A DNA stretch of 64,000 bases from Pseudomonadota bacterium (GTDB taxonomy: Bacteria; Pseudomonadota; Gammaproteobacteria; Burkholderiales; JAJZQI01), in contig JAJZQI010000002.1 of the NCBI GenBank assembly GCA_021851875.1, positions 62,001 through 126,000 on the forward strand, written 5' to 3'. The position numbers and the translations under genes were made by a program. Each line of letters begins with the position of its first letter. Within the stretch, counting starts at the first letter, position 1. The notes under the pieces are model-generated. The model saw only the letters and a list, made by a program, of their open reading frames with translations. It made no database searches and was not told the origin of the DNA. Positions 1-64,000 of this stretch are shown piece by piece.

Positions 1-83
1 GCACCATCCAGCGCACGGCCGGCAGCAGCCTTGGAAATGTCAGCAGACTTGGCGATAGCATCAATCAGTTCAGATTTGTTCAC
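1..83 (-). CDS. hupB: DNA-binding protein HU-beta, N-terminal part (cut by window edge)
   Basis: The first 27 codons of a histone-like HU protein are present; the translation begins (M)NKSELIDAIAKSADISKA, the characteristic HU-beta N terminus. HU is a small dimeric nucleoid protein that bends DNA. I chose a GTG start at 83: an AAGGGG ribosome-binding site lies six bases before it, whereas the ATG at 89 would abut that site. It lies downstream of lon on the same strand, the order found in many proteobacteria (clpX-lon-hupB). It has its own promoter about 50-80 bases upstream. The rest of the gene is outside the window. Confidence 0.9.
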   Translation of the reverse strand, partial: MNKSELIDAIAKSADISKAAAGRALDG

Positions 84-134
84 GTACATCCCCTTTCAAG
101 GTTTTAATTAGAACGCGGAATCTCCTGCAACGCC

Positions 135-164
135 TTTATAGCAAGGCCTTAAAGCCTGTGTCAA
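135..164 (-). promoter_or_regulatory. sigma-70 promoter of hupB
   Basis: On the minus strand a perfect -35 TTGACA (159-164) is followed after 18 bases by TATAAA (135-140). This gives a leader of roughly 45 bases before the hupB GTG start. It fits strong, lon-independent expression of HU. Confidence 0.7.
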
Positions 165-284
165 GGATGTTACAGGCACTTTGACCGATTCCGGTCCAAG
201 TGGTCTCCTCCACGCAGAAACGACGCCCTGCATGTGCCCTAAAGCAGCGTCAGACAAGGCGTAGACTGCATTCTGCCACTTTTC

Positions 285-2711
<2,427 letters not shown>

Positions 2712-2750
2712 AACTTGGTCCACCTGAAAAATTATTGCAGATGAAAGGCA

Positions 2751-2777
2751 TGTTAGGGCGATTGGCCGGATTTCAAG
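2751..2777 (-). promoter_or_regulatory. possible heat-shock (sigma-32) promoter of lon
   Basis: In the clpX-lon gap the minus strand reads CTTGAA (2772-2777), 13 bases, then CCCTAACA (2751-2758). The -35 matches the sigma-32 consensus CTTGAA exactly and the -10 partly (consensus CCCCATNT). Lon is a classical heat-shock gene, so the placement makes sense. This is a sequence match only. Confidence 0.5.
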
Positions 2778-2801
2778 CCAGTCACCCCAACATGTGCGAA
2801 A

Positions 2802-4073
<1,272 letters not shown>

Positions 4074-4092
4074 GTCTATACCTCGTAAATGC

Positions 4093-4725
4093 TTATTCTG
4101 ACTGAGAAGCTGCCTCGCGGCTGGTCAGTACCTTGTCGATGAGGCCGTACGCGGCAGCGTCTTCCGAACTCATAAAGTAATCCCTATCGGTGTCATTTTC
4201 AATAGTCTCGATAGGTTTGCCGGTGTGGTGTGCCAGCATGCCGTTGAGGCGCTGCTTCAGGTACAGAATCTCCTTGGCATGGATCTCGATGTCGGAGGCC
4301 TGCCCCTGAAAACCGCCCAGCGGCTGGTGAATCATGATGCGGGAGTTCGGCAGCGCGTAGCGCTTGCCCTTTTCCCCGGCGGCCAGCAGAAAGGCGCCCA
4401 TACTGGCGGCCTGACCGATGCACAGGGTGGACACATGCGGCTTGATGAACTGCATGGTGTCGTAAATGGCCATACCCGCAGTTACGGAGCCGCCCGGTGA
4501 GTTGATGTAGAAGTAGATATCCTTGTCGGGATTTTCCGATTCCAGGAACAGCAACTGGGCCACAACCAGATTGGCTGTCGCCTCGTTCACCGGTCCGACC
4601 AGAAATACCACACGCTCCTTCAGCAGGCGCGAGTAGATATCGTAGGCGCGCTCGCCGCGCCCGGTCTGCTCAACCACCATGGGCACCAGGCCCAGTCCCT
4701 GCGGCTCCATCATGCGACTATTCAT
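4093..4725 (-). CDS. clpP: ATP-dependent Clp protease proteolytic subunit ClpP
   Basis: ClpP forms the double-heptameric serine peptidase barrel used by ClpX. The 210-residue protein carries the catalytic Ser108 in [11 protein letters not shown] and His133 in [10 protein letters not shown], with the Asp of the triad expected near the DTDRDYFMS segment. The start codon overlaps the tig stop codon by one base (TGATG), which indicates translational coupling with trigger factor. A short N-terminal extension precedes the conserved LVPMVVEQT start of the mature protein, as in E. coli where a propeptide is removed. Confidence 0.97.
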
Positions 4726-6026
4726 CAGTTATTTCCCATCAGGGTAGAAAAATCGACCGCTTCATCAGTCACCTTCACCTGACCAAGCATCCATTCAACC
4801 ACGTTGTCTTCCAGTGCCAGCGATTCGACGTCGGCCAGACGGGCGGGCTCGGCGTAGTACCACTTCACCACTTCCTCGGGCTGCTCGAAACTCTGCGCGT
4901 ACTCATCAACAATAGCACGCACCTGCTCCGGCTTGGCAGTCAACTGATGCACCTGTACCAGTTCGGCCAGGATCAGACCCAGGGTAACGCGACGGACAGC
5001 CTGCTCTTCAAACAGATCGGCCGGCAGCGGAATATCCTTGGCTGCCATGCCGCGGGTTTGCAGATCCTGACGGGCGCGTTCGCGCAGCTGTTCGATTTCA
5101 GCCGCCACCAGTACGCGTGGCACATCAATTTTGGTGGTATCCAGCAGCGCTTGCATGACCTGCTCTTTCAGACGGCCGCCAATGCGTTTTTTCAGTTCAC
5201 GCGCGAGGTTCTGCTTCACTTCTTCGCGCATCTTGGCAACATCACCGTCAGCCACGCCGATGGACTTGGCAAAGTCGGCATCCACTTCCGGCAGAACGGC
5301 TTCGCTCACGTCATTGAGGGTGATTTCGAACTCGGCGGTTTTACCGGCCACATCCTTGCCATGGTAGTCTTCCGGGAACGCCAGCGGGAAGGTTTTGCTT
5401 TCACCTTGCTTCAGGCCGGTCACGGCGTCTTCGAAGTCTTTCAGCAGGCGGCCTTCGCCCAGGACAAAGCGGTAGTTCTCCGCCGTACCGCCGTCGAAGG
5501 CAACGCCGTCGATGCGGCCGACGTAATTGATATTGACCAGATCGCCCGCCAGCGCGGCTTTTTCGGCCGGTTTGAAGGTGACGCGCTGTTTGCGCAGCAC
5601 GTCGATGGTGCGGTCGACGTCCGCATCAGTCACTTCGGTAACCGGACGGGTCACGCTGGCAGACGAAAAGTCACCCAGGGTGATTTCGGGGTACACCTCG
5701 AAGGTCGCGGTAAATTCATACTGATTGGTGCCTTCCACCTGCTTGGCGGCAAAACGCGGGTAGCCCGCCACTTTCAGCTGCTTATCGCGGACTGCTTCGC
5801 CGAATTTCTGTCCCAGCACATCGCTCAACACTTCCTGTTCCACCTGGCCACCGTACTGCTGCATCACAATGCGCATTGGTACCTTGCCCGGACGGAAGCC
5901 GTCTACTTTGACACGTTTGGAAAGCTTTTTCAGACGGGTATCCATTTCGGCAGCAACCCAGTCCTGGGCAATCACCAGATCAATGCTCTTTTCCAGCGGG
6001 TTCGGGGTGGTATCAACGGTTTGCAT
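4725..6026 (-). CDS. tig: trigger factor, ribosome-associated chaperone and prolyl isomerase
   Basis: Trigger factor binds at the ribosome exit tunnel and folds nascent chains. The 433-residue product has the N-terminal ribosome-binding domain with the signature GFRPGKVP (about residues 40-50), a central FKBP-type peptidyl-prolyl isomerase domain with the [14 protein letters not shown] segment (around 155-240), and the helical C-terminal chaperone domain. I chose the ATG at 6026 because AAGGAT lies eight bases upstream and the length then matches E. coli (432). A longer reading frame to 6077 lacks a better site. It is the first gene of the tig-clpP-clpX unit. Confidence 0.95.
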
Positions 6027-6096
6027 CCTGCTAATCCTTAAATTCAAAATATTCCGGTGCGGCAAATTCGCCTTCATTTGCCCTTGATTTCACGCC

Positions 6097-6125
6097 ACAT
6101 GGGGATGCAGCCGCAAAACAACAAG
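6097..6125 (-). promoter_or_regulatory. possible heat-shock (sigma-32) promoter of tig-clpP-clpX
   Basis: The minus strand shows CTTGTT (6120-6125), 15 bases, then CCCCATGT (6097-6104). The -10 matches the sigma-32 consensus CCCCATNT fully; the -35 matches CTTGAA at four of six bases. It lies about 70 bases before the tig start. clpPX is heat-shock controlled in E. coli; here the whole three-gene unit would be. Confidence 0.5.
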
Positions 6126-6300
6126 GGATTCCACGCGTTAGGCCAACCACATTCGCCTGGCGGTAACGAGGGACAAACAGTCCAACATTGTAGCACTAGC
6201 TTGCAGTAACATGGCAACCATCGCCGCAGCGACAACCGAGCAGGCATGGCCCAGGATACAGCCCGGAAATAACCCTGCCGCGATTACGTGCCCGCCAAAC

Positions 6301-6333
6301 AAAAAAAACCTGCGACTGCTCGCAGGTTTTTTT
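6301..6333. terminator. bidirectional Rho-independent terminator after tsdA
   Basis: A perfect nine-base-pair stem (AACCTGCGA, 6307-6315, with its complement 6320-6328) encloses a CTGC loop. It is flanked by eight A on the left and a T run on the right, so it can act on both strands. On the minus strand it lies just past the tsdA stop codon. Confidence 0.85.
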
Positions 6334-6351
6334 GTTTGGAAATACCCCGGC

Positions 6352-7206
6352 TTATTGCTGTTTTTCCTTCTCGAAGTGAGGGCGCGGCTGGCTGTCGATA
6401 TACTTGGCCACATCCCACGCCTCCTGCTCCGTCAGCGAGTCCGGCGCATTTTTCGGCATATTGTGCTTGATAAAGCGGACCGCCTTGTCGACTTGCGCCA
6501 TACCCGCGCCGTCGTTATAGGAGTTGGCGCCCCACAGCGGCGGGAAAATATAATTATCCCCCGCTTTCATGCCCTGGCCGTCGGCCGCATGGCACATGGA
6601 ACACTTGGCCTCATACACCAGTTTGCCGCGCGCCGCATCTTCCGGCTGAGCCGGTTTGCTCACAACCACGAAGCCACGGCCATTCAGTTCGGTACCCAGC
6701 GGCACTCCGCGCGACAGGAAATTCATGTAGGCGACGATGTCGGTCATATCCTGGCCGGCCGTATCCAGCGCCTTGCCGTTCATGCTGCGCTTGAAGCAGC
6801 CGTTGATACGGTCCTGCAGCGTGATGATCTTGCCATCACGCTTGTTGAACTGCGGGAAAATGGCGGGCAAACCGACAAACGGGGCGGCAAACGGCTTCTG
6901 GCCGTTATCCTGGTGACACGCGGTGCAGTACATCGCGTTACCCACGTTATTAGGGAGCGCTTTCTTGGTCTGCGTCACGATGAAATAACCATGCTTGATG
7001 CTGTCGCCCAGAGGACCGGCAGGCACGTCCGCCTCGCTGTATGGTTTGTCATAGCCGGCGTACTGCGGCTGTGCGGCAGCCGGCTTGCTCGCCGCCCATG
7101 CGGCTGAAGATGCGGTCAATGCTGCAGCCGCGGCCAGGATCGCCAGCGAAACAAATTGTTTTGCCTGCATTTTTGACGCCAAGGCGGAATGAAATCGCTT
7201 CACCAT
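6352..7206 (-). CDS. tsdA: TsdA-type dihaem cytochrome c, thiosulfate dehydrogenase / tetrathionate reductase
   Basis: A secreted periplasmic dihaem cytochrome of 284 residues. A signal peptide covers about residues 1-38 (hydrophobic Leu/Ala core, cleavage after AAWA). Two haem-binding motifs are CTACH (94-98) and CSMCH (202-206). Between them is RINGCFKRSMNGK with Cys137, matching the unusual Cys axial haem ligand that defines the active site of TsdA enzymes, which join two thiosulfates into tetrathionate (or reverse this). The N-terminal block PAGPLGDSIKHG is also TsdA-like. An alternative start at Met13 would still leave a signal peptide. It stands alone between a terminator and tRNA-Leu; no tsdB partner is adjacent. 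Direction of the physiological reaction is not deducible here. Confidence 0.85.
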   Translation of the reverse strand: MVKRFHSALASKMQAKQFVSLAILAAAAALTASSAAWAASKPAAAQPQYAGYDKPYSEADVPAGPLGDSIKHGYFIVTQTKKALPNNVGNAMYCTACHQDNGQKPFAAPFVGLPAIFPQFNKRDGKIITLQDRINGCFKRSMNGKALDTAGQDMTDIVAYMNFLSRGVPLGTELNGRGFVVVSKPAQPEDAARGKLVYEAKCSMCHAADGQGMKAGDNYIFPPLWGANSYNDGAGMAQVDKAVRFIKHNMPKNAPDSLTEQEAWDVAKYIDSQPRPHFEKEKQQ

Positions 7207-7532
7207 TTCTCTTTATCTCTTTTCTTTCCAAGAACCATTTACACAAAAACCAATTTTATCAAAGACATCCAGCGACAAAAATAGTAAATTCATGCTACAC
7301 GAAGCGGTACAATGGATTTCCCGCCTCCCAAATCAGCCAAGGGACAAGAACAGAATGCAGACAGACTCGAGACGAATCAGCCTACGTCGGCTTTAAAAAA
7401 CCGGCACAACAATGCTAATGCAGCCGGATTAACCGAGAATGAATTAAATCTATCCGACTCAAATCGTTTTGGCTTAGCAAGACCGGCCGAGCAGGTAACG
7501 CCGACCATAAAAAGAGAATGGATAAGGAGGGA
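7207..7532. other. intergenic region upstream of tsdA, no gene seen
   Basis: About 326 bases between tsdA and tRNA-Leu. I see no supported coding region. A plausible extended -10 for tsdA (TGATAAAAT on the minus strand, 7253-7261) is the only promoter-like element; no good -35 accompanies it. Confidence 0.4.
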
Positions 7533-7617
7533 TGGTGCGAAAGGAGAGACTCGAACTCTCACGCCTTACGGCGCTGGAACCTAAATCCAGTGCGTCTACC
7601 AATTCCGCCACTTTCGC
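7533..7617 (-). tRNA. tRNA-Leu(UAG)
   Basis: The minus strand folds as a class II tRNA: acceptor stem GCGAAAG/CTTTCGC (7611-7617 with 7537-7543), anticodon stem CTGGA/TCCAG around loop TTTAGGT (anticodon TAG), a long variable arm GCGCCGTAAGGCGT, the T arm GAGAGTTCGAGTCTCTC, and an encoded CCA at 7533-7535. The long variable arm and the anticodon identify leucine. Confidence 0.97.
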
Positions 7618-7741
7618 AGGCCAATTAGTGTAATATAGTCCGCGGTCGACTGTCAGCCTTTCTCTGCCATTTCCCGGCCGGCCTCGACCCGATAATTCAA
7701 TCAAGCATCCGTTCAATCGACAGCAGAAAGCCCAACGGACC

Positions 7742-8566
7742 ATGTCCGACGATTACGCCGTCAATCATTACGAAAACTTTCCCGTCGCTTCGATCCTTTT
7801 GCCGCGGCGTCTGCGGCGCCCGGTACGCATTATTTACCGCTTTGCCCGCGCCGCCGACGACTTTGCCGACGAGGGCGACCTGCCGGCGGAAGAACGTTTG
7901 CGCCTGCTGGATGGTTTTCGCGCGCAGCTCGCCCTGATTGAACGGGGAGAAACGCCGCAGGAGCCACTGTTTGCCGACCTGGCGGAAATCATTGGCCAAT
8001 ACCGCCTGCCCATCCAGCTGTTTTACGACCTGCTCAGCGCCTTCAGCCAGGACGTCGGCAAAACGCGCTATGCCGACTTTGGTGAAGTCATGGATTACTG
8101 CCGCCGCTCCGCCAACCCGATCGGCCGCCTGCTGCTGCACCTGTACGGCGAAACCGACGAGCGCAATCTGGCCCACAGCGACGCGATCTGTTCCGCTTTG
8201 CAAGTGATCAACTTTCTCCAGGATGTGGCCGTCGACTATAAAAAGAATCGCATCTACCTGCCGCAGGATGAAATGGAGAAATACCGCATCCGCGAGCAGG
8301 ATATTGCCGCCGGCGATACGGGCGGCATGTGGGTGCCCTTCATCATGCCGCAGATAGAACGCGCCAGAAAGCTCCTGCAGGGCGGCGCGCCGCTGGGGAA
8401 AAAGCTGCCGGGACGCTTGGGGCTGGAAATGCGCCTGATCATCGCCGGCGGCGAGACGATTTTGCGTAAACTCTATGAAAGCAAGGGCGATATGTATAAC
8501 CAGCGCCCGGTTCTGCAGCCTTACGACTGGCTGAAAATGCTGTGGAAAGCGGTACGTGCCAAATAG
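7742..8566 (+). CDS. hpnC: squalene synthase family protein HpnC (hydroxysqualene synthase)
   Basis: In the three-step bacterial route HpnD makes presqualene diphosphate, HpnC converts it to hydroxysqualene and HpnE reduces this to squalene for hopanoids. This 274-residue protein is an all-helical trans-isoprenyl transferase with the Asp-rich motifs ADDFADE (about 38-44) and NFLQDVAVDYKKNRIYLPQ (about 157-175). It is first in an hpnC-hpnD-hpnE run, 39 bases before hpnD. The ATG overlaps nothing upstream and gives the usual length. No squalene-hopene cyclase is in the window. Confidence 0.92.
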   Translation: MSDDYAVNHYENFPVASILLPRRLRRPVRIIYRFARAADDFADEGDLPAEERLRLLDGFRAQLALIERGETPQEPLFADLAEIIGQYRLPIQLFYDLLSAFSQDVGKTRYADFGEVMDYCRRSANPIGRLLLHLYGETDERNLAHSDAICSALQVINFLQDVAVDYKKNRIYLPQDEMEKYRIREQDIAAGDTGGMWVPFIMPQIERARKLLQGGAPLGKKLPGRLGLEMRLIIAGGETILRKLYESKGDMYNQRPVLQPYDWLKMLWKAVRAK

Positions 8567-8605
8567 GTTCGAACCACACTTCAGCAATATCCAAGAGGAT
8601 TAAGC

Positions 8606-9439
8606 GTGACACCTGACGAATACTGCCAGGACAAGGCTGCCAAGAGCGGCTCCAGTTTTTATTACAGCTTCCTGTTCCTGCCGCCGGACAAGCGCCGTGC
8701 GATTACCGCACTGTACGCCTTCTGCCGCGAAGTGGACGACATTGCCGACGAATGCCACGACATCGTCGTAGCCAGCACCAAACTGGCCTGGTGGGAAGCG
8801 GAAATACGCCGCGCCTTCAATGGCGCGCCGCAACATCCGGTTACCCAGGCGCTGCAGGACGGCATCAAACAATACGACCTGCCGCTGGAGCTGTTCGTTG
8901 AAATCATCGACGGCATGCGCATGGACCTGGGTGAAGTGCGCTACGCCGACTTCAAGTCGCTGCAGCTATATTGCTACCGGGTTGCCAGCGTGGTGGGGCA
9001 ACTTTCCGCCAGCATTTTCGGCTACAGCGACCGCAAAACGCTGAAATATGCCAACGACCTTGGCATGGCCTTTCAGCTCACCAACATCATCCGCGATGTG
9101 GGCGAAGATGCGCGACGCGACCGCGTCTATCTGCCGCAGGATGAATTGCGCCAGTTCGGCGTCAGCGAGGAGGACATCATGCGGGGCCGGCAGACCGAGG
9201 CCTTCGCGCGGATGATGGCTTTTCAGGAGCAGCGCGCGCAGAGCTATTACGATTCCGCCATGGCGGCCCTGCCCCAAGCCGATCGGAAAAACCAGCTGAC
9301 CGGCCTGATCATGTCGGCGATTTACCGCAGCCTGCTGGACGAGATCAAGCGGGATGACTTCCAGGTATTGAATCAGCGCATCTCGCTCACCCCCATCCGC
9401 AAACTGTGGCTGGCCATCAAAACCTGGCTGCGGGGCTAA
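8606..9439 (+). CDS. hpnD: presqualene diphosphate synthase HpnD
   Basis: A 277-residue squalene/phytoene synthase family enzyme, expected to condense two farnesyl diphosphates into presqualene diphosphate. The N terminus has the family pattern SFYYSFLFLPPDKR; the two Mg-diphosphate-binding Asp-rich motifs are REVDDIADE (about 47-55) and NIIRDVGEDARRDRVYLPQ (about 157-175). A GAGG ribosome-binding site lies a few bases before its GTG (or ATG-equivalent) start. It is followed by hpnE after 12 bases, consistent with one operon. Confidence 0.92.
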   Translation: MTPDEYCQDKAAKSGSSFYYSFLFLPPDKRRAITALYAFCREVDDIADECHDIVVASTKLAWWEAEIRRAFNGAPQHPVTQALQDGIKQYDLPLELFVEIIDGMRMDLGEVRYADFKSLQLYCYRVASVVGQLSASIFGYSDRKTLKYANDLGMAFQLTNIIRDVGEDARRDRVYLPQDELRQFGVSEEDIMRGRQTEAFARMMAFQEQRAQSYYDSAMAALPQADRKNQLTGLIMSAIYRSLLDEIKRDDFQVLNQRISLTPIRKLWLAIKTWLRG

Positions 9440-9451
9440 GCGGCACACGGC

Positions 9452-10741
9452 ATGGGGCGCAATGTAGCCATTATCGGCGGCGGCTTTGCCGGCATGGCCG
9501 CCGCGGTATCGCTGACACGGCAGGGAGTGCCGGTCACGCTGTTTGAAGCCGGCCGCCAGTTGGGCGGACGAGCCCGTAGCGTGCCGCTGAACGACCTGAC
9601 CCTCGACAACGGCCAGCACATCCTTCTTGGAGCCTACCGCAAAACACTTGAACTGATCGACTTTTTGCACCCGCAGCAGCCGCCCTACCTGCGCCTGCCG
9701 CTGATGCTGGAAGTGCCCGACCGCTTCAGGCTGGAGGCCGCTCGCCTGCCGGCCCCCTGGCACCTGCTGGCCGCCATCCTGCGAGCGGAAGGTATCAGTT
9801 GGCGGGACAGAATCTCGCTCGTAGGTTTTTTTTCCCGCCTGAAGCGGCAACGTTTCAAGCTGAAACAGGACGAACCGCTGCTCGATTTTTTGCAACGCCA
9901 CGAGCAATCCCGCCATCTGCGGCAATGGCTATGGGAGCCCCTGTGTCTGGCGGCACTGAACACGCCACCGGGAATCGCCTCAGCCCAGTTGTTCATCAAT
10001 GTGCTGCGCGACAGCCTGCTGGGCGCCGCCGCCGACAGCGACATGGTTTTGCCGCTCCGCCCGCTGGGCGAGCTTTTTCCCGTGCCCGCCGGACGTTGGC
10101 TCAGCCAGCAAGGCGGCACTTTGCATACCGGTTGCCGAGTCAACCGCATTCGGCAGGAAACCAGCGGCTTCAGCATCCACAGTCCGCTTGGCGTACAGGC
10201 CTTCAGCCATGTCATTTGCGCCACGGCGCCGCAACATACGGCGACGCTGCTGCCCGACACCCCCTTGCTGGACGATGTCAGGCACATGCTTGACCGCTTC
10301 GACTTTCAACCGATCTACACCGTCTATCTGCAATACGCCCACGGCACGCATTTGCGCCGCCCGCTGTATGCCCTCCCGCCCGGCAGAATGGCGCAGTGGC
10401 TGTTTGACCGGGGTCAATTGACCGGCGAAGAGGGCTTGTTCGCCGCCGTGGTCAGCGCCCATGGTTCCCATGTCGAATTGACCCACGACGAAATTGCCAG
10501 CCGGGCCGACGAAGAAATCCGCTCGGCACTCATGCCTGCCTTGCCTGCCCCCCTGTGGTATCAGGTGATCGCCGAAAAACGCGCCACCTTCGCCGCCGTG
10601 CCGCACCTTGAGCGTCCTGCGCAAAATACCAGACTGCAGGATTTCTATCTTGCCGGCGACTACACCGCCGGCGATTATCCCGCAACGCTCGAAGGCGCCG
10701 TGCGAAGTGGGTTACAATGTGCGGCTTCGGTGATGCGGTGA
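9452..10741 (+). CDS. hpnE: hydroxysqualene dehydroxylase HpnE (FAD-dependent)
   Basis: A 429-residue flavoprotein of the amine oxidase / phytoene desaturase fold that removes the hydroxyl of hydroxysqualene to give squalene. The N-terminal dinucleotide-binding motif is IIGGGFAGMAAAVSL followed by the acidic end of the second strand FEAGRQLGGRARS. The C terminus has the FAD-contacting YLAGDYTAGDYPATLEGAVRS region. A run of eight T near 9827-9834 lies within the coding sequence but the frame is intact. Last gene of the hpnCDE unit. Confidence 0.92.
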   Translation: MGRNVAIIGGGFAGMAAAVSLTRQGVPVTLFEAGRQLGGRARSVPLNDLTLDNGQHILLGAYRKTLELIDFLHPQQPPYLRLPLMLEVPDRFRLEAARLPAPWHLLAAILRAEGISWRDRISLVGFFSRLKRQRFKLKQDEPLLDFLQRHEQSRHLRQWLWEPLCLAALNTPPGIASAQLFINVLRDSLLGAAADSDMVLPLRPLGELFPVPAGRWLSQQGGTLHTGCRVNRIRQETSGFSIHSPLGVQAFSHVICATAPQHTATLLPDTPLLDDVRHMLDRFDFQPIYTVYLQYAHGTHLRRPLYALPPGRMAQWLFDRGQLTGEEGLFAAVVSAHGSHVELTHDEIASRADEEIRSALMPALPAPLWYQVIAEKRATFAAVPHLERPAQNTRLQDFYLAGDYTAGDYPATLEGAVRSGLQCAASVMR

Positions 10742-10789
10742 AGCGGCTGCATCCCCGGCAAGTTTTGAATTCAGCGCAAGGAAACGACC

Positions 10790-11545
10790 ATGATTAATTA
10801 CCAAGCCCCGGCAGACCTTCTAAAAGAGCGCGTGATTCTGGTCACCGGCGCAGGCCAGGGGCTGGGGCGCATTGCCGCGCTGGAGTTCGCCAAACACGGC
10901 GCAACGGTTATTCTGCTGGGGCGTAAAGTAGAGAAACTGGAACAGGTGTACGACGAAATGCTCGCCGCCGGCTACCCGGAAGCAGTCATTTTCCCAATGG
11001 ATCTGGAACAGGCCAGCGACGACGATTTCAAGAACATGGCCCTGGGCATCAAACAACAGCTGAAGCGGCTGGATGGCATTCTGCACAATGCAGCCCGCTA
11101 TTTCACGCCCAGCCTGCTGGAATCCCAGCCGCTGGATCAATGGATGACGCTGCTGCGCGTCAATCTGGCGGCCCCCTTTGCCCTGACCCGCGCCTGCCTG
11201 CCGCTGCTGCGCCAGGCGCCCGACGCATCGGTCATCATGACCGGCGAAACGCACGGTCACACGCCCAAAGCCTACTGGGGCGGCTTTGCCGTATCGAAGG
11301 CCGGCCTGGAAACCCTTACGAAAATCTGGGCGGATGAAATGGAGTCGCAATCGCCGCAGATCCGCATCAACGCCGTCATTCCCGGTCCGATCAACACCCC
11401 GATGCGGACCCGCAGCCACCCGGGCGAGCTACCGGAAAGCCGGATTCAGCCGGAAACCCTGATGCCGTCCTACCTGTATCTGATGGGCCCGGACAGCAAG
11501 GACAAGAACGGCCTCATCTACGATCTGGCCAACAGCGAATGCTGA
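10790..11545 (+). CDS. YciK-like short-chain dehydrogenase/reductase with altered catalytic residues
   Basis: A 251-residue Rossmann-fold protein. The NAD(P)-binding motif TGAGQGLGR (about 19-27) and the HNAA motif (HNAARYF) are intact, and the overall pattern (LLKERVILVTGA, YLYLMGPDS) resembles E. coli YciK, whose substrate is unknown. The catalytic region is unusual: where the family has Ser and YxxxK this protein reads TGETHGHTPKAYWGGFAVSK, so the Lys is kept but the catalytic Tyr is Phe (TTT codon) and the Ser region is TGE. It follows hpnE by 48 bases on the same strand with GGAA as ribosome-binding site, so may be co-transcribed with hopanoid genes, but a role in that pathway is not shown. 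Confidence 0.75.
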   Translation: MINYQAPADLLKERVILVTGAGQGLGRIAALEFAKHGATVILLGRKVEKLEQVYDEMLAAGYPEAVIFPMDLEQASDDDFKNMALGIKQQLKRLDGILHNAARYFTPSLLESQPLDQWMTLLRVNLAAPFALTRACLPLLRQAPDASVIMTGETHGHTPKAYWGGFAVSKAGLETLTKIWADEMESQSPQIRINAVIPGPINTPMRTRSHPGELPESRIQPETLMPSYLYLMGPDSKDKNGLIYDLANSEC

Positions 11546-11568
11546 GATCAAGCCGACGGCATGGCTGT

Positions 11569-12258
11569 TCAGCGCAGGTTAAGCGTATAGATTTCCGCGC
11601 CGACGGCGATTTCATCGCCCTGATTGAGCAAGACTTGAGAGTCGCCCACCCCCTGGCCGTTGACCTTGATGGCGCGTGAGCCGACCACGGGCTGCAGATG
11701 GAAACCATGGGGCCGGCGCAAAATGACGGCATAGCATTTTTCCGGCAGACCGACCGGATGAATTACCCGCGTCAACTGGACGGAGCGTGCAGAAGCCACG
11801 CCGTTTAAAGGACGCAACTCCCCCTCGGGCAGCTTTACGCCGGTTATGCGGGCCTCGCTGACGCCCGGCTGCTTCTCGGCCGGTTTGTCTACCGCTGCGG
11901 CGCGCTCCATTTCGGCATCAAGCACATCCTTGCTGAGCAGCATGGTCTGATCGAAGTCCATTTCCCGTGCGGCACGCTGATTCATGTACTTGATCACATA
12001 ACTGCCGATCTGAATCAGGTCGTTATTCTGCAGGATATGCTTTTCGACCTGGGTGCCGTTCACCAGAGTACCGTTGGTGCTTTGATCTTCCAGGATCTGA
12101 TCATTGGCCACGCTGACGATAACGGCGTGCTGCTTGCTCACCGCCCCCTCGTCCAGCACCAGATTGCAGCCGGGTTGGCGCCCGATCACAAAGGCATCCT
12201 GGTCGACAAAGAAATGGCCGACCACAGTACCATCACGCGTCACAATCAATTTAGCCAT
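11569..12258 (-). CDS. FHA-domain protein with a second degenerate FHA-like module
   Basis: A 229-residue cytoplasmic protein. Residues about 20-95 form a forkhead-associated phosphothreonine-binding domain with the conserved GRQPGCNLVLD, SKQHAVI and STNGTLVNG motifs. The C-terminal 65 residues repeat the tail of the fold (VNGQGVGDSQVLLNQGDEIAVG split by insertions), so this looks like a second, degenerate FHA. A linker of about 60 residues joins them. It is transcribed right after a PP2C phosphatase gene (11 bases apart), which suggests the pair read and erase Ser/Thr phosphorylation. No protein kinase gene is in the window. Confidence 0.85.
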   Translation of the reverse strand: MAKLIVTRDGTVVGHFFVDQDAFVIGRQPGCNLVLDEGAVSKQHAVIVSVANDQILEDQSTNGTLVNGTQVEKHILQNNDLIQIGSYVIKYMNQRAAREMDFDQTMLLSKDVLDAEMERAAAVDKPAEKQPGVSEARITGVKLPEGELRPLNGVASARSVQLTRVIHPVGLPEKCYAVILRRPHGFHLQPVVGSRAIKVNGQGVGDSQVLLNQGDEIAVGAEIYTLNLR

Positions 12259-12269
12259 CTGTTCCCCAC

Positions 12270-13070
12270 CTATCTTTTCAGCCAGCCGAACAGGCGTGCC
12301 GCCAGACCGACGCGGTCTGGCCCGCCCTGCGCGGAAGCCCGCACCAGGACAACCGACACATTGTCGTGGCCGCCGCTGTCATTGGCCATTTGCACCAGCA
12401 CTTCCGCGGCAAGCGGCAGTTTGATGGCAAGCGTACTGAGCGCCAGCTCGATGTCCTCATCGCTGACCATATCGTTCAAACCGTCCGAACAGAGCAGGTA
12501 GACATCGCCGTCGTCCACCTCGTAGCGGTGCGTTTCAACCGCCACGTCGGCTTCGGCGCCCAAGGCGCGTGTCACCAAGTTGCGGTTATGCGACAGACGG
12601 GCTTCTTCAGCGCTGATCAGGCCGAGGGTGATTTGCTCCTGCAGCAGGGAATGGTCCAGCGTCAGCGCCTGGAGTTTACCTTGCCGCAAGCGGTAAAGGC
12701 GGGAATCGCCGACATGGGCAACACTCAGCGCATTGTCATGAAATCGGATCAAAACGACAGTTGCGCCCATTTTCTCGAAATCGCGATTAAGGCGGGCCGC
12801 TTTGTGAATCTGCGAATTCGCTGATGTAACCGCGCCGACGAGCCGGGCCTCGCAATCGTCATGACTGCCCGACGGGGTGGATTCGGCCAGCTTCTGCTGA
12901 ATTATCTGGACGACCATATTGCTTGCGACATCGCCCGCCTTATAGCCCCCCATTCCATCGGCCAGAATGAAAAAACCATTTTCCCGGTCGCACAGTACGC
13001 TGTCCTCATTGAACGTGCGCACCATGCCTTTGTCAGACAATTGTGCGCATTCAAGATGCAATCGACCCAT
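12270..13070 (-). CDS. PP2C-family serine/threonine protein phosphatase
   Basis: A 266-residue PPM/PP2C phosphatase. The metal-binding and catalytic signatures are all visible: RTFNEDS near the N terminus, LADGMGGYKAG, LLCSDGLNDM and GGHDNVSVVLV. This is the Stp/PrpC type that removes phosphate from Ser/Thr using two Mn or Mg ions. It precedes the FHA gene on the minus strand with an 11-base gap, so the two are probably translated from one message. The C terminus ends with a basic segment (LFGWLKR). Confidence 0.9.
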   Translation of the reverse strand: MGRLHLECAQLSDKGMVRTFNEDSVLCDRENGFFILADGMGGYKAGDVASNMVVQIIQQKLAESTPSGSHDDCEARLVGAVTSANSQIHKAARLNRDFEKMGATVVLIRFHDNALSVAHVGDSRLYRLRQGKLQALTLDHSLLQEQITLGLISAEEARLSHNRNLVTRALGAEADVAVETHRYEVDDGDVYLLCSDGLNDMVSDEDIELALSTLAIKLPLAAEVLVQMANDSGGHDNVSVVLVRASAQGGPDRVGLAARLFGWLKR

Positions 13071-13129
13071 GGTGTATTGTCTCGCTCATTTTAGATTTAT
13101 TGGTATCCGTGGCGCATTCTCGCACCGGC

Positions 13130-13417
13130 TCAAACGTCTGACAAGCCCGGCTTCGCCTGATCCAGATGATACAGCCAGGCGAGCAGCTCGGCCACTGCCA
13201 GGTACAATTGCGGCGGGATATGCTCGTCGAGGTCGACCTGCATCAACAAGGACACGAGCTCGGGCGATTCATGCACATACACGCCTGCCTGCTTCGCCCG
13301 TTCGATGATGGTCTCCGCCAGCACGCCATAGCCCTTGGCCACGACCCGTGGCGCACCGTCGCCTTGCTGGTACGCCAGCGCGACGGCTTGACGGCGATTC
13401 GCTTCAGGATTGCTCAT
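13130..13417 (-). CDS. stand-alone FlhB C-terminal-domain protein (FlhX/FlhB2-like)
   Basis: A 95-residue protein equivalent to the cytoplasmic C-terminal domain of FlhB/YscU: RQAVALAYQQGDGAPRVVAK lines up with the part of FlhB just after the NPTH autocleavage site, followed by GVLAETIIERAKQAGVYVHE and the LYLAVAELLAWLY terminal helix. The membrane domain and the NPTH motif are absent. Such single-domain proteins (FlhX in Helicobacter) can substitute for the cleaved FlhB fragment. Its ATG overlaps the end of the fliK-like gene by 14 bases, so it is translationally coupled to it. A complete flhB lies at 58.9-60.1 kb. Confidence 0.88.
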   Translation of the reverse strand: MSNPEANRRQAVALAYQQGDGAPRVVAKGYGVLAETIIERAKQAGVYVHESPELVSLLMQVDLDEHIPPQLYLAVAELLAWLYHLDQAKPGLSDV

Positions 13418-14462
13418 GCGCCACCTGCATTCCGCTTACAGTCAACCCCGCCGCCGCCAGCCGGTCGAGCAACTGCTGCTGATCCTGCGCCAGCAAGCGG
13501 GCGCTGTCGCCCTGGGCAACCTTAAGCGCCAGATTCAATTGGCCTGCTGTCAGTTTGAGCGTCGCCTGAATGTCCCCCAAGGCTGGAAACTCCAGCTTGA
13601 GATGAGAGCTCCAGCTGGCCATTTCCTCCGTGTCGCTTCCATCCCCCCGCCGGCCATCTTCCTGAATTTGCCAATCCATGTGTTGACCGGGCCAGACCTC
13701 ACCGTGCCAGACCACTTGACGCATATCCAGCACCTCCAGCTGCTTTTGCACCAGGTCGGTCACTTGCGGATTGACCGGCTCAGTCCTCACGGACTGCTGT
13801 GCGGTCAAAGCATCTTTGCTGTATGCATGCGCCGCCGGCGACGGCAATTGCCCTTGCGGTTCCTGCCGCAAGGCGGCGAGTGACCGCTGGCCCGCTACCC
13901 AATCAGCCTGATGGGATTCGTAGAAGAGGCCGCTGTCAGAAACAGAACGTTTGAGCGCCTGGGCCAATCCTGCAGCATCCGTCGGCGGCTGCTGCAGGAC
14001 CGGCGGGTATACCCGCTCCGCCTTCCCGCTCACCTGCTGGGCATTCTGGTGCATTTGCGCTTCGTCTGCGGCGGCTGCCAGCTTATCCGAACGGTTGAGC
14101 AAAGCCCCGATGAAGCGGGCCGTTTCCGACAGGGTGACATTTTTCTCCGTCCCGCCCGCCCCACTCTCTATGACCGGCAGGTCACGCGTCAGGGCAAAGG
14201 TCAGACGCGGCTTGCCGGATATGAAGGTCAACTCCAGCTGTTCGCCCGGCTCGGTATTGCGCGGCAGATTCATGTCCAGCGTCTTGTCCGCCACCTGCAC
14301 CTGGAACCGACCATTGGGCAGCGATGCCAGGACAAAAGCCGGCACTTTCTGCCCCGGCACGAACTCCGGCAGTTCCGCGGGACTGTCGCTGACCTCGATC
14401 AGGGCCGGCGCAGCCGCCTTTACCAGAAGCTGTAGCTGGTGCTGGATATCGTTGTGAATCAT
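13404..14462 (-). CDS. flagellar hook-length control protein FliK-like
   Basis: A 352-residue protein with a poorly conserved, Gln/Ala-rich N-terminal two thirds and a C-terminal domain (about 255-350) with the Flg_hook pattern: HLKLEFPALGDIQATLKL, LNLALKVAQ and LLDRLAAAGLTVSGMQV. FliK is the secreted ruler that stops hook growth by switching the export gate at FlhB; this C-terminal domain contacts FlhB. The gene overlaps a stand-alone FlhB C-terminal protein, which supports a functional link. Whether it is the main FliK or a second copy is unknown, because the fliE-fliK cluster is outside the window. Confidence 0.72.
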   Translation of the reverse strand: MIHNDIQHQLQLLVKAAAPALIEVSDSPAELPEFVPGQKVPAFVLASLPNGRFQVQVADKTLDMNLPRNTEPGEQLELTFISGKPRLTFALTRDLPVIESGAGGTEKNVTLSETARFIGALLNRSDKLAAAADEAQMHQNAQQVSGKAERVYPPVLQQPPTDAAGLAQALKRSVSDSGLFYESHQADWVAGQRSLAALRQEPQGQLPSPAAHAYSKDALTAQQSVRTEPVNPQVTDLVQKQLEVLDMRQVVWHGEVWPGQHMDWQIQEDGRRGDGSDTEEMASWSSHLKLEFPALGDIQATLKLTAGQLNLALKVAQGDSARLLAQDQQQLLDRLAAAGLTVSGMQVAHEQS

Positions 14463-14488
14463 TCAGCCCCTCCGGAAAACCTTGTAAG

Positions 14489-14869
14489 TCAGACCTTGTG
14501 TGCCTGATAAAGTGCCACGATCAAATCGGCTTCGGCACGGGATATGCCACATTGCGCCGACACGTCGTCGGCACCGAACCCCCGTTGAGCCAATTCGATC
14601 GCCTCTTCGTACGGCGTGCCGGACAAGCCGTTGCGCCCGGCCAACTGCAGCTCCATCTGTTCGATCCGCTGCTTCAATTCAATAATATCGGCACGCAACA
14701 GCGCAACTTCATCACTGTTTTCACGCCGTCGACGGAACACGCTCATGCCGGCCTTGCCGTTCCGACGCAACAAAAGTAGCATTTCCGCAACATAAATGCC
14801 CAACACCACCAGCACCACAACGAGCAACTCACGCCAGCTTATGACTATCGATTCCACACGCCTGCCCAC
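14489..14869 (-). CDS. DUF2802 membrane-anchored protein
   Basis: A 126-residue protein with one N-terminal membrane segment (about 11-33, LLVVVLVVLGIYVAEMLLLL), a coiled-coil stretch (about 50-75, LLRADIIELKQRIEQMELQL) and a C-terminal helix-turn-helix-like part (EEAIELAQRGFGADDVSAQC then GISRAEADLIVALY) typical of DUF2802. In other proteobacteria such genes sit at the end of flagellar/chemotaxis clusters. Here it is 26 bases upstream of the fliK-like gene on the same strand, so the three form a small operon. Biochemical function unknown. Confidence 0.75.
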   Translation of the reverse strand: MGRRVESIVISWRELLVVVLVVLGIYVAEMLLLLRRNGKAGMSVFRRRRENSDEVALLRADIIELKQRIEQMELQLAGRNGLSGTPYEEAIELAQRGFGADDVSAQCGISRAEADLIVALYQAHKV

Positions 14870-15025
14870 TTCATTTCAATTTGTCTAGCATAGCATGCTT
14901 ATGCCAACTCACTGCAGCGCCGTGCCAGTCAAGGCTCCTGTCATCCGCCGGCATGACCAGATTGTTACTGCCTGGGGAATGGGCACTTGCTATAATCATA
15001 CCCTTCCCAATACTATGGAAACCCG

Positions 15026-15730
15026 ATGAGGCCCAGCGTATTACGTTCCCTGGTTTTAACCAGCCTGTTGCTCGCTCTGGCCGGTTGTGCCAACACGCCC
15101 GCCAACGACCCGATCGAGCCATTCAACCGGCAAATTTACCGTTTCAATCAAGCTGCCGACAAAGCAGTCATCAAACCCGTTGCAGAAACGTACCGCGACG
15201 TCGTTCCCAGTCCGATTCGCACCGGGGTGCACAACTTCCTCTCCAATCTGGATGATGTCGTCGTCGTCGCCAACGATCTGCTGCAATTCAAAATCACTCA
15301 AGGCGCAGCCGATGCAACCCGTCTGCTGATCAATTCAACCTTCGGCATTCTTGGCATCTTCGACCTTGCCACCCCCGGCGGCCTGCCCAAGCATAATGAA
15401 GACTTCGGCCAGACCCTCGGTTATTGGGGAATTGGGCCGGGTTTTTATCTGGTACTGCCGATTCTTGGACCAAGCGACCTGCGCGACTCAATCGGTCGGC
15501 TGGGAGATGGTCAGATCAATCCGATCTGGCAACAGCGTGACATAGCCACCCGCAATCAGCTGGTCGTCACCGACACGGTCGATCGTCGTACGGAACTGCT
15601 TTCCACCGGTGAAGTGCTCGACACGGCCGCACTGGACGAGTACAGCATGCTGCGCGACGGCTACCTGCAACGCCGCCGCAACCTCATTTACGACGGCAAT
15701 CCGCCCTTACCGAAATACGACGACGAGTAA
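15026..15730 (+). CDS. mlaA: outer-membrane lipoprotein MlaA (VacJ)
   Basis: MlaA is the outer-membrane component that removes phospholipid from the outer leaflet and passes it to the MlaC carrier. The 234-residue protein has a lipoprotein signal with lipobox LALAGC (Cys21), then the family signature NDPIEPFNRQIYRFN, the INSTFGILGIFDLAT ring segment and YWGIGPGFYLVLPILGPS. Length is normal for the family. It is transcribed divergently from the DUF2802-fliK-flhX unit and ends with a clear terminator; mlaBCDEF are not in the window. Confidence 0.95.
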   Translation: MRPSVLRSLVLTSLLLALAGCANTPANDPIEPFNRQIYRFNQAADKAVIKPVAETYRDVVPSPIRTGVHNFLSNLDDVVVVANDLLQFKITQGAADATRLLINSTFGILGIFDLATPGGLPKHNEDFGQTLGYWGIGPGFYLVLPILGPSDLRDSIGRLGDGQINPIWQQRDIATRNQLVVTDTVDRRTELLSTGEVLDTAALDEYSMLRDGYLQRRRNLIYDGNPPLPKYDDE

Positions 15731-15738
15731 AGCCATTC

Positions 15739-15766
15739 AAGGGCGGACTGTTCCGCCCTTTATTTA
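15739..15766 (+). terminator. Rho-independent terminator of mlaA
   Basis: A perfect nine-base-pair stem AAGGGCGGA / TCCGCCCTT (15739-15747 with 15752-15760), loop CTGT, followed by TATTTA, eight bases after the mlaA stop codon. Confidence 0.8.
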
Positions 15767-15904
15767 GGCAGGGCGACAGACCCGGCGCGCCCGGCCAACA
15801 GCATCGGCCGTGTGCAGCTTGCTCCCCAGCCCTTGCTGCCGCTTATTCACCTGACCAAGCGCCACCGCCGGTGTAGAATCTGCCGTTTTTTGCGGATTGC
15901 CATT

Positions 15905-16333
15905 ATGACCCAAGGACTCTCGTTCACCCTGCTGGCGCTGTTACTCTACGGCTTGTGGGGGTTTTCCTACAAGCTCTTATCCCTCAGGGAAATTCAGGGC
16001 GAGTGGGTCGTTGCCCTGGTGATGCTTTTTGGCGCCATCATTTCGGCCTCGATTGCGATAGCACGCGCAGAACCCTTGCCGGTGGCCAAATTCGCCGCCA
16101 ATATCGCCCTCCTCGTTCTGGCCGCATTAAGCGGCGCCATCGGGAACATTTTTTTGGTTAAAGCCATGGCCGCCCCCGGCATGAACTCCGGGGTGGTATT
16201 GGCCATCTCCGGCGCCTACCCGCTGATAGCCGCACTGCTGGCCTATGCTTTCCTGCATGAGCAGCTGACCGGCATGCAAATTCTCGGCACAGCGACAATC
16301 ATTTTTGGCGTTGGATTGCTGGTGATGAAATAA
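15905..16333 (+). CDS. small EamA/DMT-superfamily membrane protein
   Basis: A 142-residue, five-segment membrane protein matching one EamA repeat: TM stretches begin at about residues 4, 34, 64, 90 and 120. The pattern GLWGFSYKLLS near the N terminus and the closing block AYPLIAALLAYAFLHEQLTGMQILGTA followed by FGVG (shown here in parts) are typical of half-size drug/metabolite transporters, which work as dimers. I chose the ATG at 15905 because residues upstream of it look non-coding. Substrate unknown. It converges on rmuC with a 13-base gap. Confidence 0.75.
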   Translation: MTQGLSFTLLALLLYGLWGFSYKLLSLREIQGEWVVALVMLFGAIISASIAIARAEPLPVAKFAANIALLVLAALSGAIGNIFLVKAMAAPGMNSGVVLAISGAYPLIAALLAYAFLHEQLTGMQILGTATIIFGVGLLVMK

Positions 16334-16346
16334 GCAGCCGTTCCGG

Positions 16347-17798
16347 CTACTCATCATCCAGGCCGCCCAGCAGACCGCCTTGTACCGGGCGGGGCAAAGC
16401 GCCGCCCTGCTCCATTTCCAGCTCCACTTTTTCAATCTGGGCGAAACGCTTGCTGATTTTCTGGCTGGTGATCTGCACGTCGGCCGCGTCTTCGTGGGCC
16501 TGGCGGATGTGGTCGGCGAGCTTCTTCATGCGCAGGTCGAAACGGCCGAATTCCTTGCCCAGTTTGCCCAGCTCATCCTTGATAATGTGCACCTGCTTGC
16601 GCGTTTCCACATCCTTGAGCACCGCGCGGGCGGTGTTGAGGACAGCCATGAGGGTGGTGGGCGAGACGATCCACACGCGTTTTTGCATGGCGTAGTCGAC
16701 CACCTCCGGGTGGTAGGCGTGGATTTCGGCAAACACGGCTTCGGCCGGTACGAACATGACGGCGCCGTCGCTGGTTTCGTGCGGGATGATGTATTTGCCG
16801 CTGATGTCGTCCACGTGTTTTTTCACATCGGCGCGGAACTGTTTTTGGGCAGCCGCGCGGTCGGCTTCAGCCAGGCCATCGTCGAACATGCGGTGGTAGT
16901 TTTCCAGCGGGAATTTGGAGTCTACCGCCACCATGCCGGTCGGTTCGGGCAGCTTGAGCACGCAGTCGGCACGGCTGCTGTTGGACAGGGTGTACTGCAT
17001 TTCGTAAGCGGTGGCGGGCAGGATGTTGCGCACCAGGGCTTCCAGTTGCACTTCGCCGAAGGCGCCGCGCGAGCGTTTGTCGCCCAGCAGCTCCTGCAGG
17101 CTGACGACATTGGTGGTGAGGCCGTCGATTTTTTTCTGTGCCTCGTCAATGGTCGCCAGGCGCGCCATGACGTTGGTGAAGGTTTCGTTGGTTTTCTTGA
17201 AGCCTTCGTCCAGCCGCTCGCTGACTTTGCCGCTGATCTGTTCCAGCCTGGCATCGACGGCTTTGGTAAGGGTTTCGATGGTGGCGGTGAGCTGCTGGGT
17301 GGAACCGCGCAGACTGTTTTGCAGCAGCTCCTGTTCGGCCCGCCCCTGCTCCGCCAGCGTCTCGTGCAGTTTGGTGAGCAGCTCGGTACGCAAAGCGTCC
17401 TGCTTGGCTTGCAGGGCGGCATTGAGTTCGGCCAGCTGTGTCTGCAGCGTCTCGCGGTTTTGCGTCAGATTGTGTTGCTGCGATTGCTGCAGGGCTTGCA
17501 GGCCCTCGCGGGTAAGATGCAGCTCGCTGGTCATGGCGCTGCGCAAGCGTTCGACGTTATCCGCCAGCGAAGCGGCCATGCGGTCGGACTGGCGGTTGAG
17601 GCCTTCGTGCAGATCGTTGAGCATGGCGCGGTGCTGCGCCGAAAGATGGGCCGTGAGCTGGCCGGTGACTTGCTGGTTGATTTGCTCCGGCAGAGCAGCC
17701 AGCAAGGCGGTTTGACGTTTGAGTTGCAGCAGCAGAACAACCAGGGTGGCGACAACGGCGGCCACTCCTATGACAAGCAGCACAGCCGTTGTATCCAT
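16347..17798 (-). CDS. rmuC: RmuC family protein, putative nuclease-fold recombination-limiting protein
   Basis: A 483-residue protein with an N-terminal membrane anchor (about 4-24), a long coiled coil (25-215, rich in Gln, Leu and Glu) and the RmuC domain (about 225-440), with KRSRGAFGEVQLEALVR-type and VAVDSKFPLENY segments resembling the restriction-endonuclease-like core of the family. E. coli RmuC reduces DNA inversions at short inverted repeats. Single gene on the minus strand, separated from typA by about 130 bases that contain a duplicated typA tail. Confidence 0.9.
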   Translation of the reverse strand: MDTTAVLLVIGVAAVVATLVVLLLQLKRQTALLAALPEQINQQVTGQLTAHLSAQHRAMLNDLHEGLNRQSDRMAASLADNVERLRSAMTSELHLTREGLQALQQSQQHNLTQNRETLQTQLAELNAALQAKQDALRTELLTKLHETLAEQGRAEQELLQNSLRGSTQQLTATIETLTKAVDARLEQISGKVSERLDEGFKKTNETFTNVMARLATIDEAQKKIDGLTTNVVSLQELLGDKRSRGAFGEVQLEALVRNILPATAYEMQYTLSNSSRADCVLKLPEPTGMVAVDSKFPLENYHRMFDDGLAEADRAAAQKQFRADVKKHVDDISGKYIIPHETSDGAVMFVPAEAVFAEIHAYHPEVVDYAMQKRVWIVSPTTLMAVLNTARAVLKDVETRKQVHIIKDELGKLGKEFGRFDLRMKKLADHIRQAHEDAADVQITSQKISKRFAQIEKVELEMEQGGALPRPVQGGLLGGLDDE

Positions 17799-17824
17799 TT
17801 GATCCCCTGATTGGTAACGCCTCG

Positions 17825-17857
17825 GTTATGCGCGAGATGCGCGTTTGCGCTCGTGTT
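17825..17857 (-). repeat. duplicated copy of the typA 3' end
   Basis: This 33-base stretch matches 17932-17964, the last codons and stop of typA, at 29 or 30 positions (both contain the core TGCGCGAGA and TTGCGCTCGTGTT). It lies beyond the typA stop codon, 107 bases from the original. The two copies flank two hairpins. It looks like a tandem duplication of the gene end; see findings. Confidence 0.7.
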
Positions 17858-17881
17858 GGCTACGGCCGCCGCTACGCGGCT

Positions 17882-17910
17882 TAACCTGCCAAAAACCAAT
17901 TGGCAGGTTA
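17882..17910. terminator. strong hairpin after typA (possible factor-assisted terminator)
   Basis: A perfect 11-base-pair stem TAACCTGCCAA (17882-17892) and its complement (17900-17910), seven-base loop. There is no T run on either strand, so simple intrinsic termination is not certain. A second small hairpin GCCGC/GCGGC lies at 17865-17880. Confidence 0.45.
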
Positions 17911-17932
17911 GCCTGCACCGAGACTCGCCAAA

Positions 17933-19741
17933 TTATGCGCGAGACGCGCGCTTGCGCTCGTGTTCCTGCAGGAAGCGCTTGCGCAGGCGGATGGTCTGCG
18001 GGGTGATTTCCACCAGTTCGTCGTCGTCGATGAATTCCACCGCGGATTCCAGCGTGAGCTTGATCGGGGTGGTCAGGCGGACGGCTTCGTCGGTACCGGA
18101 GGCACGCACGTTGGTGAGCTTTTTGCCCTTGATGGGGTTGACCACCAGATCGTTGTCGCGGCTGTGAATACCGATGATCATGCCTTCGTACAGCTTATCG
18201 CCGGGAGACACGAACATGCGGCCGCGGTCTTCCAGGTTCCACAGGGCATAGGCGACGGCTTCACCGTTTTCCTGGCTGACCAGCACACCGTTGTGACGGC
18301 CCGGCAGGTCCGCTTTCACCGGAGCGTACTCGTCGAACACATGGCTCATCAGGCCGCTGCCGCGGGTCATGGTAAGGAATTCGCTCTGGAAGCCGATCAG
18401 GCCGCGCGCCGGAATGCGGTATTCCAGACGGGTACGGCCGTTGCCGTCGGATTCCATATTGGTCAGCTCGCCGCGGCGGCGACCCAGTTCTTCCATCACT
18501 CCGCCCTGGTGTTCGTCTTCCAGGTCGATGGTGAGCATTTCATACGGCTCGCATTTTTCGCCGTTGATTTCCTTGAATACCACACGCGGCTTGGCCACCG
18601 CCATTTCAAAACCTTCGCGGCGCATGTTTTCCAGCAGAATGGTGAGGTGCAATTCACCGCGGCCGGACACGCGGAACACGTCGGCGTCGCCGGTGTCTTC
18701 CACCCGCAGGGCCACGTTGGTGAGCAGCTCTTTGGTGAGGCGGTCACGGATCTGACGGCTGGTGACGAACTTGCCTTCGGTGCCGGCCAGCGGGGAGCTG
18801 TTGACCATGAAGTCCATGGTCAGGGTCGGCTCGTCCACCGTCAGCATGGGCAGGCCGACCGGATTTTCCTTGTCGCAAATGGTCACGCCGATACCGATTT
18901 CCTCGATACCGGAGATGATGATGATGTCGCCGGCCTCGGCGCCGTCTACCGGCACCCGCTCCAGCCCCTGGAAGCCCAGTACCTGGTTGATTTTGCCCGT
19001 GCCCACCGGGGTGTCGTGGTTCATCACGGCAACCTGCTGACCCGGTTTGATGCGACCATTGAGCACACGCCCCACGCCCAGACGACCGGTGTAGGTGGAG
19101 TAATCCAGTGCCGCGATCTGCAGCTGCAGGGGAGCATCCGCGCTGCCGGGAGGAGTCGGCACGTGCTTCAGCACGGTCTCAAACAGCGGACGCATGTCGC
19201 TGGACTCCTCCTCCAGATCCATTTTGGCAAAGCCGTTCAGACCGGACGCATACACGATGGGGAAGTCCAGCTGTTCGTCGGTGGCACCCAGTTTGTCGAA
19301 CAGGTCAAACGTCTGGTCCACCACCCAGTCAGGACGCGCGCCCGGGCGGTCCACCTTGTTGATCACCACGATGGGGCGCAGGCCTTGGGCCAGCGCTTTC
19401 TTGGTCACGAAACGGGTTTGCGGCATGGGGCCTTCAACGGCATCCACCAGCAGCAGTACGCCGTCCACCATGCCCAGTACGCGCTCTACTTCACCGCCGA
19501 AATCGGCGTGGCCCGGGGTGTCGACGATGTTGATGTGGGTGCCTTCGTACTCGATGGCGGTATTCTTGGCCAGAATGGTAATGCCGCGCTCTTTTTCCAG
19601 ATCGTTCGAATCCATCACGCGCTCGTCCACCTGCTGGTTTTCGCGGAAGGTACCGGACTGGCGCAGCAGCTGGTCTACAAGGGTGGTTTTGCCGTGGTCA
19701 ACGTGGGCGATAATGGCGATGTTGCGAAGAGCGCGTGACAT
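17933..19741 (-). CDS. typA: ribosome-associated GTPase TypA/BipA
   Basis: BipA is a translational GTPase that helps 50S assembly and stress responses. The 602-residue protein starts with the G-domain motifs [15 protein letters not shown] (G1), [10 protein letters not shown] (G2), [14 protein letters not shown] (G3) and [14 protein letters not shown] (G4), followed by domain II, the EF-G-like domains III and V, and the C-terminal domain specific for BipA ([30 protein letters not shown] split by family variation). Length is normal. The last codons encode a basic tail HERKRASRA that is duplicated downstream in the DNA. Confidence 0.96.
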
Positions 19742-19774
19742 GGGTATTCAACTTTAAAATCATGAAAACTCGCT

Positions 19775-19783
19775 ATTTTAACA
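19775..19783 (-). promoter_or_regulatory. possible extended -10 of the typA promoter
   Basis: TGTTAAAAT on the minus strand fits the extended -10 pattern TGnTATAAT with one mismatch, about 35 bases before the typA start. No convincing -35 was seen. Confidence 0.35.
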
Positions 19784-19898
19784 TGCCAAGTCTTTACAAG
19801 CAGATGAATTCGATAAAAGAGTTGCGCGCCATTTACTTAAATGCCACACCCTCTCCCCCGCCAAAACACGATAAAAATTGTCAACTTCCTCCACATCT

Positions 19899-19928
19899 TT
19901 TACATTCACACATATGAATATGCATAAT
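19899..19928 (+). promoter_or_regulatory. possible sigma-70 promoter of the membrane diguanylate cyclase
   Basis: TTTACA (19899-19904), 18 bases, TG then CATAAT (19923-19928). It lies about 105 bases upstream of the cyclase start, in an AT-rich segment. Confidence 0.4.
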
Positions 19929-20034
19929 ATTTTCAGCAGTCTTCACTCCAATCATGCCGGCAAAGCCTTTTTCCTGGACCAGTTAAGCGCTCCGGGCGAA
20001 GGCATGCTCCTGCGCTAAATTCCCTCAGCAAATA

Positions 20035-21255
20035 ATGCCTCTGGATAACCAATCCTTTCTCTTTTCGCTGATTGTTGTCTGCCTGACAATCTCTTTCAGC
20101 TTGTTTTTCGTGGCCGCGCACGACCCCGAGAAAGACGGCCTTATAAAATGGGCTGGCGCCATGCTGCTCGAGGCGTTTGCATGGTTCTTCATTCTCGAAC
20201 GGGGCATCCTGCCGGACTGGCTGAGCATTGCAGTTGCCAACGCCATGATTGCAGGCGCCCAGGCCATGAAGCTGGCCGGCATCTATGCGTTCCGCAAACA
20301 CCCATGCCCGAGCGTGTTTTGCTGGCTCCCCCCGCTGCTAACCGTCTTTATTCTGCTTTGGCTGCCCTACGACGACATTGCCCGCCGCTTTGTCTCGACC
20401 AGCCTGATTTTCAGCATCCAGATGCTGCTGATCGCCGTTGCGCTTTACGGCAACAGCGAAGCCCGTTTGGGACGGGCCTGGAAACTGCTGTTCGGCTCGG
20501 CTACGGCGCTCATTCCGCTGTTTGTAATACGCGGTTATCACGCTTGGACGAACCCCGACCTGTTTTCCCAACCCAACGTCTCTTTACCCCCCAACGCCAT
20601 CCAGCTCATCGTCTTCACCTTCGTCATCGCCATGAGCGTGATGGGGCCGCTGGGTTTTATCCTGATGTTCCGGGAACGCGCCGATCGCGAGCAGCGCCAG
20701 CTGGCCGCCACCGACCCGCTGACCGGCGTGCTCAACCGCCGCGCTTTCATGGAAACGGCGCGCAAGGAATGGAGCTTGAGTCGCCGCAAGGATTTGCCGC
20801 TCTCGCTCATGATGATCGATATCGATCACTTTAAGCAGTTCAATGACCGTTTTGGTCACGCCGCCGGCGATACGGCCATCAAACAGGTCGCCCACGCGCT
20901 GTGCACCCGTCTGCGCTGGGAAGACAGCGTGGGCCGTTATGGCGGGGAAGAATTCAGCGTGCTGCTGCCCATGACCGACTGCAAGGAAGCGCATGTGCTG
21001 GCAGAAGAGCTGCGCAAGGTCATTGCCGGTATTAATCTTGTCTTTGCCGGGGAAAGGACGCCCGTCACGGTCAGCATCGGGATTGCCGCGAAATCCAGCC
21101 ATTCGGACTCGATCACCAATCTTGACCTGCTGTTGCAAATGGCGGATGCGGCTCTCTACCAGGCTAAACGACATGGCAGAAACCGGGTCGTGCCGTTCTC
21201 CGCCAGCGAGGAAGCGCAAACAACCTTTTACCGCCAGAATGGCAGCTTCAGTTAA
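20035..21255 (+). CDS. membrane-bound diguanylate cyclase (GGDEF)
   Basis: A 406-residue protein with about seven hydrophobic segments in residues 1-225 and a C-terminal GGDEF domain (about 230-395). The catalytic loop reads RYGGEEF at about residue 303, so synthesis of cyclic di-GMP from two GTP is expected. The inhibitory I-site RxxD is present five residues before it (RWED), so product feedback is likely. DPLTGVLNRRAF marks the domain start. The membrane part is of unassigned sensory type; there is no large periplasmic domain. Stands alone between typA (divergent) and comEC. Confidence 0.88.
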   Translation: MPLDNQSFLFSLIVVCLTISFSLFFVAAHDPEKDGLIKWAGAMLLEAFAWFFILERGILPDWLSIAVANAMIAGAQAMKLAGIYAFRKHPCPSVFCWLPPLLTVFILLWLPYDDIARRFVSTSLIFSIQMLLIAVALYGNSEARLGRAWKLLFGSATALIPLFVIRGYHAWTNPDLFSQPNVSLPPNAIQLIVFTFVIAMSVMGPLGFILMFRERADREQRQLAATDPLTGVLNRRAFMETARKEWSLSRRKDLPLSLMMIDIDHFKQFNDRFGHAAGDTAIKQVAHALCTRLRWEDSVGRYGGEEFSVLLPMTDCKEAHVLAEELRKVIAGINLVFAGERTPVTVSIGIAAKSSHSDSITNLDLLLQMADAALYQAKRHGRNRVVPFSASEEAQTTFYRQNGSFS

Positions 21256-21280
21256 GCCATAACATTACCTCGGGCCAGGC

Positions 21281-23584
21281 ATGTACGCGATTTACATCGT
21301 TTCATTCGTCTGCGGCATCATCACCTTGCAGGAATCTGCCGCCTTGCCCAACGCTCCATTTCTCTGGCTGGCCATCCCAATGCTCGCCGGTCTGCTCCTC
21401 ACGCCCCGGCCACTTGTCCGTCTGCTTGCCGCTGCGCTGCTTGGCTACCTCTGGGCGGCCAGTGCGGCACAGCTGAGAATGGATGACGCGCTGCCGCGCC
21501 AATGGGACAGACAGACCCTTGCGTTCAGCGGCTACGTCAGCGATATTCCGCAAACGGGTAAAGACGGCACCCGTCTGCTGTTCACGGTCGAACAGACCCT
21601 CACCCCCGGCGCGCATGTGCCCGCAACGGTACAGCTTTTCTGGCGCAGCCCGGCGCCCCCGCCGCAAGCCGGCGAGCGGTGGCTGTTGCATGCCAGGCTG
21701 CAACGTCCTCACGGCATGGTCAACCCGAACGGTTTCGATCTGGAAGGCTGGATGCTGCAACAAGGTGTCGGCGCCAGCGGCAGCGTGGACAAGCATTACC
21801 CGGCACAACGCAGCTCCCAGACCGCTTATGCCCCGGCCGCCCTGCTGGCACGCTGGCGGGCCGCCATCGACCAGGACATCCACCGGCATGTATCCGACAC
21901 ACGCACAGCCGGCACATTATCGGCACTGGTTGTCGGCAGCCAGAGTGAAATCAGCCGGGATGACTGGCAGCTTTATCGCGCCACCGGCACCGCGCACCTC
22001 ATGTCGATTTCCGGCTTGCACATCACCATGCTGGCCGGGCTGGCGACAGCCGTCGTCAGCTTTCTCTGGCGCCGCTCGGCATGGCTTGTATTGCGCTTGC
22101 CCGCGCGCGACGCGGCGCTGCTCGCCGGCTTGTTTGCCGCCTGGCTGTACGCCGCCCTGGCAGGGTTCGGCATTCCCGCCCAACGCACCCTGTACATGCT
22201 GACCAGCCTCGCCCTGCTGTTTCTCCTGCGCCGCACCATCTCCCCGCTCAACGCGCTGGCGACAGCCTTGCTGGCCGTCTGCCTGCTCGACCCCTGGGCG
22301 GTGTTGTCCGCCGGCTTCTGGCTCTCGTTCGGCGCTGTCGGCATTCTGCTGTGGGCCAGCGCCGGCCGAATCGGCCTGCAACCAGGCTGGCGGGCTGCCG
22401 TGCGAGCCCAATATGCAGTGACCATCGGACTCATTCCTCTGAGCTTGTGGCTGTTCCAGCAAACATCGCTCATTTCGCCGCTGGCGAACGCTTTTGCCAT
22501 ACCGGTTGTCAGCCTGGCTGTCGTACCGCTGGCGCTGGCCGGCGAGGTGCTGCCTTTCGGTCACCTGGCGCTGCAGCTGGCGGCCCGGATCATGCAAGGG
22601 GTGACAGAGCTGCTGTCCTGGCTCGATTCAGCCGGGCTGTCGACCGTCACAACTGCCAGACCCCCGCTCTGGCAGCTGCTTTTGGCCATGAGCGGCATTG
22701 CCTGGCTGTTGCTGCCCAAAGGCTTTCCCGCCCGCTGGGCCGGCCTGTTCACCTTGCTGCCGCTGTTCTGGCCCGCCGTCAACCCGCTGCCAGCCGGCGC
22801 GTTCAAGGTGACCATGCTGGATATCGGCCAGGGAACGGCCATTGTCGTGCAAAGCGCTCATCATGTGCTGCTGTATGATACCGGCCCCAAGTACGGCGGC
22901 AGCAGCGATGCCGGCGAACGGGTTATCGTCCCCTACCTGCAGTCAAAGGGGATCGCATCGCTGTCCGGCCTGGTCGTTTCCCACAACGATGCCGATCACA
23001 CCGGCGGTATGCTCTCGGTACTGCGCGCGCTGCCGGTCGACTGGCTGCTGACCTCGATTCCGCCGGAACTGGACCCTGCCGCGGCCACGGTGCGAACCGG
23101 CAGTTGCCAGACGGGGCAAAAATGGCAGTGGGACGGCGTTGACTACGCCATACTGTACCCGCCCGCCGGTTTGCAGTCCGACAGCGACAACAACTCCAGC
23201 TGCGTGCTCAAAGTCAGCAGCCCGGCCGGCAGCGTGTTGCTGACCGGCGATATTGAAACGGCCGCCGAAAGCTGGCTGGTTCAGCATCAAGCCGGCGATT
23301 TGCCGGTCAGCGCTTTGCTGGTGCCGCATCACGGCAGCCGCACCTCGTCGACGGAAGCCTTTCTCGCCGCCACCCGCAGTCAGCTGGCACTGATCAGCGC
23401 CGGTTACCACAACCGGTACGGCCACCCCAAGCCAGAGATTCTGCAGCGTTACGGCGCAGCGCATATCCCATTTGACCGTACCGACCGGCAGGGCGCCGTG
23501 ACGTTACATTTCGAGCCGGGAGTGCCCATGGCCAGTGAAGCGGAACGCATTGTCCGGCCACACTACTGGCAAGACATGCCATAA
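21281..23584 (+). CDS. comEC: ComEC/Rec2 family DNA-uptake channel
   Basis: A 767-residue membrane protein needed for passage of single-stranded DNA across the inner membrane in competence. It has N-terminal helices and a DUF4131/OB region (about 1-200), the Competence domain with LMSISGLHITMLAGL (about 237-250) and multiple helices to about 500, and a C-terminal metallo-beta-lactamase-like domain (about 505-740) with VVSHNDADHTGGM and LLVPHHGSRTSS. The HxxDH metal ligands (HNDADH) are intact, so nuclease activity is possible. It starts 25 bases after the cyclase gene and is followed by relA after 55 bases. Confidence 0.93.
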   Translation: MYAIYIVSFVCGIITLQESAALPNAPFLWLAIPMLAGLLLTPRPLVRLLAAALLGYLWAASAAQLRMDDALPRQWDRQTLAFSGYVSDIPQTGKDGTRLLFTVEQTLTPGAHVPATVQLFWRSPAPPPQAGERWLLHARLQRPHGMVNPNGFDLEGWMLQQGVGASGSVDKHYPAQRSSQTAYAPAALLARWRAAIDQDIHRHVSDTRTAGTLSALVVGSQSEISRDDWQLYRATGTAHLMSISGLHITMLAGLATAVVSFLWRRSAWLVLRLPARDAALLAGLFAAWLYAALAGFGIPAQRTLYMLTSLALLFLLRRTISPLNALATALLAVCLLDPWAVLSAGFWLSFGAVGILLWASAGRIGLQPGWRAAVRAQYAVTIGLIPLSLWLFQQTSLISPLANAFAIPVVSLAVVPLALAGEVLPFGHLALQLAARIMQGVTELLSWLDSAGLSTVTTARPPLWQLLLAMSGIAWLLLPKGFPARWAGLFTLLPLFWPAVNPLPAGAFKVTMLDIGQGTAIVVQSAHHVLLYDTGPKYGGSSDAGERVIVPYLQSKGIASLSGLVVSHNDADHTGGMLSVLRALPVDWLLTSIPPELDPAAATVRTGSCQTGQKWQWDGVDYAILYPPAGLQSDSDNNSSCVLKVSSPAGSVLLTGDIETAAESWLVQHQAGDLPVSALLVPHHGSRTSSTEAFLAATRSQLALISAGYHNRYGHPKPEILQRYGAAHIPFDRTDRQGAVTLHFEPGVPMASEAERIVRPHYWQDMP

Positions 23585-23639
23585 TTGAAGCGTGATTTAA
23601 CCCTATGCAGCGTTACGTTTATCCCGTTTTGACACAATC

Positions 23640-25877
23640 ATGGTTGCCGTTACCACCGCCCTCACCACCGATGCCAGTCTGACCGAACAGCTCAACACAC
23701 TGTTGCAGCACTATTCGGCCGAGGATGCACAGATCATCGAGCATGCCTGTCTGGTTGCGCTGCCCCTGTATCAGGGTCATAGCACGCTCACCGGCGCCGA
23801 CCTGGCCGAACACGCGCTCGGCACGGCCATGATCCTGCAGTCCATGCGCATGGATGCGGAAACGCTGGCTGTCGCCATCATGCATTCCGTGCCTGAGTAC
23901 CAGGAGAACTGGCGGGACAAACTGGCCAGCCAATTCTCTCCCCAGGTCGTCCAGATGCTTGAGGGCCTGGCCCGCATGGAGCAGATTCGCGCCTTCAGTG
24001 AAACGTTGGCGCACGGCCTCAACCCGGAACAGGAAAAACGCGATGCCACGGCGCAGATCGAAAGCCTGCGCAAGATGTTCCTCGCCATGGTGGAGGACAT
24101 CCGCATCGTGCTGATCAAGCTGGCCGAACGCACCCAAACCATGCGCCATCTGGCGCAAGCGCCGGAGGACGTGCAGCGCGCCATCGCCCAGGAAACCCAT
24201 AACATCTTCGCGCCGCTGGCCAACCGCCTGGGCGTCTGGCAAATCAAGTGGGAAATGGAAGATCTGTCGTTGCGCTTCCTCGAACCCAAGCTGTACAAAT
24301 CGATTGCCAAGCTGCTGCAGGAAAAACGCCTGGACCGCGAGGACTACATCCGGCAGGTCATCCGCGAGCTGGGCGCCGAACTGGAAAAAGCCGGCATCAG
24401 GGCCGAGATCACCGGCCGGCCCAAACACATCCACAGCATCATCAACAAGATGAAGCGCAAGGGCGTGGATTTTCACCAACTGTACGACGTGCGCGCCGTG
24501 CGGGTGCTGGTGGACGACGTGAAGGACTGCTACACTGCCCTGGGTATCGTGCATCATATGTGGCAGCCGGTTCCCGGCGAGTTCGACGATTACATCTCCC
24601 ACCCCAAGAGCAACAATTACCAGTCGCTGCACACGGCCGTCATCGGCCCTGGCGGCAGGGCGCTGGAAGTGCAATTCCGCACCCATGAAATGCACCAGCA
24701 CGCGGAACTCGGCGTCGCTGCGCACTGGCGCTACAAGGAAGGCGGCAAATCGAACGCCGCGTTCGAGCAGAAAATCTCCTGGCTGCGGCAAATGCTGGAA
24801 TGGCGCGACGACGTGAGCCAGAGCGACGAGACCGGAAGTTCCGGCGCGGAAAGCAACGAAGAGATGATCGAACAGTTCCGCAACGAACTGTTCCACGAAC
24901 AGGTCTATGTGCTGACCCCCCAGGGCAGGGTGGTCGATCTGCCGCATGGCGCCACGCCGCTCGACTTCGCCTACCATGTGCACACCGATCTGGGGCACCG
25001 CTGCCGCGGCGCCAGAATCGACGGTCAGATGGTGCCGCTCAACACGCCGCTGCAAAACGGCCAGCGCGTGGAAATCATCACCGCCAAAAACGGCACGCCC
25101 AGCCGAGACTGGCTCATGCCGGCTTTAGGCTACCTGAAAAGCCCGCGTGCCCGCGCCAAGGTGCGCCACTGGTTCAAGCACCTGCACGCGGAAGAGCACA
25201 TGGCCCAGGGTCGCGCCATGCTGGACAAGGAATTGCAGCGGCTGGGCCTGTCCAACATCAACCTGGACAAGCTTGCCCAGCACTTTCACCTCAACAAGGT
25301 GGACGAGCTGGTGGCTGCCATCGGCCGCAGCGAAATCAGCCACAAACAGCTGCTCGACGCTTTGCAGCCCGAATTGCCGCGGCCTGAACCGCTGCCGGAA
25401 ATCAAACCGCGCCCCGCGCGCCGCACAGAACCGGGCGGCATCCTGATCGAGGGCGTCGGCAACCTGCTCACGTCCATTGCCAAGTGCTGCAAGCCCCTGC
25501 CGCCCGACCCCATCGTCGGTTACGTCACGCGCGGGCAAGGCGTCACCATCCACCGGCAGAATTGCCCAACCCTGCAACGCCTGTCGCCGCAGCAGCGCCA
25601 ACGGCTTATCAACGCCAGCTGGGGCAGCACGGGAAAAAGCGCCTTCCCGGTGGATATCCAGATCGACGCTTTCGATCGCAAGGGTTTGCTGATGGATATC
25701 ACCAACATCCTCAGCCGCGAGAAGGTCAATGTCACGCGCGTCAACACGGTGAGCGAGGACAACTTCGCCCATATGCGCTTCACGCTGGAAGTGGACGACA
25801 TCAACCAGTTGAGCCGCATCCTCACCCTCATCGGCCATTTGCCGAATGTGCAACAGGCAATAAGAATAAGATCATGA
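23640..25877 (+). CDS. relA: GTP pyrophosphokinase RelA, (p)ppGpp synthetase
   Basis: A 745-residue RelA/SpoT homologue. The N-terminal hydrolase domain is degenerate: where SpoT has a catalytic HD, this protein reads MHSVPEYQE, so hydrolysis is not expected. The synthetase domain carries EFDDYISHPKSNNYQSLHT, whose EFDD is the acidic motif of monofunctional RelA rather than the RFKD of SpoT. Then follow TGS (VYVLTPQGRVVDLP), a helical region, a zinc-finger/CC segment with SIAKCCKPLPPDPI, and a C-terminal ACT domain (FDRKGLLMDITNILS). It should respond to uncharged tRNA on the ribosome during amino-acid starvation. Confidence 0.96.
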   Translation: MVAVTTALTTDASLTEQLNTLLQHYSAEDAQIIEHACLVALPLYQGHSTLTGADLAEHALGTAMILQSMRMDAETLAVAIMHSVPEYQENWRDKLASQFSPQVVQMLEGLARMEQIRAFSETLAHGLNPEQEKRDATAQIESLRKMFLAMVEDIRIVLIKLAERTQTMRHLAQAPEDVQRAIAQETHNIFAPLANRLGVWQIKWEMEDLSLRFLEPKLYKSIAKLLQEKRLDREDYIRQVIRELGAELEKAGIRAEITGRPKHIHSIINKMKRKGVDFHQLYDVRAVRVLVDDVKDCYTALGIVHHMWQPVPGEFDDYISHPKSNNYQSLHTAVIGPGGRALEVQFRTHEMHQHAELGVAAHWRYKEGGKSNAAFEQKISWLRQMLEWRDDVSQSDETGSSGAESNEEMIEQFRNELFHEQVYVLTPQGRVVDLPHGATPLDFAYHVHTDLGHRCRGARIDGQMVPLNTPLQNGQRVEIITAKNGTPSRDWLMPALGYLKSPRARAKVRHWFKHLHAEEHMAQGRAMLDKELQRLGLSNINLDKLAQHFHLNKVDELVAAIGRSEISHKQLLDALQPELPRPEPLPEIKPRPARRTEPGGILIEGVGNLLTSIAKCCKPLPPDPIVGYVTRGQGVTIHRQNCPTLQRLSPQQRQRLINASWGSTGKSAFPVDIQIDAFDRKGLLMDITNILSREKVNVTRVNTVSEDNFAHMRFTLEVDDINQLSRILTLIGHLPNVQQAIRIRS

Positions 25878-25969
25878 TTTGTCTATGTAATTAATAATCC
25901 ATGATTGACTGGAACGGACATAAACGGTAACATTGCGCGGCAAATCACAACAAAGATGTAGAACCTACC

Positions 25970-27658
25970 GTGCGTCTGTTTCTCGGCCTTGTCCTAAGCT
26001 GTTGCCTGTCTGTCTCCCATGCCGGATCATGGGACGACGCCGTTCCTTTCGGCAGCAGCCAGGCGCGCGACGACGCGCCTCCGACCCAAGCGGCCAGCGC
26101 TGCCGCAGCCATTGACCCGCAGGCGGCGGCAGCAATCTGCCCGGCCCCGCTCGCCGCCACGGCCCCGCCGCAAACTCAGACCGATACGGCCGCTCCCCTC
26201 CCCAGCCTGAAAATCTACCCGAACGACGATCTGTGGCAACGCATCCGTAACGGTTTCGGGCTGGCCGAGCTGAACGACCCGCTGGTGCAGGAAAACGAAG
26301 AGTGGTATGCCAACCGGCCGGATTACACCCGCCGCATGCTGGACCGCTCCACCCGCTACCTGCATTACATCGTTGAACAGGTAGAAAAACGCGGCATGCC
26401 GATGGAAATCGCCCTGCTGCCGATGATCGAGAGCGCCTACAACCCCAATGCCTACTCCCGCAGCCATGCGTCCGGCATCTGGCAATTCATCCCCTCTACC
26501 GGCAAACACTTCGGCCTGGAACAGAGCTGGTGGTACGACGGCCGCCGCGACATCGTGGCCGCCACCCATGCCGCACTGGACTATCTCGAACGCCTGTACA
26601 GCCTGTTCGGCGACTGGGAACTGGCATTGGCCGCCTATAACTGGGGAGAAGGCGCGGTTGCTCGCGCCCAGGCCAAAAATGCCGCCCAGGGCGAACCGAC
26701 CGACTACCTCAGCCTGAATCTGCCCAATGAAACGCGCAATTACGTTCCACGCCTGCTGGCAATCAAACACCTGATTGAATCGCCCGACAGCTTCGGCTTA
26801 AACCTGCCCAAGCTGGCCAACGCGCCCCAATTGGCCCGCCTGCAGACAGAGCAGCACATGGACGTGCGCGTAGCGGCCAAACTGGCCGAAATGCCGGTTG
26901 ACGAGTTCCTCAACCTGAATCCCGCCTACAACCAGCCGGTATTGGCACGTAACGGCAAGTGCAACCTGCTGCTGCCGGTCAACAAGGTCGACACCTTCAA
27001 GGAAAACCTGGCGCAATATGACCGTCCCTTGCTCAGCTGGCAGGCCTACCATGCCCGCCGCGGCGAAAAGCCGGAGCAAATCGCGCACAAATTCGGCATG
27101 ACGGTCGCCGAACTCGAACAGCGCAATGAACTGCGCTTGAACAAACGGCACCGGCTTGCCCAGGACACCACCCTGCTCGTGCCGCTGCGGCAGAACAAGC
27201 TGGCCATCAACACCACAGCCACACTCCCGCCCGAAACAGGTCCGGATGAAAGCCGTCCCAGCCGCAACGAAGAAAAAACAGCGCGTCTGGCCAGCTATAC
27301 CGTACAAAAGGGCGACACGCTCTACGGCATTGCCCGACGCTTCAATGTCAGCGTGGACGACCTGAAGCAGTGGAACAAGCTGGGCAAACCCGCGCTCCAT
27401 CACGGCCAAAAACTGGCCATCGCCGGCAAAGCGGACAATACACGTCTGGCCAACGACACCGCCATCAAAGCCGGCAAGAAAACGGCACAACACCAGCGGC
27501 ATAGCCACAAGACCTATACCGTGCGCCGTGGCGACACGCTGTACAGCATTGCCCGCCGTTTCGACGTGAGCGTGGTCGACCTGGCGCGCTGGAACAATCT
27601 GCACAGTCAGACGGCCAGCCTCAGACCGGGTCAGAAAGTCGTGATTCAGGAAGCATAA
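25970..27658 (+). CDS. mltD: membrane-bound lytic murein transglycosylase D (SLT + LysM)
   Basis: A 562-residue exported peptidoglycan hydrolase. A signal peptide covers about 1-18 (GTG start; cleavage after SHA). An Ala/Pro-rich linker leads to the SLT domain (about 125-290) with catalytic Glu154 in LLPMIESAYNPNAYSRS and the family motif ASGIWQFIPSTGKHFGL. Three LysM-type repeats follow: a weak one near 350-400, then good copies at about 443-487 (YTVQKGDTLYGIARRF) and 517-560 (YTVRRGDTLYSIARRF), which anchor the enzyme to peptidoglycan. A lipobox is not obvious, unlike E. coli MltD. Single gene ending at a strong terminator. Confidence 0.92.
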   Translation: MRLFLGLVLSCCLSVSHAGSWDDAVPFGSSQARDDAPPTQAASAAAAIDPQAAAAICPAPLAATAPPQTQTDTAAPLPSLKIYPNDDLWQRIRNGFGLAELNDPLVQENEEWYANRPDYTRRMLDRSTRYLHYIVEQVEKRGMPMEIALLPMIESAYNPNAYSRSHASGIWQFIPSTGKHFGLEQSWWYDGRRDIVAATHAALDYLERLYSLFGDWELALAAYNWGEGAVARAQAKNAAQGEPTDYLSLNLPNETRNYVPRLLAIKHLIESPDSFGLNLPKLANAPQLARLQTEQHMDVRVAAKLAEMPVDEFLNLNPAYNQPVLARNGKCNLLLPVNKVDTFKENLAQYDRPLLSWQAYHARRGEKPEQIAHKFGMTVAELEQRNELRLNKRHRLAQDTTLLVPLRQNKLAINTTATLPPETGPDESRPSRNEEKTARLASYTVQKGDTLYGIARRFNVSVDDLKQWNKLGKPALHHGQKLAIAGKADNTRLANDTAIKAGKKTAQHQRHSHKTYTVRRGDTLYSIARRFDVSVVDLARWNNLHSQTASLRPGQKVVIQEA

Positions 27659-27660
27659 AA

Positions 27661-27684
27661 AAAGCCCGCCAAATGGCGGGCTTT
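27661..27684. terminator. bidirectional terminator between mltD and selD
   Basis: A perfect ten-base-pair stem AAAGCCCGCC / GGCGGGCTTT (27661-27670 with 27675-27684), loop AAAT, with A tract on one side and T tract on the other. It serves the two convergent genes. Confidence 0.88.
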
Positions 27685-27719
27685 TTCAATTACGTCCGTC
27701 CCAACGACCGACGCCCATT

Positions 27720-28766
27720 TCAGTCCTTCACTGTCACCAGCGGAGCTCCTGCAACCAGGCGCCCGATAACCGTCGCCTGACCGAACCCCTCCTCACGGAA
27801 CAGGGACATTACTTCATCCAGTTTTTCCGGCGCACAGCTGACCAGCAAACCACCGCTGGTTTGCGGATCGCACAGCAATTTCCGCTGCCACTCGGCCATT
27901 CCTTCAGGCAAAACGACATCCTTACCGTAGCTGTTCCAGTTCCGCTTGGCCGCACCCGGCGAGAAACCGGCTTGCACCAGCGGCAACGCTTCCGACCACA
28001 CCGGCAGTTGCGAGAACGTCAGCTCGGCACCGACCATGGAACCGCGACAGACTTCCAGCAAATGACCGAGCACGCCGAAACCGGTCACATCCGTTATGGC
28101 GTTCACCCCCGGCAGCGTCGCCAGGCGGGTACCCGCCGTATTCAGCTGGGTGGTGCTGGCAACCAGCTGCTGATAGCCCGCCTCCGGCAGTTTGCCTTTT
28201 TTCATGGCATCGGCGAATACCCCGATACCGACCGGCTTGCCCAGCACCAGCACATCGCCGGCCTTGCCCTGGGCATTGGTTTTGACATGGGCCGGGTCCA
28301 CGATGCCTAAGGCCACCAAGCCGTAAATCGGCTCCGGCGAATCAATCGAATGGCCGCCGGCAATCGGAATGCCGGCAGCCTGGCATACGCTTTGACCGCC
28401 GGCAAGGATTTCCTGAATGACTTCCAGCGGCAACTTGTCGATCGGCATGCCGACCACCGCCAATGCCATGATCGGCTTGGCGCCCATGGCATACACATCG
28501 GAAATGGCATTGGTGGCGGCAATTCGACCGAAGGTAAACGGATCGTTGACGATCGGCATGAAAAAGTCGGTGGTTGCCACGATCGCCTGTTTATCGTTGA
28601 TACGATAAACCGCTGCGTCATCACTGGTCTCCGTGCCCACCAGCAAATCCTTGTCGATCAGTCCTGTCGGCATTTTAGCCAGGATGTCGGACAACACCCC
28701 CGGAGCGATTTTGCAGCCGCAGCCGCCGCCATGGGAATATTCGGTCAGTTTGATATCGCTTGCCAT
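27720..28766 (-). CDS. selD: selenide, water dikinase (selenophosphate synthase)
   Basis: SelD makes selenophosphate from selenide and ATP, the selenium donor for selenocysteine and 2-selenouridine. The 348-residue protein starts MASDIKLTEYSHGGGCGCK; the Cys-Gly-Cys-Lys segment (about residues 15-18) provides the active-site Cys and Lys, so this is the Cys form, not a selenoprotein. DDAAVYRI, TTDFFMPIVNDPF and the AIRS C-terminal pattern DPQTSGGLLVS are all present. I chose the ATG at 28766 (AAGGA eight bases upstream). It is divergent from mnmH, which uses its product. Confidence 0.96.
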   Translation of the reverse strand: MASDIKLTEYSHGGGCGCKIAPGVLSDILAKMPTGLIDKDLLVGTETSDDAAVYRINDKQAIVATTDFFMPIVNDPFTFGRIAATNAISDVYAMGAKPIMALAVVGMPIDKLPLEVIQEILAGGQSVCQAAGIPIAGGHSIDSPEPIYGLVALGIVDPAHVKTNAQGKAGDVLVLGKPVGIGVFADAMKKGKLPEAGYQQLVASTTQLNTAGTRLATLPGVNAITDVTGFGVLGHLLEVCRGSMVGAELTFSQLPVWSEALPLVQAGFSPGAAKRNWNSYGKDVVLPEGMAEWQRKLLCDPQTSGGLLVSCAPEKLDEVMSLFREEGFGQATVIGRLVAGAPLVTVKD

Positions 28767-28853
28767 TTCGGGATTCCTTTTGCTTAGTCGTACATTATAA
28801 TGGCATGCCCTAGTCGCGCTCAAATCCATTGCGCCTGTTTAGATAGACCTCTT

Positions 28854-29900
28854 ATGCAGAATACCCTTGTCAGTACCGCCGAAATCGGTCAATTCGACAC
28901 CCTCATCGATGTTCGCTCCCCCGCCGAGTTTGCCGAAGACCATATCCCCGGCGCCATCAACCTGCCCGTGCTGGATGATGAGGAACGCGCCCGCATCGGC
29001 ACGCTGTACAAACAGGTTTCCCCCTTCGAAGCAAAAAAACAGGGCGCCGCCCTGGTCGCGCGCAACATTGCCCGCCATATCGAAGAATCCTGCCTGGACA
29101 AACCGAAAGACTGGAAACCCCTCATCTATTGCTGGCGCGGCGGTAATCGCAGCGGTTCGATGACACTGATCATGAACCGCATCGGCTGGGCGGCACGGCA
29201 ACTGGAGGGCGGCTACAAAGCCTATCGCCAACAGGTATTGCAGGATCTGGCAACGCTTCCGGCGCAACTGGACTTTCGCGTGGCGTGCGGATTAACGGGC
29301 TCGGGCAAAAGCCGCCTGCTTGCCGCCCTGCATGCCGCACACGCCCAGGTGCTCGACCTGGAGGGCCTGGCAAGGCACAAAGGTTCGGTTCTGGGACACG
29401 TTCCCGGCAACCCGCAACCAAGCCAGAAATATTTTGAAAGCCTGTTGCGGCAGGCATTGTCCGGCTTCGACCCGGCCCAGCCCATCTTTGTTGAGGCCGA
29501 AAGCAAGAAAATCGGCAACGTTCGCGCCCCTGACAGCCTCATCGAGCGGATGTGGCAAAGCCGCTGCCTGCGACTGGAAGCAAGCACGGCGGTACGCGTA
29601 CAACTGCTGTGCGAAGAGTATCCGCACTTCATCGCCGATCCGGGGCAACTGGGAGAGAAACTGCACTTTCTGACAGCCCGCTACGGCAAAGCCCAAATTG
29701 ATGACTGGAAACAGATGGCTGAAACGGGCCAGTGGGATCAGCTGGTATCGGAGCTGCTGCTCAGGCATTACGACCCCTCCTACGCCCGCTCGATGCTGCA
29801 GCATTACCCCCATTATCCCGCGGCTCCGCAGCTGGCTGTCGATTCGCTCGCGCCCGACCCGTTCCCCGTACTGGCGCAGCAAGCAATCGCACTCGGCTAA
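28854..29900 (+). CDS. mnmH: tRNA 2-selenouridine synthase (SelU)
   Basis: This enzyme replaces sulfur by selenium at the wobble uridine of Lys, Glu and Gln tRNAs, through a geranylated intermediate. The 348-residue protein has an N-terminal rhodanese domain (LIDVRSPAEFAEDHIPGA) with catalytic Cys in IYCWRGGNRSGSM (about residue 97), and a C-terminal P-loop domain with CGLTGSGKSRLLAAL. I chose the ATG at 28854; an earlier ATG at 28800 has no ribosome-binding site and would add non-homologous residues. It is divergent from selD, which supplies selenophosphate; the gap is 87 bases. Confidence 0.93.
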   Translation: MQNTLVSTAEIGQFDTLIDVRSPAEFAEDHIPGAINLPVLDDEERARIGTLYKQVSPFEAKKQGAALVARNIARHIEESCLDKPKDWKPLIYCWRGGNRSGSMTLIMNRIGWAARQLEGGYKAYRQQVLQDLATLPAQLDFRVACGLTGSGKSRLLAALHAAHAQVLDLEGLARHKGSVLGHVPGNPQPSQKYFESLLRQALSGFDPAQPIFVEAESKKIGNVRAPDSLIERMWQSRCLRLEASTAVRVQLLCEEYPHFIADPGQLGEKLHFLTARYGKAQIDDWKQMAETGQWDQLVSELLLRHYDPSYARSMLQHYPHYPAAPQLAVDSLAPDPFPVLAQQAIALG

Positions 29901-29910
29901 GCGCCACATC

Positions 29911-29926
29911 TGGCACGTCACTTGCT
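29911..29926 (+). promoter_or_regulatory. sigma-54 promoter of amtB
   Basis: TGGCACGTCACTTGCT matches the sigma-54 -24/-12 consensus (TGGCAC-N5-TTGCT) with the required ten bases between GG and GC. It lies about 50-65 bases upstream of the amtB GTG. This predicts nitrogen control via NtrC. No clear NtrC site was found upstream. Confidence 0.85.
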
Positions 29927-29974
29927 TTCCGAGAAGGGCCGACGCCCTCCTCACCTAACAGCAAGGAATCCGAC

Positions 29975-31393
29975 GTGAAAACACGACTAAGAACATTTAG
30001 CTTACTTTTCTGCTTAACCCTATTTTCTTCGCTCAGCCAGGCCGACGATATGGCGGTCCAGGCAAGTCAGACGGCTGTGGCGGCCGTCAGCGGTGAAGCC
30101 GCATCCACCCCGGTTGTTGTGAGCAGCGAAAACAAGCCGGCCCCGGCAGCTCCGGCCGCCCCCGCCACGCCCGCCGAACCGCAACCCAAGCTGGACAGCG
30201 GCAACACGGCCTGGATGCTGGCAGCGACCGCACTGGTTCTGCTGATGACCATTCCCGGTCTGGCGCTTTTCTACGCCGGCATGGTGCGCAAGAAAAATGC
30301 CCTGGCCACCATGATGCAAAGTTTTGCCGTCACCGCGCTGGTCAGTGTTCTCTGGGTGGTGGCCGGCTATAGCCTGGCCTTCACCGAAGGCACCCCTTTC
30401 ATCGGCAGCCTTGACCGCTTCATGCTTGACGGCATGGAACTGCATAGCCTGTCCGGCACCCCCGGAGCCAACATCCCCGAATCGGTCTTCATGATGTTCC
30501 AGATGACCTTCGCCATCATCACACCGGCCCTCATCGCCGGCGCCTTTGCCGAACGGATGAAATTTTCCGCCATGCTCTGGTTCATGGGCCTGTGGTCGCT
30601 GGGTATTTATGCGCCCATTGCCCACTGGGTATGGGGCCCGCATGGCTGGCTGCTGGACAAGGGGATTCTGGACTACGCCGGCGGCACCGTCGTGCATATC
30701 AACGCCGGCTTCGCCGGTTTGGCTGCCGCCATCGTGCTGGGCAAGCGTGTTGGCTTCGGCAGCGAACCGATGGCGCCGCACAACCTGACGCTGACCATCA
30801 CCGGCGCGGCCCTGTTGTGGGTGGGCTGGTTTGGTTTCAATGCCGGCTCCGCCGTCGCCGCCGATGAGCGTGCCGGCATGGCCATGGCGGTCACCCAGAT
30901 CGCCACGGCCGCCGCCGCGCTGTCCTGGATGTTTGCCGAATGGCTCAGCAAAGGCAAGGCCAGCGTGCTCGGCATCGCCTCCGGTGCCGTAGCAGGCCTG
31001 GTAGCCATCACCCCGGCCTCGGGCTTTGTCGCTCCCGGCAGCGCCCTGCTCATCGGCATTGCCGCCGGGGTGATCTGCTACTGGAGCGCCACCTCACTCA
31101 AACGCATGCTGGGCATGGATGATTCGCTGGACGCATTCGGCGTGCATGGCGTTGGCGGCGTAGTGGGTGCCGTGCTCACCGGCTTTCTGGCCGCCGGCTC
31201 CATCGGCGGCACCGAAGGCAGCCTCGATCAGGTCGCCACCCAGCTGATCGGCGTAGGCGCCACCCTGGTATACAGCACCATCGGCTCCCTGATCATTCTC
31301 AAACTGGTGGATATCTTTATCGGTTTGCGTGTCAGCGAAGACGAAGAACGCGCCGGGCTGGACATTTCCCTGCACGGCGAGCACATCGACTAA
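29975..31393 (+). CDS. amtB: ammonium transporter AmtB with N-terminal signal peptide and Ala/Pro-rich extension
   Basis: Trimeric inner-membrane channel for ammonium. The 472-residue product starts at GTG 29975 (AAGGAAT seven bases upstream) with a signal peptide (about 1-23, FSLLFCLTLFSSLSQA) and then about 45 Ala/Pro/Val-rich residues that should be periplasmic. Eleven membrane helices follow, beginning NTAWMLAATALVLLMTIPGL. The pore twin His are in VVHINAGFAGLAAA and FGVHGVGGVVGA. The C-terminal tail (GLRVSEDEERAGLDISLHGE) is the usual GlnK-contact region. No glnK is adjacent; expression is predicted to be sigma-54 dependent. Confidence 0.95.
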   Translation: MKTRLRTFSLLFCLTLFSSLSQADDMAVQASQTAVAAVSGEAASTPVVVSSENKPAPAAPAAPATPAEPQPKLDSGNTAWMLAATALVLLMTIPGLALFYAGMVRKKNALATMMQSFAVTALVSVLWVVAGYSLAFTEGTPFIGSLDRFMLDGMELHSLSGTPGANIPESVFMMFQMTFAIITPALIAGAFAERMKFSAMLWFMGLWSLGIYAPIAHWVWGPHGWLLDKGILDYAGGTVVHINAGFAGLAAAIVLGKRVGFGSEPMAPHNLTLTITGAALLWVGWFGFNAGSAVAADERAGMAMAVTQIATAAAALSWMFAEWLSKGKASVLGIASGAVAGLVAITPASGFVAPGSALLIGIAAGVICYWSATSLKRMLGMDDSLDAFGVHGVGGVVGAVLTGFLAAGSIGGTEGSLDQVATQLIGVGATLVYSTIGSLIILKLVDIFIGLRVSEDEERAGLDISLHGEHID

Positions 31394-31549
31394 TCCTGCC
31401 GGGGCAGGCGGCGTGCCGCCTGCCCCAACGCCACAAAGAAGTGCGTCCGCCGCAGCCAGTCACCAAGATAGTGCACATCGCTTGAACGCACTGCCTCATT
31501 TTGTTCGATAAATTCCGCCAGCCGACACTCAACACCCCATTCAAGGCAT

Positions 31550-31565
31550 TGGCACAGCTTATGCT
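31550..31565 (+). promoter_or_regulatory. sigma-54-type promoter before the small unknown gene
   Basis: TGGCACAGCTTATGCT: the -24 TGGCAC is perfect, the -12 reads ATGCT (consensus TTGCT), and GG and GC are separated by exactly ten bases. The expected start is near 31577, 25 bases before the ATG. Confidence 0.65.
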
Positions 31566-31601
31566 TTAATTCTGTTCGAACCCGAGAAAGGCGGAGTTTC
31601 C

Positions 31602-31928
31602 ATGTCCAAGGAAAACGACAAATTTGTGCTGCAGACCCGTTTGTTTGTGATCATGCGCCGGGCGCTCACGCGCGTGATTGATCTTGAATATCTGCGTACC
31701 GACCGGAAATACGCCGAAATCATTCTGCAGCTGGCGGAAGACTCAAATGACGCAGACTTGCTTGATGTGGTGGCAAAACTGCGGCCATTGATGGACATCC
31801 CCAGTATCAAGCCGACAGCAGCGCCCTGTCCTGCAGCGGCAGCGCCTGCCGCCGCTGCGCCGGCCAGCAGCACCAGCCCGCAAGCCGCAGCCGGCGGGGA
31901 TAAGAAGTATATCGGCAGTCTGCGCTAG
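31602..31928 (+). CDS. small uncharacterised protein behind a sigma-54-type promoter
   Basis: A 108-residue protein that I do not recognise. Residues 1-66 are charged and probably helical (MSKENDKFVLQTRLFVIMRR, then LEYLRTDRKYAEIILQL); residues 70-100 are Ala/Pro/Ser-rich and probably disordered; the end is a short basic KKYIGSLR motif. No signal peptide or membrane segment. A GGAG ribosome-binding site lies five bases before the ATG and the codon use is like its neighbours, so I take it as real. It lies 208 bases after amtB and has its own sigma-54-type promoter, which suggests nitrogen-linked or flagellar control. Function unknown. Confidence 0.7.
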   Translation: MSKENDKFVLQTRLFVIMRRALTRVIDLEYLRTDRKYAEIILQLAEDSNDADLLDVVAKLRPLMDIPSIKPTAAPCPAAAAPAAAAPASSTSPQAAAGGDKKYIGSLR

Positions 31929-31940
31929 CGGACCGCCATT

Positions 31941-31977
31941 TGCCTTGCAGGAAAGCGCCCTCTGGCGCGGCAAGGCA
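31941..31977. repeat. two-tier hairpin between two convergent genes
   Basis: Outer eight-base-pair stem TGCCTTGC / GCAAGGCA (31941-31948 with 31970-31977) and inner GCGCC / GGCGC (31955-31959 with 31964-31968). No T run follows on either strand. It lies between the small unknown gene and the convergent recR. Confidence 0.5.
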
Positions 31978-32071
31978 TCCGACCAGCGGAACTGGGACGG
32001 CCTGCAAGAGGGGAACCGGATGAAGGCAAGGCGCCTCGTCCGGGCTTGTGGGAATTACCCCGGCAAGGCGA

Positions 32072-32674
32072 TCAGACGGAACGTCTTTCCAGCAGGGCCT
32101 GCGCGACCGTGCCGCTATCCACGTGCTCCAATTCACCGCCCACGGGTACGCCGCGCGCGATCCGGCTTATCTTGAGTCCGCTTGCGGCCAGCAGCTGGCT
32201 GATGTAGTGCGCCGTTGCCTCGCCTTCGGCAGTGAAACTGGTGGCGATCACCACTTCGCTCACATCGCCGTCGAGGGCCCGGCGGCTTAACCGGTCGAGG
32301 TTGATTTCCTTGGGCCCGACACCATCCAGCGGCGACAAGCGCCCCATCAGAACAAAATAAAAACCGTTGTAACATTGTGTCTGCTCGATGGTGAGCAGGT
32401 CGGCCGGCATTTCCACCACACACAGCACCGCGGCGTCACGGCGCGGCGAACTGCACAGCTCGCACACGGGCGTTTCGGAGAAGTTATTGCATTTCTCGCA
32501 GTGGTGTATGCGTTCCAAAGCCTGAGCCAGCGCCGCCGACAACTGCCGGGCGCCGGATGGGTCGCGTTGCAGCAGGTGGTAGGCCATGCGCTGCGCCGAT
32601 TTCGGCCCGACGCCGGGCAGGCAGCGCAGTGCCTGAATCAGGCTTTCCAGGCTGGAAGGCGTTTGTGCGGACAC
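32072..32674 (-). CDS. recR: recombination protein RecR
   Basis: RecR with RecO loads RecA at gapped DNA. The 200-residue protein has the helix-hairpin-helix ([20 protein letters not shown]), a four-Cys zinc finger ([16 protein letters not shown]), the Toprim domain with [19 protein letters not shown] and a C-terminal Walker-B-like part ([19 protein letters not shown]). It is last in dnaX-ybaB-recR, eight bases after ybaB, the usual order in proteobacteria. Confidence 0.95.
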
Positions 32675-32682
32675 GGCGGGTC

Positions 32683-33009
32683 TTAGAAAGGCATCTTGAA
32701 GCCGGGCGGCAGATTCAGGCCGGCCATGGCACCGCTCATGCGCTCCTGCGAGGTCGCCTCAATGCGGCGCACGGCGTCATTGACCGCTGCGGCAATCAGG
32801 TCTTCCAGCATATCCTTGTCGTCGGACAACAGGCTGTCATCGATGCTGACGCGCTTGACGTCGTGCTTGCCAGTCATCACCACCTTGACCAGACCGGCGC
32901 CCGCCTGGCCTTCCACTTCCATATTGGCCAGCTCTTCCTGCATGCGCTTCATGTCATCCTGCATCTTTTGCGCCTGTTTCATCAGGCCACCCAGACCACC
33001 CTTCATCAT
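32683..33009 (-). CDS. ybaB: YbaB/EbfC family nucleoid-associated protein
   Basis: A 108-residue DNA-binding protein that dimerises into a tweezers shape. It starts [20 protein letters not shown], the family signature, followed by the amphipathic helix and the core beta-sheet ([20 protein letters not shown]) and ends with a Gly/Pro-rich tail ([12 protein letters not shown]). It lies between dnaX and recR in the conserved order and is probably translated from the dnaX message. Confidence 0.95.
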
Positions 33010-33025
33010 GGCTCTTACTCCTTAC

Positions 33026-34696
33026 TCAATTCACCGGTTTAATCGACGCCTCATCGATGCGGGCATCAAACAATTCCACGCAGGCCCGCACCACCGGGTC
33101 CTGCTCGATCGCGGCCACGGCTTCCGCCTGGCGCGCTGCCTTTTCTCTTTGCACCAACTCATGCGGGGTATTGCCGCTGCCCTCGCCAACGCGAATCCGC
33201 ACCCGCTCGATACCCGACACCTCCTGCTGCAATGCGGCCGTCAGGCGCTCCACGAAGGTGGGATCGAGAAGATGTTTGTGCGCCGGCGGCACTTCCAGAA
33301 CAAGGCCGCCGCCATCATCGGCCACCGGTTCGCAATGCTGCGCCAGCATCCTGGCCATGCCGCCCAGTTTGAGTCGGCCGACCAGATTCGGCCAGTCGCC
33401 GTCATAAGCGGCTGATAGCGTTTTTGCAGGTTGACCAGGCTCCGGCGCTGCTGTACGTATCGGCTCGCAACGTTCGGACGGGACCGGCTCAATGGCGCTC
33501 GCCGCGCGTGCTGCAGTCGCCTCCGATGGTGGCTGTACTGACTGTTTTGACGGCTCAGGCTGTCGAATTAACGAAACGGCTGGAGTTTTTTTTTCAGCCT
33601 CGCCCTGCGGCACGCCGGGAACAAACGCCAGCATGCGCAGCAAGGCCATGCAGAAACCGGTGTAAGCATCCGGCGCCCACTCCATGTCACGTACCGAGGT
33701 AGTGGCAATCTGATAGAGCAGCTGCACGGTCTGGGCATCCAGCGCGTGCGCCAGACGCTCGATGTCGGCCCGCTCGGGTTCGTCAGCCGGCACGGCCTGC
33801 GGCGCCAGCTGCATCACGGCGATGCGCTGCAGCATCACCGCCAGCTCCTGCAGTGCCGCATCCAGCGCCACACTGCGCGCCTGCATGGTATCGGCTGCGG
33901 CCATCAGCGCCGTGCCGTCCTGCTGTGCCAGGGCATCCAGCAGGCGGAAAAGGTAATCGCGCGACACGGTGCCCAGCATGGCGTGCACCACGTCGGCCCG
34001 CACCGCTCCGTCGCCATAGGCAATGGCCTGATCCAGCAGGCTCAACGCATCGCGCATGCTGCCCTGAGCGGCATGCCCCAGCGCGACCAGCGCCGCTTCA
34101 TCCGCCGCCATGCCTTCCTGTTGCAGCACATTGGCCAGATGCTGCGCCACCAGCGCCGGCGGCATCTGCTTCAGACCGAACTGCAAACAGCGCGACAACA
34201 CCGTAACGGGAATTTTTTGCGGGTCGGTGGTTGCCAGGATAAATTTGACGTGCTCGGGCGGCTCTTCCAGCGTTTTCAGCATGGAATTGAAGGCGCCCTT
34301 CGACAGCATGTGCACCTCGTCGATCAGGTACACCTTATAACGCCCGCTGACGGGGGCGTACTGGGCGTTATCCAGCACTTCGCGCATGTTGTCGACGCCG
34401 GTATTGGAGGCGGCATCCAGCTCCAGCATATCCGGGAAACGACCGGCATCGATCTGCTGACAGGCGGCACACTGACCACAGGGGGTAACGGTAATGCCAC
34501 TTTCGCAGTTGAGCGATTTGGCGAAGATACGTGCCAGCGTGGTCTTGCCCACGCCGCGGGTGCCGGTAAACAGGTAGGCATGATGCAGGCGCTGCGCCGT
34601 GATGGCGTTCGACAGCGCCGTCACCACGTGATCCTGCCCTACCACCTGGGCAAACGTTTTGGGGCGCCATTTTCGGGCAAGTACCTGATAACTCAT
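33026..34696 (-). CDS. dnaX: DNA polymerase III subunits gamma and tau
   Basis: The clamp-loader ATPase. The 556-residue full-length (tau) product has Walker A GTRGVGKTT (45-53), a four-Cys zinc module (CESGITVTPCGQCAAC), the SRC motif (VTVLSRCLQF) and clamp-loader domains I-III to about residue 365. Then follow a disordered linker and a C-terminal domain for polymerase/DnaB contact. A run of nine A in the message at the domain III/linker border (33586-33594) could produce a short gamma form; see findings. E. coli tau is longer (643) because of its linker. First gene of dnaX-ybaB-recR, downstream of the 4.5S RNA gene. Confidence 0.95.
   Translation of the reverse strand: MSYQVLARKWRPKTFAQVVGQDHVVTALSNAITAQRLHHAYLFTGTRGVGKTTLARIFAKSLNCESGITVTPCGQCAACQQIDAGRFPDMLELDAASNTGVDNMREVLDNAQYAPVSGRYKVYLIDEVHMLSKGAFNSMLKTLEEPPEHVKFILATTDPQKIPVTVLSRCLQFGLKQMPPALVAQHLANVLQQEGMAADEAALVALGHAAQGSMRDALSLLDQAIAYGDGAVRADVVHAMLGTVSRDYLFRLLDALAQQDGTALMAAADTMQARSVALDAALQELAVMLQRIAVMQLAPQAVPADEPERADIERLAHALDAQTVQLLYQIATTSVRDMEWAPDAYTGFCMALLRMLAFVPGVPQGEAEKKTPAVSLIRQPEPSKQSVQPPSEATAARAASAIEPVPSERCEPIRTAAPEPGQPAKTLSAAYDGDWPNLVGRLKLGGMARMLAQHCEPVADDGGGLVLEVPPAHKHLLDPTFVERLTAALQQEVSGIERVRIRVGEGSGNTPHELVQREKAARQAEAVAAIEQDPVVRACVELFDARIDEASIKPVN
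33586..33594 (-). other. A9 slippery run inside dnaX
   Basis: Nine consecutive A in the dnaX coding strand (codons Glu-Lys-Lys-Thr). Both alternative frames stop quickly: the -1 frame at 33555-33557 (TGA) and the +1 frame at 33568-33570 (TAA), giving products of about 380 and 375 residues. The run is framed by GGCTG and CAGCC, which could pair over it. Confidence 0.65.
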
Positions 34697-34814
34697 GCGG
34701 GAGATTTTACCAGAATCGCCAGACGGATGCCCTGTGCGAATCGCGCATGACCAAATAAATCATTGCCGAAAAAATAAGGGGTGCGACTTGCCGCTGAAAA
34801 ACGGGGAATGGCGA

Positions 34815-34917
34815 GGGGTGGCGAGCCTTACCCCGGCACTTGCAACGAATAGCTGTGGCTGCTTCCTTCCGGACCTGACCAGGTTCACTACCGGGCAATG
34901 CGGGGAGACCCGCCCTA
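34815..34917 (-). ncRNA. ffs: 4.5S RNA (bacterial SRP RNA)
   Basis: The minus strand contains the universal SRP domain IV core GGTCAGGTCCGGAAGGAAGC with its paired flanks (GTGAACCT before, CAGCC after), inside a hairpin about 100 bases long whose ends are GGGCGGG and CCACCCC. Small SRP RNA with Ffh targets membrane proteins. It is directly upstream of dnaX, as in many proteobacteria. Exact ends are approximate. Confidence 0.93.
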
Positions 34918-34984
34918 GAATACTGCCTGAAAAAACAGACAGTCGGATATTATCGCCGACCGGGGCCGCCAAGTCAAAACGGCG

Positions 34985-36175
34985 TTAAGCGGCATGGGAA
35001 AATACCATGCCGCCCCACTCGCCGGTGCGGTGCAAACGCGCCTGATAGACGGCATCGATGATCCGCTCAACCGGCAACAGACCCGCCAGTCTGTTCTCGG
35101 CATCGAGCACGACAAGCGGCTGACCACCCGCCCGCCTGGCCAGACCAAATAAAACCATGACCGATTCATCCAGCTGGACGCTGACGAAATCCGTCCGCAT
35201 GATTTGCCCGGCCACCTCGGGCTTTTCCGAGTTCGGCCCCGGTGTCCGCTTGACCAGACCATGAAGTTTGGCTTGCCAGCTCGAATGAGGCATCGCGGCG
35301 GCGTGGCTGAGGAATTCGCTCTCCGACACCAGGCCAATGACACGTCGTGCGCGATCAACCACCGGCAAGGCAGGCGCGCCCGATTGCTGCAGGGCAAGCC
35401 ATACCTCTTCCAGTTCGCTGCCGAATTCCATCTGCGGCAGGTCGCGCAGCATCAGGTCCGAGCAGCGTTGTCCAGTCACGTCTCGATGCAGCGCGTGCTG
35501 CTCGGCCAAGCGGTAGATCAGCGCCAAGTCGTCACGACTCACATCCAGCACGGCATGCAATTCATTCAGCGCGGCATCGATATCTTCGGCCAGCACGGCC
35601 CCACCGGTCGGCTGCGCGCCGGAATCCTGCATCACGCTGTCGTTGCTGACTGCAGTGCTGCTGCGTTTTTCATACAAGCGCATCAGCCTGCCGTAAACCA
35701 GTGCCAGCGGCAGCAGCACCAGCACATTGAACAGCACCGGTACCGCCACGAAGGGATAGCCCGGCAGCAGGCCCTTATGCGCCAGCACCGCTGCCAGAGC
35801 CGTTGCCGCGCCGGGTGGGTGCAAACAGCGCAACTGGTACATGGCCAGCACGGCAAACGCCACCCCGAGTCCCACCGCACTGGGCTGATCGGATACCAGC
35901 GAGGCAACCAGCACACCGACCAGAGCCGACACCAAATGGCCGCCAAACAGCGGCCAGGGCTTGGCCATCGGGCTGTGCGGCACCACAAAAACCAGAAATG
36001 AACTGGCCGCAATCGAACCCATGAGCAAATGCCCCTGCTGTGGCATTCCGGCCAGCACATCGCCCAACAACCATATCAACCACAAGGCCAGGCCGGCAAA
36101 AACTGCGGCCAGCAGTCGCTGCGACCAGTCAACCGGAAGCAGCCAGCGTAAAGGCAAGGACAGGCGTTTCTTCAT
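34985..36175 (-). CDS. HPP-family membrane protein with two CBS domains
   Basis: A 396-residue protein. The N-terminal half (about 15-170) has five or six membrane helices and the family motif CLHPPGAATALAAVL (His-Pro-Pro). The C-terminal half carries a CBS pair: CSDLMLRDLPQMEFGSELEE starts the first, IMRTDFVSVQLDESVMVLF the second, joined to the membrane part by a linker. CBS pairs usually bind adenine nucleotides and gate transport. Some HPP proteins in plants and cyanobacteria carry nitrite. The ATG at 36175 is preferred over an upstream frame to 36379 because the extra residues look non-coding. It lies 281 bases past an NO-detoxification gene pair on the same strand. Confidence 0.8.
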   Translation of the reverse strand: MKKRLSLPLRWLLPVDWSQRLLAAVFAGLALWLIWLLGDVLAGMPQQGHLLMGSIAASSFLVFVVPHSPMAKPWPLFGGHLVSALVGVLVASLVSDQPSAVGLGVAFAVLAMYQLRCLHPPGAATALAAVLAHKGLLPGYPFVAVPVLFNVLVLLPLALVYGRLMRLYEKRSSTAVSNDSVMQDSGAQPTGGAVLAEDIDAALNELHAVLDVSRDDLALIYRLAEQHALHRDVTGQRCSDLMLRDLPQMEFGSELEEVWLALQQSGAPALPVVDRARRVIGLVSESEFLSHAAAMPHSSWQAKLHGLVKRTPGPNSEKPEVAGQIMRTDFVSVQLDESVMVLFGLARRAGGQPLVVLDAENRLAGLLPVERIIDAVYQARLHRTGEWGGMVFSHAA

Positions 36176-36456
36176 TTTCGACTCGGGGAGTGTGAATGCT
36201 TGTTTTCTTGTGCGCCCGCCGCAAACACAGGCAATACGGCAGCTGTTTGACTGTAAAACCGCCGGATTAGCGGAATGGACTCCTGCTCTGCGAGAAAGTT
36301 GCCTAAAAAACCGCAACACATTGTCAGCCCGCACAGCAAGGCATGCCCCCGCCGGTTGGCGACTTGCGCCGTACCGCACACGCCAAGAGCCAAAGGGTTA
36401 ACATGCCACCGGGCTCATGTGCTTACATCTTTACCTACGGCCTGTTCGGGATTTCC

Positions 36457-37422
36457 TTACGCCGAGACGGTAAAGGCATCGGCATAAATATCCTGCATGG
36501 CGGCGCCGGCCATGAAGGCGCGCTTGCGTGCCAGTTTGACCATTTCCGGATTGCCGCATAAAAACACGCGCCAGCCTTTCAGCTGCGGATGACGCTGCAG
36601 GGCTACATCCAGCGCCCGGCCAGCGGCATAACGGTCGCCCGACGCCTGTCCGGAAACACAGGGCACATAATGAAAATGCCCATATTCCGCCTGGAGCCGC
36701 TGCAGCTCCTCGCCCAGATAGAGGTCCGCGGCATCGCGCGCCCCGTGATACAGATGGATCGGACCGGTATGCCCATGGTGCAGGGCATCGCGAATAATGC
36801 CATACAAGGGGGCCAGCCCCGTTCCGGTGCCGATGAGCATCAAGGGTTGCTGCTGATCGTCCACAACATAAAAGCTGTCTCCCAGCGGCCCGGAGACCTC
36901 GATTTTATCTCCCTGCGACAACTCGTCATGTATCCAGCCTGACACTCGGCCATGCGGCAGACGGCGGACATGCAGAACCAGCTCATCCTCATGATGCGGG
37001 TGACTGGCCAGGGAATAGCAGCGGCTGATGTTGTCGTCACGGAAGAGATTGATAAACTGCCCCGGGCGATAGGCAAAACCCTCGGGGCGTTGTAATTTTA
37101 CTTGCACCAGATTCCGTCCGAGCGACTTGATACCGGTCACGGCAACCTGCAGACGCTCCATGATCGCTACGGGTCTGATATCAAGATTGTCCTGTGGGTG
37201 ACAAATACAGGGCAGGAAATACCCCTGCTCCCGCAAGGACGGTTTTAACGGCGCACTGGCCTGCTGCGGCACGCTGCCCGCAACGGCCTGCACCATGCAG
37301 GTCTGGCAGCTGCCATTGCGACAGGAGTGGGGATGTTCGATACCGTTACGCAGCAGGCACTCCAGTACCGTTTCATTTTCTGTGCAGGCAACTGCACGTC
37401 CGGAGTAGTTGATTTCGTACAT
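36457..37422 (-). CDS. ferredoxin-NAD(P)H reductase with N-terminal plant-type 2Fe-2S domain
   Basis: A 321-residue electron-transfer protein. Residues 1-85 are a [2Fe-2S] ferredoxin with cluster ligands in SCRNGSCQTCM and a later Cys near CICHP; residues about 90-190 are an FAD-binding domain (RPGQFINLF, RCYSLAS); residues about 190-321 bind NAD(P)H (IGTGTGLAPLYG, FLCGNPEMV). It resembles reductase subunits of oxygenases, but there is no oxygenase here. It is 11 bases downstream of a truncated haemoglobin gene, so the likely partner is that globin, reducing its haem for NO dioxygenation. That role is inference from context. Confidence 0.85.
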   Translation of the reverse strand: MYEINYSGRAVACTENETVLECLLRNGIEHPHSCRNGSCQTCMVQAVAGSVPQQASAPLKPSLREQGYFLPCICHPQDNLDIRPVAIMERLQVAVTGIKSLGRNLVQVKLQRPEGFAYRPGQFINLFRDDNISRCYSLASHPHHEDELVLHVRRLPHGRVSGWIHDELSQGDKIEVSGPLGDSFYVVDDQQQPLMLIGTGTGLAPLYGIIRDALHHGHTGPIHLYHGARDAADLYLGEELQRLQAEYGHFHYVPCVSGQASGDRYAAGRALDVALQRHPQLKGWRVFLCGNPEMVKLARKRAFMAGAAMQDIYADAFTVSA

Positions 37423-37433
37423 CCCCGGCCTCC

Positions 37434-37802
37434 TTAGCGACCCAGTACGTCGTTACGGGTGGATTCGCAAATCGCGGCCGCCTCGGCAATCAGTTCGGCC
37501 GGCACATTCAGCTCCTGCAGGGTCGCCGCCAGATTTTCCATCACGGCGTCGAAGTGCGCATCGTTCAAACCGCGCGCTACCAGATGGGCATGGCCACGAC
37601 GCATGTCTGCGCCGCTATAGTTGTTCGGGCCACCGAGCGCCATGGTAAGAAAGGCTTTTTGCTTGGCTGCCTGACGTTCCATATCGACAGCATCAAAAAA
37701 ATCACTGATGCGTTCGTCGCTCAACACCTTGCGGTAAAACACGTCTACTGCGGCATCCACTGCTGCCGTACCGCCGATTTTCTCAAACAGACTCTGACTC
37801 AT
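37434..37802 (-). CDS. glbN: group I truncated haemoglobin (GlbN)
   Basis: A 122-residue 2-over-2 globin. FEKIGGTAAVDAAVDVFYRKVL contains the distal Tyr at B10 (about Tyr23), shown here in parts; the proximal His is in RRGHAHLVARGL (about His71); the pattern HFDAVMENLAATLQELNVP is typical of cyanobacterial and proteobacterial group I. The distal His seen in Synechocystis GlbN (RAHQKAFL) is replaced (QAAKQKAFL), so the haem is probably pentacoordinate. Likely function is NO or O2 chemistry. Ribosome-binding site AGAGG. It is divergent from nsrR and under an NsrR-like operator. Confidence 0.93.
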   Translation of the reverse strand: MSQSLFEKIGGTAAVDAAVDVFYRKVLSDERISDFFDAVDMERQAAKQKAFLTMALGGPNNYSGADMRRGHAHLVARGLNDAHFDAVMENLAATLQELNVPAELIAEAAAICESTRNDVLGR

Positions 37803-37833
37803 CTCGTTCCTCTTTCTGCATTACCCGGTTAAT

Positions 37834-37857
37834 TAACATGTAAATAAAATATATCTT
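37834..37857. promoter_or_regulatory. NsrR-like operator, glbN side
   Basis: A 24-base AT-rich element whose minus-strand reading begins AAGATATATTTTATTTACAT. It is repeated inverted at 37894-37917 with 21 of 24 positions matching and each copy is itself an imperfect palindrome (AAGATATA near one end, TATRTGTT at the other), similar to NsrR sites (AAGATGYATTT-type). It lies about 32 bases before the glbN start and probably covers its promoter. Confidence 0.65.
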
Positions 37858-37868
37858 TTAAGACAATA

Positions 37869-37893
37869 ATTTCGGGGCAAAATGCCCCGAAAT
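37869..37893. repeat. perfect GC-rich hairpin between the two operators
   Basis: ATTTCGGGGCA (37869-37879), loop AAA, and its exact complement (37883-37893). An 11-base-pair stem placed between two inverted operator copies. Confidence 0.75.
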
Positions 37894-37917
37894 AAGATAT
37901 ATTTGTTTTATATGTTA
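37894..37917. promoter_or_regulatory. NsrR-like operator, nsrR side
   Basis: AAGATATATTTGTTTTATAT followed by GTTA: inverted copy of the element at 37834-37857. It lies 78-101 bases before nsrR. A possible nsrR promoter follows (TTGATT 37928-37933, 16 bases, TAGAGT 37950-37955). Suggests autoregulation. Confidence 0.65.
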
Positions 37918-37994
37918 TAGAGACAGTTTGATTCTGTCAAACTCGGTGCTAGAGTGGCGATGAGCAGAAATCAACTCTCCAACACAAGATCCGA

Positions 37995-38393
37995 ATGCAA
38001 CTAACGCAATATACCGATTACTCGCTGCGCGTGCTGATCTATCTGGGCCGCCATCAAGAAAAACTGGCAACGATCACCGAGATCGCGGAGTTCTACCGCA
38101 TTTCCCGCAATCATCTGGTCAAGGTTGTCCACCACCTGGGGCAATGCGGCTATATCGAAACCTTGCGCGGCAAAAATGGCGGTATCCGGCTTGCCCGTGG
38201 GCCGCAGGATATTCAACTGGGTCAACTGGTACGCGACACCGAACCCAACTTCAACCTGGCGGAATGCTTCGACAAGGAGAAGAACCGTTGCGTCATCGTG
38301 CGTGACTGCAAGCTCCAGAGCGTCCTGCATCAGGCCAAGCACAATTTTCTTGCAACCCTCAACAATTACACCCTGGCAGACGTTCTGGCATGA
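37995..38393 (+). CDS. nsrR: nitric-oxide-sensing repressor NsrR (Rrf2 family)
   Basis: A 132-residue Rrf2 regulator. MQLTQYTDYSLRVLIYL and ISRNHLVKVVHHL with RGKNGGIRLAR form the winged helix-turn-helix and match NsrR rather than IscR. Three Cys (91, 99, 105) occupy the places of the [4Fe-4S] or [2Fe-2S] ligands of E. coli NsrR; the C terminus NNYTLADVLA is the same as in NsrR. NO destroys the cluster and derepresses targets. It is divergent from glbN and the reductase, with two operator-like elements in between, so these are its likely targets. Confidence 0.92.
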   Translation: MQLTQYTDYSLRVLIYLGRHQEKLATITEIAEFYRISRNHLVKVVHHLGQCGYIETLRGKNGGIRLARGPQDIQLGQLVRDTEPNFNLAECFDKEKNRCVIVRDCKLQSVLHQAKHNFLATLNNYTLADVLA

Positions 38394-38394
38394 A

Positions 38395-38420
38395 AAAAGG
38401 CCAGCCTGAGCTCGCCTTTT
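38395..38420. terminator. weak bidirectional terminator between nsrR and flgL
   Basis: AAAAGGC / GCCTTTT (38395-38401 with 38414-38420), 12-base loop, just past the nsrR stop codon and 20 bases from the convergent flgL stop. Stem is short, so strength is uncertain. Confidence 0.4.
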
Positions 38421-38440
38421 CCGCCTGCGTGAATTACCTA

Positions 38441-39343
38441 TCAGGACATGTAGTTGAACAAGGACAGGCCTGTCACCTTGATGTATGACTGCTGAGCGGC
38501 CTGCAGATTGAACTGTTTCTTGGTCAAGTCGCTGATCGCCTTGGAATAGTCAAGATCCTGCTGATCCGACAGCGTTTGCTGGTAGTTGAGAATAAGACTG
38601 CTGGTCGTCGTATCGAGCGAATCGAGTTCGCGCAGACGAGACCCCACCGCTGCCGTCACCGTGGAAATATTGACGCGCTCGCTGTCGAGTTCGCTCAAGG
38701 CCTGATTCAGATTGGCCGTGGTCGGAGCGCCGGAAGCGAGCGCATTTTTCAGGTCATCCAGGGTTTTGAACAAATCCTTACCCGCGACGCCCGGCTGAAA
38801 TACGGACTGGCCGTCATCGCTGGTTTCAATATAACGCGACGCGCCAACCTGCAAACGGCGCTGGCCCTGATCGCCCGCATAGACGCCCGCGCCGCTCGTC
38901 TGAGTGAACGGTTGGGTCGAGCCTTTGAAACCGGAGAACAGATACTGGCCGTTGCCATCTGTCTGATTGGCCAAACCGAGCAACTGGTCATAGAGGTTTT
39001 GCACATCCGTCGCCATACTGACGTAGTTGGCCGAGCCGACGGTCGGATTGCCGGCCTGAACCGTCAGCTGTTTGGCCTGCTGGATCACTTCCATCACCTG
39101 CGACAGCACCCCCTCTTCAGTGTTCAATTGACTCTTGGCATTGCTGACATTGGTTTGATACTGCTGATTCACATTGATGGACTGGGTGGTCTGCAATGCA
39201 TTGGCCGCATTGATCGGATCGTCCGCCGGCGTAAGAATGCGGCGGCCGGACGCAATCTGCTGTTGCAGCGTAAAAAGATCAGACTGCTGATTCTGTACCG
39301 AGGTGATGCCCTGATCATACAGTGTGCTGGTACTGATTCGCAT
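38441..39343 (-). CDS. flgL: flagellar hook-filament junction protein FlgL (HAP3)
   Basis: A 300-residue flagellin-like junction protein. The N terminus MRISTSTLYDQGITSVQNQQ and SGRRILTPADDPINAANALQ are typical; the C terminus (YSKAISDLTKKQFNLQAAQQ) forms the second coiled-coil strand. It is exported through the flagellar channel, so it has no signal peptide. It follows flgK by ten bases. Controlled by the FliA-type promoter upstream of flgK. Confidence 0.95.
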   Translation of the reverse strand: MRISTSTLYDQGITSVQNQQSDLFTLQQQIASGRRILTPADDPINAANALQTTQSINVNQQYQTNVSNAKSQLNTEEGVLSQVMEVIQQAKQLTVQAGNPTVGSANYVSMATDVQNLYDQLLGLANQTDGNGQYLFSGFKGSTQPFTQTSGAGVYAGDQGQRRLQVGASRYIETSDDGQSVFQPGVAGKDLFKTLDDLKNALASGAPTTANLNQALSELDSERVNISTVTAAVGSRLRELDSLDTTTSSLILNYQQTLSDQQDLDYSKAISDLTKKQFNLQAAQQSYIKVTGLSLFNYMS

Positions 39344-39353
39344 GATTTACTCC

Positions 39354-41318
39354 TTAACCACCCAGAGACAGCAGTGTCTGAAACACAGTCTGCGCCGTTT
39401 GAATTGATTTCGCGGCGGCCTGGTAAGCGTATTGGTATCTCACCAGATTGGCCGCCTCTTCATCCAGGTTCACCCCGGAGAACGATTGCTGAGTTTGGGT
39501 TGCCTGATCCAACAGCGTTTGCTGGGCAGAACTCTTCACATTCATTTCGTTCGCCTGATTGCCGATGAAGCTGACCAATTGGCTGTAAGCGTCCTGATAA
39601 CTTGCCGTCGGCGCACCGCTGGCGTTGTTAATCATCGTCGGCGTGGAAACCAGAGCACCCAGTTTCATGGCATTGCGGTTGTCCGCGTCGCCGGTGAAAG
39701 ACGAACCGTAATTCGGATTAAGCGTAAAGATGTCGCCATTCGCCGGCGCGCCTGTCACCGAAAAGCTGACGCCATTGATGCTGATGGTCGATCCCGACGT
39801 ATAGGTGCCCGTCGTTGGCACACTGACGCCATTCCAGGCGGGGTCGGTCGAAGTCAGATCGAACTTCTGCGTGGCGCTGTTGTACGTCATCGTTACCGCC
39901 GCGGTCGGCAAGGTCGACGTGCTGGTCACATCACCCGCACTGATGACACCCGTTCCGGTATTGGCCGTTCCGGTACCCGTGGTTACCGGCAAGGCAGCTG
40001 CAATTTCGGTGACATTGGAAATGCTCACCCCGATGTCACGAGAGGCATAACGGGTAGGCAGGACCAGGAACGAATCACCCGCCGCCGGACTACCGCTCAC
40101 GGTCAAGGTCAGCCCTGGAACAGCGGTAGACAGATTGGCGGGCGGAATGCCCGTTGTCACCTGATTGGTGCTCAGATCCGTCAGGGAGTAGTTGGTGCCG
40201 TCAAAGGAGATGCGGTAATTGCTGCTGGTCAGATTAGCCGTATTGGCATACACAGCGGATATCGAGGCAGTGCTGGTATTCAGGGCATTCGCCTGAACAA
40301 CCGGGGCGGTCGTACCGCTGAAGGCATTAAAGAAATTGTTGCCGATAGTGCCGTTCAGATCCACGCCCAGCGCATGCTGGGCATTGAAGGTCTGCACCAG
40401 TCCGGCTGCCACACGGCCCAATGCGTTCTGGGCCGGATCGAGACTCTGGCTGCGGAAATCCAGCAAGCCGCCCAGTGACCCGCCGTTGAGCAGATTGGAA
40501 GCAATCTCGCGCGGTGTGGCGGTAGAACTGGTCTTGTACCCGACCACCAGATTATCCGGATCCTCCGGCGACTGCATGGTTGCCAGTTCGGTTGCCCGGT
40601 TGCCCACCACCAGCGGCTGACCTTGGCCGATAAAGACATTCAGCTCGCCATTGGAACCGCTGACGGTGGAAACTTTCACCAGCTGGTTCAGCTGGCTGAT
40701 CAATTGATCGCGCTGATCCAGCAGATCGTTCGGCGCCTGGCCGTTGTCAGCCACGCCTGTCGCCAGGGCAATCTGGTCATTGAGCGCGGCAATCTGCTTG
40801 GAGTAGGAGTTGATGCTGCTTACCGTGCTCTGCAACTGCTGGTTGATGCCGTTGCGGATATCGTTGAAGCGGCTCTGCATCGAGGTGAAACGGCCAATCA
40901 GGGCATTGGCGTTGCTCAGCAGCGCCTGCCGCGAAGGCACGGAAGACGGATTGGCGGCCACGTCCTGTACGGCGGAGAAAAACGACTGCAGGGCCGGCGA
41001 CAAACCGGCATTCGGATCAGCCAGGAAGTTATCGATCTGCCCCACCTGCTGACTGTAGGTTTGCAGGTAACTATTCTGCGTGCCGACGGACAACAGCTGT
41101 TTATCGAGGAACTGGCTGTAAATGCGCTGGATGCCATTCGCCTGCACCCCGCTACCGACATAACCGGCGCCGGTCAGCTGGGACAGCAATTGCGTCTGCG
41201 TAATCATCTGCCGGTGGTAACCGGGCGTATTGGCATTGGCAATATTGTTCTGCGTCGTGAGCAAACCGGTTTGCGCCGTTTGCAATGCCGAAATGCCGAT
41301 TCCAAGAATGTCAGCCAT
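39354..41318 (-). CDS. flgK: flagellar hook-associated protein FlgK (HAP1)
   Basis: A 654-residue junction protein. N terminus ILGIGISALQTAQTGLLTTQ and NTPGYHRQ are the conserved D0/D1 strand; the C terminus has the matching LDEEAANLVRYQYAYQAAAK and the final amphipathic helix. The large, Ser/Thr/Ala-rich middle (about 330-560) is variable, as usual. First gene of a flgKL unit with its own sigma-28 promoter; FlgN, its chaperone, is encoded at 51.7 kb. Confidence 0.95.
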   Translation of the reverse strand: MADILGIGISALQTAQTGLLTTQNNIANANTPGYHRQMITQTQLLSQLTGAGYVGSGVQANGIQRIYSQFLDKQLLSVGTQNSYLQTYSQQVGQIDNFLADPNAGLSPALQSFFSAVQDVAANPSSVPSRQALLSNANALIGRFTSMQSRFNDIRNGINQQLQSTVSSINSYSKQIAALNDQIALATGVADNGQAPNDLLDQRDQLISQLNQLVKVSTVSGSNGELNVFIGQGQPLVVGNRATELATMQSPEDPDNLVVGYKTSSTATPREIASNLLNGGSLGGLLDFRSQSLDPAQNALGRVAAGLVQTFNAQHALGVDLNGTIGNNFFNAFSGTTAPVVQANALNTSTASISAVYANTANLTSSNYRISFDGTNYSLTDLSTNQVTTGIPPANLSTAVPGLTLTVSGSPAAGDSFLVLPTRYASRDIGVSISNVTEIAAALPVTTGTGTANTGTGVISAGDVTSTSTLPTAAVTMTYNSATQKFDLTSTDPAWNGVSVPTTGTYTSGSTISINGVSFSVTGAPANGDIFTLNPNYGSSFTGDADNRNAMKLGALVSTPTMINNASGAPTASYQDAYSQLVSFIGNQANEMNVKSSAQQTLLDQATQTQQSFSGVNLDEEAANLVRYQYAYQAAAKSIQTAQTVFQTLLSLGG

Positions 41319-41372
41319 GATCTACTACTCCTGCGTGTGCGGCGGCAAATTGCCGGGCACTTTCATTAATCA

Positions 41373-41399
41373 TTATCGGCACGCGCCAGGCAAACTTGA
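41373..41399 (-). promoter_or_regulatory. FliA (sigma-28) promoter of flgK-flgL
   Basis: Minus strand TCAAGTTT (41392-41399), 11 bases, GCCGATAA (41373-41380). The -10 is perfect and the -35 differs from TAAAGTTT at two positions; spacing is exact. It lies about 55-80 bases before the flgK start, between flgJ and flgK. Confidence 0.85.
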
Positions 41400-41415
41400 A
41401 GCCCAATTCGCCCGC

Positions 41416-42363
41416 TCAGGCCAAAGCCGCGCTGCGCATGGCGGCGCTGCCGATAATCCGCATCAGCTTGCTGGCATAGGCAGGATCGGTGGCGTAACCG
41501 CCATTTTGCAAACCCTGGGCAAACTCTGCCGGGGTGACCACTCCGTTTACTGCGCCGGCAAAACGGGGATTGTTCTGCAACATGGATGCGTAATCGGAAA
41601 ACGCATCCTCATATGAATGATAGGCGCGGAATCGCTCCGTCTGTTTGCGTGCCACCCCGTTAACGTATTCGGTCGTCGTCGCGTCAACGGTTTTGCCATT
41701 CCAGGACTTGCCCGCCTTTACACCGAACAGGTTGTAAGTAGGCGTGCCATCGGGATTGAGCAGTTCTTTCCTGCCCCACCCCGTTTCCAGCGCAGCATGC
41801 GCAACGAGAAAATGCGCCGGCACGCCCAACTGCTTGCCTGCCTCTAAGGCATGAGGCCACAGACGGTTTACAAAACCGTCCGGACTGCCGCCGGCGGGAG
41901 AAGCGGCCGACTTCTCCGTCGGCACCGCAAAATCCTGCGCCGGCACATGCACCGGGTAGGCCTGCTGCAAACGCTGCAATGCATAGCCCGCAGTGGGCGG
42001 CTGCAATGGCAGACTCGCCCCGGCCTGTCCAGTCTGTCCAGCCGCCGTACTGCCGAATTGCTGCCGCATCAGCTGCTGCTCCAGCACCTTGGCCAGCCCA
42101 AGACCCCGATGCGCGGCAATCTTATCGGCCAATTGCTCGTCCAGCAGACTGGTGTACATCTGGGTTTGCTGATTATCGAACATGCCGTCTTGCGGCACGG
42201 TGGCACGCATGCTTTTAAGCAGGATGTTGAGGAACATGCCCTCGAACTGCTGCGCTACAGCTTTAACGGCGGCCGGGTCGTTGTTTTTTGCCAGCCGACG
42301 GACATCGGCCAGGCCCTGGGTGTCCAGGACAAAACGGGTTGAAAGATCCGGCGCTTCGGACAT
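41416..42363 (-). CDS. flgJ: flagellar rod assembly protein/muramidase FlgJ
   Basis: A 315-residue bifunctional protein: N-terminal rod-cap domain (about 15-105, EGMFLNILLKSMRATVPQDG), Gln/Pro-rich linker, and a C-terminal glucosaminidase domain (about 160-310) with catalytic Glu193 in AHAALETGWGRKEL. It caps the growing rod and opens a hole in peptidoglycan. Its ATG overlaps the flgI stop codon by one base (TGATG). The two-domain form is typical of beta- and gammaproteobacteria. Confidence 0.95.
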   Translation of the reverse strand: MSEAPDLSTRFVLDTQGLADVRRLAKNNDPAAVKAVAQQFEGMFLNILLKSMRATVPQDGMFDNQQTQMYTSLLDEQLADKIAAHRGLGLAKVLEQQLMRQQFGSTAAGQTGQAGASLPLQPPTAGYALQRLQQAYPVHVPAQDFAVPTEKSAASPAGGSPDGFVNRLWPHALEAGKQLGVPAHFLVAHAALETGWGRKELLNPDGTPTYNLFGVKAGKSWNGKTVDATTTEYVNGVARKQTERFRAYHSYEDAFSDYASMLQNNPRFAGAVNGVVTPAEFAQGLQNGGYATDPAYASKLMRIIGSAAMRSAALA

Positions 42364-43475
42364 CAGATGATTTCCAGCTCGGCCTTGAGCGCCCCGGCCG
42401 CCTTCATGGCCTGGAGGATGGCCAGCAGATCCTGCGGCGTGGCGCCGACAGCATTGAGCGCCTTCACCACCTGATCGAGGTTGGCGCTCTTGGGCAATTT
42501 AACCAAACCGCCCTTGTCGGCCTGGATATCGATATTGGACTGCTGGGTGGCAACCGTTTGCCCCTGCGACAACGGGTTCGGCTGGCTGACTTGCGGCGTG
42601 GTGCCGATCGTCACGGTCAGATTGCCGTGCGCAACCGCGCAATTGTCGACCGTCACGGTCTGATTCATCACCACCGAACCGGTACGGGCGTTGATGATGA
42701 CTTTGGGCGACTGAACCGCCGGATCAACCGACAGATTTTCCAGCCGGGACAGGAAGGCGATCCGGTCGGAAGTCGACAGCGGAGCATGCAGCTTGATCAG
42801 CCGGGCATCCTGCGGAAAGGCGGTGCCGTCGCCGAATGCCTTGTTGATGACCTGAGTCATCCGATTGACGGTGGTAAAGTCGGCGTCGTTGAGTTCCAGA
42901 TCGACGTATTCGCCCTGGCCCACCGTGGCATTCACTGCCCGTTCAACCGTGGCCCCCATCGGCACGCGTCCGGCCGACAGGTGATTCACCTGGGCGCTTG
43001 AGCCGCCGGCGGAAGCGCCGGCCCCGCTCACCAGCACGTTGCCTTGCGCAATCGCATAGACCTGACCATCCGCGCCCTTGAGCTGGGACATCAGCAAGGT
43101 ACCGCCACGCAGGCTTTTGGCGTTGCCGATGGAGGATACGGTCACATCAATCTGCTGACCCGGCTTGGAGTACGCCGGCAATTCCGCGGTCACCGTCACT
43201 GCGGCCACGTTCTTGAGCTGCAGGGAGGTGCCTTGCGGCAGATTGACACCCAGCTGCGACAGCATGCTGATCACGCTTTGCACGGTAAACGGCGTCTGGG
43301 TTGTCTGGTCACCGCTGCCGTCCAGGCCCACCACCAGGCCGTAGCCCACCAGCTGGTTGTCACGCACGCCGCCGATGGCGGCAAGGTCCTTGATGCGGTC
43401 AGCCATGGCGGACAGCGGCACCAGTCCCACCGCCAGGCAGGCAATCATTGTTCGAATCGTGCGCCCTGTCTTCAT
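42363..43475 (-). CDS. flgI: flagellar P-ring protein FlgI
   Basis: A 370-residue periplasmic protein that forms the P ring around the rod. Signal peptide about 1-23 (MIACLAVGLVPLSAMA). RIKDLAAIGGVRDNQLVGYG and VVGLDGSGDQTTQTPFT are the family signatures. I chose the ATG at 43475 (GAGG seven bases upstream) instead of the TTG before it. Separated from flgH by 166 bases with two inverted repeats, an unusual gap in this otherwise compact operon. Confidence 0.95.
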   Translation of the reverse strand: MKTGRTIRTMIACLAVGLVPLSAMADRIKDLAAIGGVRDNQLVGYGLVVGLDGSGDQTTQTPFTVQSVISMLSQLGVNLPQGTSLQLKNVAAVTVTAELPAYSKPGQQIDVTVSSIGNAKSLRGGTLLMSQLKGADGQVYAIAQGNVLVSGAGASAGGSSAQVNHLSAGRVPMGATVERAVNATVGQGEYVDLELNDADFTTVNRMTQVINKAFGDGTAFPQDARLIKLHAPLSTSDRIAFLSRLENLSVDPAVQSPKVIINARTGSVVMNQTVTVDNCAVAHGNLTVTIGTTPQVSQPNPLSQGQTVATQQSNIDIQADKGGLVKLPKSANLDQVVKALNAVGATPQDLLAILQAMKAAGALKAELEII

Positions 43476-43478
43476 CAA

Positions 43479-43644
43479 GCAGCCTCAAGTAAATCCTGAT
43501 TTATTCCATGCAGGAACAAATCGGCTAGACGGTTGCGCGGCACAGGTCCGCACAACCTACGCTTTCAATGACTCAGGTCATTGAGCGGCCGGTCGATGTG
43601 TTCGCCCGGCAAGCAAACGACTATAAATCGGCGTTTGCTTAACT
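43479..43644. repeat. gap inside the flg operon with two inverted repeats
   Basis: Two perfect dyads: TCAATGAC / GTCATTGA (43565-43572 with 43577-43584) and AAGCAAACG / CGTTTGCTT (43611-43619 with 43632-43640). The second lies just after the flgH stop codon. No T run follows on the minus strand. Possible RNA-processing or attenuation point between flgH and flgI; nothing coding is seen. Confidence 0.5.
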
Positions 43645-44313
43645 TCAGAACGGCAGGACGGTGAGGAAGAAGCGCGACAGCCAACCCATGGTCTGCGCCT
43701 CGTCAAGCGTACCCTTGCCTTTGTATTCGATGCGCGCATCCGCCACCCGGGTGGAGGAAACGCTGTTCTTGCTGTCAATCGTACTCGGATTCACCACGCC
43801 GGAAAAGCGGATAAATTCCGTTCCCTGGTTGATCGCCACCTGCTTCTCGCCGGCGACGACCAGATTACCGTTCGACAGCACCTCCATCACCGTGACGGTG
43901 ATGTTACCGGTCAGCAGATTGTTCTGGTTACTCTGCCCCTGGCCATCCAGCTTGTTGGAAGTATTTTCGTCCAGCCCGATATCGCCGATGACACGATCGG
44001 CCCAGCCGGGGATGGTATTCACCGTAACGCCGGCACTGGTGGTCCGCTGCACCTTGGTATTCGACTGCTTGCTGGCGGTGGTTTTTTCCTGCAGGTTGAT
44101 GGTCAGAATATCCCCCACATTGCGCGCGCGGCGGTCATCGAACAGCGACATGCGGCTGTAGCCCGGCTGATAAATCGCACCGGCATTGATGGCCGTCGGC
44201 GGAGCCGGCGGCAGCGGCTGGGTCGTCGTCGGCCCCGGCACAATCGATTTATCATAGTAACTGCAACCGGCCAGCAGCAGTACCAGGAGAATTGACCGCC
44301 ATGCACGCACCAT
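43645..44313 (-). CDS. flgH: flagellar L-ring lipoprotein FlgH
   Basis: A 222-residue outer-membrane lipoprotein of the L ring. The lipobox LLLAGC is at about residue 16 (ILLVLLLAGCSYYDKS). The family motif RARNVGDILTINLQEKT and the closing DARIEYKGKGTLDEAQTMGW, followed by LSRFFLTVLPF, are present. The ATG at 44313 follows an in-frame GTG; either could start. It follows flgG by 13 bases and precedes the inverted-repeat gap before flgI. Confidence 0.95.
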   Translation of the reverse strand: MVRAWRSILLVLLLAGCSYYDKSIVPGPTTTQPLPPAPPTAINAGAIYQPGYSRMSLFDDRRARNVGDILTINLQEKTTASKQSNTKVQRTTSAGVTVNTIPGWADRVIGDIGLDENTSNKLDGQGQSNQNNLLTGNITVTVMEVLSNGNLVVAGEKQVAINQGTEFIRFSGVVNPSTIDSKNSVSSTRVADARIEYKGKGTLDEAQTMGWLSRFFLTVLPF

Positions 44314-44326
44314 CACGCTACCGGCC

Positions 44327-45109
44327 TTACATTTGCACCAGACGCTGCAGCATCTGGTCGGAGGTGGTAATTGCCTTCGAATTGATTTCGAAGGCGCGCT
44401 GAGTCTCGATCATGTTGACCAGCTCCTCGGCCACGTTCACGTTCGAGGTTTCCAGGAAAGCCTGATTGATGAGCCCCAAACCGTTCGTGCCGGGGGTATT
44501 CGGTGCCGGCGCGCCGGACGCAGCGGTTTCGGCAAACAGGTTCTCCCCCAGACTCTGCAGGCCGTTCGGATTGATGAAGCTGGCCAGTTGGATGGTACCG
44601 ACCTGATTGACGGCGGTGCTGCCGGGCTGGGTGACGCTGACGGTACCGTCCGCCCCGATCGTCACACTCAGCGCATCCGCCGGAATCGTGATGGCGGGCT
44701 GCAAGGGATAACCGCTGGAAGTCACCACTTGACCGGTATTGTCCACTTGAAAGGCGCCATCACGGGTATACGCTGTGGTGCCGTCCGGCATCAGAATCTG
44801 GAAAAATCCGCGGCCATTGATGGCCATGTCCAGCGCATTGCCGGTCTGCTGCAGGTTGCCCTGGGTGAAAATGTGCTCGGTGGCGACGACCCGCGCACCC
44901 ACACCGATCTGCAAACCGCTGGGCAGCTGGGTCTGTTGCGAGGACTGCGCGCCGGGCTGCCGAATGGTCTGATACAGCAGATCCTCGAAGATCGGCCGCA
45001 TGGTTTTGTAACCATTGGTGCTGACGTTGGCCAGGTTGTGCGCAATCATGTCCAGACTGGTCTGCTGGCCGTCCAGGCCGGTTTTAGCGGTCCACAGTGC
45101 ACGTATCAC
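44327..45109 (-). CDS. flgG: flagellar distal rod protein FlgG
   Basis: A 260-residue distal-rod protein. [20 protein letters not shown] and the [11 protein letters not shown] motif mark the N terminus; the C terminus ([20 protein letters not shown]) is the conserved rod helix. It starts with GTG, with GGAG eight bases upstream. It follows flgF by 11 bases. Confidence 0.96.
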
Positions 45110-45120
45110 AGTTTATTCTC

Positions 45121-45858
45121 CTAGGAAATGCTGACGACTTGCGCCGCAGAGCGGGCATTTTCGTCGGCACGGGTAATCAGTCGCAGCTGCATGTCGTACT
45201 GACGGGCATCGCTAATCATATTCACCATGGCTTCCGCCATGTTGACGTTGGAAGCTTCGAGCGAGCCCGAGGCCACCTGGATCTTTTCGTCGACCGGCGC
45301 CGGCCGGCCGTTGGCCTGGCGGAACAAGCCGTCGTCACCGCGGACCAGATCGCTTTCAGGCGGGTTCACCAGCTTGAGCCGGCCGATCACGTTGACGGAC
45401 GTCCGCACGCCGTTGACCGGAATAGTCGAAATGGTGCCGTCCTTGGCAATCGCCACTTCGTTGTCCGGCGGCACGGAAATCGGCCCGCCATCACCCAGCA
45501 CATTCATGCCGTTGATCTGCAGCACACCGTTCACATCGGTCTGCAGACTGCCGTTGCGGGTATAGGCTTCCTTGCTGTCCGCGCCTTGCACGGCAATCCA
45601 GCCCTTGCCGCGAATGGCCACGTCCATTTGCCGGCCGGTGGACATGATGGCTCCCGGGCTGTAATCGCTGCCGGGCGTACTCTCGACCACAAAAGCCCGC
45701 GTCGGCGCACCTTCGCCATATACCGGCAAGGCCCGGAAAGCGGAAATCTGGCTTTTGAAGCCGTCCGTCGTGGCATTGGCAATGTTGTTGGTCGTCACAG
45801 CCTGACTGTAGAGTACATGCTTGGCTCCCGTCATGGCGATGTATATCAGCCGATCCAT
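45121..45858 (-). CDS. flgF: flagellar proximal rod protein FlgF
   Basis: A 245-residue rod protein related to FlgG. MDRLIYIAMTGAKHVLYSQA at the N terminus and NMAEAMVNMISDARQYDMQL at the C terminus are the FlgF versions of the rod helices. It lies between flgE (17 bases) and flgG. Confidence 0.95.
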   Translation of the reverse strand: MDRLIYIAMTGAKHVLYSQAVTTNNIANATTDGFKSQISAFRALPVYGEGAPTRAFVVESTPGSDYSPGAIMSTGRQMDVAIRGKGWIAVQGADSKEAYTRNGSLQTDVNGVLQINGMNVLGDGGPISVPPDNEVAIAKDGTISTIPVNGVRTSVNVIGRLKLVNPPESDLVRGDDGLFRQANGRPAPVDEKIQVASGSLEASNVNMAEAMVNMISDARQYDMQLRLITRADENARSAAQVVSIS

Positions 45859-45875
45859 ATCAGCTCACCTTGCCG

Positions 45876-47138
45876 TTAACGCAGGTTTACGATGGTTTGC
45901 ATGACCTGATCCTGCGTCTTGATGGTCTGCGAGTTCGCCTGGTAATTCCGCTGCGCGGTAATCATGTTGACCAGCTCGTTGGTCAGATCGATATTCGAGT
46001 CCTCTACGGCCGCCGACTGAATCACCCCCAGATTGGTGGTTCCCGGCACACCGCCGTTTTGCGGGATCGGCAAGCCGGAATCGGAAGTCTCTGCCCAGAC
46101 GTTGTTGCCCAGCGGTTGCAGTCCATTCGGATTGCGGAAATTGGACAGGGCCACCTGTCCGACGTCCTGCGATTTGCCGTTGCTGTAACGGGCCAGAATG
46201 ATACCGTCGGAGCCGATGTTGAAACCGGTCAGATTGCCCGAGGTGTAACCATCCTGCGTCATACCGGACACGGCAAAATCACTGCCGTACTGGGTCGTTC
46301 CGGTAAAGTCGGCGGTAAAGGTCAGATTTGCCGCACCGGTGCCCAGTTGCGCCGCCGTAATGGTCTGAGTCAGCGGCATGGCCGAAGTCAGCGTGCCGGA
46401 AGTATTAAAAGTCAGCGTGCCCAGGCTCACCGTGCCACCCGCGCTCAGGTCGACTGTATTGCCTGTACCTGCCTGGGTCAGTGTCGCGTATGTATTCCAG
46501 GTATTATTAGCCGTTTTGACGAAGTACATGGAGTACGTTGCCGCATTACCCAGGCTGTCATAGACGGTCGATGAAGTCGAAGAATTATATGAAGTCGGGT
46601 CGTTGTAGTTGAATGGCGTGATGGACGGCACCTGCTGGCGGGAATCAAGATTCACCACGCCCTGCAGTTGGCTGGTCACCTGCGGGCTGATGGTGTATCG
46701 ATCAGCACCGATCTGCAGGTCGCTCAGCACACCCTGCAGGATATTGCCGTTGTTGTCCGCATTGAAACCGCGCAGTTTCAAGCCACTTGAGTTAACCAGA
46801 TAACCGTTCTTGTCCATTATAAACTGGCCATTGCGGCTATACACGTTCGATCCGCTGTCGTTCAGGATAAAGAAACCGGCGCCGTTGATGGCCAGATCCA
46901 GCGGGTTGTTGGTGGTGGTCAGATTGCCCTGGGTGAACTGCTGCTCTACTGCGGCCACTTTGGTGCCGATACCGATGTTCAGGCCGCCGCCGCCCGTCAG
47001 CGAATTGGCGTACACGTCAGCGAACTGAGCCGTGGCGGTCTTGAAACCCACGGTATTCACGTTGGCGATGTTGTTGCCAATGACGTCCAGATTCTTGGCT
47101 GCGGCATTCAGACCGCTCAAACCCTGTTGAAAACTCAT
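45876..47138 (-). CDS. flgE: flagellar hook protein FlgE
   Basis: A 420-residue hook subunit. MSFQQGLSGLNAAAKNLDVI and NNIANVNTVGFK begin the D0 domain; the C-terminal NIDLTNELVNMITAQRNYQA closes it. The middle is Thr/Ser/Gly-rich and variable. It follows flgD by 11 bases. Hook polymerisation needs the FlgD cap encoded directly upstream in the operon. Confidence 0.96.
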   Translation of the reverse strand: MSFQQGLSGLNAAAKNLDVIGNNIANVNTVGFKTATAQFADVYANSLTGGGGLNIGIGTKVAAVEQQFTQGNLTTTNNPLDLAINGAGFFILNDSGSNVYSRNGQFIMDKNGYLVNSSGLKLRGFNADNNGNILQGVLSDLQIGADRYTISPQVTSQLQGVVNLDSRQQVPSITPFNYNDPTSYNSSTSSTVYDSLGNAATYSMYFVKTANNTWNTYATLTQAGTGNTVDLSAGGTVSLGTLTFNTSGTLTSAMPLTQTITAAQLGTGAANLTFTADFTGTTQYGSDFAVSGMTQDGYTSGNLTGFNIGSDGIILARYSNGKSQDVGQVALSNFRNPNGLQPLGNNVWAETSDSGLPIPQNGGVPGTTNLGVIQSAAVEDSNIDLTNELVNMITAQRNYQANSQTIKTQDQVMQTIVNLR

Positions 47139-47149
47139 GGCAACCTCCG

Positions 47150-47821
47150 TTAGTAAATTTGCTTAACCTGGGACAGGCTGACTGTCCCGAGGGTCGACGT
47201 GTTCAACGACAACTGCTGATTGGCCAGGGACACGCTGCCAACCGCGGCAAAACCCAGTGCCGTGGCATCGACGGCCTTACCCGCTGCGGACGCCTTGATC
47301 GAGAAGGTGTAGTCGCCGTTGGGCAGGCTGTTGCCGGAAGCATCCTTGCCGTCCCAGCTGAAAGTCAGCGTGCCGGATTTTTGCGGCCCCAGGTCCATCG
47401 TCTGCAGCACGTTGCCGGCAGCATCCTTCACACTGATCTGCAAGCTATCCACCGACTGCGGCAAATCCACACCCGCCAGTCCCACGCCATTATTGAGCGC
47501 CATGACATCACCCGGCGCCAACACCGTACGCCCCACCAGGGTGGCCGCCTGCAGCGCCTGATTCTGGGCGAACATGGTATTGATGCTGCTCAGCGATACG
47601 TTCAGCTGATTGATGCCATCGACCATGTTCAGCTGCGCCAGCTGACTGGTCAGCTCCGCATTCTGAATCGGGTTGGTCGGATCCTGATTCTGCAGCTGCG
47701 CCGTGAGCATGGTCAAAAACTGATCCTTGTTGATGTCATTCGAGCTCTTGGTGGCGGATGTTTTGCCCTGCGCATTGATGGTCGCGGCGAAATCCGCAAT
47801 TGAATTGACCGAGTTAGCCAT
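47150..47821 (-). CDS. flgD: flagellar hook assembly scaffold FlgD
   Basis: A 223-residue hook cap. KDQFLTMLTAQLQNQDPTNP and LTSQLAQLNMVDGINQLN are the conserved FlgD motif; the C-terminal FlgD Ig-like part has FSWDGKDASGNSLPNGDYTF. I chose the ATG at 47821 (GGGGG seven bases upstream). Between flgC and flgE. Confidence 0.95.
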   Translation of the reverse strand: MANSVNSIADFAATINAQGKTSATKSSNDINKDQFLTMLTAQLQNQDPTNPIQNAELTSQLAQLNMVDGINQLNVSLSSINTMFAQNQALQAATLVGRTVLAPGDVMALNNGVGLAGVDLPQSVDSLQISVKDAAGNVLQTMDLGPQKSGTLTFSWDGKDASGNSLPNGDYTFSIKASAAGKAVDATALGFAAVGSVSLANQQLSLNTSTLGTVSLSQVKQIY

Positions 47822-47848
47822 GCGATGTACCCCCAAATAATTCTACTG

Positions 47849-48262
47849 TTAGCTCTGACCCAGGGTCAGCGTCTTCAACAACATGTTCTTTGCCGTGTTC
47901 ATCACATCGGCATTGGTCTGATACGAACGCGAGGCCGAGATCATGTTCACCATCTCCTCCACCGGATTCACATTGGGCATGGTGACGTAACCCTTGGCAT
48001 CCGCCGCCGGGTTTTTCGGGTCGTACACCAGCCGCATGGGGGACGGATCATCAATCACCCGGGTCACCTTGACGCCGGTGGAAATCGAATTATTCGGCCC
48101 GATCGGCATGGCGGCAAACACCACCTGCTTGGCGCGATACGCGGGGCCGGACGAGCTGGCGGCGCTGTCGGCATTGGCCAGATTGGAGGCCACCACATTG
48201 AGCCGCTTGGATTCAGCGGCAAGGGCGGAGCCGGCGATGGCAAAAACGTTAGCGAGTGACAT
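47849..48262 (-). CDS. flgC: flagellar proximal rod protein FlgC
   Basis: A 137-residue rod protein. [20 protein letters not shown] and NLANADSA at the N terminus; the C-terminal [20 protein letters not shown] is the FlgC signature. It follows flgB by two bases, which suggests translational coupling. Confidence 0.96.
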
Positions 48263-48264
48263 GA

Positions 48265-48666
48265 TCAGGGACTTTGCAGAGCAGCAAGATAGGTGCGGAT
48301 CTTGCCGTTGATAAAGGTCAGATTCGCCTCATAATGGATCGCGTTATCGGCAAACTGGGCGTTTTCGCTTTCCACATCAACGGTATTGCCGTCGATACTG
48401 GGCTGATCGGGCGCGCGGTATTTCAGAAATGATGCGAGCGGACTGTCGCCCTTGCCCTGCAAATGACGCGCATTGGTCGTTTCGAGGGCCGGCGCCTGCA
48501 AAGCCATGGACTTGCTTTGCAGGATGGACTGGAAATTGATGTCCTGCGCCTTGTAGTTGGGCGTATCCGCATTCGCCAGATTGGATGCCAGCACCTGCTG
48601 GCGATAAGCCCGCACGTTCAGCGCCTGCTCAAAAAACCCGAATGCGTTGTTGATACCGCCTGCCAT
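48265..48666 (-). CDS. flgB: flagellar proximal rod protein FlgB
   Basis: A 133-residue rod protein and first gene of flgBCDEFGHIJ. [20 protein letters not shown] then [11 protein letters not shown] is the family signature; the C-terminal [20 protein letters not shown] is typical. I chose the ATG at 48666 (GGAGA six bases upstream); a longer frame to 48717 would run through the putative promoter. Confidence 0.95.
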
Positions 48667-48705
48667 CACTTCTCTCCAGCCGCAACATGCGGCAGAAGGA
48701 AAAAT

Positions 48706-48721
48706 AGCATGAATCATGCCA
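48706..48721 (-). promoter_or_regulatory. possible sigma-54 promoter of flgBCDEFGHIJ
   Basis: Minus strand TGGCATGATTCATGCT: GG and GC are ten bases apart; -24 matches TGGCAC at five of six, -12 reads ATGCT. It lies about 40 bases before the flgB start. Class II flagellar genes are sigma-54/FleQ controlled in many proteobacteria, and this genome also has a strong sigma-54 promoter at amtB. Confidence 0.5.
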
Positions 48722-48804
48722 AAAATATTATTTGTTTATTATCAAAATATTGGAATGTTTTTTCGCCGCCCGAAAAAGCGAAAGACGGCAAAGATTGCCA
48801 CCTG

Positions 48805-50541
48805 TCAGGCAATTTCAACGCGATTCTTTCCGGCAACTTTTGCCGCGTACACCGCCTTATCGGCGCGCCCGATGATGTCATCCTGCTTTTCACCCGGCTG
48901 CCGTTCCGCCACCCCTGCACTGAAGGTGATGAACAGCTTCTCGTTATTGGCCAAAAAGAAACGCTTGGTCAGCTCACGCTGAACGCGCGTCATGATCTGC
49001 TGCGCGTCTGCCGCGCCGGCCTCCGGCAGCAGTATGACGAATTCCTCTCCGCCATAGCGGGCAATCACGTCCGATGGACGCAAAGTGGCTTGGACCACCT
49101 TGGCCAGATGTACCAGCGCAGCATCGCCCGCCTGATGGCCGAAGGTGTCATTGAGCTTCTTGAAATTGTCGACGTCCAGCAAGGCCACGCTGATTGGCCG
49201 CTTGCTGCGATCGGCACGGCCAAACTCGCGCTCGAAGGCGTCGTTCATGCCGCGCCGGTTAAGCGTGCCGGTCAGTTGATCCTCGCGCACTTTCTCGCTG
49301 ACTGCCTGCAACTCGTCTTCCAGCGCCTGAATACGGGCCTCCGCTTCCTCCGCTTTGCGCTTCGCCTCAAAAAAATCATCGCGCGAGCGCATCATATCCA
49401 GCTGCATGCCGCGCGTGTCGGTCATCAGTTTTTCCAGAATCTGGTTGAGCGCCACAATATTGTCGGTTTTGCTGATCGCTTCGGCGTATGAACCGATTCG
49501 ATCGTGGTAGTCGCCCGTGCTCTGCGACACCAGACCCAACCGGTCGATAAAGGTAGCGATCATATTCTTCAGGGTATCCTTGGCCTCATTCAGACTCTGC
49601 TTGAGTTGCCCCTGCTTATAGATGAGCTCTTTCAGACTGCGCTCGGCCTCATACAGCGAGCGCGAATCAAGCGGCTGCCCCAGTATGCCCTGCACCACCG
49701 CAACCTGCCCGCTCAGCCATTGGTCATCCACCACCAGTTCACCGATGTTGTCCATCAGCAAGCGCAGCAGATCGATGACGCCGGCAAGAATTTCCGCATC
49801 GGTCTCACTGCGGATCTCCAGCTTGAACCAGAATTGCTTGAGGTCCTTGGACACCCCTGTAAGCGGCGTAAAATCGCTCAGACTGCGGATTTTCGTGGCC
49901 AGCAGGCGCGCCTCATCCGCCAGATCGGGGAAATGCGCCAGCCGGGCCGCCACCCCCAAATCCAGAGCCTGCCCCAACAATTCGCGGGTTTCCCGCACGC
50001 TCTCAGCCACCGGCCCGGCCGTACCGCCCCGCGCTTCCTCGGCTGCCTGAACGGCGTCCACCAACGCTTCCTCCTGCGCCCCGCCTTCTGCCCAGGACTT
50101 GAGCAAACCGGACAGCTTCTGCGCCAACTGATTCGCATCGTTGCCAAAATGAATCAGCACCGACTCCAATGCCTCTTTCTTACGGCTCGGGGTCACCCCG
50201 GTAATCTTGCGCTCCCACAACCGGATCAAATCGCGGATCAGATCGGGCCATTGCGGCCCATCGGTTCCCAGGCCCGCCAACTGCTCCAGCGCTTTCTCCA
50301 CCGCCCCCCAATCGTTGCCGTCGACCCCCTTGATGAGTCCCTGCAGCTGTCTGGCAGCCCCTTTCTTGGCCACCCGCGCAAGCATTTTTTTCAACTCGGC
50401 CGCACTGTCTTCCGGCTGCGCCTGACCGGAAATTTCCGCGTAGGTCTTGCGATAGTTGTCGGGCGTGGGCAGCAGTCGGCGCGTTGCCAGCTGCTTAAAG
50501 GTTTCGCGTGCAATATCGGTCGGGTTGGTGTAATTTGCCAT
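48805..50541 (-). CDS. cytoplasmic diguanylate cyclase (GGDEF) between flgB and flgA
   Basis: A 578-residue protein with a C-terminal GGDEF domain (about 420-575). Catalytic loop RYGGEEFVILLP at about residue 496; I-site RxxD (RPSD) sits five residues before it, so product inhibition is expected. A coiled coil (about 375-420, EAKRKAEEAEARIQALEDEL) links to a long helical N-terminal region without membrane segments or a recognised sensor domain; the first 60 residues (NPTDIARETFKQLATRRLLP) recur in GGDEF proteins of this group. I chose the ATG at 50541. Its start codon overlaps that of the longest flgA frame on the other strand. Cyclic di-GMP made here probably affects motility. Confidence 0.88.
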   Translation of the reverse strand: MANYTNPTDIARETFKQLATRRLLPTPDNYRKTYAEISGQAQPEDSAAELKKMLARVAKKGAARQLQGLIKGVDGNDWGAVEKALEQLAGLGTDGPQWPDLIRDLIRLWERKITGVTPSRKKEALESVLIHFGNDANQLAQKLSGLLKSWAEGGAQEEALVDAVQAAEEARGGTAGPVAESVRETRELLGQALDLGVAARLAHFPDLADEARLLATKIRSLSDFTPLTGVSKDLKQFWFKLEIRSETDAEILAGVIDLLRLLMDNIGELVVDDQWLSGQVAVVQGILGQPLDSRSLYEAERSLKELIYKQGQLKQSLNEAKDTLKNMIATFIDRLGLVSQSTGDYHDRIGSYAEAISKTDNIVALNQILEKLMTDTRGMQLDMMRSRDDFFEAKRKAEEAEARIQALEDELQAVSEKVREDQLTGTLNRRGMNDAFEREFGRADRSKRPISVALLDVDNFKKLNDTFGHQAGDAALVHLAKVVQATLRPSDVIARYGGEEFVILLPEAGAADAQQIMTRVQRELTKRFFLANNEKLFITFSAGVAERQPGEKQDDIIGRADKAVYAAKVAGKNRVEIA

Positions 50542-51274
50542 GATGAACGCTCGTCCAGAATTCTCGGTGTTTGCATGGCATTGTACTCGAAGAGCCGACG
50601 CTTTACTGATGGCCTTGCTCTGCATGCTGTTTGCCGTCGACGCCAGAGCCGCCACGCAAGACCTCACCGCCCTGCAAGCCCTGATAGAACCCTATGTCAG
50701 CGCCCAGCTCAGCGGCTCGGGCAACACCCTCAACATCGAGGCGGCGCGCATCGATCCGCGCCTGCAACTGCCGGTCTGCCCCAAACCGGAAGCCTTTACC
50801 CCTCCGGGCGCAAAACTGTGGGGGCAAACATCCGTTGGCTTGCGCTGCAATAATCCAGTCTGGTCGATTTATGTCCCCACATACATCCACATCATCGGTC
50901 CCGTGGTATACAGCGCGGCTCCCCTGGCGCGCGGCAAAATCATCGCCGCCACCGATCTGCTGGTCGAGCAGGCCGATCTGAGCGCAATGGGCCCGGGGAT
51001 TATGAACCGCGCGGACGAAGCCCTGGGCAAGATCCTGACCGTCGGCTTACCGGCCCATTTCCCGCTACGCTCATCCATGCTGAAAATGCCGCTTGCGGTA
51101 TTGTCCGGCCAGACGGTGCATTTGCGCGGCAGCGCCGATGGCATTGAAGTCAGCAACCAGGGACGGGCGATGGTGAACGGCGCCATCGGCGAACGTATCC
51201 CGGTCAAACTGCTGTCCGGCAGAATCATTTATGCCACCATCACGGGCAGCGGTCTGGCAGAGGTCGAATTTTAA
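50540..51274 (+). CDS. flgA: flagellar P-ring assembly chaperone FlgA
   Basis: FlgA is exported by Sec and helps FlgI form the P ring. The product (up to 244 residues) has a signal sequence with core LLMALLCMLFAV ending DARA, then a mature part with two SAF-like regions: CNNPVWSIYVPTYIHI, PLARGKIIAATDLLVEQADL and the terminal GRIIYATITGSGLAEVEF. The start is uncertain: ATG 50540/50543 overlaps the divergent cyclase start, while GTG 50567 or ATG 50609 give shorter signal peptides. Followed by flgM and flgN. Confidence 0.88.
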   Translation: MMNARPEFSVFAWHCTRRADALLMALLCMLFAVDARAATQDLTALQALIEPYVSAQLSGSGNTLNIEAARIDPRLQLPVCPKPEAFTPPGAKLWGQTSVGLRCNNPVWSIYVPTYIHIIGPVVYSAAPLARGKIIAATDLLVEQADLSAMGPGIMNRADEALGKILTVGLPAHFPLRSSMLKMPLAVLSGQTVHLRGSADGIEVSNQGRAMVNGAIGERIPVKLLSGRIIYATITGSGLAEVEF

Positions 51275-51350
51275 GCATATAATTTGTAAAATTTGCTGTG
51301 CTGTCTTTACCGTGTCTTCGGCCACCACACAGTTAAATTTAAGCAGATTC

Positions 51351-51377
51351 TAAAGTTTTGCGCGCAACTGCCGATAA
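51351..51377 (+). promoter_or_regulatory. consensus FliA (sigma-28) promoter of flgM-flgN
   Basis: TAAAGTTT (51351-51358), exactly 11 bases, GCCGATAA (51370-51377): a perfect match to the E. coli FliA consensus. It lies between flgA and flgM, about 35-60 bases before the flgM start. Confidence 0.95.
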
Positions 51378-51411
51378 ACCAGGCAAAGCATGATGAATTG
51401 AGAGGCCCACC

Positions 51412-51708
51412 GTGAAAATCGAACAGAATTTGCAGTCTCTGTCCAGCACGCCTGCGATCGACAAAAAGCGCGCCAACAACACCGGCACACCGGCTGCCGC
51501 CAACAAGAGCTCATCCGGCGACAGCGTACAACTCACCTCTTTGTCCTCCCAGTTGCAAACGCTCGAAAAGAACCTGGCGGATGTAAGCACGGTCGACTCC
51601 TCCCGCGTGGAAGCCATCAAACAGGCCATCAGCGAGGGACGTTTCCAGGTTGACGCCGAGGCCGTCGCCACCAACCTGATCAAAACCGCCAAGGAATTTC
51701 TGGCCTGA
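51412..51708 (+). CDS. flgM: anti-sigma-28 factor FlgM
   Basis: FlgM binds FliA and blocks late flagellar genes until it is secreted through the finished hook. The 98-residue protein starts with GTG (GAGAGG upstream). MKIEQNLQSLSSTPAIDKKR is disordered; the C-terminal half (DSVQLTSLSSQLQTLEKNLA and VDSSRVEAIKQAISEGRFQV) is the sigma-binding helical part. It has its own perfect FliA promoter, giving negative feedback. Confidence 0.95.
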   Translation: MKIEQNLQSLSSTPAIDKKRANNTGTPAAANKSSSGDSVQLTSLSSQLQTLEKNLADVSTVDSSRVEAIKQAISEGRFQVDAEAVATNLIKTAKEFLA

Positions 51709-51739
51709 TCGCCCCCCGGCGCAATAACGGACTGTAACC

Positions 51740-52237
51740 TTGGCGCAACATACCGATTTCAGTAGCATCGAACAGTTCGAGTCCACGCTCCGCGCCGAGA
51801 TGTCGGCGTTTCACGACTTCAACGAATTGCTGCAGGCTGAAAAAATCGCCCTGGCGAGCGACGAGATCGACCGCCTGGCCGATCTGGCCCAATTGAAAAC
51901 GGAAAAAGTGCTGCAGCTGAGTCAGCTGGCGGAACAACGCAACCTGTTTCTTGCCGCCCACTCCTGCCTGCCCGACCAGCCCGGCATGGAAGAATGGTGC
52001 CGGCGTACCCGCGGCCAGCTGGGCCAACGCATACATACACTCTGGCAGGGCATGCTGGACGAGGCCCGCCGAGCGCATCGGCAAAACCAGGAAAACGGTG
52101 TGCTGATCGAACTGAAGCTCGAACACAACCAGCAGGCGCTCAATGTCATCAAAACGGCCGCCAACCAGCAGGGTGTGTACGGCCCGGACGGCAAAACGCT
52201 GGCAGCCCACCCCGGCAGACCCATCGGCAAGGTCTAG
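51740..52237 (+). CDS. flgN: flagellar export chaperone FlgN
   Basis: A 165-residue helical chaperone for FlgK and FlgL. FNELLQAEKIALASDEIDRL followed by LAQLKTEKVLQLSQLAEQRN is the family pattern; the C terminus (AYGPDG-like VYGPDGKTLA) is also typical. It begins with TTG at 51740; no nearer ATG keeps the conserved N terminus. It is 31 bases after flgM and probably co-transcribed. It converges with motD. Confidence 0.9.
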   Translation: MAQHTDFSSIEQFESTLRAEMSAFHDFNELLQAEKIALASDEIDRLADLAQLKTEKVLQLSQLAEQRNLFLAAHSCLPDQPGMEEWCRRTRGQLGQRIHTLWQGMLDEARRAHRQNQENGVLIELKLEHNQQALNVIKTAANQQGVYGPDGKTLAAHPGRPIGKV

Positions 52238-52278
52238 CGCGCCGGCCCGGGCAGCTGGCGCAACCGGCTATGACTTCT

Positions 52279-52316
52279 GCGCTACTGTGCCACTGTGTTA
52301 CTACTGTGCTACTGCA
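52279..52316 (-). repeat. degenerate CAGTAGCA-type tandem repeat over the motD stop codon
   Basis: On the minus strand short units CAGTAGCA, CAGTAGTAACA, CAGTGGCA and CAGTAGCG follow one another across and past the motD stop (52301-52303). About four to five degenerate copies of an 8-11 base unit. Confidence 0.6.
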
Positions 52317-53131
52317 GCCGGCTGGGCCACCGCGTCGCTGGCCGCGGATGCTCCACCGATTGTCAGTTCTTTCACCGCCCCCTCGCCTTCGGCCAGAATC
52401 ATCACGGTCACGCGCCGATTGCGCGCACGCCCGTCAGGCGTATCGTTGCTTGCGACCGACTTGTTTTCGGCGTGACCGATTGCCACCAACCGATCGCCGC
52501 TGACACCTTCGTCACGGAATACCCGTATCACGCTGCTGGCACGCGCCGAGGACAATTCCCAGTTGGACGGATACAACGGCGTGCTGATGGGGATATTGTC
52601 GGTAAACCCCTCCACCTGCACCTGGTTGGGAATGCTGGCCAGCACTTGCCCCACGGCTTTGAGCACGTCGACCGATTGCGGATTGAGTTTTGCCTCGGCC
52701 GGATCGAACAGGATGGCGGCGTTGATCTCCACGGCAATGCCGCGATTACTCTGCGTCACCCGCACCTTGCCGTCCTTGACCAACGGTTCCATGACCTTGT
52801 TCAAGTCGGTCGCCACGGACTTCATCGTCTGCTCTTGCTGCTGACGCCTGGCAGCCTTGGCCGGGTCTTCCTTGACCACGATCTGCTGTTTGATGTTGAT
52901 GCGCCCGCTCTGCCCGGAACCGCTTTCCGTCTTCAACAGGGTTTCCGATTGGGGATTGTCCTTGAAGGCATTGACGAGCGCGTTGGACAGCACGCGGTAT
53001 TTCGATTCATTGACCTGCGAGATGGCGTACATCACAACGAAGAAGGCGAACAGCAGGGTAATGAAATCGGCATACGACACGAGCCATCGCTCGTGGTTCT
53101 CGTGTTCCTCGTGTTTTTGCCGACGCGCCAT
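52301..53131 (-). CDS. motD: flagellar stator protein MotD (MotB family)
   Basis: A 276-residue stator subunit. One membrane helix near the N terminus with the proton-binding Asp in LVSYADFITLLFAFFVVMYA (about Asp22), preceded by a His/Glu-rich stretch MARRQKHEEHENHERW typical of MotD. The C-terminal OmpA-like peptidoglycan-binding domain is seen in VQVEGFTDNIPISTPLYPSN, ELSSARASSVIRVF and the final NRRVTVMI. It works with MotC, encoded 106 bases upstream. The stop codon lies in a short tandem repeat. Confidence 0.93.
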   Translation of the reverse strand: MARRQKHEEHENHERWLVSYADFITLLFAFFVVMYAISQVNESKYRVLSNALVNAFKDNPQSETLLKTESGSGQSGRINIKQQIVVKEDPAKAARRQQQEQTMKSVATDLNKVMEPLVKDGKVRVTQSNRGIAVEINAAILFDPAEAKLNPQSVDVLKAVGQVLASIPNQVQVEGFTDNIPISTPLYPSNWELSSARASSVIRVFRDEGVSGDRLVAIGHAENKSVASNDTPDGRARNRRVTVMILAEGEGAVKELTIGGASAASDAVAQPAAVAQ

Positions 53132-53237
53132 CGCACCCTACTCTCGCCAAGGCCGGTGATTCCAGTGCGGGCCGGCATCACCTGCCATTTCCAATACCCT
53201 CGCGCTTGCCGACAATCGGACAAGCGCTGAAAAAAGC

Positions 53238-53984
53238 TCAATGCTGCGACAGATAGCCCTGCAGGCGATTCTCGATCACCCGCGGATTTTCGCCGTTGGC
53301 GATTGCCACCAATCCGTCAATCAGCAGCAATTTCACGGTAACCTGCTGCTGCACCAGATGTTTCAGCTTGTTCGAGATGGGCAGAAAAAACAGGTTGGCC
53401 GAGCCCACGCCGTAAATGGTTGCCACAAATGCGACGGCAATGCCCCCGCCCAGTTTGGACGGATCGGAAAGGTTTTCCATCACATGGATCAGCCCCAGTA
53501 CCGCGCCGAGAATACCGATAGTGGGCGCATAGCCGCCGGCGGACTCCCACACCTTGGCGGCAGCGCGGCGCTCTTCCTCGTAGGTGTTCACTTCCAGTTC
53601 GAGCCCCTCGCGCAGGTAATCCGGTTCGGCCCCGTCAACCAGCATCTGCAGCCCTTTGCGCACAAAGGGATCCGCCAGATCCTCGATCACCGGTTCCAGC
53701 GCCAGCAAGCCGCCTTTGCGCGACAAATGGCTCCATTCGACCACCTGGCCGATGGCATCCAGCGGATTCACCTTGGGCGGCACAAACGCCCAGCGAATCA
53801 TTTTGATGCCCTGCACAAAAACGGTCACGGAGCTTTGCAGCATGATGGCGCCCATCGTCCCGCCAATGACGATAATGAAGGCAGTAACCTGAATAATGGA
53901 ACCGACATGGCCGCCTTCCAGCACCTGGCCGCCTACAATGGCGACGACCCCCAGCACCACCCCGGCAATACTGATCCAATCCAT
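53238..53984 (-). CDS. motC: flagellar stator protein MotC (MotA family)
   Basis: A 248-residue membrane protein with four helices; MDWISIAGVVLGVVAIVGGQ and GGTMGAIMLQSSVTVF in the first part, and the cytoplasmic loop with charged residues for FliG contact (RKGLQMLVDGAEPDYLREGL). GGYAPTIGILGAVLGLIHVM is the pore-forming helix signature. It is the Pseudomonas MotC type rather than E. coli MotA. ATG at 53984 has AAGGAGAGG seven bases upstream. Transcribed after fliA. Confidence 0.93.
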   Translation of the reverse strand: MDWISIAGVVLGVVAIVGGQVLEGGHVGSIIQVTAFIIVIGGTMGAIMLQSSVTVFVQGIKMIRWAFVPPKVNPLDAIGQVVEWSHLSRKGGLLALEPVIEDLADPFVRKGLQMLVDGAEPDYLREGLELEVNTYEEERRAAAKVWESAGGYAPTIGILGAVLGLIHVMENLSDPSKLGGGIAVAFVATIYGVGSANLFFLPISNKLKHLVQQQVTVKLLLIDGLVAIANGENPRVIENRLQGYLSQH

Positions 53985-54025
53985 GCTTACGCCTCTCCTT
54001 GCGCCGCACCGTTGTGCAGCAATTA

Positions 54026-54772
54026 TTATTGCTTGTGCGGCAACCAGTCGGTGACGCGCTGACGAATGCGCGCGACGGCCTGACCGTGCAGCTGGCAAAC
54101 GCGCGACTCCGACACGCCGAGCACTTCGCCGATTTCCTTCAGATTCAGTTCCTGTTCGTAGTACAGCCCCATCACCAGTTTCTCCCTTTCCGGCAGGGCC
54201 TTGATTACCTCAACCAGCAACTGGTTGAAATCGCTGTTGTCCAGTATATCAAGCGGGTTGGCGCCGGCGTCAACATCGTGCCGCTCCAGGTAGTCCGAAT
54301 CGTCCGCCCCCTGCAGATCTTCCAGGTACAGCAACTGCGCGCCGCGCGTGTCCTGCAGGATCTGCTGGTACTCGGCCAGTTCGATGCCCATTTCCGCCGC
54401 GATCTCGGCCTCGCCCGGCGCGCGCCCCAGACGGTGTTCCAATGTATGCAGCGCCGCCTCGATTTCACGGTACTGCCGCCGCACACTGCGCGACGCCCAA
54501 TCGGCATTGCGCAACTCGTCCAGCATCGCTCCGCGAATGCGCTGGGTCGCGTAGGTCTCGAACTGCGCGCCCTGATTCCGGTCGTAGTTCCTCACCGCAT
54601 CCAGCAAGCCCACCAGGCCCACCTGGATGAGGTCGTCGACCTGCACGCTGGCCGGCAGGCGCGCCATCATGTGATAGGCGATGCGTTTGACGAGCGGAGC
54701 AAACTCGGCCACCAGGCGCTCTTGTTCTGCTTTCCCGTAATCCATGTCAATCTGTTTAGATAGATACCGCAT
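54026..54772 (-). CDS. fliA: flagellar sigma factor FliA (sigma-28)
   Basis: Sigma factor for late flagellar genes. The 248-residue protein has region 2 (APLVKRIAYHMMARLPASVQ, DDLIQVGLVGLLDAVRNYD, FETYATQRIRGAMLDELR), region 3 and region 4 with LPEREKLVMGLYYEQELNLK and GEVLGVSESRVCQLHGQAV. The start is ambiguous: ATG 54772 has GAG five bases upstream and overlaps flhG by 17 bases; ATG 54745 would give 239 residues, the E. coli length. Its predicted promoters occur before flgM and flgK in this window. Confidence 0.95.
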   Translation of the reverse strand: MRYLSKQIDMDYGKAEQERLVAEFAPLVKRIAYHMMARLPASVQVDDLIQVGLVGLLDAVRNYDRNQGAQFETYATQRIRGAMLDELRNADWASRSVRRQYREIEAALHTLEHRLGRAPGEAEIAAEMGIELAEYQQILQDTRGAQLLYLEDLQGADDSDYLERHDVDAGANPLDILDNSDFNQLLVEVIKALPEREKLVMGLYYEQELNLKEIGEVLGVSESRVCQLHGQAVARIRQRVTDWLPHKQ

Positions 54773-55631
54773 TTCCACTCAGGCGACTGCTGCGCAGCAG
54801 GCAATCGGCCAAATCGGCCGGTTGGGACAAGCGCTGTTCACTGACGGGCCAGGCATCGATGCGCGCGGCCAATTCCTTTACCATCATAGCAGACGGACTA
54901 TGCGGAAAACTGTCGATAACCGGTTGCAGCGCCCTGCCCGCCTGCTGCAGGCGCTCATCCGCCGGCATCACTCCCAGCAGATTGAGCCGCACATCGAGAA
55001 AACGCCGGGCGGTCGAAACCAGCGCGTGAAACAGGTTGTCGGCTTCTTTCGCCTCGGTCCGGCTGAACAGAATGTGCAATTGGCGGCGGGCAAATTCCTG
55101 ATGCAGTTTCTTGGCCTGCGCGTACACGTCCGTCAAAGCCGCTTTATCCGGCCCCATCACCATGACGATTTCCTGCGCCGCCAGACTGAAGGAAGGCACC
55201 TGGCCGGGCATCTGCGCGTCGATGAGCACCACGTCGGGCAAATTCGGCAATTCACCGAAAAAACGCCGGACGCGCTGGGTATTCAACTCGTCCAGAGCGG
55301 CAAAACGCCGTGCGGCATGTGCCGCCGGCAAAAGCATGACGCCATCGGCCAAGCGCTGCATCACGCGCGGCGGCATGGCCTCGGCCTGTATGGCATCGAG
55401 CAGCTCGTGCCGGACATGGCCGGCCAGGCGGGTGGTCAGACTGGTCGGGCCGGCATGTTCGTCAATCACCAACACCGAGCGCCCGATACGCGCCAGCCCG
55501 GCAGCCACGTTGAGCAGGAGCGAGCTGACGCCCACCCTCGGATAAGCGCCGAGGAAAGCCAGAATGCGCGGCTGATTGTGAGCCAACAGGCGCCGCAACC
55601 CCTCCGCCTGATCGCCCAGCATGTCAGCCAT
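54756..55631 (-). CDS. flhG: FlhG/FleN-like MinD-family protein lacking P-loop lysines
   Basis: A 291-residue homologue of the MinD/ParA-type ATPase that, with FlhF, sets flagellar number. DQAEGLRRLLAHNQPRILAF at the N terminus is FlhG-like, and position between flhF and fliA fits. However, the deviant Walker A (KGGVGKT in relatives) reads GAYPRVGVSS (about 28-37), so both lysines are missing, and the following DxD region is VLVIDEHAGPTS. ATP hydrolysis is therefore doubtful. Overlaps the flhF stop by eight bases; an alternative start is ATG 55624-55622. Confidence 0.85.
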   Translation of the reverse strand: MADMLGDQAEGLRRLLAHNQPRILAFLGAYPRVGVSSLLLNVAAGLARIGRSVLVIDEHAGPTSLTTRLAGHVRHELLDAIQAEAMPPRVMQRLADGVMLLPAAHAARRFAALDELNTQRVRRFFGELPNLPDVVLIDAQMPGQVPSFSLAAQEIVMVMGPDKAALTDVYAQAKKLHQEFARRQLHILFSRTEAKEADNLFHALVSTARRFLDVRLNLLGVMPADERLQQAGRALQPVIDSFPHSPSAMMVKELAARIDAWPVSEQRLSQPADLADCLLRSSRLSGNAVSI

Positions 55632-56874
55632 GCTCGCCCCCGCCGGTGGTCGCCTCGGTCTGCGGCGCACCCGCCATGATCAAGGGAAAGTCGTTGTTGC
55701 CGGGCGAGAACGGCGTGGCTTCATTGCTGCGGAAACTGCGATCGACCAGATACATCGTGTTGGCCAGATGCAGATCTTCCGGCACGCGCTGCCCGTTGGT
55801 GACATAGTACAAACGCAATTTGTGGCGGATCAGCACGTCCAGTGCGCTGCCGTAACCGGCCGATTCGTCCACCTTCGTCAGAATCGCGCCGTCCAGCCCC
55901 TCGCCCTGATAGGACTTGACCACTTCTTCCAGCGTGCTGCCCTGTGAGGTGGCCGCCAGCAGCAGCAAGCGGCGTACATTGCGGCCGTGACCGCACAGCA
56001 TGGAAACCTGCTGCGCCAGCCGCTTGTCGCGTTGGCTCATGCCGACGGTGTCGATCAACACCAGATGACGCTGCCGCAGATCATTCAGCGTCACCTCCAG
56101 GTCAGCCTCATCCTTGACCGCATAGACCGGCACGCCCAGAATGCGGCCGTAGATTTTCAGCTGATCATGCGCTCCGATCCGGTAGCTGTCGGTGGTCAGC
56201 AACGCCAGGGAGTCGGCGCCATGCTTGAGCGTGCAGCGCGCAGCCAGCTTCGCCACGGTGGTGGTTTTACCCACTCCGGTCGGCCCGACCAGCGCATAGA
56301 CGCCGCCCTTTTCGACAATATCGCTCAGGGGCGTAGCGGACAACAGGTTGTGCAGCAGCGCGTTCTTGAGCCACTGGATAGCCGCTTTTTCATCCTTTAC
56401 CGTTGGCGGCAGATTGTCCACCAGCTTGCGCGACAGTGTGGGAGTGAAGCCGATGGCCAGCAAACGGCGCAGCAATTCGGCCTTCAGCGGGTCTCGCCGG
56501 ACGGTGTCATTCCAGGCCAGCCCGGCCAACTGCCCTTCGAGCAGGCTGCGCAGGGCGCGAATCTCGCGATACAGCGCATCGTCGCTGACCGTCGCGGCAG
56601 GCTGATCTGCGGCAGCGCCGGCAGTCGGCTGAGACGCAACGGGGGGATGAGCGGCGGCCGGCGCTTCGCCGAGCATCGGCGTAGCCGCCAACGGCGATGC
56701 TGCCGCCTTGACCTGCCTGGCCGTCAGCGCGGCCGCGTCATTGTCCGACACGGCCATGATCTCCACACCACCCGCCACCTGCCTGTTCGACAGGATGATG
56801 GCATCGGGCCCAAGCGCATCGCGCACCTGGCGCAAGGCTTCCCGCGTCGATCCGGCGTAGAATTTGCGTACCAT
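55624..56874 (-). CDS. flhF: flagellar biosynthesis GTPase FlhF
   Basis: SRP-type GTPase that places the flagellum at the pole. The 416-residue protein has a basic N terminus (MVRKFYAGSTREALRQVRDA), a variable linker, an N domain, and the G domain with GPTGVGKTTTVAKLA (197 onward), LLTTDSYRIGAHDQL, LIDTVGMSQRD and ILTKVDESAGYGSALDV. Start codon overlaps the flhA stop by one base (TGATG). Order flhB-flhA-flhF-flhG-fliA suggests one transcript and a polar flagellum. Confidence 0.95.
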   Translation of the reverse strand: MVRKFYAGSTREALRQVRDALGPDAIILSNRQVAGGVEIMAVSDNDAAALTARQVKAAASPLAATPMLGEAPAAAHPPVASQPTAGAAADQPAATVSDDALYREIRALRSLLEGQLAGLAWNDTVRRDPLKAELLRRLLAIGFTPTLSRKLVDNLPPTVKDEKAAIQWLKNALLHNLLSATPLSDIVEKGGVYALVGPTGVGKTTTVAKLAARCTLKHGADSLALLTTDSYRIGAHDQLKIYGRILGVPVYAVKDEADLEVTLNDLRQRHLVLIDTVGMSQRDKRLAQQVSMLCGHGRNVRRLLLLAATSQGSTLEEVVKSYQGEGLDGAILTKVDESAGYGSALDVLIRHKLRLYYVTNGQRVPEDLHLANTMYLVDRSFRSNEATPFSPGNNDFPLIMAGAPQTEATTGGGEHG

Positions 56875-58925
56875 CAGGCTCTAGCCCCCAGCACCGAGGT
56901 GATTCGAATGGATTTGCTTTCCGGTACTTCGGCGTGCGACAGCACCTTGAGCTGCGGCAAGGAACGGCGCAGGAAACGGGACATGATCTGGCGCAGCGGC
57001 GCGGGCACCAGCAGCACCGCCGGCAGCCCCAGCTGTTCCTGCTGCTGCACGCTGGCATCGGCCTGCCGCAGGATCGATTCGGCCAAACCCGGTTCGAGTC
57101 CGACGCCCTCGCCTGCCTTGGCGCGGCTCAATTGCATCAGAATCTGTTCGAGACTTGGATCCAGCGCGATCACTTGCAACTCGCCTATTCCCGGGTAAAT
57201 GCTGTGAATGATAGCACGGCCCAAACGGGTACGTACCGCTTCCGTCAGCTCGTCCGGATCCTGTGTTTTGCCACCGTATTCAGCCAATACATCGAGGATG
57301 GTGCGCATATCGCGAATGTGAACGCCTTCGTCGAGCAAATTCTGCAGCACTTTCTGCAACACACCCAGCGGCACCAGTTTGGGCACCACTTCTTCCACCA
57401 GCTTTGGCGCTTCCTGCGTGAGGTGATCGAGCAGCTGCTGAGTTTCCTCGCGGCCCAGCAATTCGGCGGCATTCGTCTGAATCACATTGGACATGTGGGT
57501 GGCGACCACGGTACTGGCATCGACCACGGTATAGCCGAAAGTCTGCGCCTGTTCGCGCAGCGCTGCCTCGACCCAGACGGCCGGCAGGCCGAAGGTCGGA
57601 TCATGCGTCGCCATGCCGGGCAACGTGCCCAGCACCCGCCCCGGATTGATGGCCAGATACTGGCCGGCAAACGCTTCACCTTGCCCGACCTCGACGCCCT
57701 TCATGGTAATTCTGTAGGCGCTGGGCTTGAGCTCGAGATTGTCGCGAATGTGCACCGGCGGCACGAGAAAGCCCATCTCCTGGGCGAATTTCTTGCGGAT
57801 GCCGCGGATACGGCGCAGCAGCTCGCCGTCCTGCGCCTTGTCGACCAGCGGAATCAGGCGGTAGCCGACCTCCAGCCCAAGCACGTCGACCTGCTGCACA
57901 TCATGCCAACCCACATCCACCGGTTCGGGCGCCAGCATTTCCGGCGTCGGCTGCACCTCCTCGGGCGCTCCGGCCATCTGCTCCATCATGTAGGCGGTCC
58001 CGGCCAGCACGGCTGCCATCAGCAAAAAAGCCACATGCGGCATGCCCGGAATCAGCCCCAGCACGGCCAGCAGGGAAGCGGTCAGGTACAGCACCTGGCT
58101 GCGCTTGAACAGCTGGGACAGCAGCTGTTCGCTCAGGTCCTCGTCGGTGGCCACACGGGTCACCACGATACCGGCGGCGGTGGAAATGACCAGAGCGGGA
58201 ATCTGCGCCACCAGGCCGTCACCGATGGTCAGCAGCGTGTAGTTGTTGATCGCTGTCTGCAAATCCAGGCCATGCTGCACCAGGCCGACAATCAGGCCGC
58301 CGATCACGTTGATCAGCATGATGATGATGCCCGCCACGGCATCGCCGCGCACGAATTTCGAGGCACCGTCCATGGAACCGTAAAAATCGGATTCCTGGGA
58401 AATTTCGTTGCGGCGGCGACGTGCCTCGGCCTCACCGATCAAACCGGCATTCAGGTCCGCGTCAATCGCCATCTGTTTACCCGGCATGGCATCCAAGGTG
58501 AAGCGGGCCGACACTTCGGCAATACGGCCGGCACCCTTGGTAATCACCACGAAGTTGATCACCACCAGGATGATGAACACCACGATGCCCACCGCGTAGT
58601 TGCCGCCCACCAGAAAATGACCGAATGCCTCGATCACTTTACCCGCCGCATCGGGCCCGGTATGCCCCTGCAGCAGCACAATACGGGTGGATGCCACGTT
58701 GAGCGACAGCCGCAACAGCGTCGACAGCAGCAGAATCACCGGAAAAGCGGAAAATTCCAGCGCTTTCTGGGTGTACAGGCTCACCATCAGCACGATCATG
58801 GCCAGCGCAATATTGAAAGTGAACAGCATGTCGAGCACGAACGTCGGCAGCGGCAGGATCATCATGGAGAGGATCATGACCACCAGCAGCGGCGCGGCAA
58901 GTTTGTTCACGTTCAAAGAATCCAT
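56874..58925 (-). CDS. flhA: flagellar type III export gate protein FlhA
   Basis: A 683-residue protein with eight N-terminal membrane helices (about 1-320) and a cytoplasmic domain (about 350-683) that receives chaperone-cargo complexes. FHIPEP family motifs VKGAGRIAEVSARFTLDAMP (here TKGAGRI) and GKQMAIDADLNAGLI are seen, as is GDAVAGIIIMLINVIGGL. It follows flhB by two bases. Confidence 0.96.
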   Translation of the reverse strand: MDSLNVNKLAAPLLVVMILSMMILPLPTFVLDMLFTFNIALAMIVLMVSLYTQKALEFSAFPVILLLSTLLRLSLNVASTRIVLLQGHTGPDAAGKVIEAFGHFLVGGNYAVGIVVFIILVVINFVVITKGAGRIAEVSARFTLDAMPGKQMAIDADLNAGLIGEAEARRRRNEISQESDFYGSMDGASKFVRGDAVAGIIIMLINVIGGLIVGLVQHGLDLQTAINNYTLLTIGDGLVAQIPALVISTAAGIVVTRVATDEDLSEQLLSQLFKRSQVLYLTASLLAVLGLIPGMPHVAFLLMAAVLAGTAYMMEQMAGAPEEVQPTPEMLAPEPVDVGWHDVQQVDVLGLEVGYRLIPLVDKAQDGELLRRIRGIRKKFAQEMGFLVPPVHIRDNLELKPSAYRITMKGVEVGQGEAFAGQYLAINPGRVLGTLPGMATHDPTFGLPAVWVEAALREQAQTFGYTVVDASTVVATHMSNVIQTNAAELLGREETQQLLDHLTQEAPKLVEEVVPKLVPLGVLQKVLQNLLDEGVHIRDMRTILDVLAEYGGKTQDPDELTEAVRTRLGRAIIHSIYPGIGELQVIALDPSLEQILMQLSRAKAGEGVGLEPGLAESILRQADASVQQQEQLGLPAVLLVPAPLRQIMSRFLRRSLPQLKVLSHAEVPESKSIRITSVLGARA

Positions 58926-58927
58926 GG

Positions 58928-60097
58928 TCAGACGCTACCGCTCGCAACGGGCTGACCCGGACGCCAGCTTTCCGGGTCCATGCCGGGCGGCACGGACACT
59001 TCGCGAGGCACGGCAGGCGCCACGCCACCTGATTTCTCATATTGGCGCAGCTGATAGATGTAGGCCAGCACTTCGGCTACGGCCGTGTACAGCTCGGTCG
59101 GAATTTCCTGCTCAAGCTCCGCATGCCGGTATAACGCCCGCGCCAGCGGCGGCGCCCGCAGAATGGGAACCCGGTTTTCCTTTGCCAGTTCCATGATCCG
59201 CTGCGCCAGCAAATGACTGCCCTTGGCCACCACTTTCGGCGCCTTCATGTTTTTTTCCTGATACTGCAATGCCACGGCGTAATGCGTCGGGTTGGTGACG
59301 ATCACATCGGCCTTCGGCACCGCGTTCATCATGCGCCGGCGCGCCAGCTCGCGCTGCTTGCTGCGGATGCGCCCCTTGATTTGCGGATCGCCTTCCATTT
59401 CCTTGGCTTCCTGCTTGACCTCTTCCTTGGTCATTTTCAGTTTTTCGGCATAGTCCCACAGCTGAAACGGCACATCGATCGCCACAATCAGGGCAATCGA
59501 ACCGGCCACGACCATATAGGTCTGGCCAGTCAGGCCGGCCAGGTGTCCGATGGCGGCCGGCCACGGTTCGGCAATCAAGCCGAGCACGGCGTCGATATTG
59601 TCAAGGATATACCAGATCGCCACGCCGCCTATCAGCACGGACTTTCCCACCGCCTTGAGCAATTCGATCAGGCTGGTCCAGGAAAACATGCGTTTGATGC
59701 CGCTGAAGGGATTCAGACGGGAAAATGTGGGCAGTAATGCTTCAAACGAGAACAGCCAGCCGCTGATGATGACCGAGGAGGCAATGGCGGCCAGAGCGAC
59801 TGCCAGCATGAAGGGCATAAAAACCTTGACCGCATCAAGCGAGAGGTCGAACAGGCGCTGCCCCATCACCGCGGTGTTGACCACATCGGCATGATCGAAC
59901 CGCAGGCCCTTGCGCAGCAGATCGGACAAGGCCTCGGCGAAGTAATTGCCGAACAGCTGCAGCAAACCGCCGGACGCCATCAGAATGACAAAAGTATTCA
60001 GCTCGCGCGAGTGCGCGACCTGCCCTTTTTCGCGCGCCTGTTGTATTCGTCTCGGCGTCGCCGCTTCTGTACGTTCGAGATCGCTGTCTTCCGCCAT
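58928..60097 (-). CDS. flhB: flagellar type III export switch protein FlhB
   Basis: A 389-residue export-gate protein with four membrane helices (about 30-215) and a cytoplasmic domain. The self-cleavage motif NPTH is intact at 269-272 (VIVTNPTHYAVALQY), the same number as in Salmonella. Ser/Thr-Glu start EDSDLERTEAATPRRIQQAR is typical. The C-terminal tail after the conserved domain is Pro-rich (about 360-389). First gene of flhB-flhA-flhF-flhG-fliA-motC-motD; no strong promoter was recognised in the 110 bases upstream. Confidence 0.95.
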   Translation of the reverse strand: MAEDSDLERTEAATPRRIQQAREKGQVAHSRELNTFVILMASGGLLQLFGNYFAEALSDLLRKGLRFDHADVVNTAVMGQRLFDLSLDAVKVFMPFMLAVALAAIASSVIISGWLFSFEALLPTFSRLNPFSGIKRMFSWTSLIELLKAVGKSVLIGGVAIWYILDNIDAVLGLIAEPWPAAIGHLAGLTGQTYMVVAGSIALIVAIDVPFQLWDYAEKLKMTKEEVKQEAKEMEGDPQIKGRIRSKQRELARRRMMNAVPKADVIVTNPTHYAVALQYQEKNMKAPKVVAKGSHLLAQRIMELAKENRVPILRAPPLARALYRHAELEQEIPTELYTAVAEVLAYIYQLRQYEKSGGVAPAVPREVSVPPGMDPESWRPGQPVASGSV

Positions 60098-60207
60098 ACC
60101 ACCCTCTTTTTACCGTTAGTTTACCACGGCAAAAGCAGGAAAAAGGCGATTTCGGAGCAGGCTGAGTGAATATTGTCACACCCATACAGGCCGTAATCCG
60201 TTGGACC

Positions 60208-60528
60208 TCAGACAGACTCCAGCAAGCGTTTCAAGGCCTCCTTGTCGACCGCGGCCAAATGCCGCAACGCCAGCAGCAGCACGGTTCGGCGCTTCACGTT
60301 GTAACCCAGGTCGGCACACTCCTCACGCAGTGCCTGCAGCAAAGCGGCATCCTGCGTCCCGAGCACCAGATCGAGTTTCTGCTTCTTCTTGCCGACGGCC
60401 TTGACCTTGACCGGCTTACCCAGGCGGCTGACGCGCTCGCCGGCGGCATTCTTTTTACGGCGGACCGTTTTTTGTTCGGCCTTGATGGAGGCGGCCAGAG
60501 CGGCCTTGGTATCGCGCTTGACGGTCAT
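60208..60528 (-). CDS. small basic protein coupled to ParA, possible ribbon-helix-helix partner
   Basis: A 106-residue protein I do not recognise by name. The first 50 residues are Lys/Arg/Ala-rich ([20 protein letters not shown]) and probably disordered. The rest ([20 protein letters not shown], then [16 protein letters not shown]) has a strand-helix-turn-helix arrangement like ribbon-helix-helix proteins. Its ATG overlaps the parA stop codon by four bases (ATGA), so the two are translationally coupled. ParF/ParG-type partition pairs have this organisation. DNA binding and a partition or positioning role are inference. Confidence 0.7.
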
Positions 60529-61193
60529 GCTTCCTCCCCGCTCAGCAGCGCTTCGACTTCGTCGGCCAGCGCCTGCATTTCCTGGATGGCCGCCTGGGCC
60601 TTGTGTCCAAGATCGGCCACCACCTGGCCGAAAACGGCCGATTCCCGATAGGCCGTGCGCTGGTGCAGGCGGCTGCGCATGACGGGCAAGTCGAACTCGC
60701 CCAGCAAATCCATGACGTCGCGCGCCAGCCTGATGTTCGGCTGACACTGGTTGATCAAAAGGTAAGCCTGCAGCTTTTCATTGATGTCGCCGGCCCGCTC
60801 GATGGCCGCCTTGATGCCGATGGAGGCCCACAGATCGAGGGGCGACGGTATCACCGGCACGATGGCCAAGTCTGCCGCCAGCAGGGCGCTTTCGGCCAGC
60901 GGAGATTCCGCCGCCGGCGGACCGTCGATGACAATCCGCTCATAGTCGCCGCGCAATTTTTTGACTTCGCGATGCAGTTTGCCGCCCGCCGCCGCCAGGC
61001 TGATCACGGTTGCGCCGAAAGGCTGTTCGTCTTGTGCCGAGGCCGCCCAACGGGAAGCCGTGCCTTGCGGATCCGCATCCACCACCAGCACTTTGCGCCC
61101 CTGTTTAGCCAGCGTGCCGGCCAGCTGCATGGCCACGGTTGTTTTCCCTGCTCCGCCTTTCTGGTTCACGACGGCGACGATTCTGGCTTTCAT
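60525..61193 (-). CDS. ParA-family ATPase (chromosomal, orphan)
   Basis: A 222-residue Walker-type ATPase. Deviant Walker [16 protein letters not shown] (about 11-25), [14 protein letters not shown] (Walker A') and [12 protein letters not shown] (Walker B) are intact. The short length without an N-terminal HTH is that of type Ib partition or cargo-positioning ParA proteins (ParF, PpfA, McdA), which move cargo over the nucleoid. It lies next to the flhB operon and is coupled to a small basic protein. There is no parS or ParB here and no carboxysome gene. ATG at 61193 with AGGG six bases upstream. Confidence 0.88.
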
Positions 61194-61200
61194 GTCCGAC

Positions 61201-61220
61201 CCTGAATTATCCGATTCAGG
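61201..61220. promoter_or_regulatory. dyad covering the parA start region, likely operator
   Basis: CCTGAAT (61201-61207), six bases, ATTCAGG (61214-61220): a perfect seven-base inverted repeat 8-27 bases before the parA ATG, overlapping its ribosome-binding site. A further CCTGAA half copy is at 61245-61250. Confidence 0.6.
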
Positions 61221-61223
61221 CCA

Positions 61224-61252
61224 AGTATAGGTTCTTGGGAAGCCCTGAACAA
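61224..61252 (-). promoter_or_regulatory. likely sigma-70 promoter of parA
   Basis: Minus strand TTGTTC (61247-61252), 17 bases, TATACT (61224-61229). Transcription would begin inside the adjacent dyad. Confidence 0.5.
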
Positions 61253-61298
61253 GCTGCCCGCCAACACAGCGACCGTAATTGCCAATGCCGGCAGCCAA

Positions 61299-61318
61299 TA
61301 AAAAACCCGCAATGCGGG
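61299..61318 (-). terminator. Rho-independent terminator of the Spy/CpxP-like gene
   Basis: On the minus strand CCCGC / GCGGG (61306-61310 with 61314-61318), three-base loop, followed by TTTTTT. It lies about 55 bases after the stop codon of the periplasmic protein gene. Confidence 0.7.
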
Positions 61319-61372
61319 CAAGGAGCAGCCCAACAGTGCGGGAAGGGGGTGGAGGATTCGAATGTCTTGAAA

Positions 61373-61861
61373 TCAGCCGGGCATACCGGGCTGAGCCGGG
61401 CCCTGCCCGCGCTCATGCCCCGCCCAGCCGCGATGCTGCTTCATCTGCCGCATTTTCTCGCGTTGCGCAGGCGTCAGAACCGCATCAATGGCTGCCTCGA
61501 TTTTCTTGCGCAACACGATCATCTGACCGAACGCCTTGCCCTGTTTGTCGGCTACCTCAGCCAATTTCGGGTCGGCGGCGGACAACGCGTCAATTTCCTT
61601 GCGATTGTCGCGCAATGCGGTCTGCAGTTTCTCCCGTTCCGGCTTGTACTGATCGAAAATACCCTGCATCTGCTTGCGCTGCGTATCCGTCAGATCCAGT
61701 CGCCGGGCGAAGCGGTCCATGCGCTGCTGTTCGCATTCGTTCGCGCCCTGTCCCGCGCGGCACTTAAAATCCTGCGGCGGCTCGTTCGCCTGCACTCCGG
61801 CCACGCCTGCCAGCAAAGCGGTCAACCCCAGAATCCAAACGGCTTTGTGTGCTTTCTTCAT
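61373..61861 (-). CDS. periplasmic LTxxQ-motif protein (Spy/CpxP family)
   Basis: A 162-residue exported protein. Signal peptide about 1-25 ([19 protein letters not shown]). The two LTxxQ motifs are [10 protein letters not shown] (about 54-63) and [10 protein letters not shown] (about 128-137), in an all-helical mature part. Spy and CpxP bind unfolded periplasmic proteins; CpxP also holds the CpxA sensor off. Two Cys ([11 protein letters not shown]) near the mature N terminus could pair. Divergent from cpxR with a CpxR box between; AGGAG ribosome-binding site. Confidence 0.85.
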
Positions 61862-61937
61862 GCTGCGCTCCTGTTGAAGAGTAGATGGGTGACATTGCTG
61901 CTGCAACAGCATGCTTCGCATCGTAGCGCCTGCCCAT

Positions 61938-61983
61938 GTAAGTTGCTGTCAAGATCCGCAAAAAGCATGTAAAGATGTGTAAA
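61938..61983. promoter_or_regulatory. CpxR box and a degenerate second copy
   Basis: GTAAAGATGTGTAAA (61969-61983) is a perfect CpxR box GTAAA-N5-GTAAA. A weaker copy GTAAG-N5-GTCAA lies at 61938-61952. Both are in the divergent region of the cpxP-like gene and cpxR, about 75 bases before cpxR. Confidence 0.85.
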
Positions 61984-62057
61984 CAGGTGTGCCCAAGAAA
62001 TTGGCCTGCTGCTAACATTCAGGCAACAGGTTTTTTGTATGAAACAGGCTCCCGGCA

Positions 62058-62744
62058 ATGACCCGCATACTGCTCGCCGACGATGATGTCGAACTGACCG
62101 CCATGCTCACCGAGTACCTGGCCGGCGAGGGCTTTGCCGTGGACAGCGCCGCGGATGGCCAACTGGCCGTGAAAATGGCGCTGGAACAATCTTATGCTGT
62201 GATCGTGCTCGATGTCATGATGCCGCGCCTGAATGGCTACGACGTGCTGCGCGCCGTGCGGCAGAAACTGCAGACGCCGGTTCTGATGCTGACCGCCCGC
62301 GGTGAAGACATGGACAGCATTCTGGGACTGGAACTGGGAGCGGACGACTATCTGGCCAAACCCTGCAACCCGCGCGTGCTGGTGGCCCGCATTCGCGCCA
62401 TCCTGCGCCGCAGCCAGCACGAGACGGACGCCAGCCAGTCCCAGATCGTCAGCCAGGAAGATCTGCAGCTCAACTCGGGCAGCCGATCCGTTACGGTCAA
62501 TGGCATGGACATCGTCATGACCAGCACGGAATTCAGCATTCTCGAATGCCTGCTGCATGCGGCCGGCAGCGTTGTGGCGAAAAACACCCTGTCGGAACAG
62601 GCGCTCGGCCGGGCGCTCGGGCGTTTCGACCGCAGCCTCGACATGCATATCAGCAACCTCCGGCACAAACTCGGGCCTCTGCCGGACGGCAGTGAGCGCA
62701 TCAAGACCGTGCGCGGTGTCGGTTACCAATACGTGATCAACTGA
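62058..62744 (+). CDS. cpxR: CpxR-type envelope-stress response regulator
   Basis: An OmpR-family regulator of 228 residues. Receiver domain (1-115) with acidic pocket LADDD, phospho-acceptor Asp in VIVLDVMMPRLNG (about residue 53), and Lys in DYLAKP. C-terminal winged helix (about 130-225) with LHAAGSVVAKNTLSEQALG and DMHISNLRHKLGP, TVRGVGYQYV. The GEDMDSILGLELGADDYLAK segment is CpxR-like. Stop codon overlaps the cpxA start by one base. Likely autoregulated through the adjacent CpxR box. Confidence 0.92.
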   Translation: MTRILLADDDVELTAMLTEYLAGEGFAVDSAADGQLAVKMALEQSYAVIVLDVMMPRLNGYDVLRAVRQKLQTPVLMLTARGEDMDSILGLELGADDYLAKPCNPRVLVARIRAILRRSQHETDASQSQIVSQEDLQLNSGSRSVTVNGMDIVMTSTEFSILECLLHAAGSVVAKNTLSEQALGRALGRFDRSLDMHISNLRHKLGPLPDGSERIKTVRGVGYQYVIN

Positions 62745-64000
62745 TGCATCGCCTGTTCTGGAAACTGTTCATCTCCTACTGGGTCGCGCTGATCCTGTTC
62801 GCCGGCGGCACGCTGATTGCCGCCTCGGTGTATCTGGAAAAAACCCGCGCCCAGCATTATGCCGACCGGGCCAACCGCCAGGACGCGCAACTGCAGGTGG
62901 CACGCCAGGCTGCGCGGGATGGCGGCCTGGATGGCTTGCGTCGCTGGGCCGAGGAAAACGACGAGCGCGAACTGGTGCCGCTGCTGGTGCTTGACCAGAA
63001 CGGCCAGGACATTCTGCAGCGCGAAGTTCCCAAACGCGCGCTGCAACACCTGCGGCGCCACCAGCTGTTCCCGCCCGCGCCGCGCGCCCTGGCACTGCCC
63101 CCGCCACCGGTCGTCTGGGCGGATTCCCACCCCTACTGGCTGGTTCCCGACTTTCAGGCCGCCTCACTGGGCCGCTTCATCACCCGCCCGCGGGTACTGG
63201 TCGTTCCGCTGCTGCTGGCCGCGCTGGTAGGGGCACTGGTGTGCGGCGTGCTGGCGCGCTACCTGGCGGCGCCGATTGAGCGTCTGCGCCAGGCGACAAT
63301 CAAATACGCGGCCGGCGATTTCAGTCACCAGGTCGGCCCTTCCCTGGGCCGCCGGCGCGACGAGATCGTCGACCTCGCCTACGCCATGGATCACATGGCC
63401 AAACGGCTGGATACGCTTATCCAGTCCCAGCGCGCCCTGCTGCGCGACGTATCGCACGAGCTGCGCAGTCCGCTCGCACGCGTCCAGGCGGCACTGGGGC
63501 TGGCCAGACAGCGCACGGGCGACAGCGGCAAGAAGGAACTGGACCGGATTGAACAGGAAGCCGACAAACTCAGTGAATTGATCGGCGAAATTCTGTCCTT
63601 TTCGCGGCTGGACACGGGGTTGTCACCGCTGGCCAACGACCCGTTCGAACTCGATCAGCTGCTCAAGGACATGATCGAGGACGCCCGCCTGGAAGCAGAC
63701 ATGCTCGGCTGCGGCATTGCCGTCGGACAGATTGACCCCGTCCAGCTGACCGGCGACGCCGCCTTGCTGCACAGTGCGGTGGAAAACGTGTTACGTAATG
63801 CATTGCGCCATACCGCTCCCGGCACAGATGTGGAAGTGGGTTTACACAAGGAATGCCTGGGTTATTGCGTCATCGACATACGCGACCATGGACCGGGCAT
63901 CCCCGCAGACAAGCTCAAGGAAATTTTCGAACCGTTTGTCCGTCTGGATGAGGCGCGCTCATCGCACAATGGCGGTTCGGGCCTGGGTCTGGCCATTGCC
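62744..64000 (+). CDS. cpxA: CpxA-type sensor histidine kinase (3' end outside window)
   Basis: The first 419 codons of an inner-membrane histidine kinase. TM1 is at about 7-27 (LFISYWVALILFAGGTLIAA), a periplasmic domain at 28-155, TM2 about 156-178, then HAMP (RYLAAPIERLRQATIKYAAG), the phospho-accepting His in LLRDVSHELRSPLARVQAAL (about residue 241), N box ENVLRNALRHTAP and G1 box RDHGPGIPADKLKEIFEPF, ending at the G2 region SGLGLAIA. The ATG overlaps the cpxR stop (TGATG). Senses envelope stress; the adjacent Spy/CpxP-like protein may modulate it. Confidence 0.9.
   Translation, partial: MHRLFWKLFISYWVALILFAGGTLIAASVYLEKTRAQHYADRANRQDAQLQVARQAARDGGLDGLRRWAEENDERELVPLLVLDQNGQDILQREVPKRALQHLRRHQLFPPAPRALALPPPPVVWADSHPYWLVPDFQAASLGRFITRPRVLVVPLLLAALVGALVCGVLARYLAAPIERLRQATIKYAAGDFSHQVGPSLGRRRDEIVDLAYAMDHMAKRLDTLIQSQRALLRDVSHELRSPLARVQAALGLARQRTGDSGKKELDRIEQEADKLSELIGEILSFSRLDTGLSPLANDPFELDQLLKDMIEDARLEADMLGCGIAVGQIDPVQLTGDAALLHSAVENVLRNALRHTAPGTDVEVGLHKECLGYCVIDIRDHGPGIPADKLKEIFEPFVRLDEARSSHNGGSGLGLAIA

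Follow-up and report, generated by a model that had tools for sequence, protein, structure and literature searches.

We asked whether a run of nine adenines in a dnaX gene serves to produce a second, gamma-like form of the clamp-loader subunit. The gene lies at 33026..34696 on the minus strand of the window, the whole 64,000-nucleotide stretch of DNA that was analysed, and was identified from the list of open reading frames together with Pfam and NCBIfam. It encodes DNA polymerase III subunit gamma/tau as a single open frame of 556 aa (tau), and the match of its product to TIGR02397 scored 444.5 bits against a cut-off of 250. Pfam assigned the AAA+ domains, with domain III at residues 232-357, and the tau domain V at residues 429-552. 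The linker between the end of domain III (357) and the start of domain V (429), at 33413..33625 on the minus strand, is hypervariable, as judged from Pfam and from comparison with a sibling genome. A small SRP RNA (34817-34914) is located upstream of dnaX, and ybaB/ebfC and recR are located downstream (Pfam). An Rfam search of 32000-36000 at the gathering threshold returned this SRP RNA as its only match.

The A9 run occupies 33594-33586 on the minus strand, 11 codons past domain III and about two-thirds through dnaX. The original prediction had correctly placed it on the coding strand, although its estimate of about codons 367-370 was off by one, the codons being 368-371 (GAA AAA AAA ACT). 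A -1 shift, or one additional A in the mRNA, would append NSSRFVNSTA (10 sense codons before the stop) and end at the TGA at 33557-33555 on the minus strand, yielding a product of 380 aa with the tail ...KKNSSRFVNSTA. A +1 shift, or one A fewer in the mRNA, would append LQPFR (5 codons before the stop) and end at the TAA at 33570-33568 on the same strand, yielding 375 aa with the tail ...KKLQPFR. Both stops, and the predicted lengths of about 380 and 375 residues, were thereby borne out. Both shifted products would retain clamp-loader domains I-III. The break point had been predicted to fall just after domain III, and this agrees with the Pfam boundary at 357 and with the E. coli gamma of the solved clamp-loader entry 1jr3 (373 aa), which aligns to DnaX residues 1-368 and ends where the A9 run begins. 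Judged by this alignment, each of the two short products would make a complete, gamma-like subunit of the clamp loader.

The run was then compared with that of a sibling genome (G001, dnaX locus L085; 85% complete and 6% contaminated), the one other genome compared for the genus and family. The sibling DnaX is 86% identical in protein to that of the window. Within the linker, the codons identical to the sibling numbered 0/4 at positions 362-365, 10/11 at 366-376 and 0/52 at 377-428. The conserved island (codons 366-376; 33569..33601, minus strand) runs from GAGG through A9 to TTA, whose TA opens the +1 stop; this stop is TAA here, and the sibling has TAG at that codon. The sibling likewise has a -1 stop at the codon used here, though the surrounding codons differ. 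Comparison of the run in relatives had been proposed as a check, with interruption in all close ones counting against a slippage site; the sibling carries an intact A9 at the same place and in the same frame. Assembly error is an unlikely source of the run, since a separate genome has the same run and the same open frame. Beyond the genus and family, presence of the run is mixed among more distant families.

The frequency of such runs was estimated at the level of the genome, the window and the single gene. A9 or T9 runs occur at 8 places on either strand in the 2,684,314 bases of the genome, and arithmetic from this frequency gives an expectation of about 0.0003 for an A9 on the sense strand of the 71-codon linker. 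Given the residues E K K, the gene's own codon usage would produce GAA AAA AAA with a probability of 0.17-0.21, so the codons alone are not striking. The nearness of both shifted stops in the window dnaX, taken alone, is within chance (P 0.127 over its linker positions). A8 runs had 4 matches in the window, a number reached by 21 of 100 shuffles and hence not unusual. What is unusual is the place and conservation of the dnaX run, not the presence of A8 runs in the window.

We next turned to dnaX across the order, where 291 of 300 sampled genomes had a dnaX match; the 149 genes used here come from the top of the match list, a sampling bias towards the less distant dnaX genes of the order. Runs of at least nine A were present in 18 of the 149 genes, representing 7 of 39 families; 16 were in the linker and two, both in family f13, just past its mapped end. 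Gamma production via an A-run is not general in the order, as 131 of the 149 genes are without a run of at least nine A and therefore make gamma otherwise or not at all. No such run was found in the 53,170 codons of domains I-III of the 149 genes, no T-run of at least seven in the 149 genes, and no A or T run of at least nine in 193,209 bp of DNA flanking the same loci. When synonymous codons were shuffled within genes, 4.6 runs of at least nine A were expected in the linkers (maximum 10 in 300 shuffles), versus 16 observed. Among the 141 genes with a GC content of at least 0.5, 13 were observed in the linker versus 2.3 expected (maximum 6). The excess over the codon-shuffle expectation is 3-6 fold.

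On a FastTree tree of domains I-III from 160 genes (the 149 genes plus 11 of families f13 and f15), runs of at least eight A require 10 changes and runs of at least nine A require 7. The run is uniform on this tree within f1 (2 genes), f13 (5), f26 (2), f37 (2) and f50 (7); the tallies of 7/7 for f50 and 5/5 for f13 count the genes that extend across the linker and leave out fragments ending before the run (two of f50, three of f13). The immediate context of the run is constant in f13, while its distance from domain III drifts from 61 to 93 codons. Family f15 has at least eight A in 3 of 17 matched genes and lacks such a run in the other 14, and the nearest other family, f46 (L086), is without a run of at least nine A. 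By our grouping, the run of f15, f29, f37 and f13 directly precedes the domain V motif, and that of f1, f50 and f43 comes sooner after domain III. Both shifted frames close within 15 codons at 18 of the 21 sites with at least eight A (counted within the linker or as far as 15 codons into domain V), versus 5.8 when linker positions are drawn at random from the same genes; when each family contributes a single site, both stops lie within 15 codons in 8 of 9 versus 3.6 (P 0.0016). The near-immediate stop belongs to the -1 frame in family f50, where CTAA or CTGA follows A9, and to the +1 frame in f13, where GCTGA comes after A10. Among 80 related dnaX loci, 7 had runs of at least eight A, all of them past domain III. 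Six dnaX genes among these 80 loci (L074, L016, L046, L050, L066 and L075) carry A9-A10 past domain III. The A9 of L074, from Oceanospirillum sanctuarii, is followed by stops after 1 and 3 codons.

The flanking sequences were examined for elements that might stimulate a shift. GGCTG (33599-33595) and CAGCC (33582-33578) form an inverted repeat around the run (33578..33599, minus strand), and the pairing suggested for them was seen in the predicted fold, with the A-run in a 12-nt loop. The further suggestion that this pairing matters was not supported, given that the run sits in the loop, local stability is low and there is no downstream stem. We consider the repeat probably not a stimulator, since the region surrounding the run is less stable than controls: over the 21 sites with at least eight A the mean percentile against control positions was 0.80. 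The fold of 53 nt around A9 was itself unremarkable (z -1.14, with 26 of the 200 shuffles being as stable or more so). No downstream stem was found in f1, where the 40 nt after the run were at percentile 0.96 in the window gene and 1.00 in the sibling, and few parts of the linker are less structured than the stretch that follows the run. In the E. coli dnaX control, the 40 nt after the heptamer were at percentile 0.034, the 50- and 80-nt tests being less clear (0.27 and 0.24), and the upstream Shine-Dalgarno-like site was at percentile 0.00. A hairpin upstream of the run has been reported for slippage at other genes; here the corresponding test gave percentile 0.00 for the window gene and 0.21 for the sibling, and the families were scattered.

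We consider it probable, by a modest measure, that A9 has been selected as a slippage site and would give a gamma-like subunit via RNA-polymerase slippage. Selection is suggested because the cassette is conserved in an otherwise fully diverged linker and recurs at the same place across the order. The claim of the original prediction, that the run would yield a gamma-like subunit in either shifted frame, thus gained support from the sibling island, from recurrence in the order and from the position of the break point relative to gamma constructs. RNA-polymerase slippage of the Thermus type appears more likely than E. coli-type ribosomal frameshifting because the A9 is uninterrupted, stops lie in both frames, no stem follows and the shift would go in either direction across families. 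PMC3711429 takes it as a criterion for transcriptional realignment when genes of the same function shift in opposite directions. According to the proposed mechanism, RNA polymerase would slip on A9 to generate dnaX mRNAs with 8, 9, 10 or more A's. Messages with 9 (or 9+3n) A's would encode full-length tau, and those with other A counts would reach the TAA or TGA within a few codons and encode a protein of 375-380 aa. This product would end just past domain III and would be gamma-like, lacking both the linker and domain V, which binds the polymerase. From the sequence we infer that slippage occurs, that it occurs at transcription, the tau:gamma ratio that results and the joining of the product to the clamp loader.

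The dnaX gene of Thermus thermophilus, for which transcriptional slippage on A9 is described (PMC1088944, PMC5009743), shares with the window gene a sense-strand A9, tau encoded by one open frame, stops close by in each shifted frame and a shorter product without the C-terminal part, which in the window is a predicted product. Unlike in Thermus, where the run is described as lying seven-eighths through the gene, the window run is about two-thirds through; it also belongs to a proteobacterial order and has its stops 5 and 10 codons on. The Thermus type further involves mRNAs with A counts other than 9, and about half of its product is the short form. In the two-ORF type of dnaX described in PMC3711429, an A-run of 7-10 is present and tau needs a shift. 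The window gene likewise has an A-run in dnaX, but unlike this type its zero frame stays open at the run and gives the 556-aa tau. One related example of the two-ORF type came from L070 (JABHSO010000217.1), a gammaproteobacterial MAG in which the zero frame of dnaX closes at 375 aa just after A9. As read from its frames, this gene is of the two-ORF type, and its long form would need a shift.

The same gamma-like product could arise on the ribosome, through -1 frameshifting on A_AAA_AAA in the manner of E. coli, perhaps helped by a Shine-Dalgarno-like element, or through +1 slippage of tRNA-Lys. We regard such an origin as unlikely, even though several features would suit it: the A_AAA_AAA heptamer is in frame, the run lets the tRNA-Lys that decodes AAA re-pair in either frame, and a Shine-Dalgarno-like stretch, AGGGCGAGG (33598..33606, minus strand), lies upstream of A9, with duplex percentiles of 0.07 (window gene) and 0.00 (sibling). 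That stretch is only partly kept, however, as GAGG alone is shared with the sibling and stands only 4 nt from the heptamer in both genes, while the AGGG about 10 nt upstream is found in the window gene only. E. coli dnaX is the same gene with the same class of product (gamma-like, ending after domain III), but it stands out in the 40-nt test, whereas the window gene has no downstream stem-loop; the -1 stop is 1 codon on in E. coli dnaX and 10 codons on in the window gene. Furthermore, the window heptamer is followed by ACT with no A_AAA_AAG in frame, and in E. coli, according to PMC5009743, A_AAA_AAA is much less prone to shifting than A_AAA_AAG. Neisseria is among the genera given in PMC3711429 as having AAA_AAA_G. 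Ribosomal slippage at A9 may nevertheless add to transcriptional slippage. The window also contains selD (27720-28829, minus strand) and mnmH (28800-29900, plus strand; tRNA 2-selenouridine(34) synthase), which are divergently oriented and overlap at their 5' ends. The wobble base of tRNA-Lys, the tRNA that decodes this A-run, is a target of MnmH modification, and selenium status could therefore affect any ribosomal slippage at the run.

The run might also have no programmed function, a lysine-rich hypervariable linker simply happening to hold AAA AAA and a little truncated DnaX being harmless. The absence of a run of at least nine A from 131 of the 149 genes is compatible with this explanation, as is the A9 of a fimV-like gene in the same genome, which is missing in the sibling (L269) and thus indicates that an A9 can arise without being kept. 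We nonetheless think chance improbable as an account of the dnaX run, which sits in the sole island kept within a fully diverged linker. Across the order, such runs exceed codon shuffles 3-6 fold and do not occur in domains I-III or in the 193 kb of flanking DNA, and they are kept through whole clades while their position drifts, as in f13. Alternatively, a gamma-like form could be cut from tau by proteolysis, the A-run being unrelated. Proteolytic gamma is known in Caulobacter (PMC5009743), and the majority of order genes, being without a run of at least nine A, must have another route or none. Proteolysis leaves the conserved DNA cassette and the shifted-frame stops unexplained, and we consider it highly improbable here.

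Slippage in dnaX is already known in other bacteria; the added and less expected element looks like its repeated rise in this order at the linker after domain III. Literature searches at the level of titles and abstracts found no report of A-run slippage in dnaX of this order. It is possible, although we stop a little short of favouring it, that poly-A slippage in dnaX arose many times independently in the order, at two or more positions and in either shift direction. If so, selection would act on having a gamma of roughly this size, whichever shift mechanism supplies it, and Proteobacteria other than the E. coli lineage would commonly obtain gamma through RNA-polymerase slippage. The importance of gamma has long been in controversy, as recounted in PMC5009743. 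Repeated independent gain at the same domain boundary, together with strict upkeep, would be evolutionary evidence for a useful short DnaX. Since the order includes clades that carry the run, clades that lack it and clades whose shifts would go in opposite directions, the need for gamma becomes testable by comparison.

Three of the 8 A9/T9 places in the genome are sense-strand A-runs in recognisable genes, namely dnaX, the fimV-like gene and a glycosyltransferase-like gene. The fimV-like gene (L198:61-2943; run at G000 C30:148860-148868) encodes 960 aa and has its A9 right after a membrane-like segment; the +1 stop (TGA) is immediate and the -1 stop is 4 codons on, so that the product of a shift would lack its C-terminal part. 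At L194:447-3008 and L201 of the same genome, A9 lies in a methyltransferase/glycosyltransferase-like frame and T9 in an rfbC-like frame, these names being taken from the translations. An A10 with a -1 stop after 1 codon occupies the same place in the fimV-like gene of L272 (family f22).
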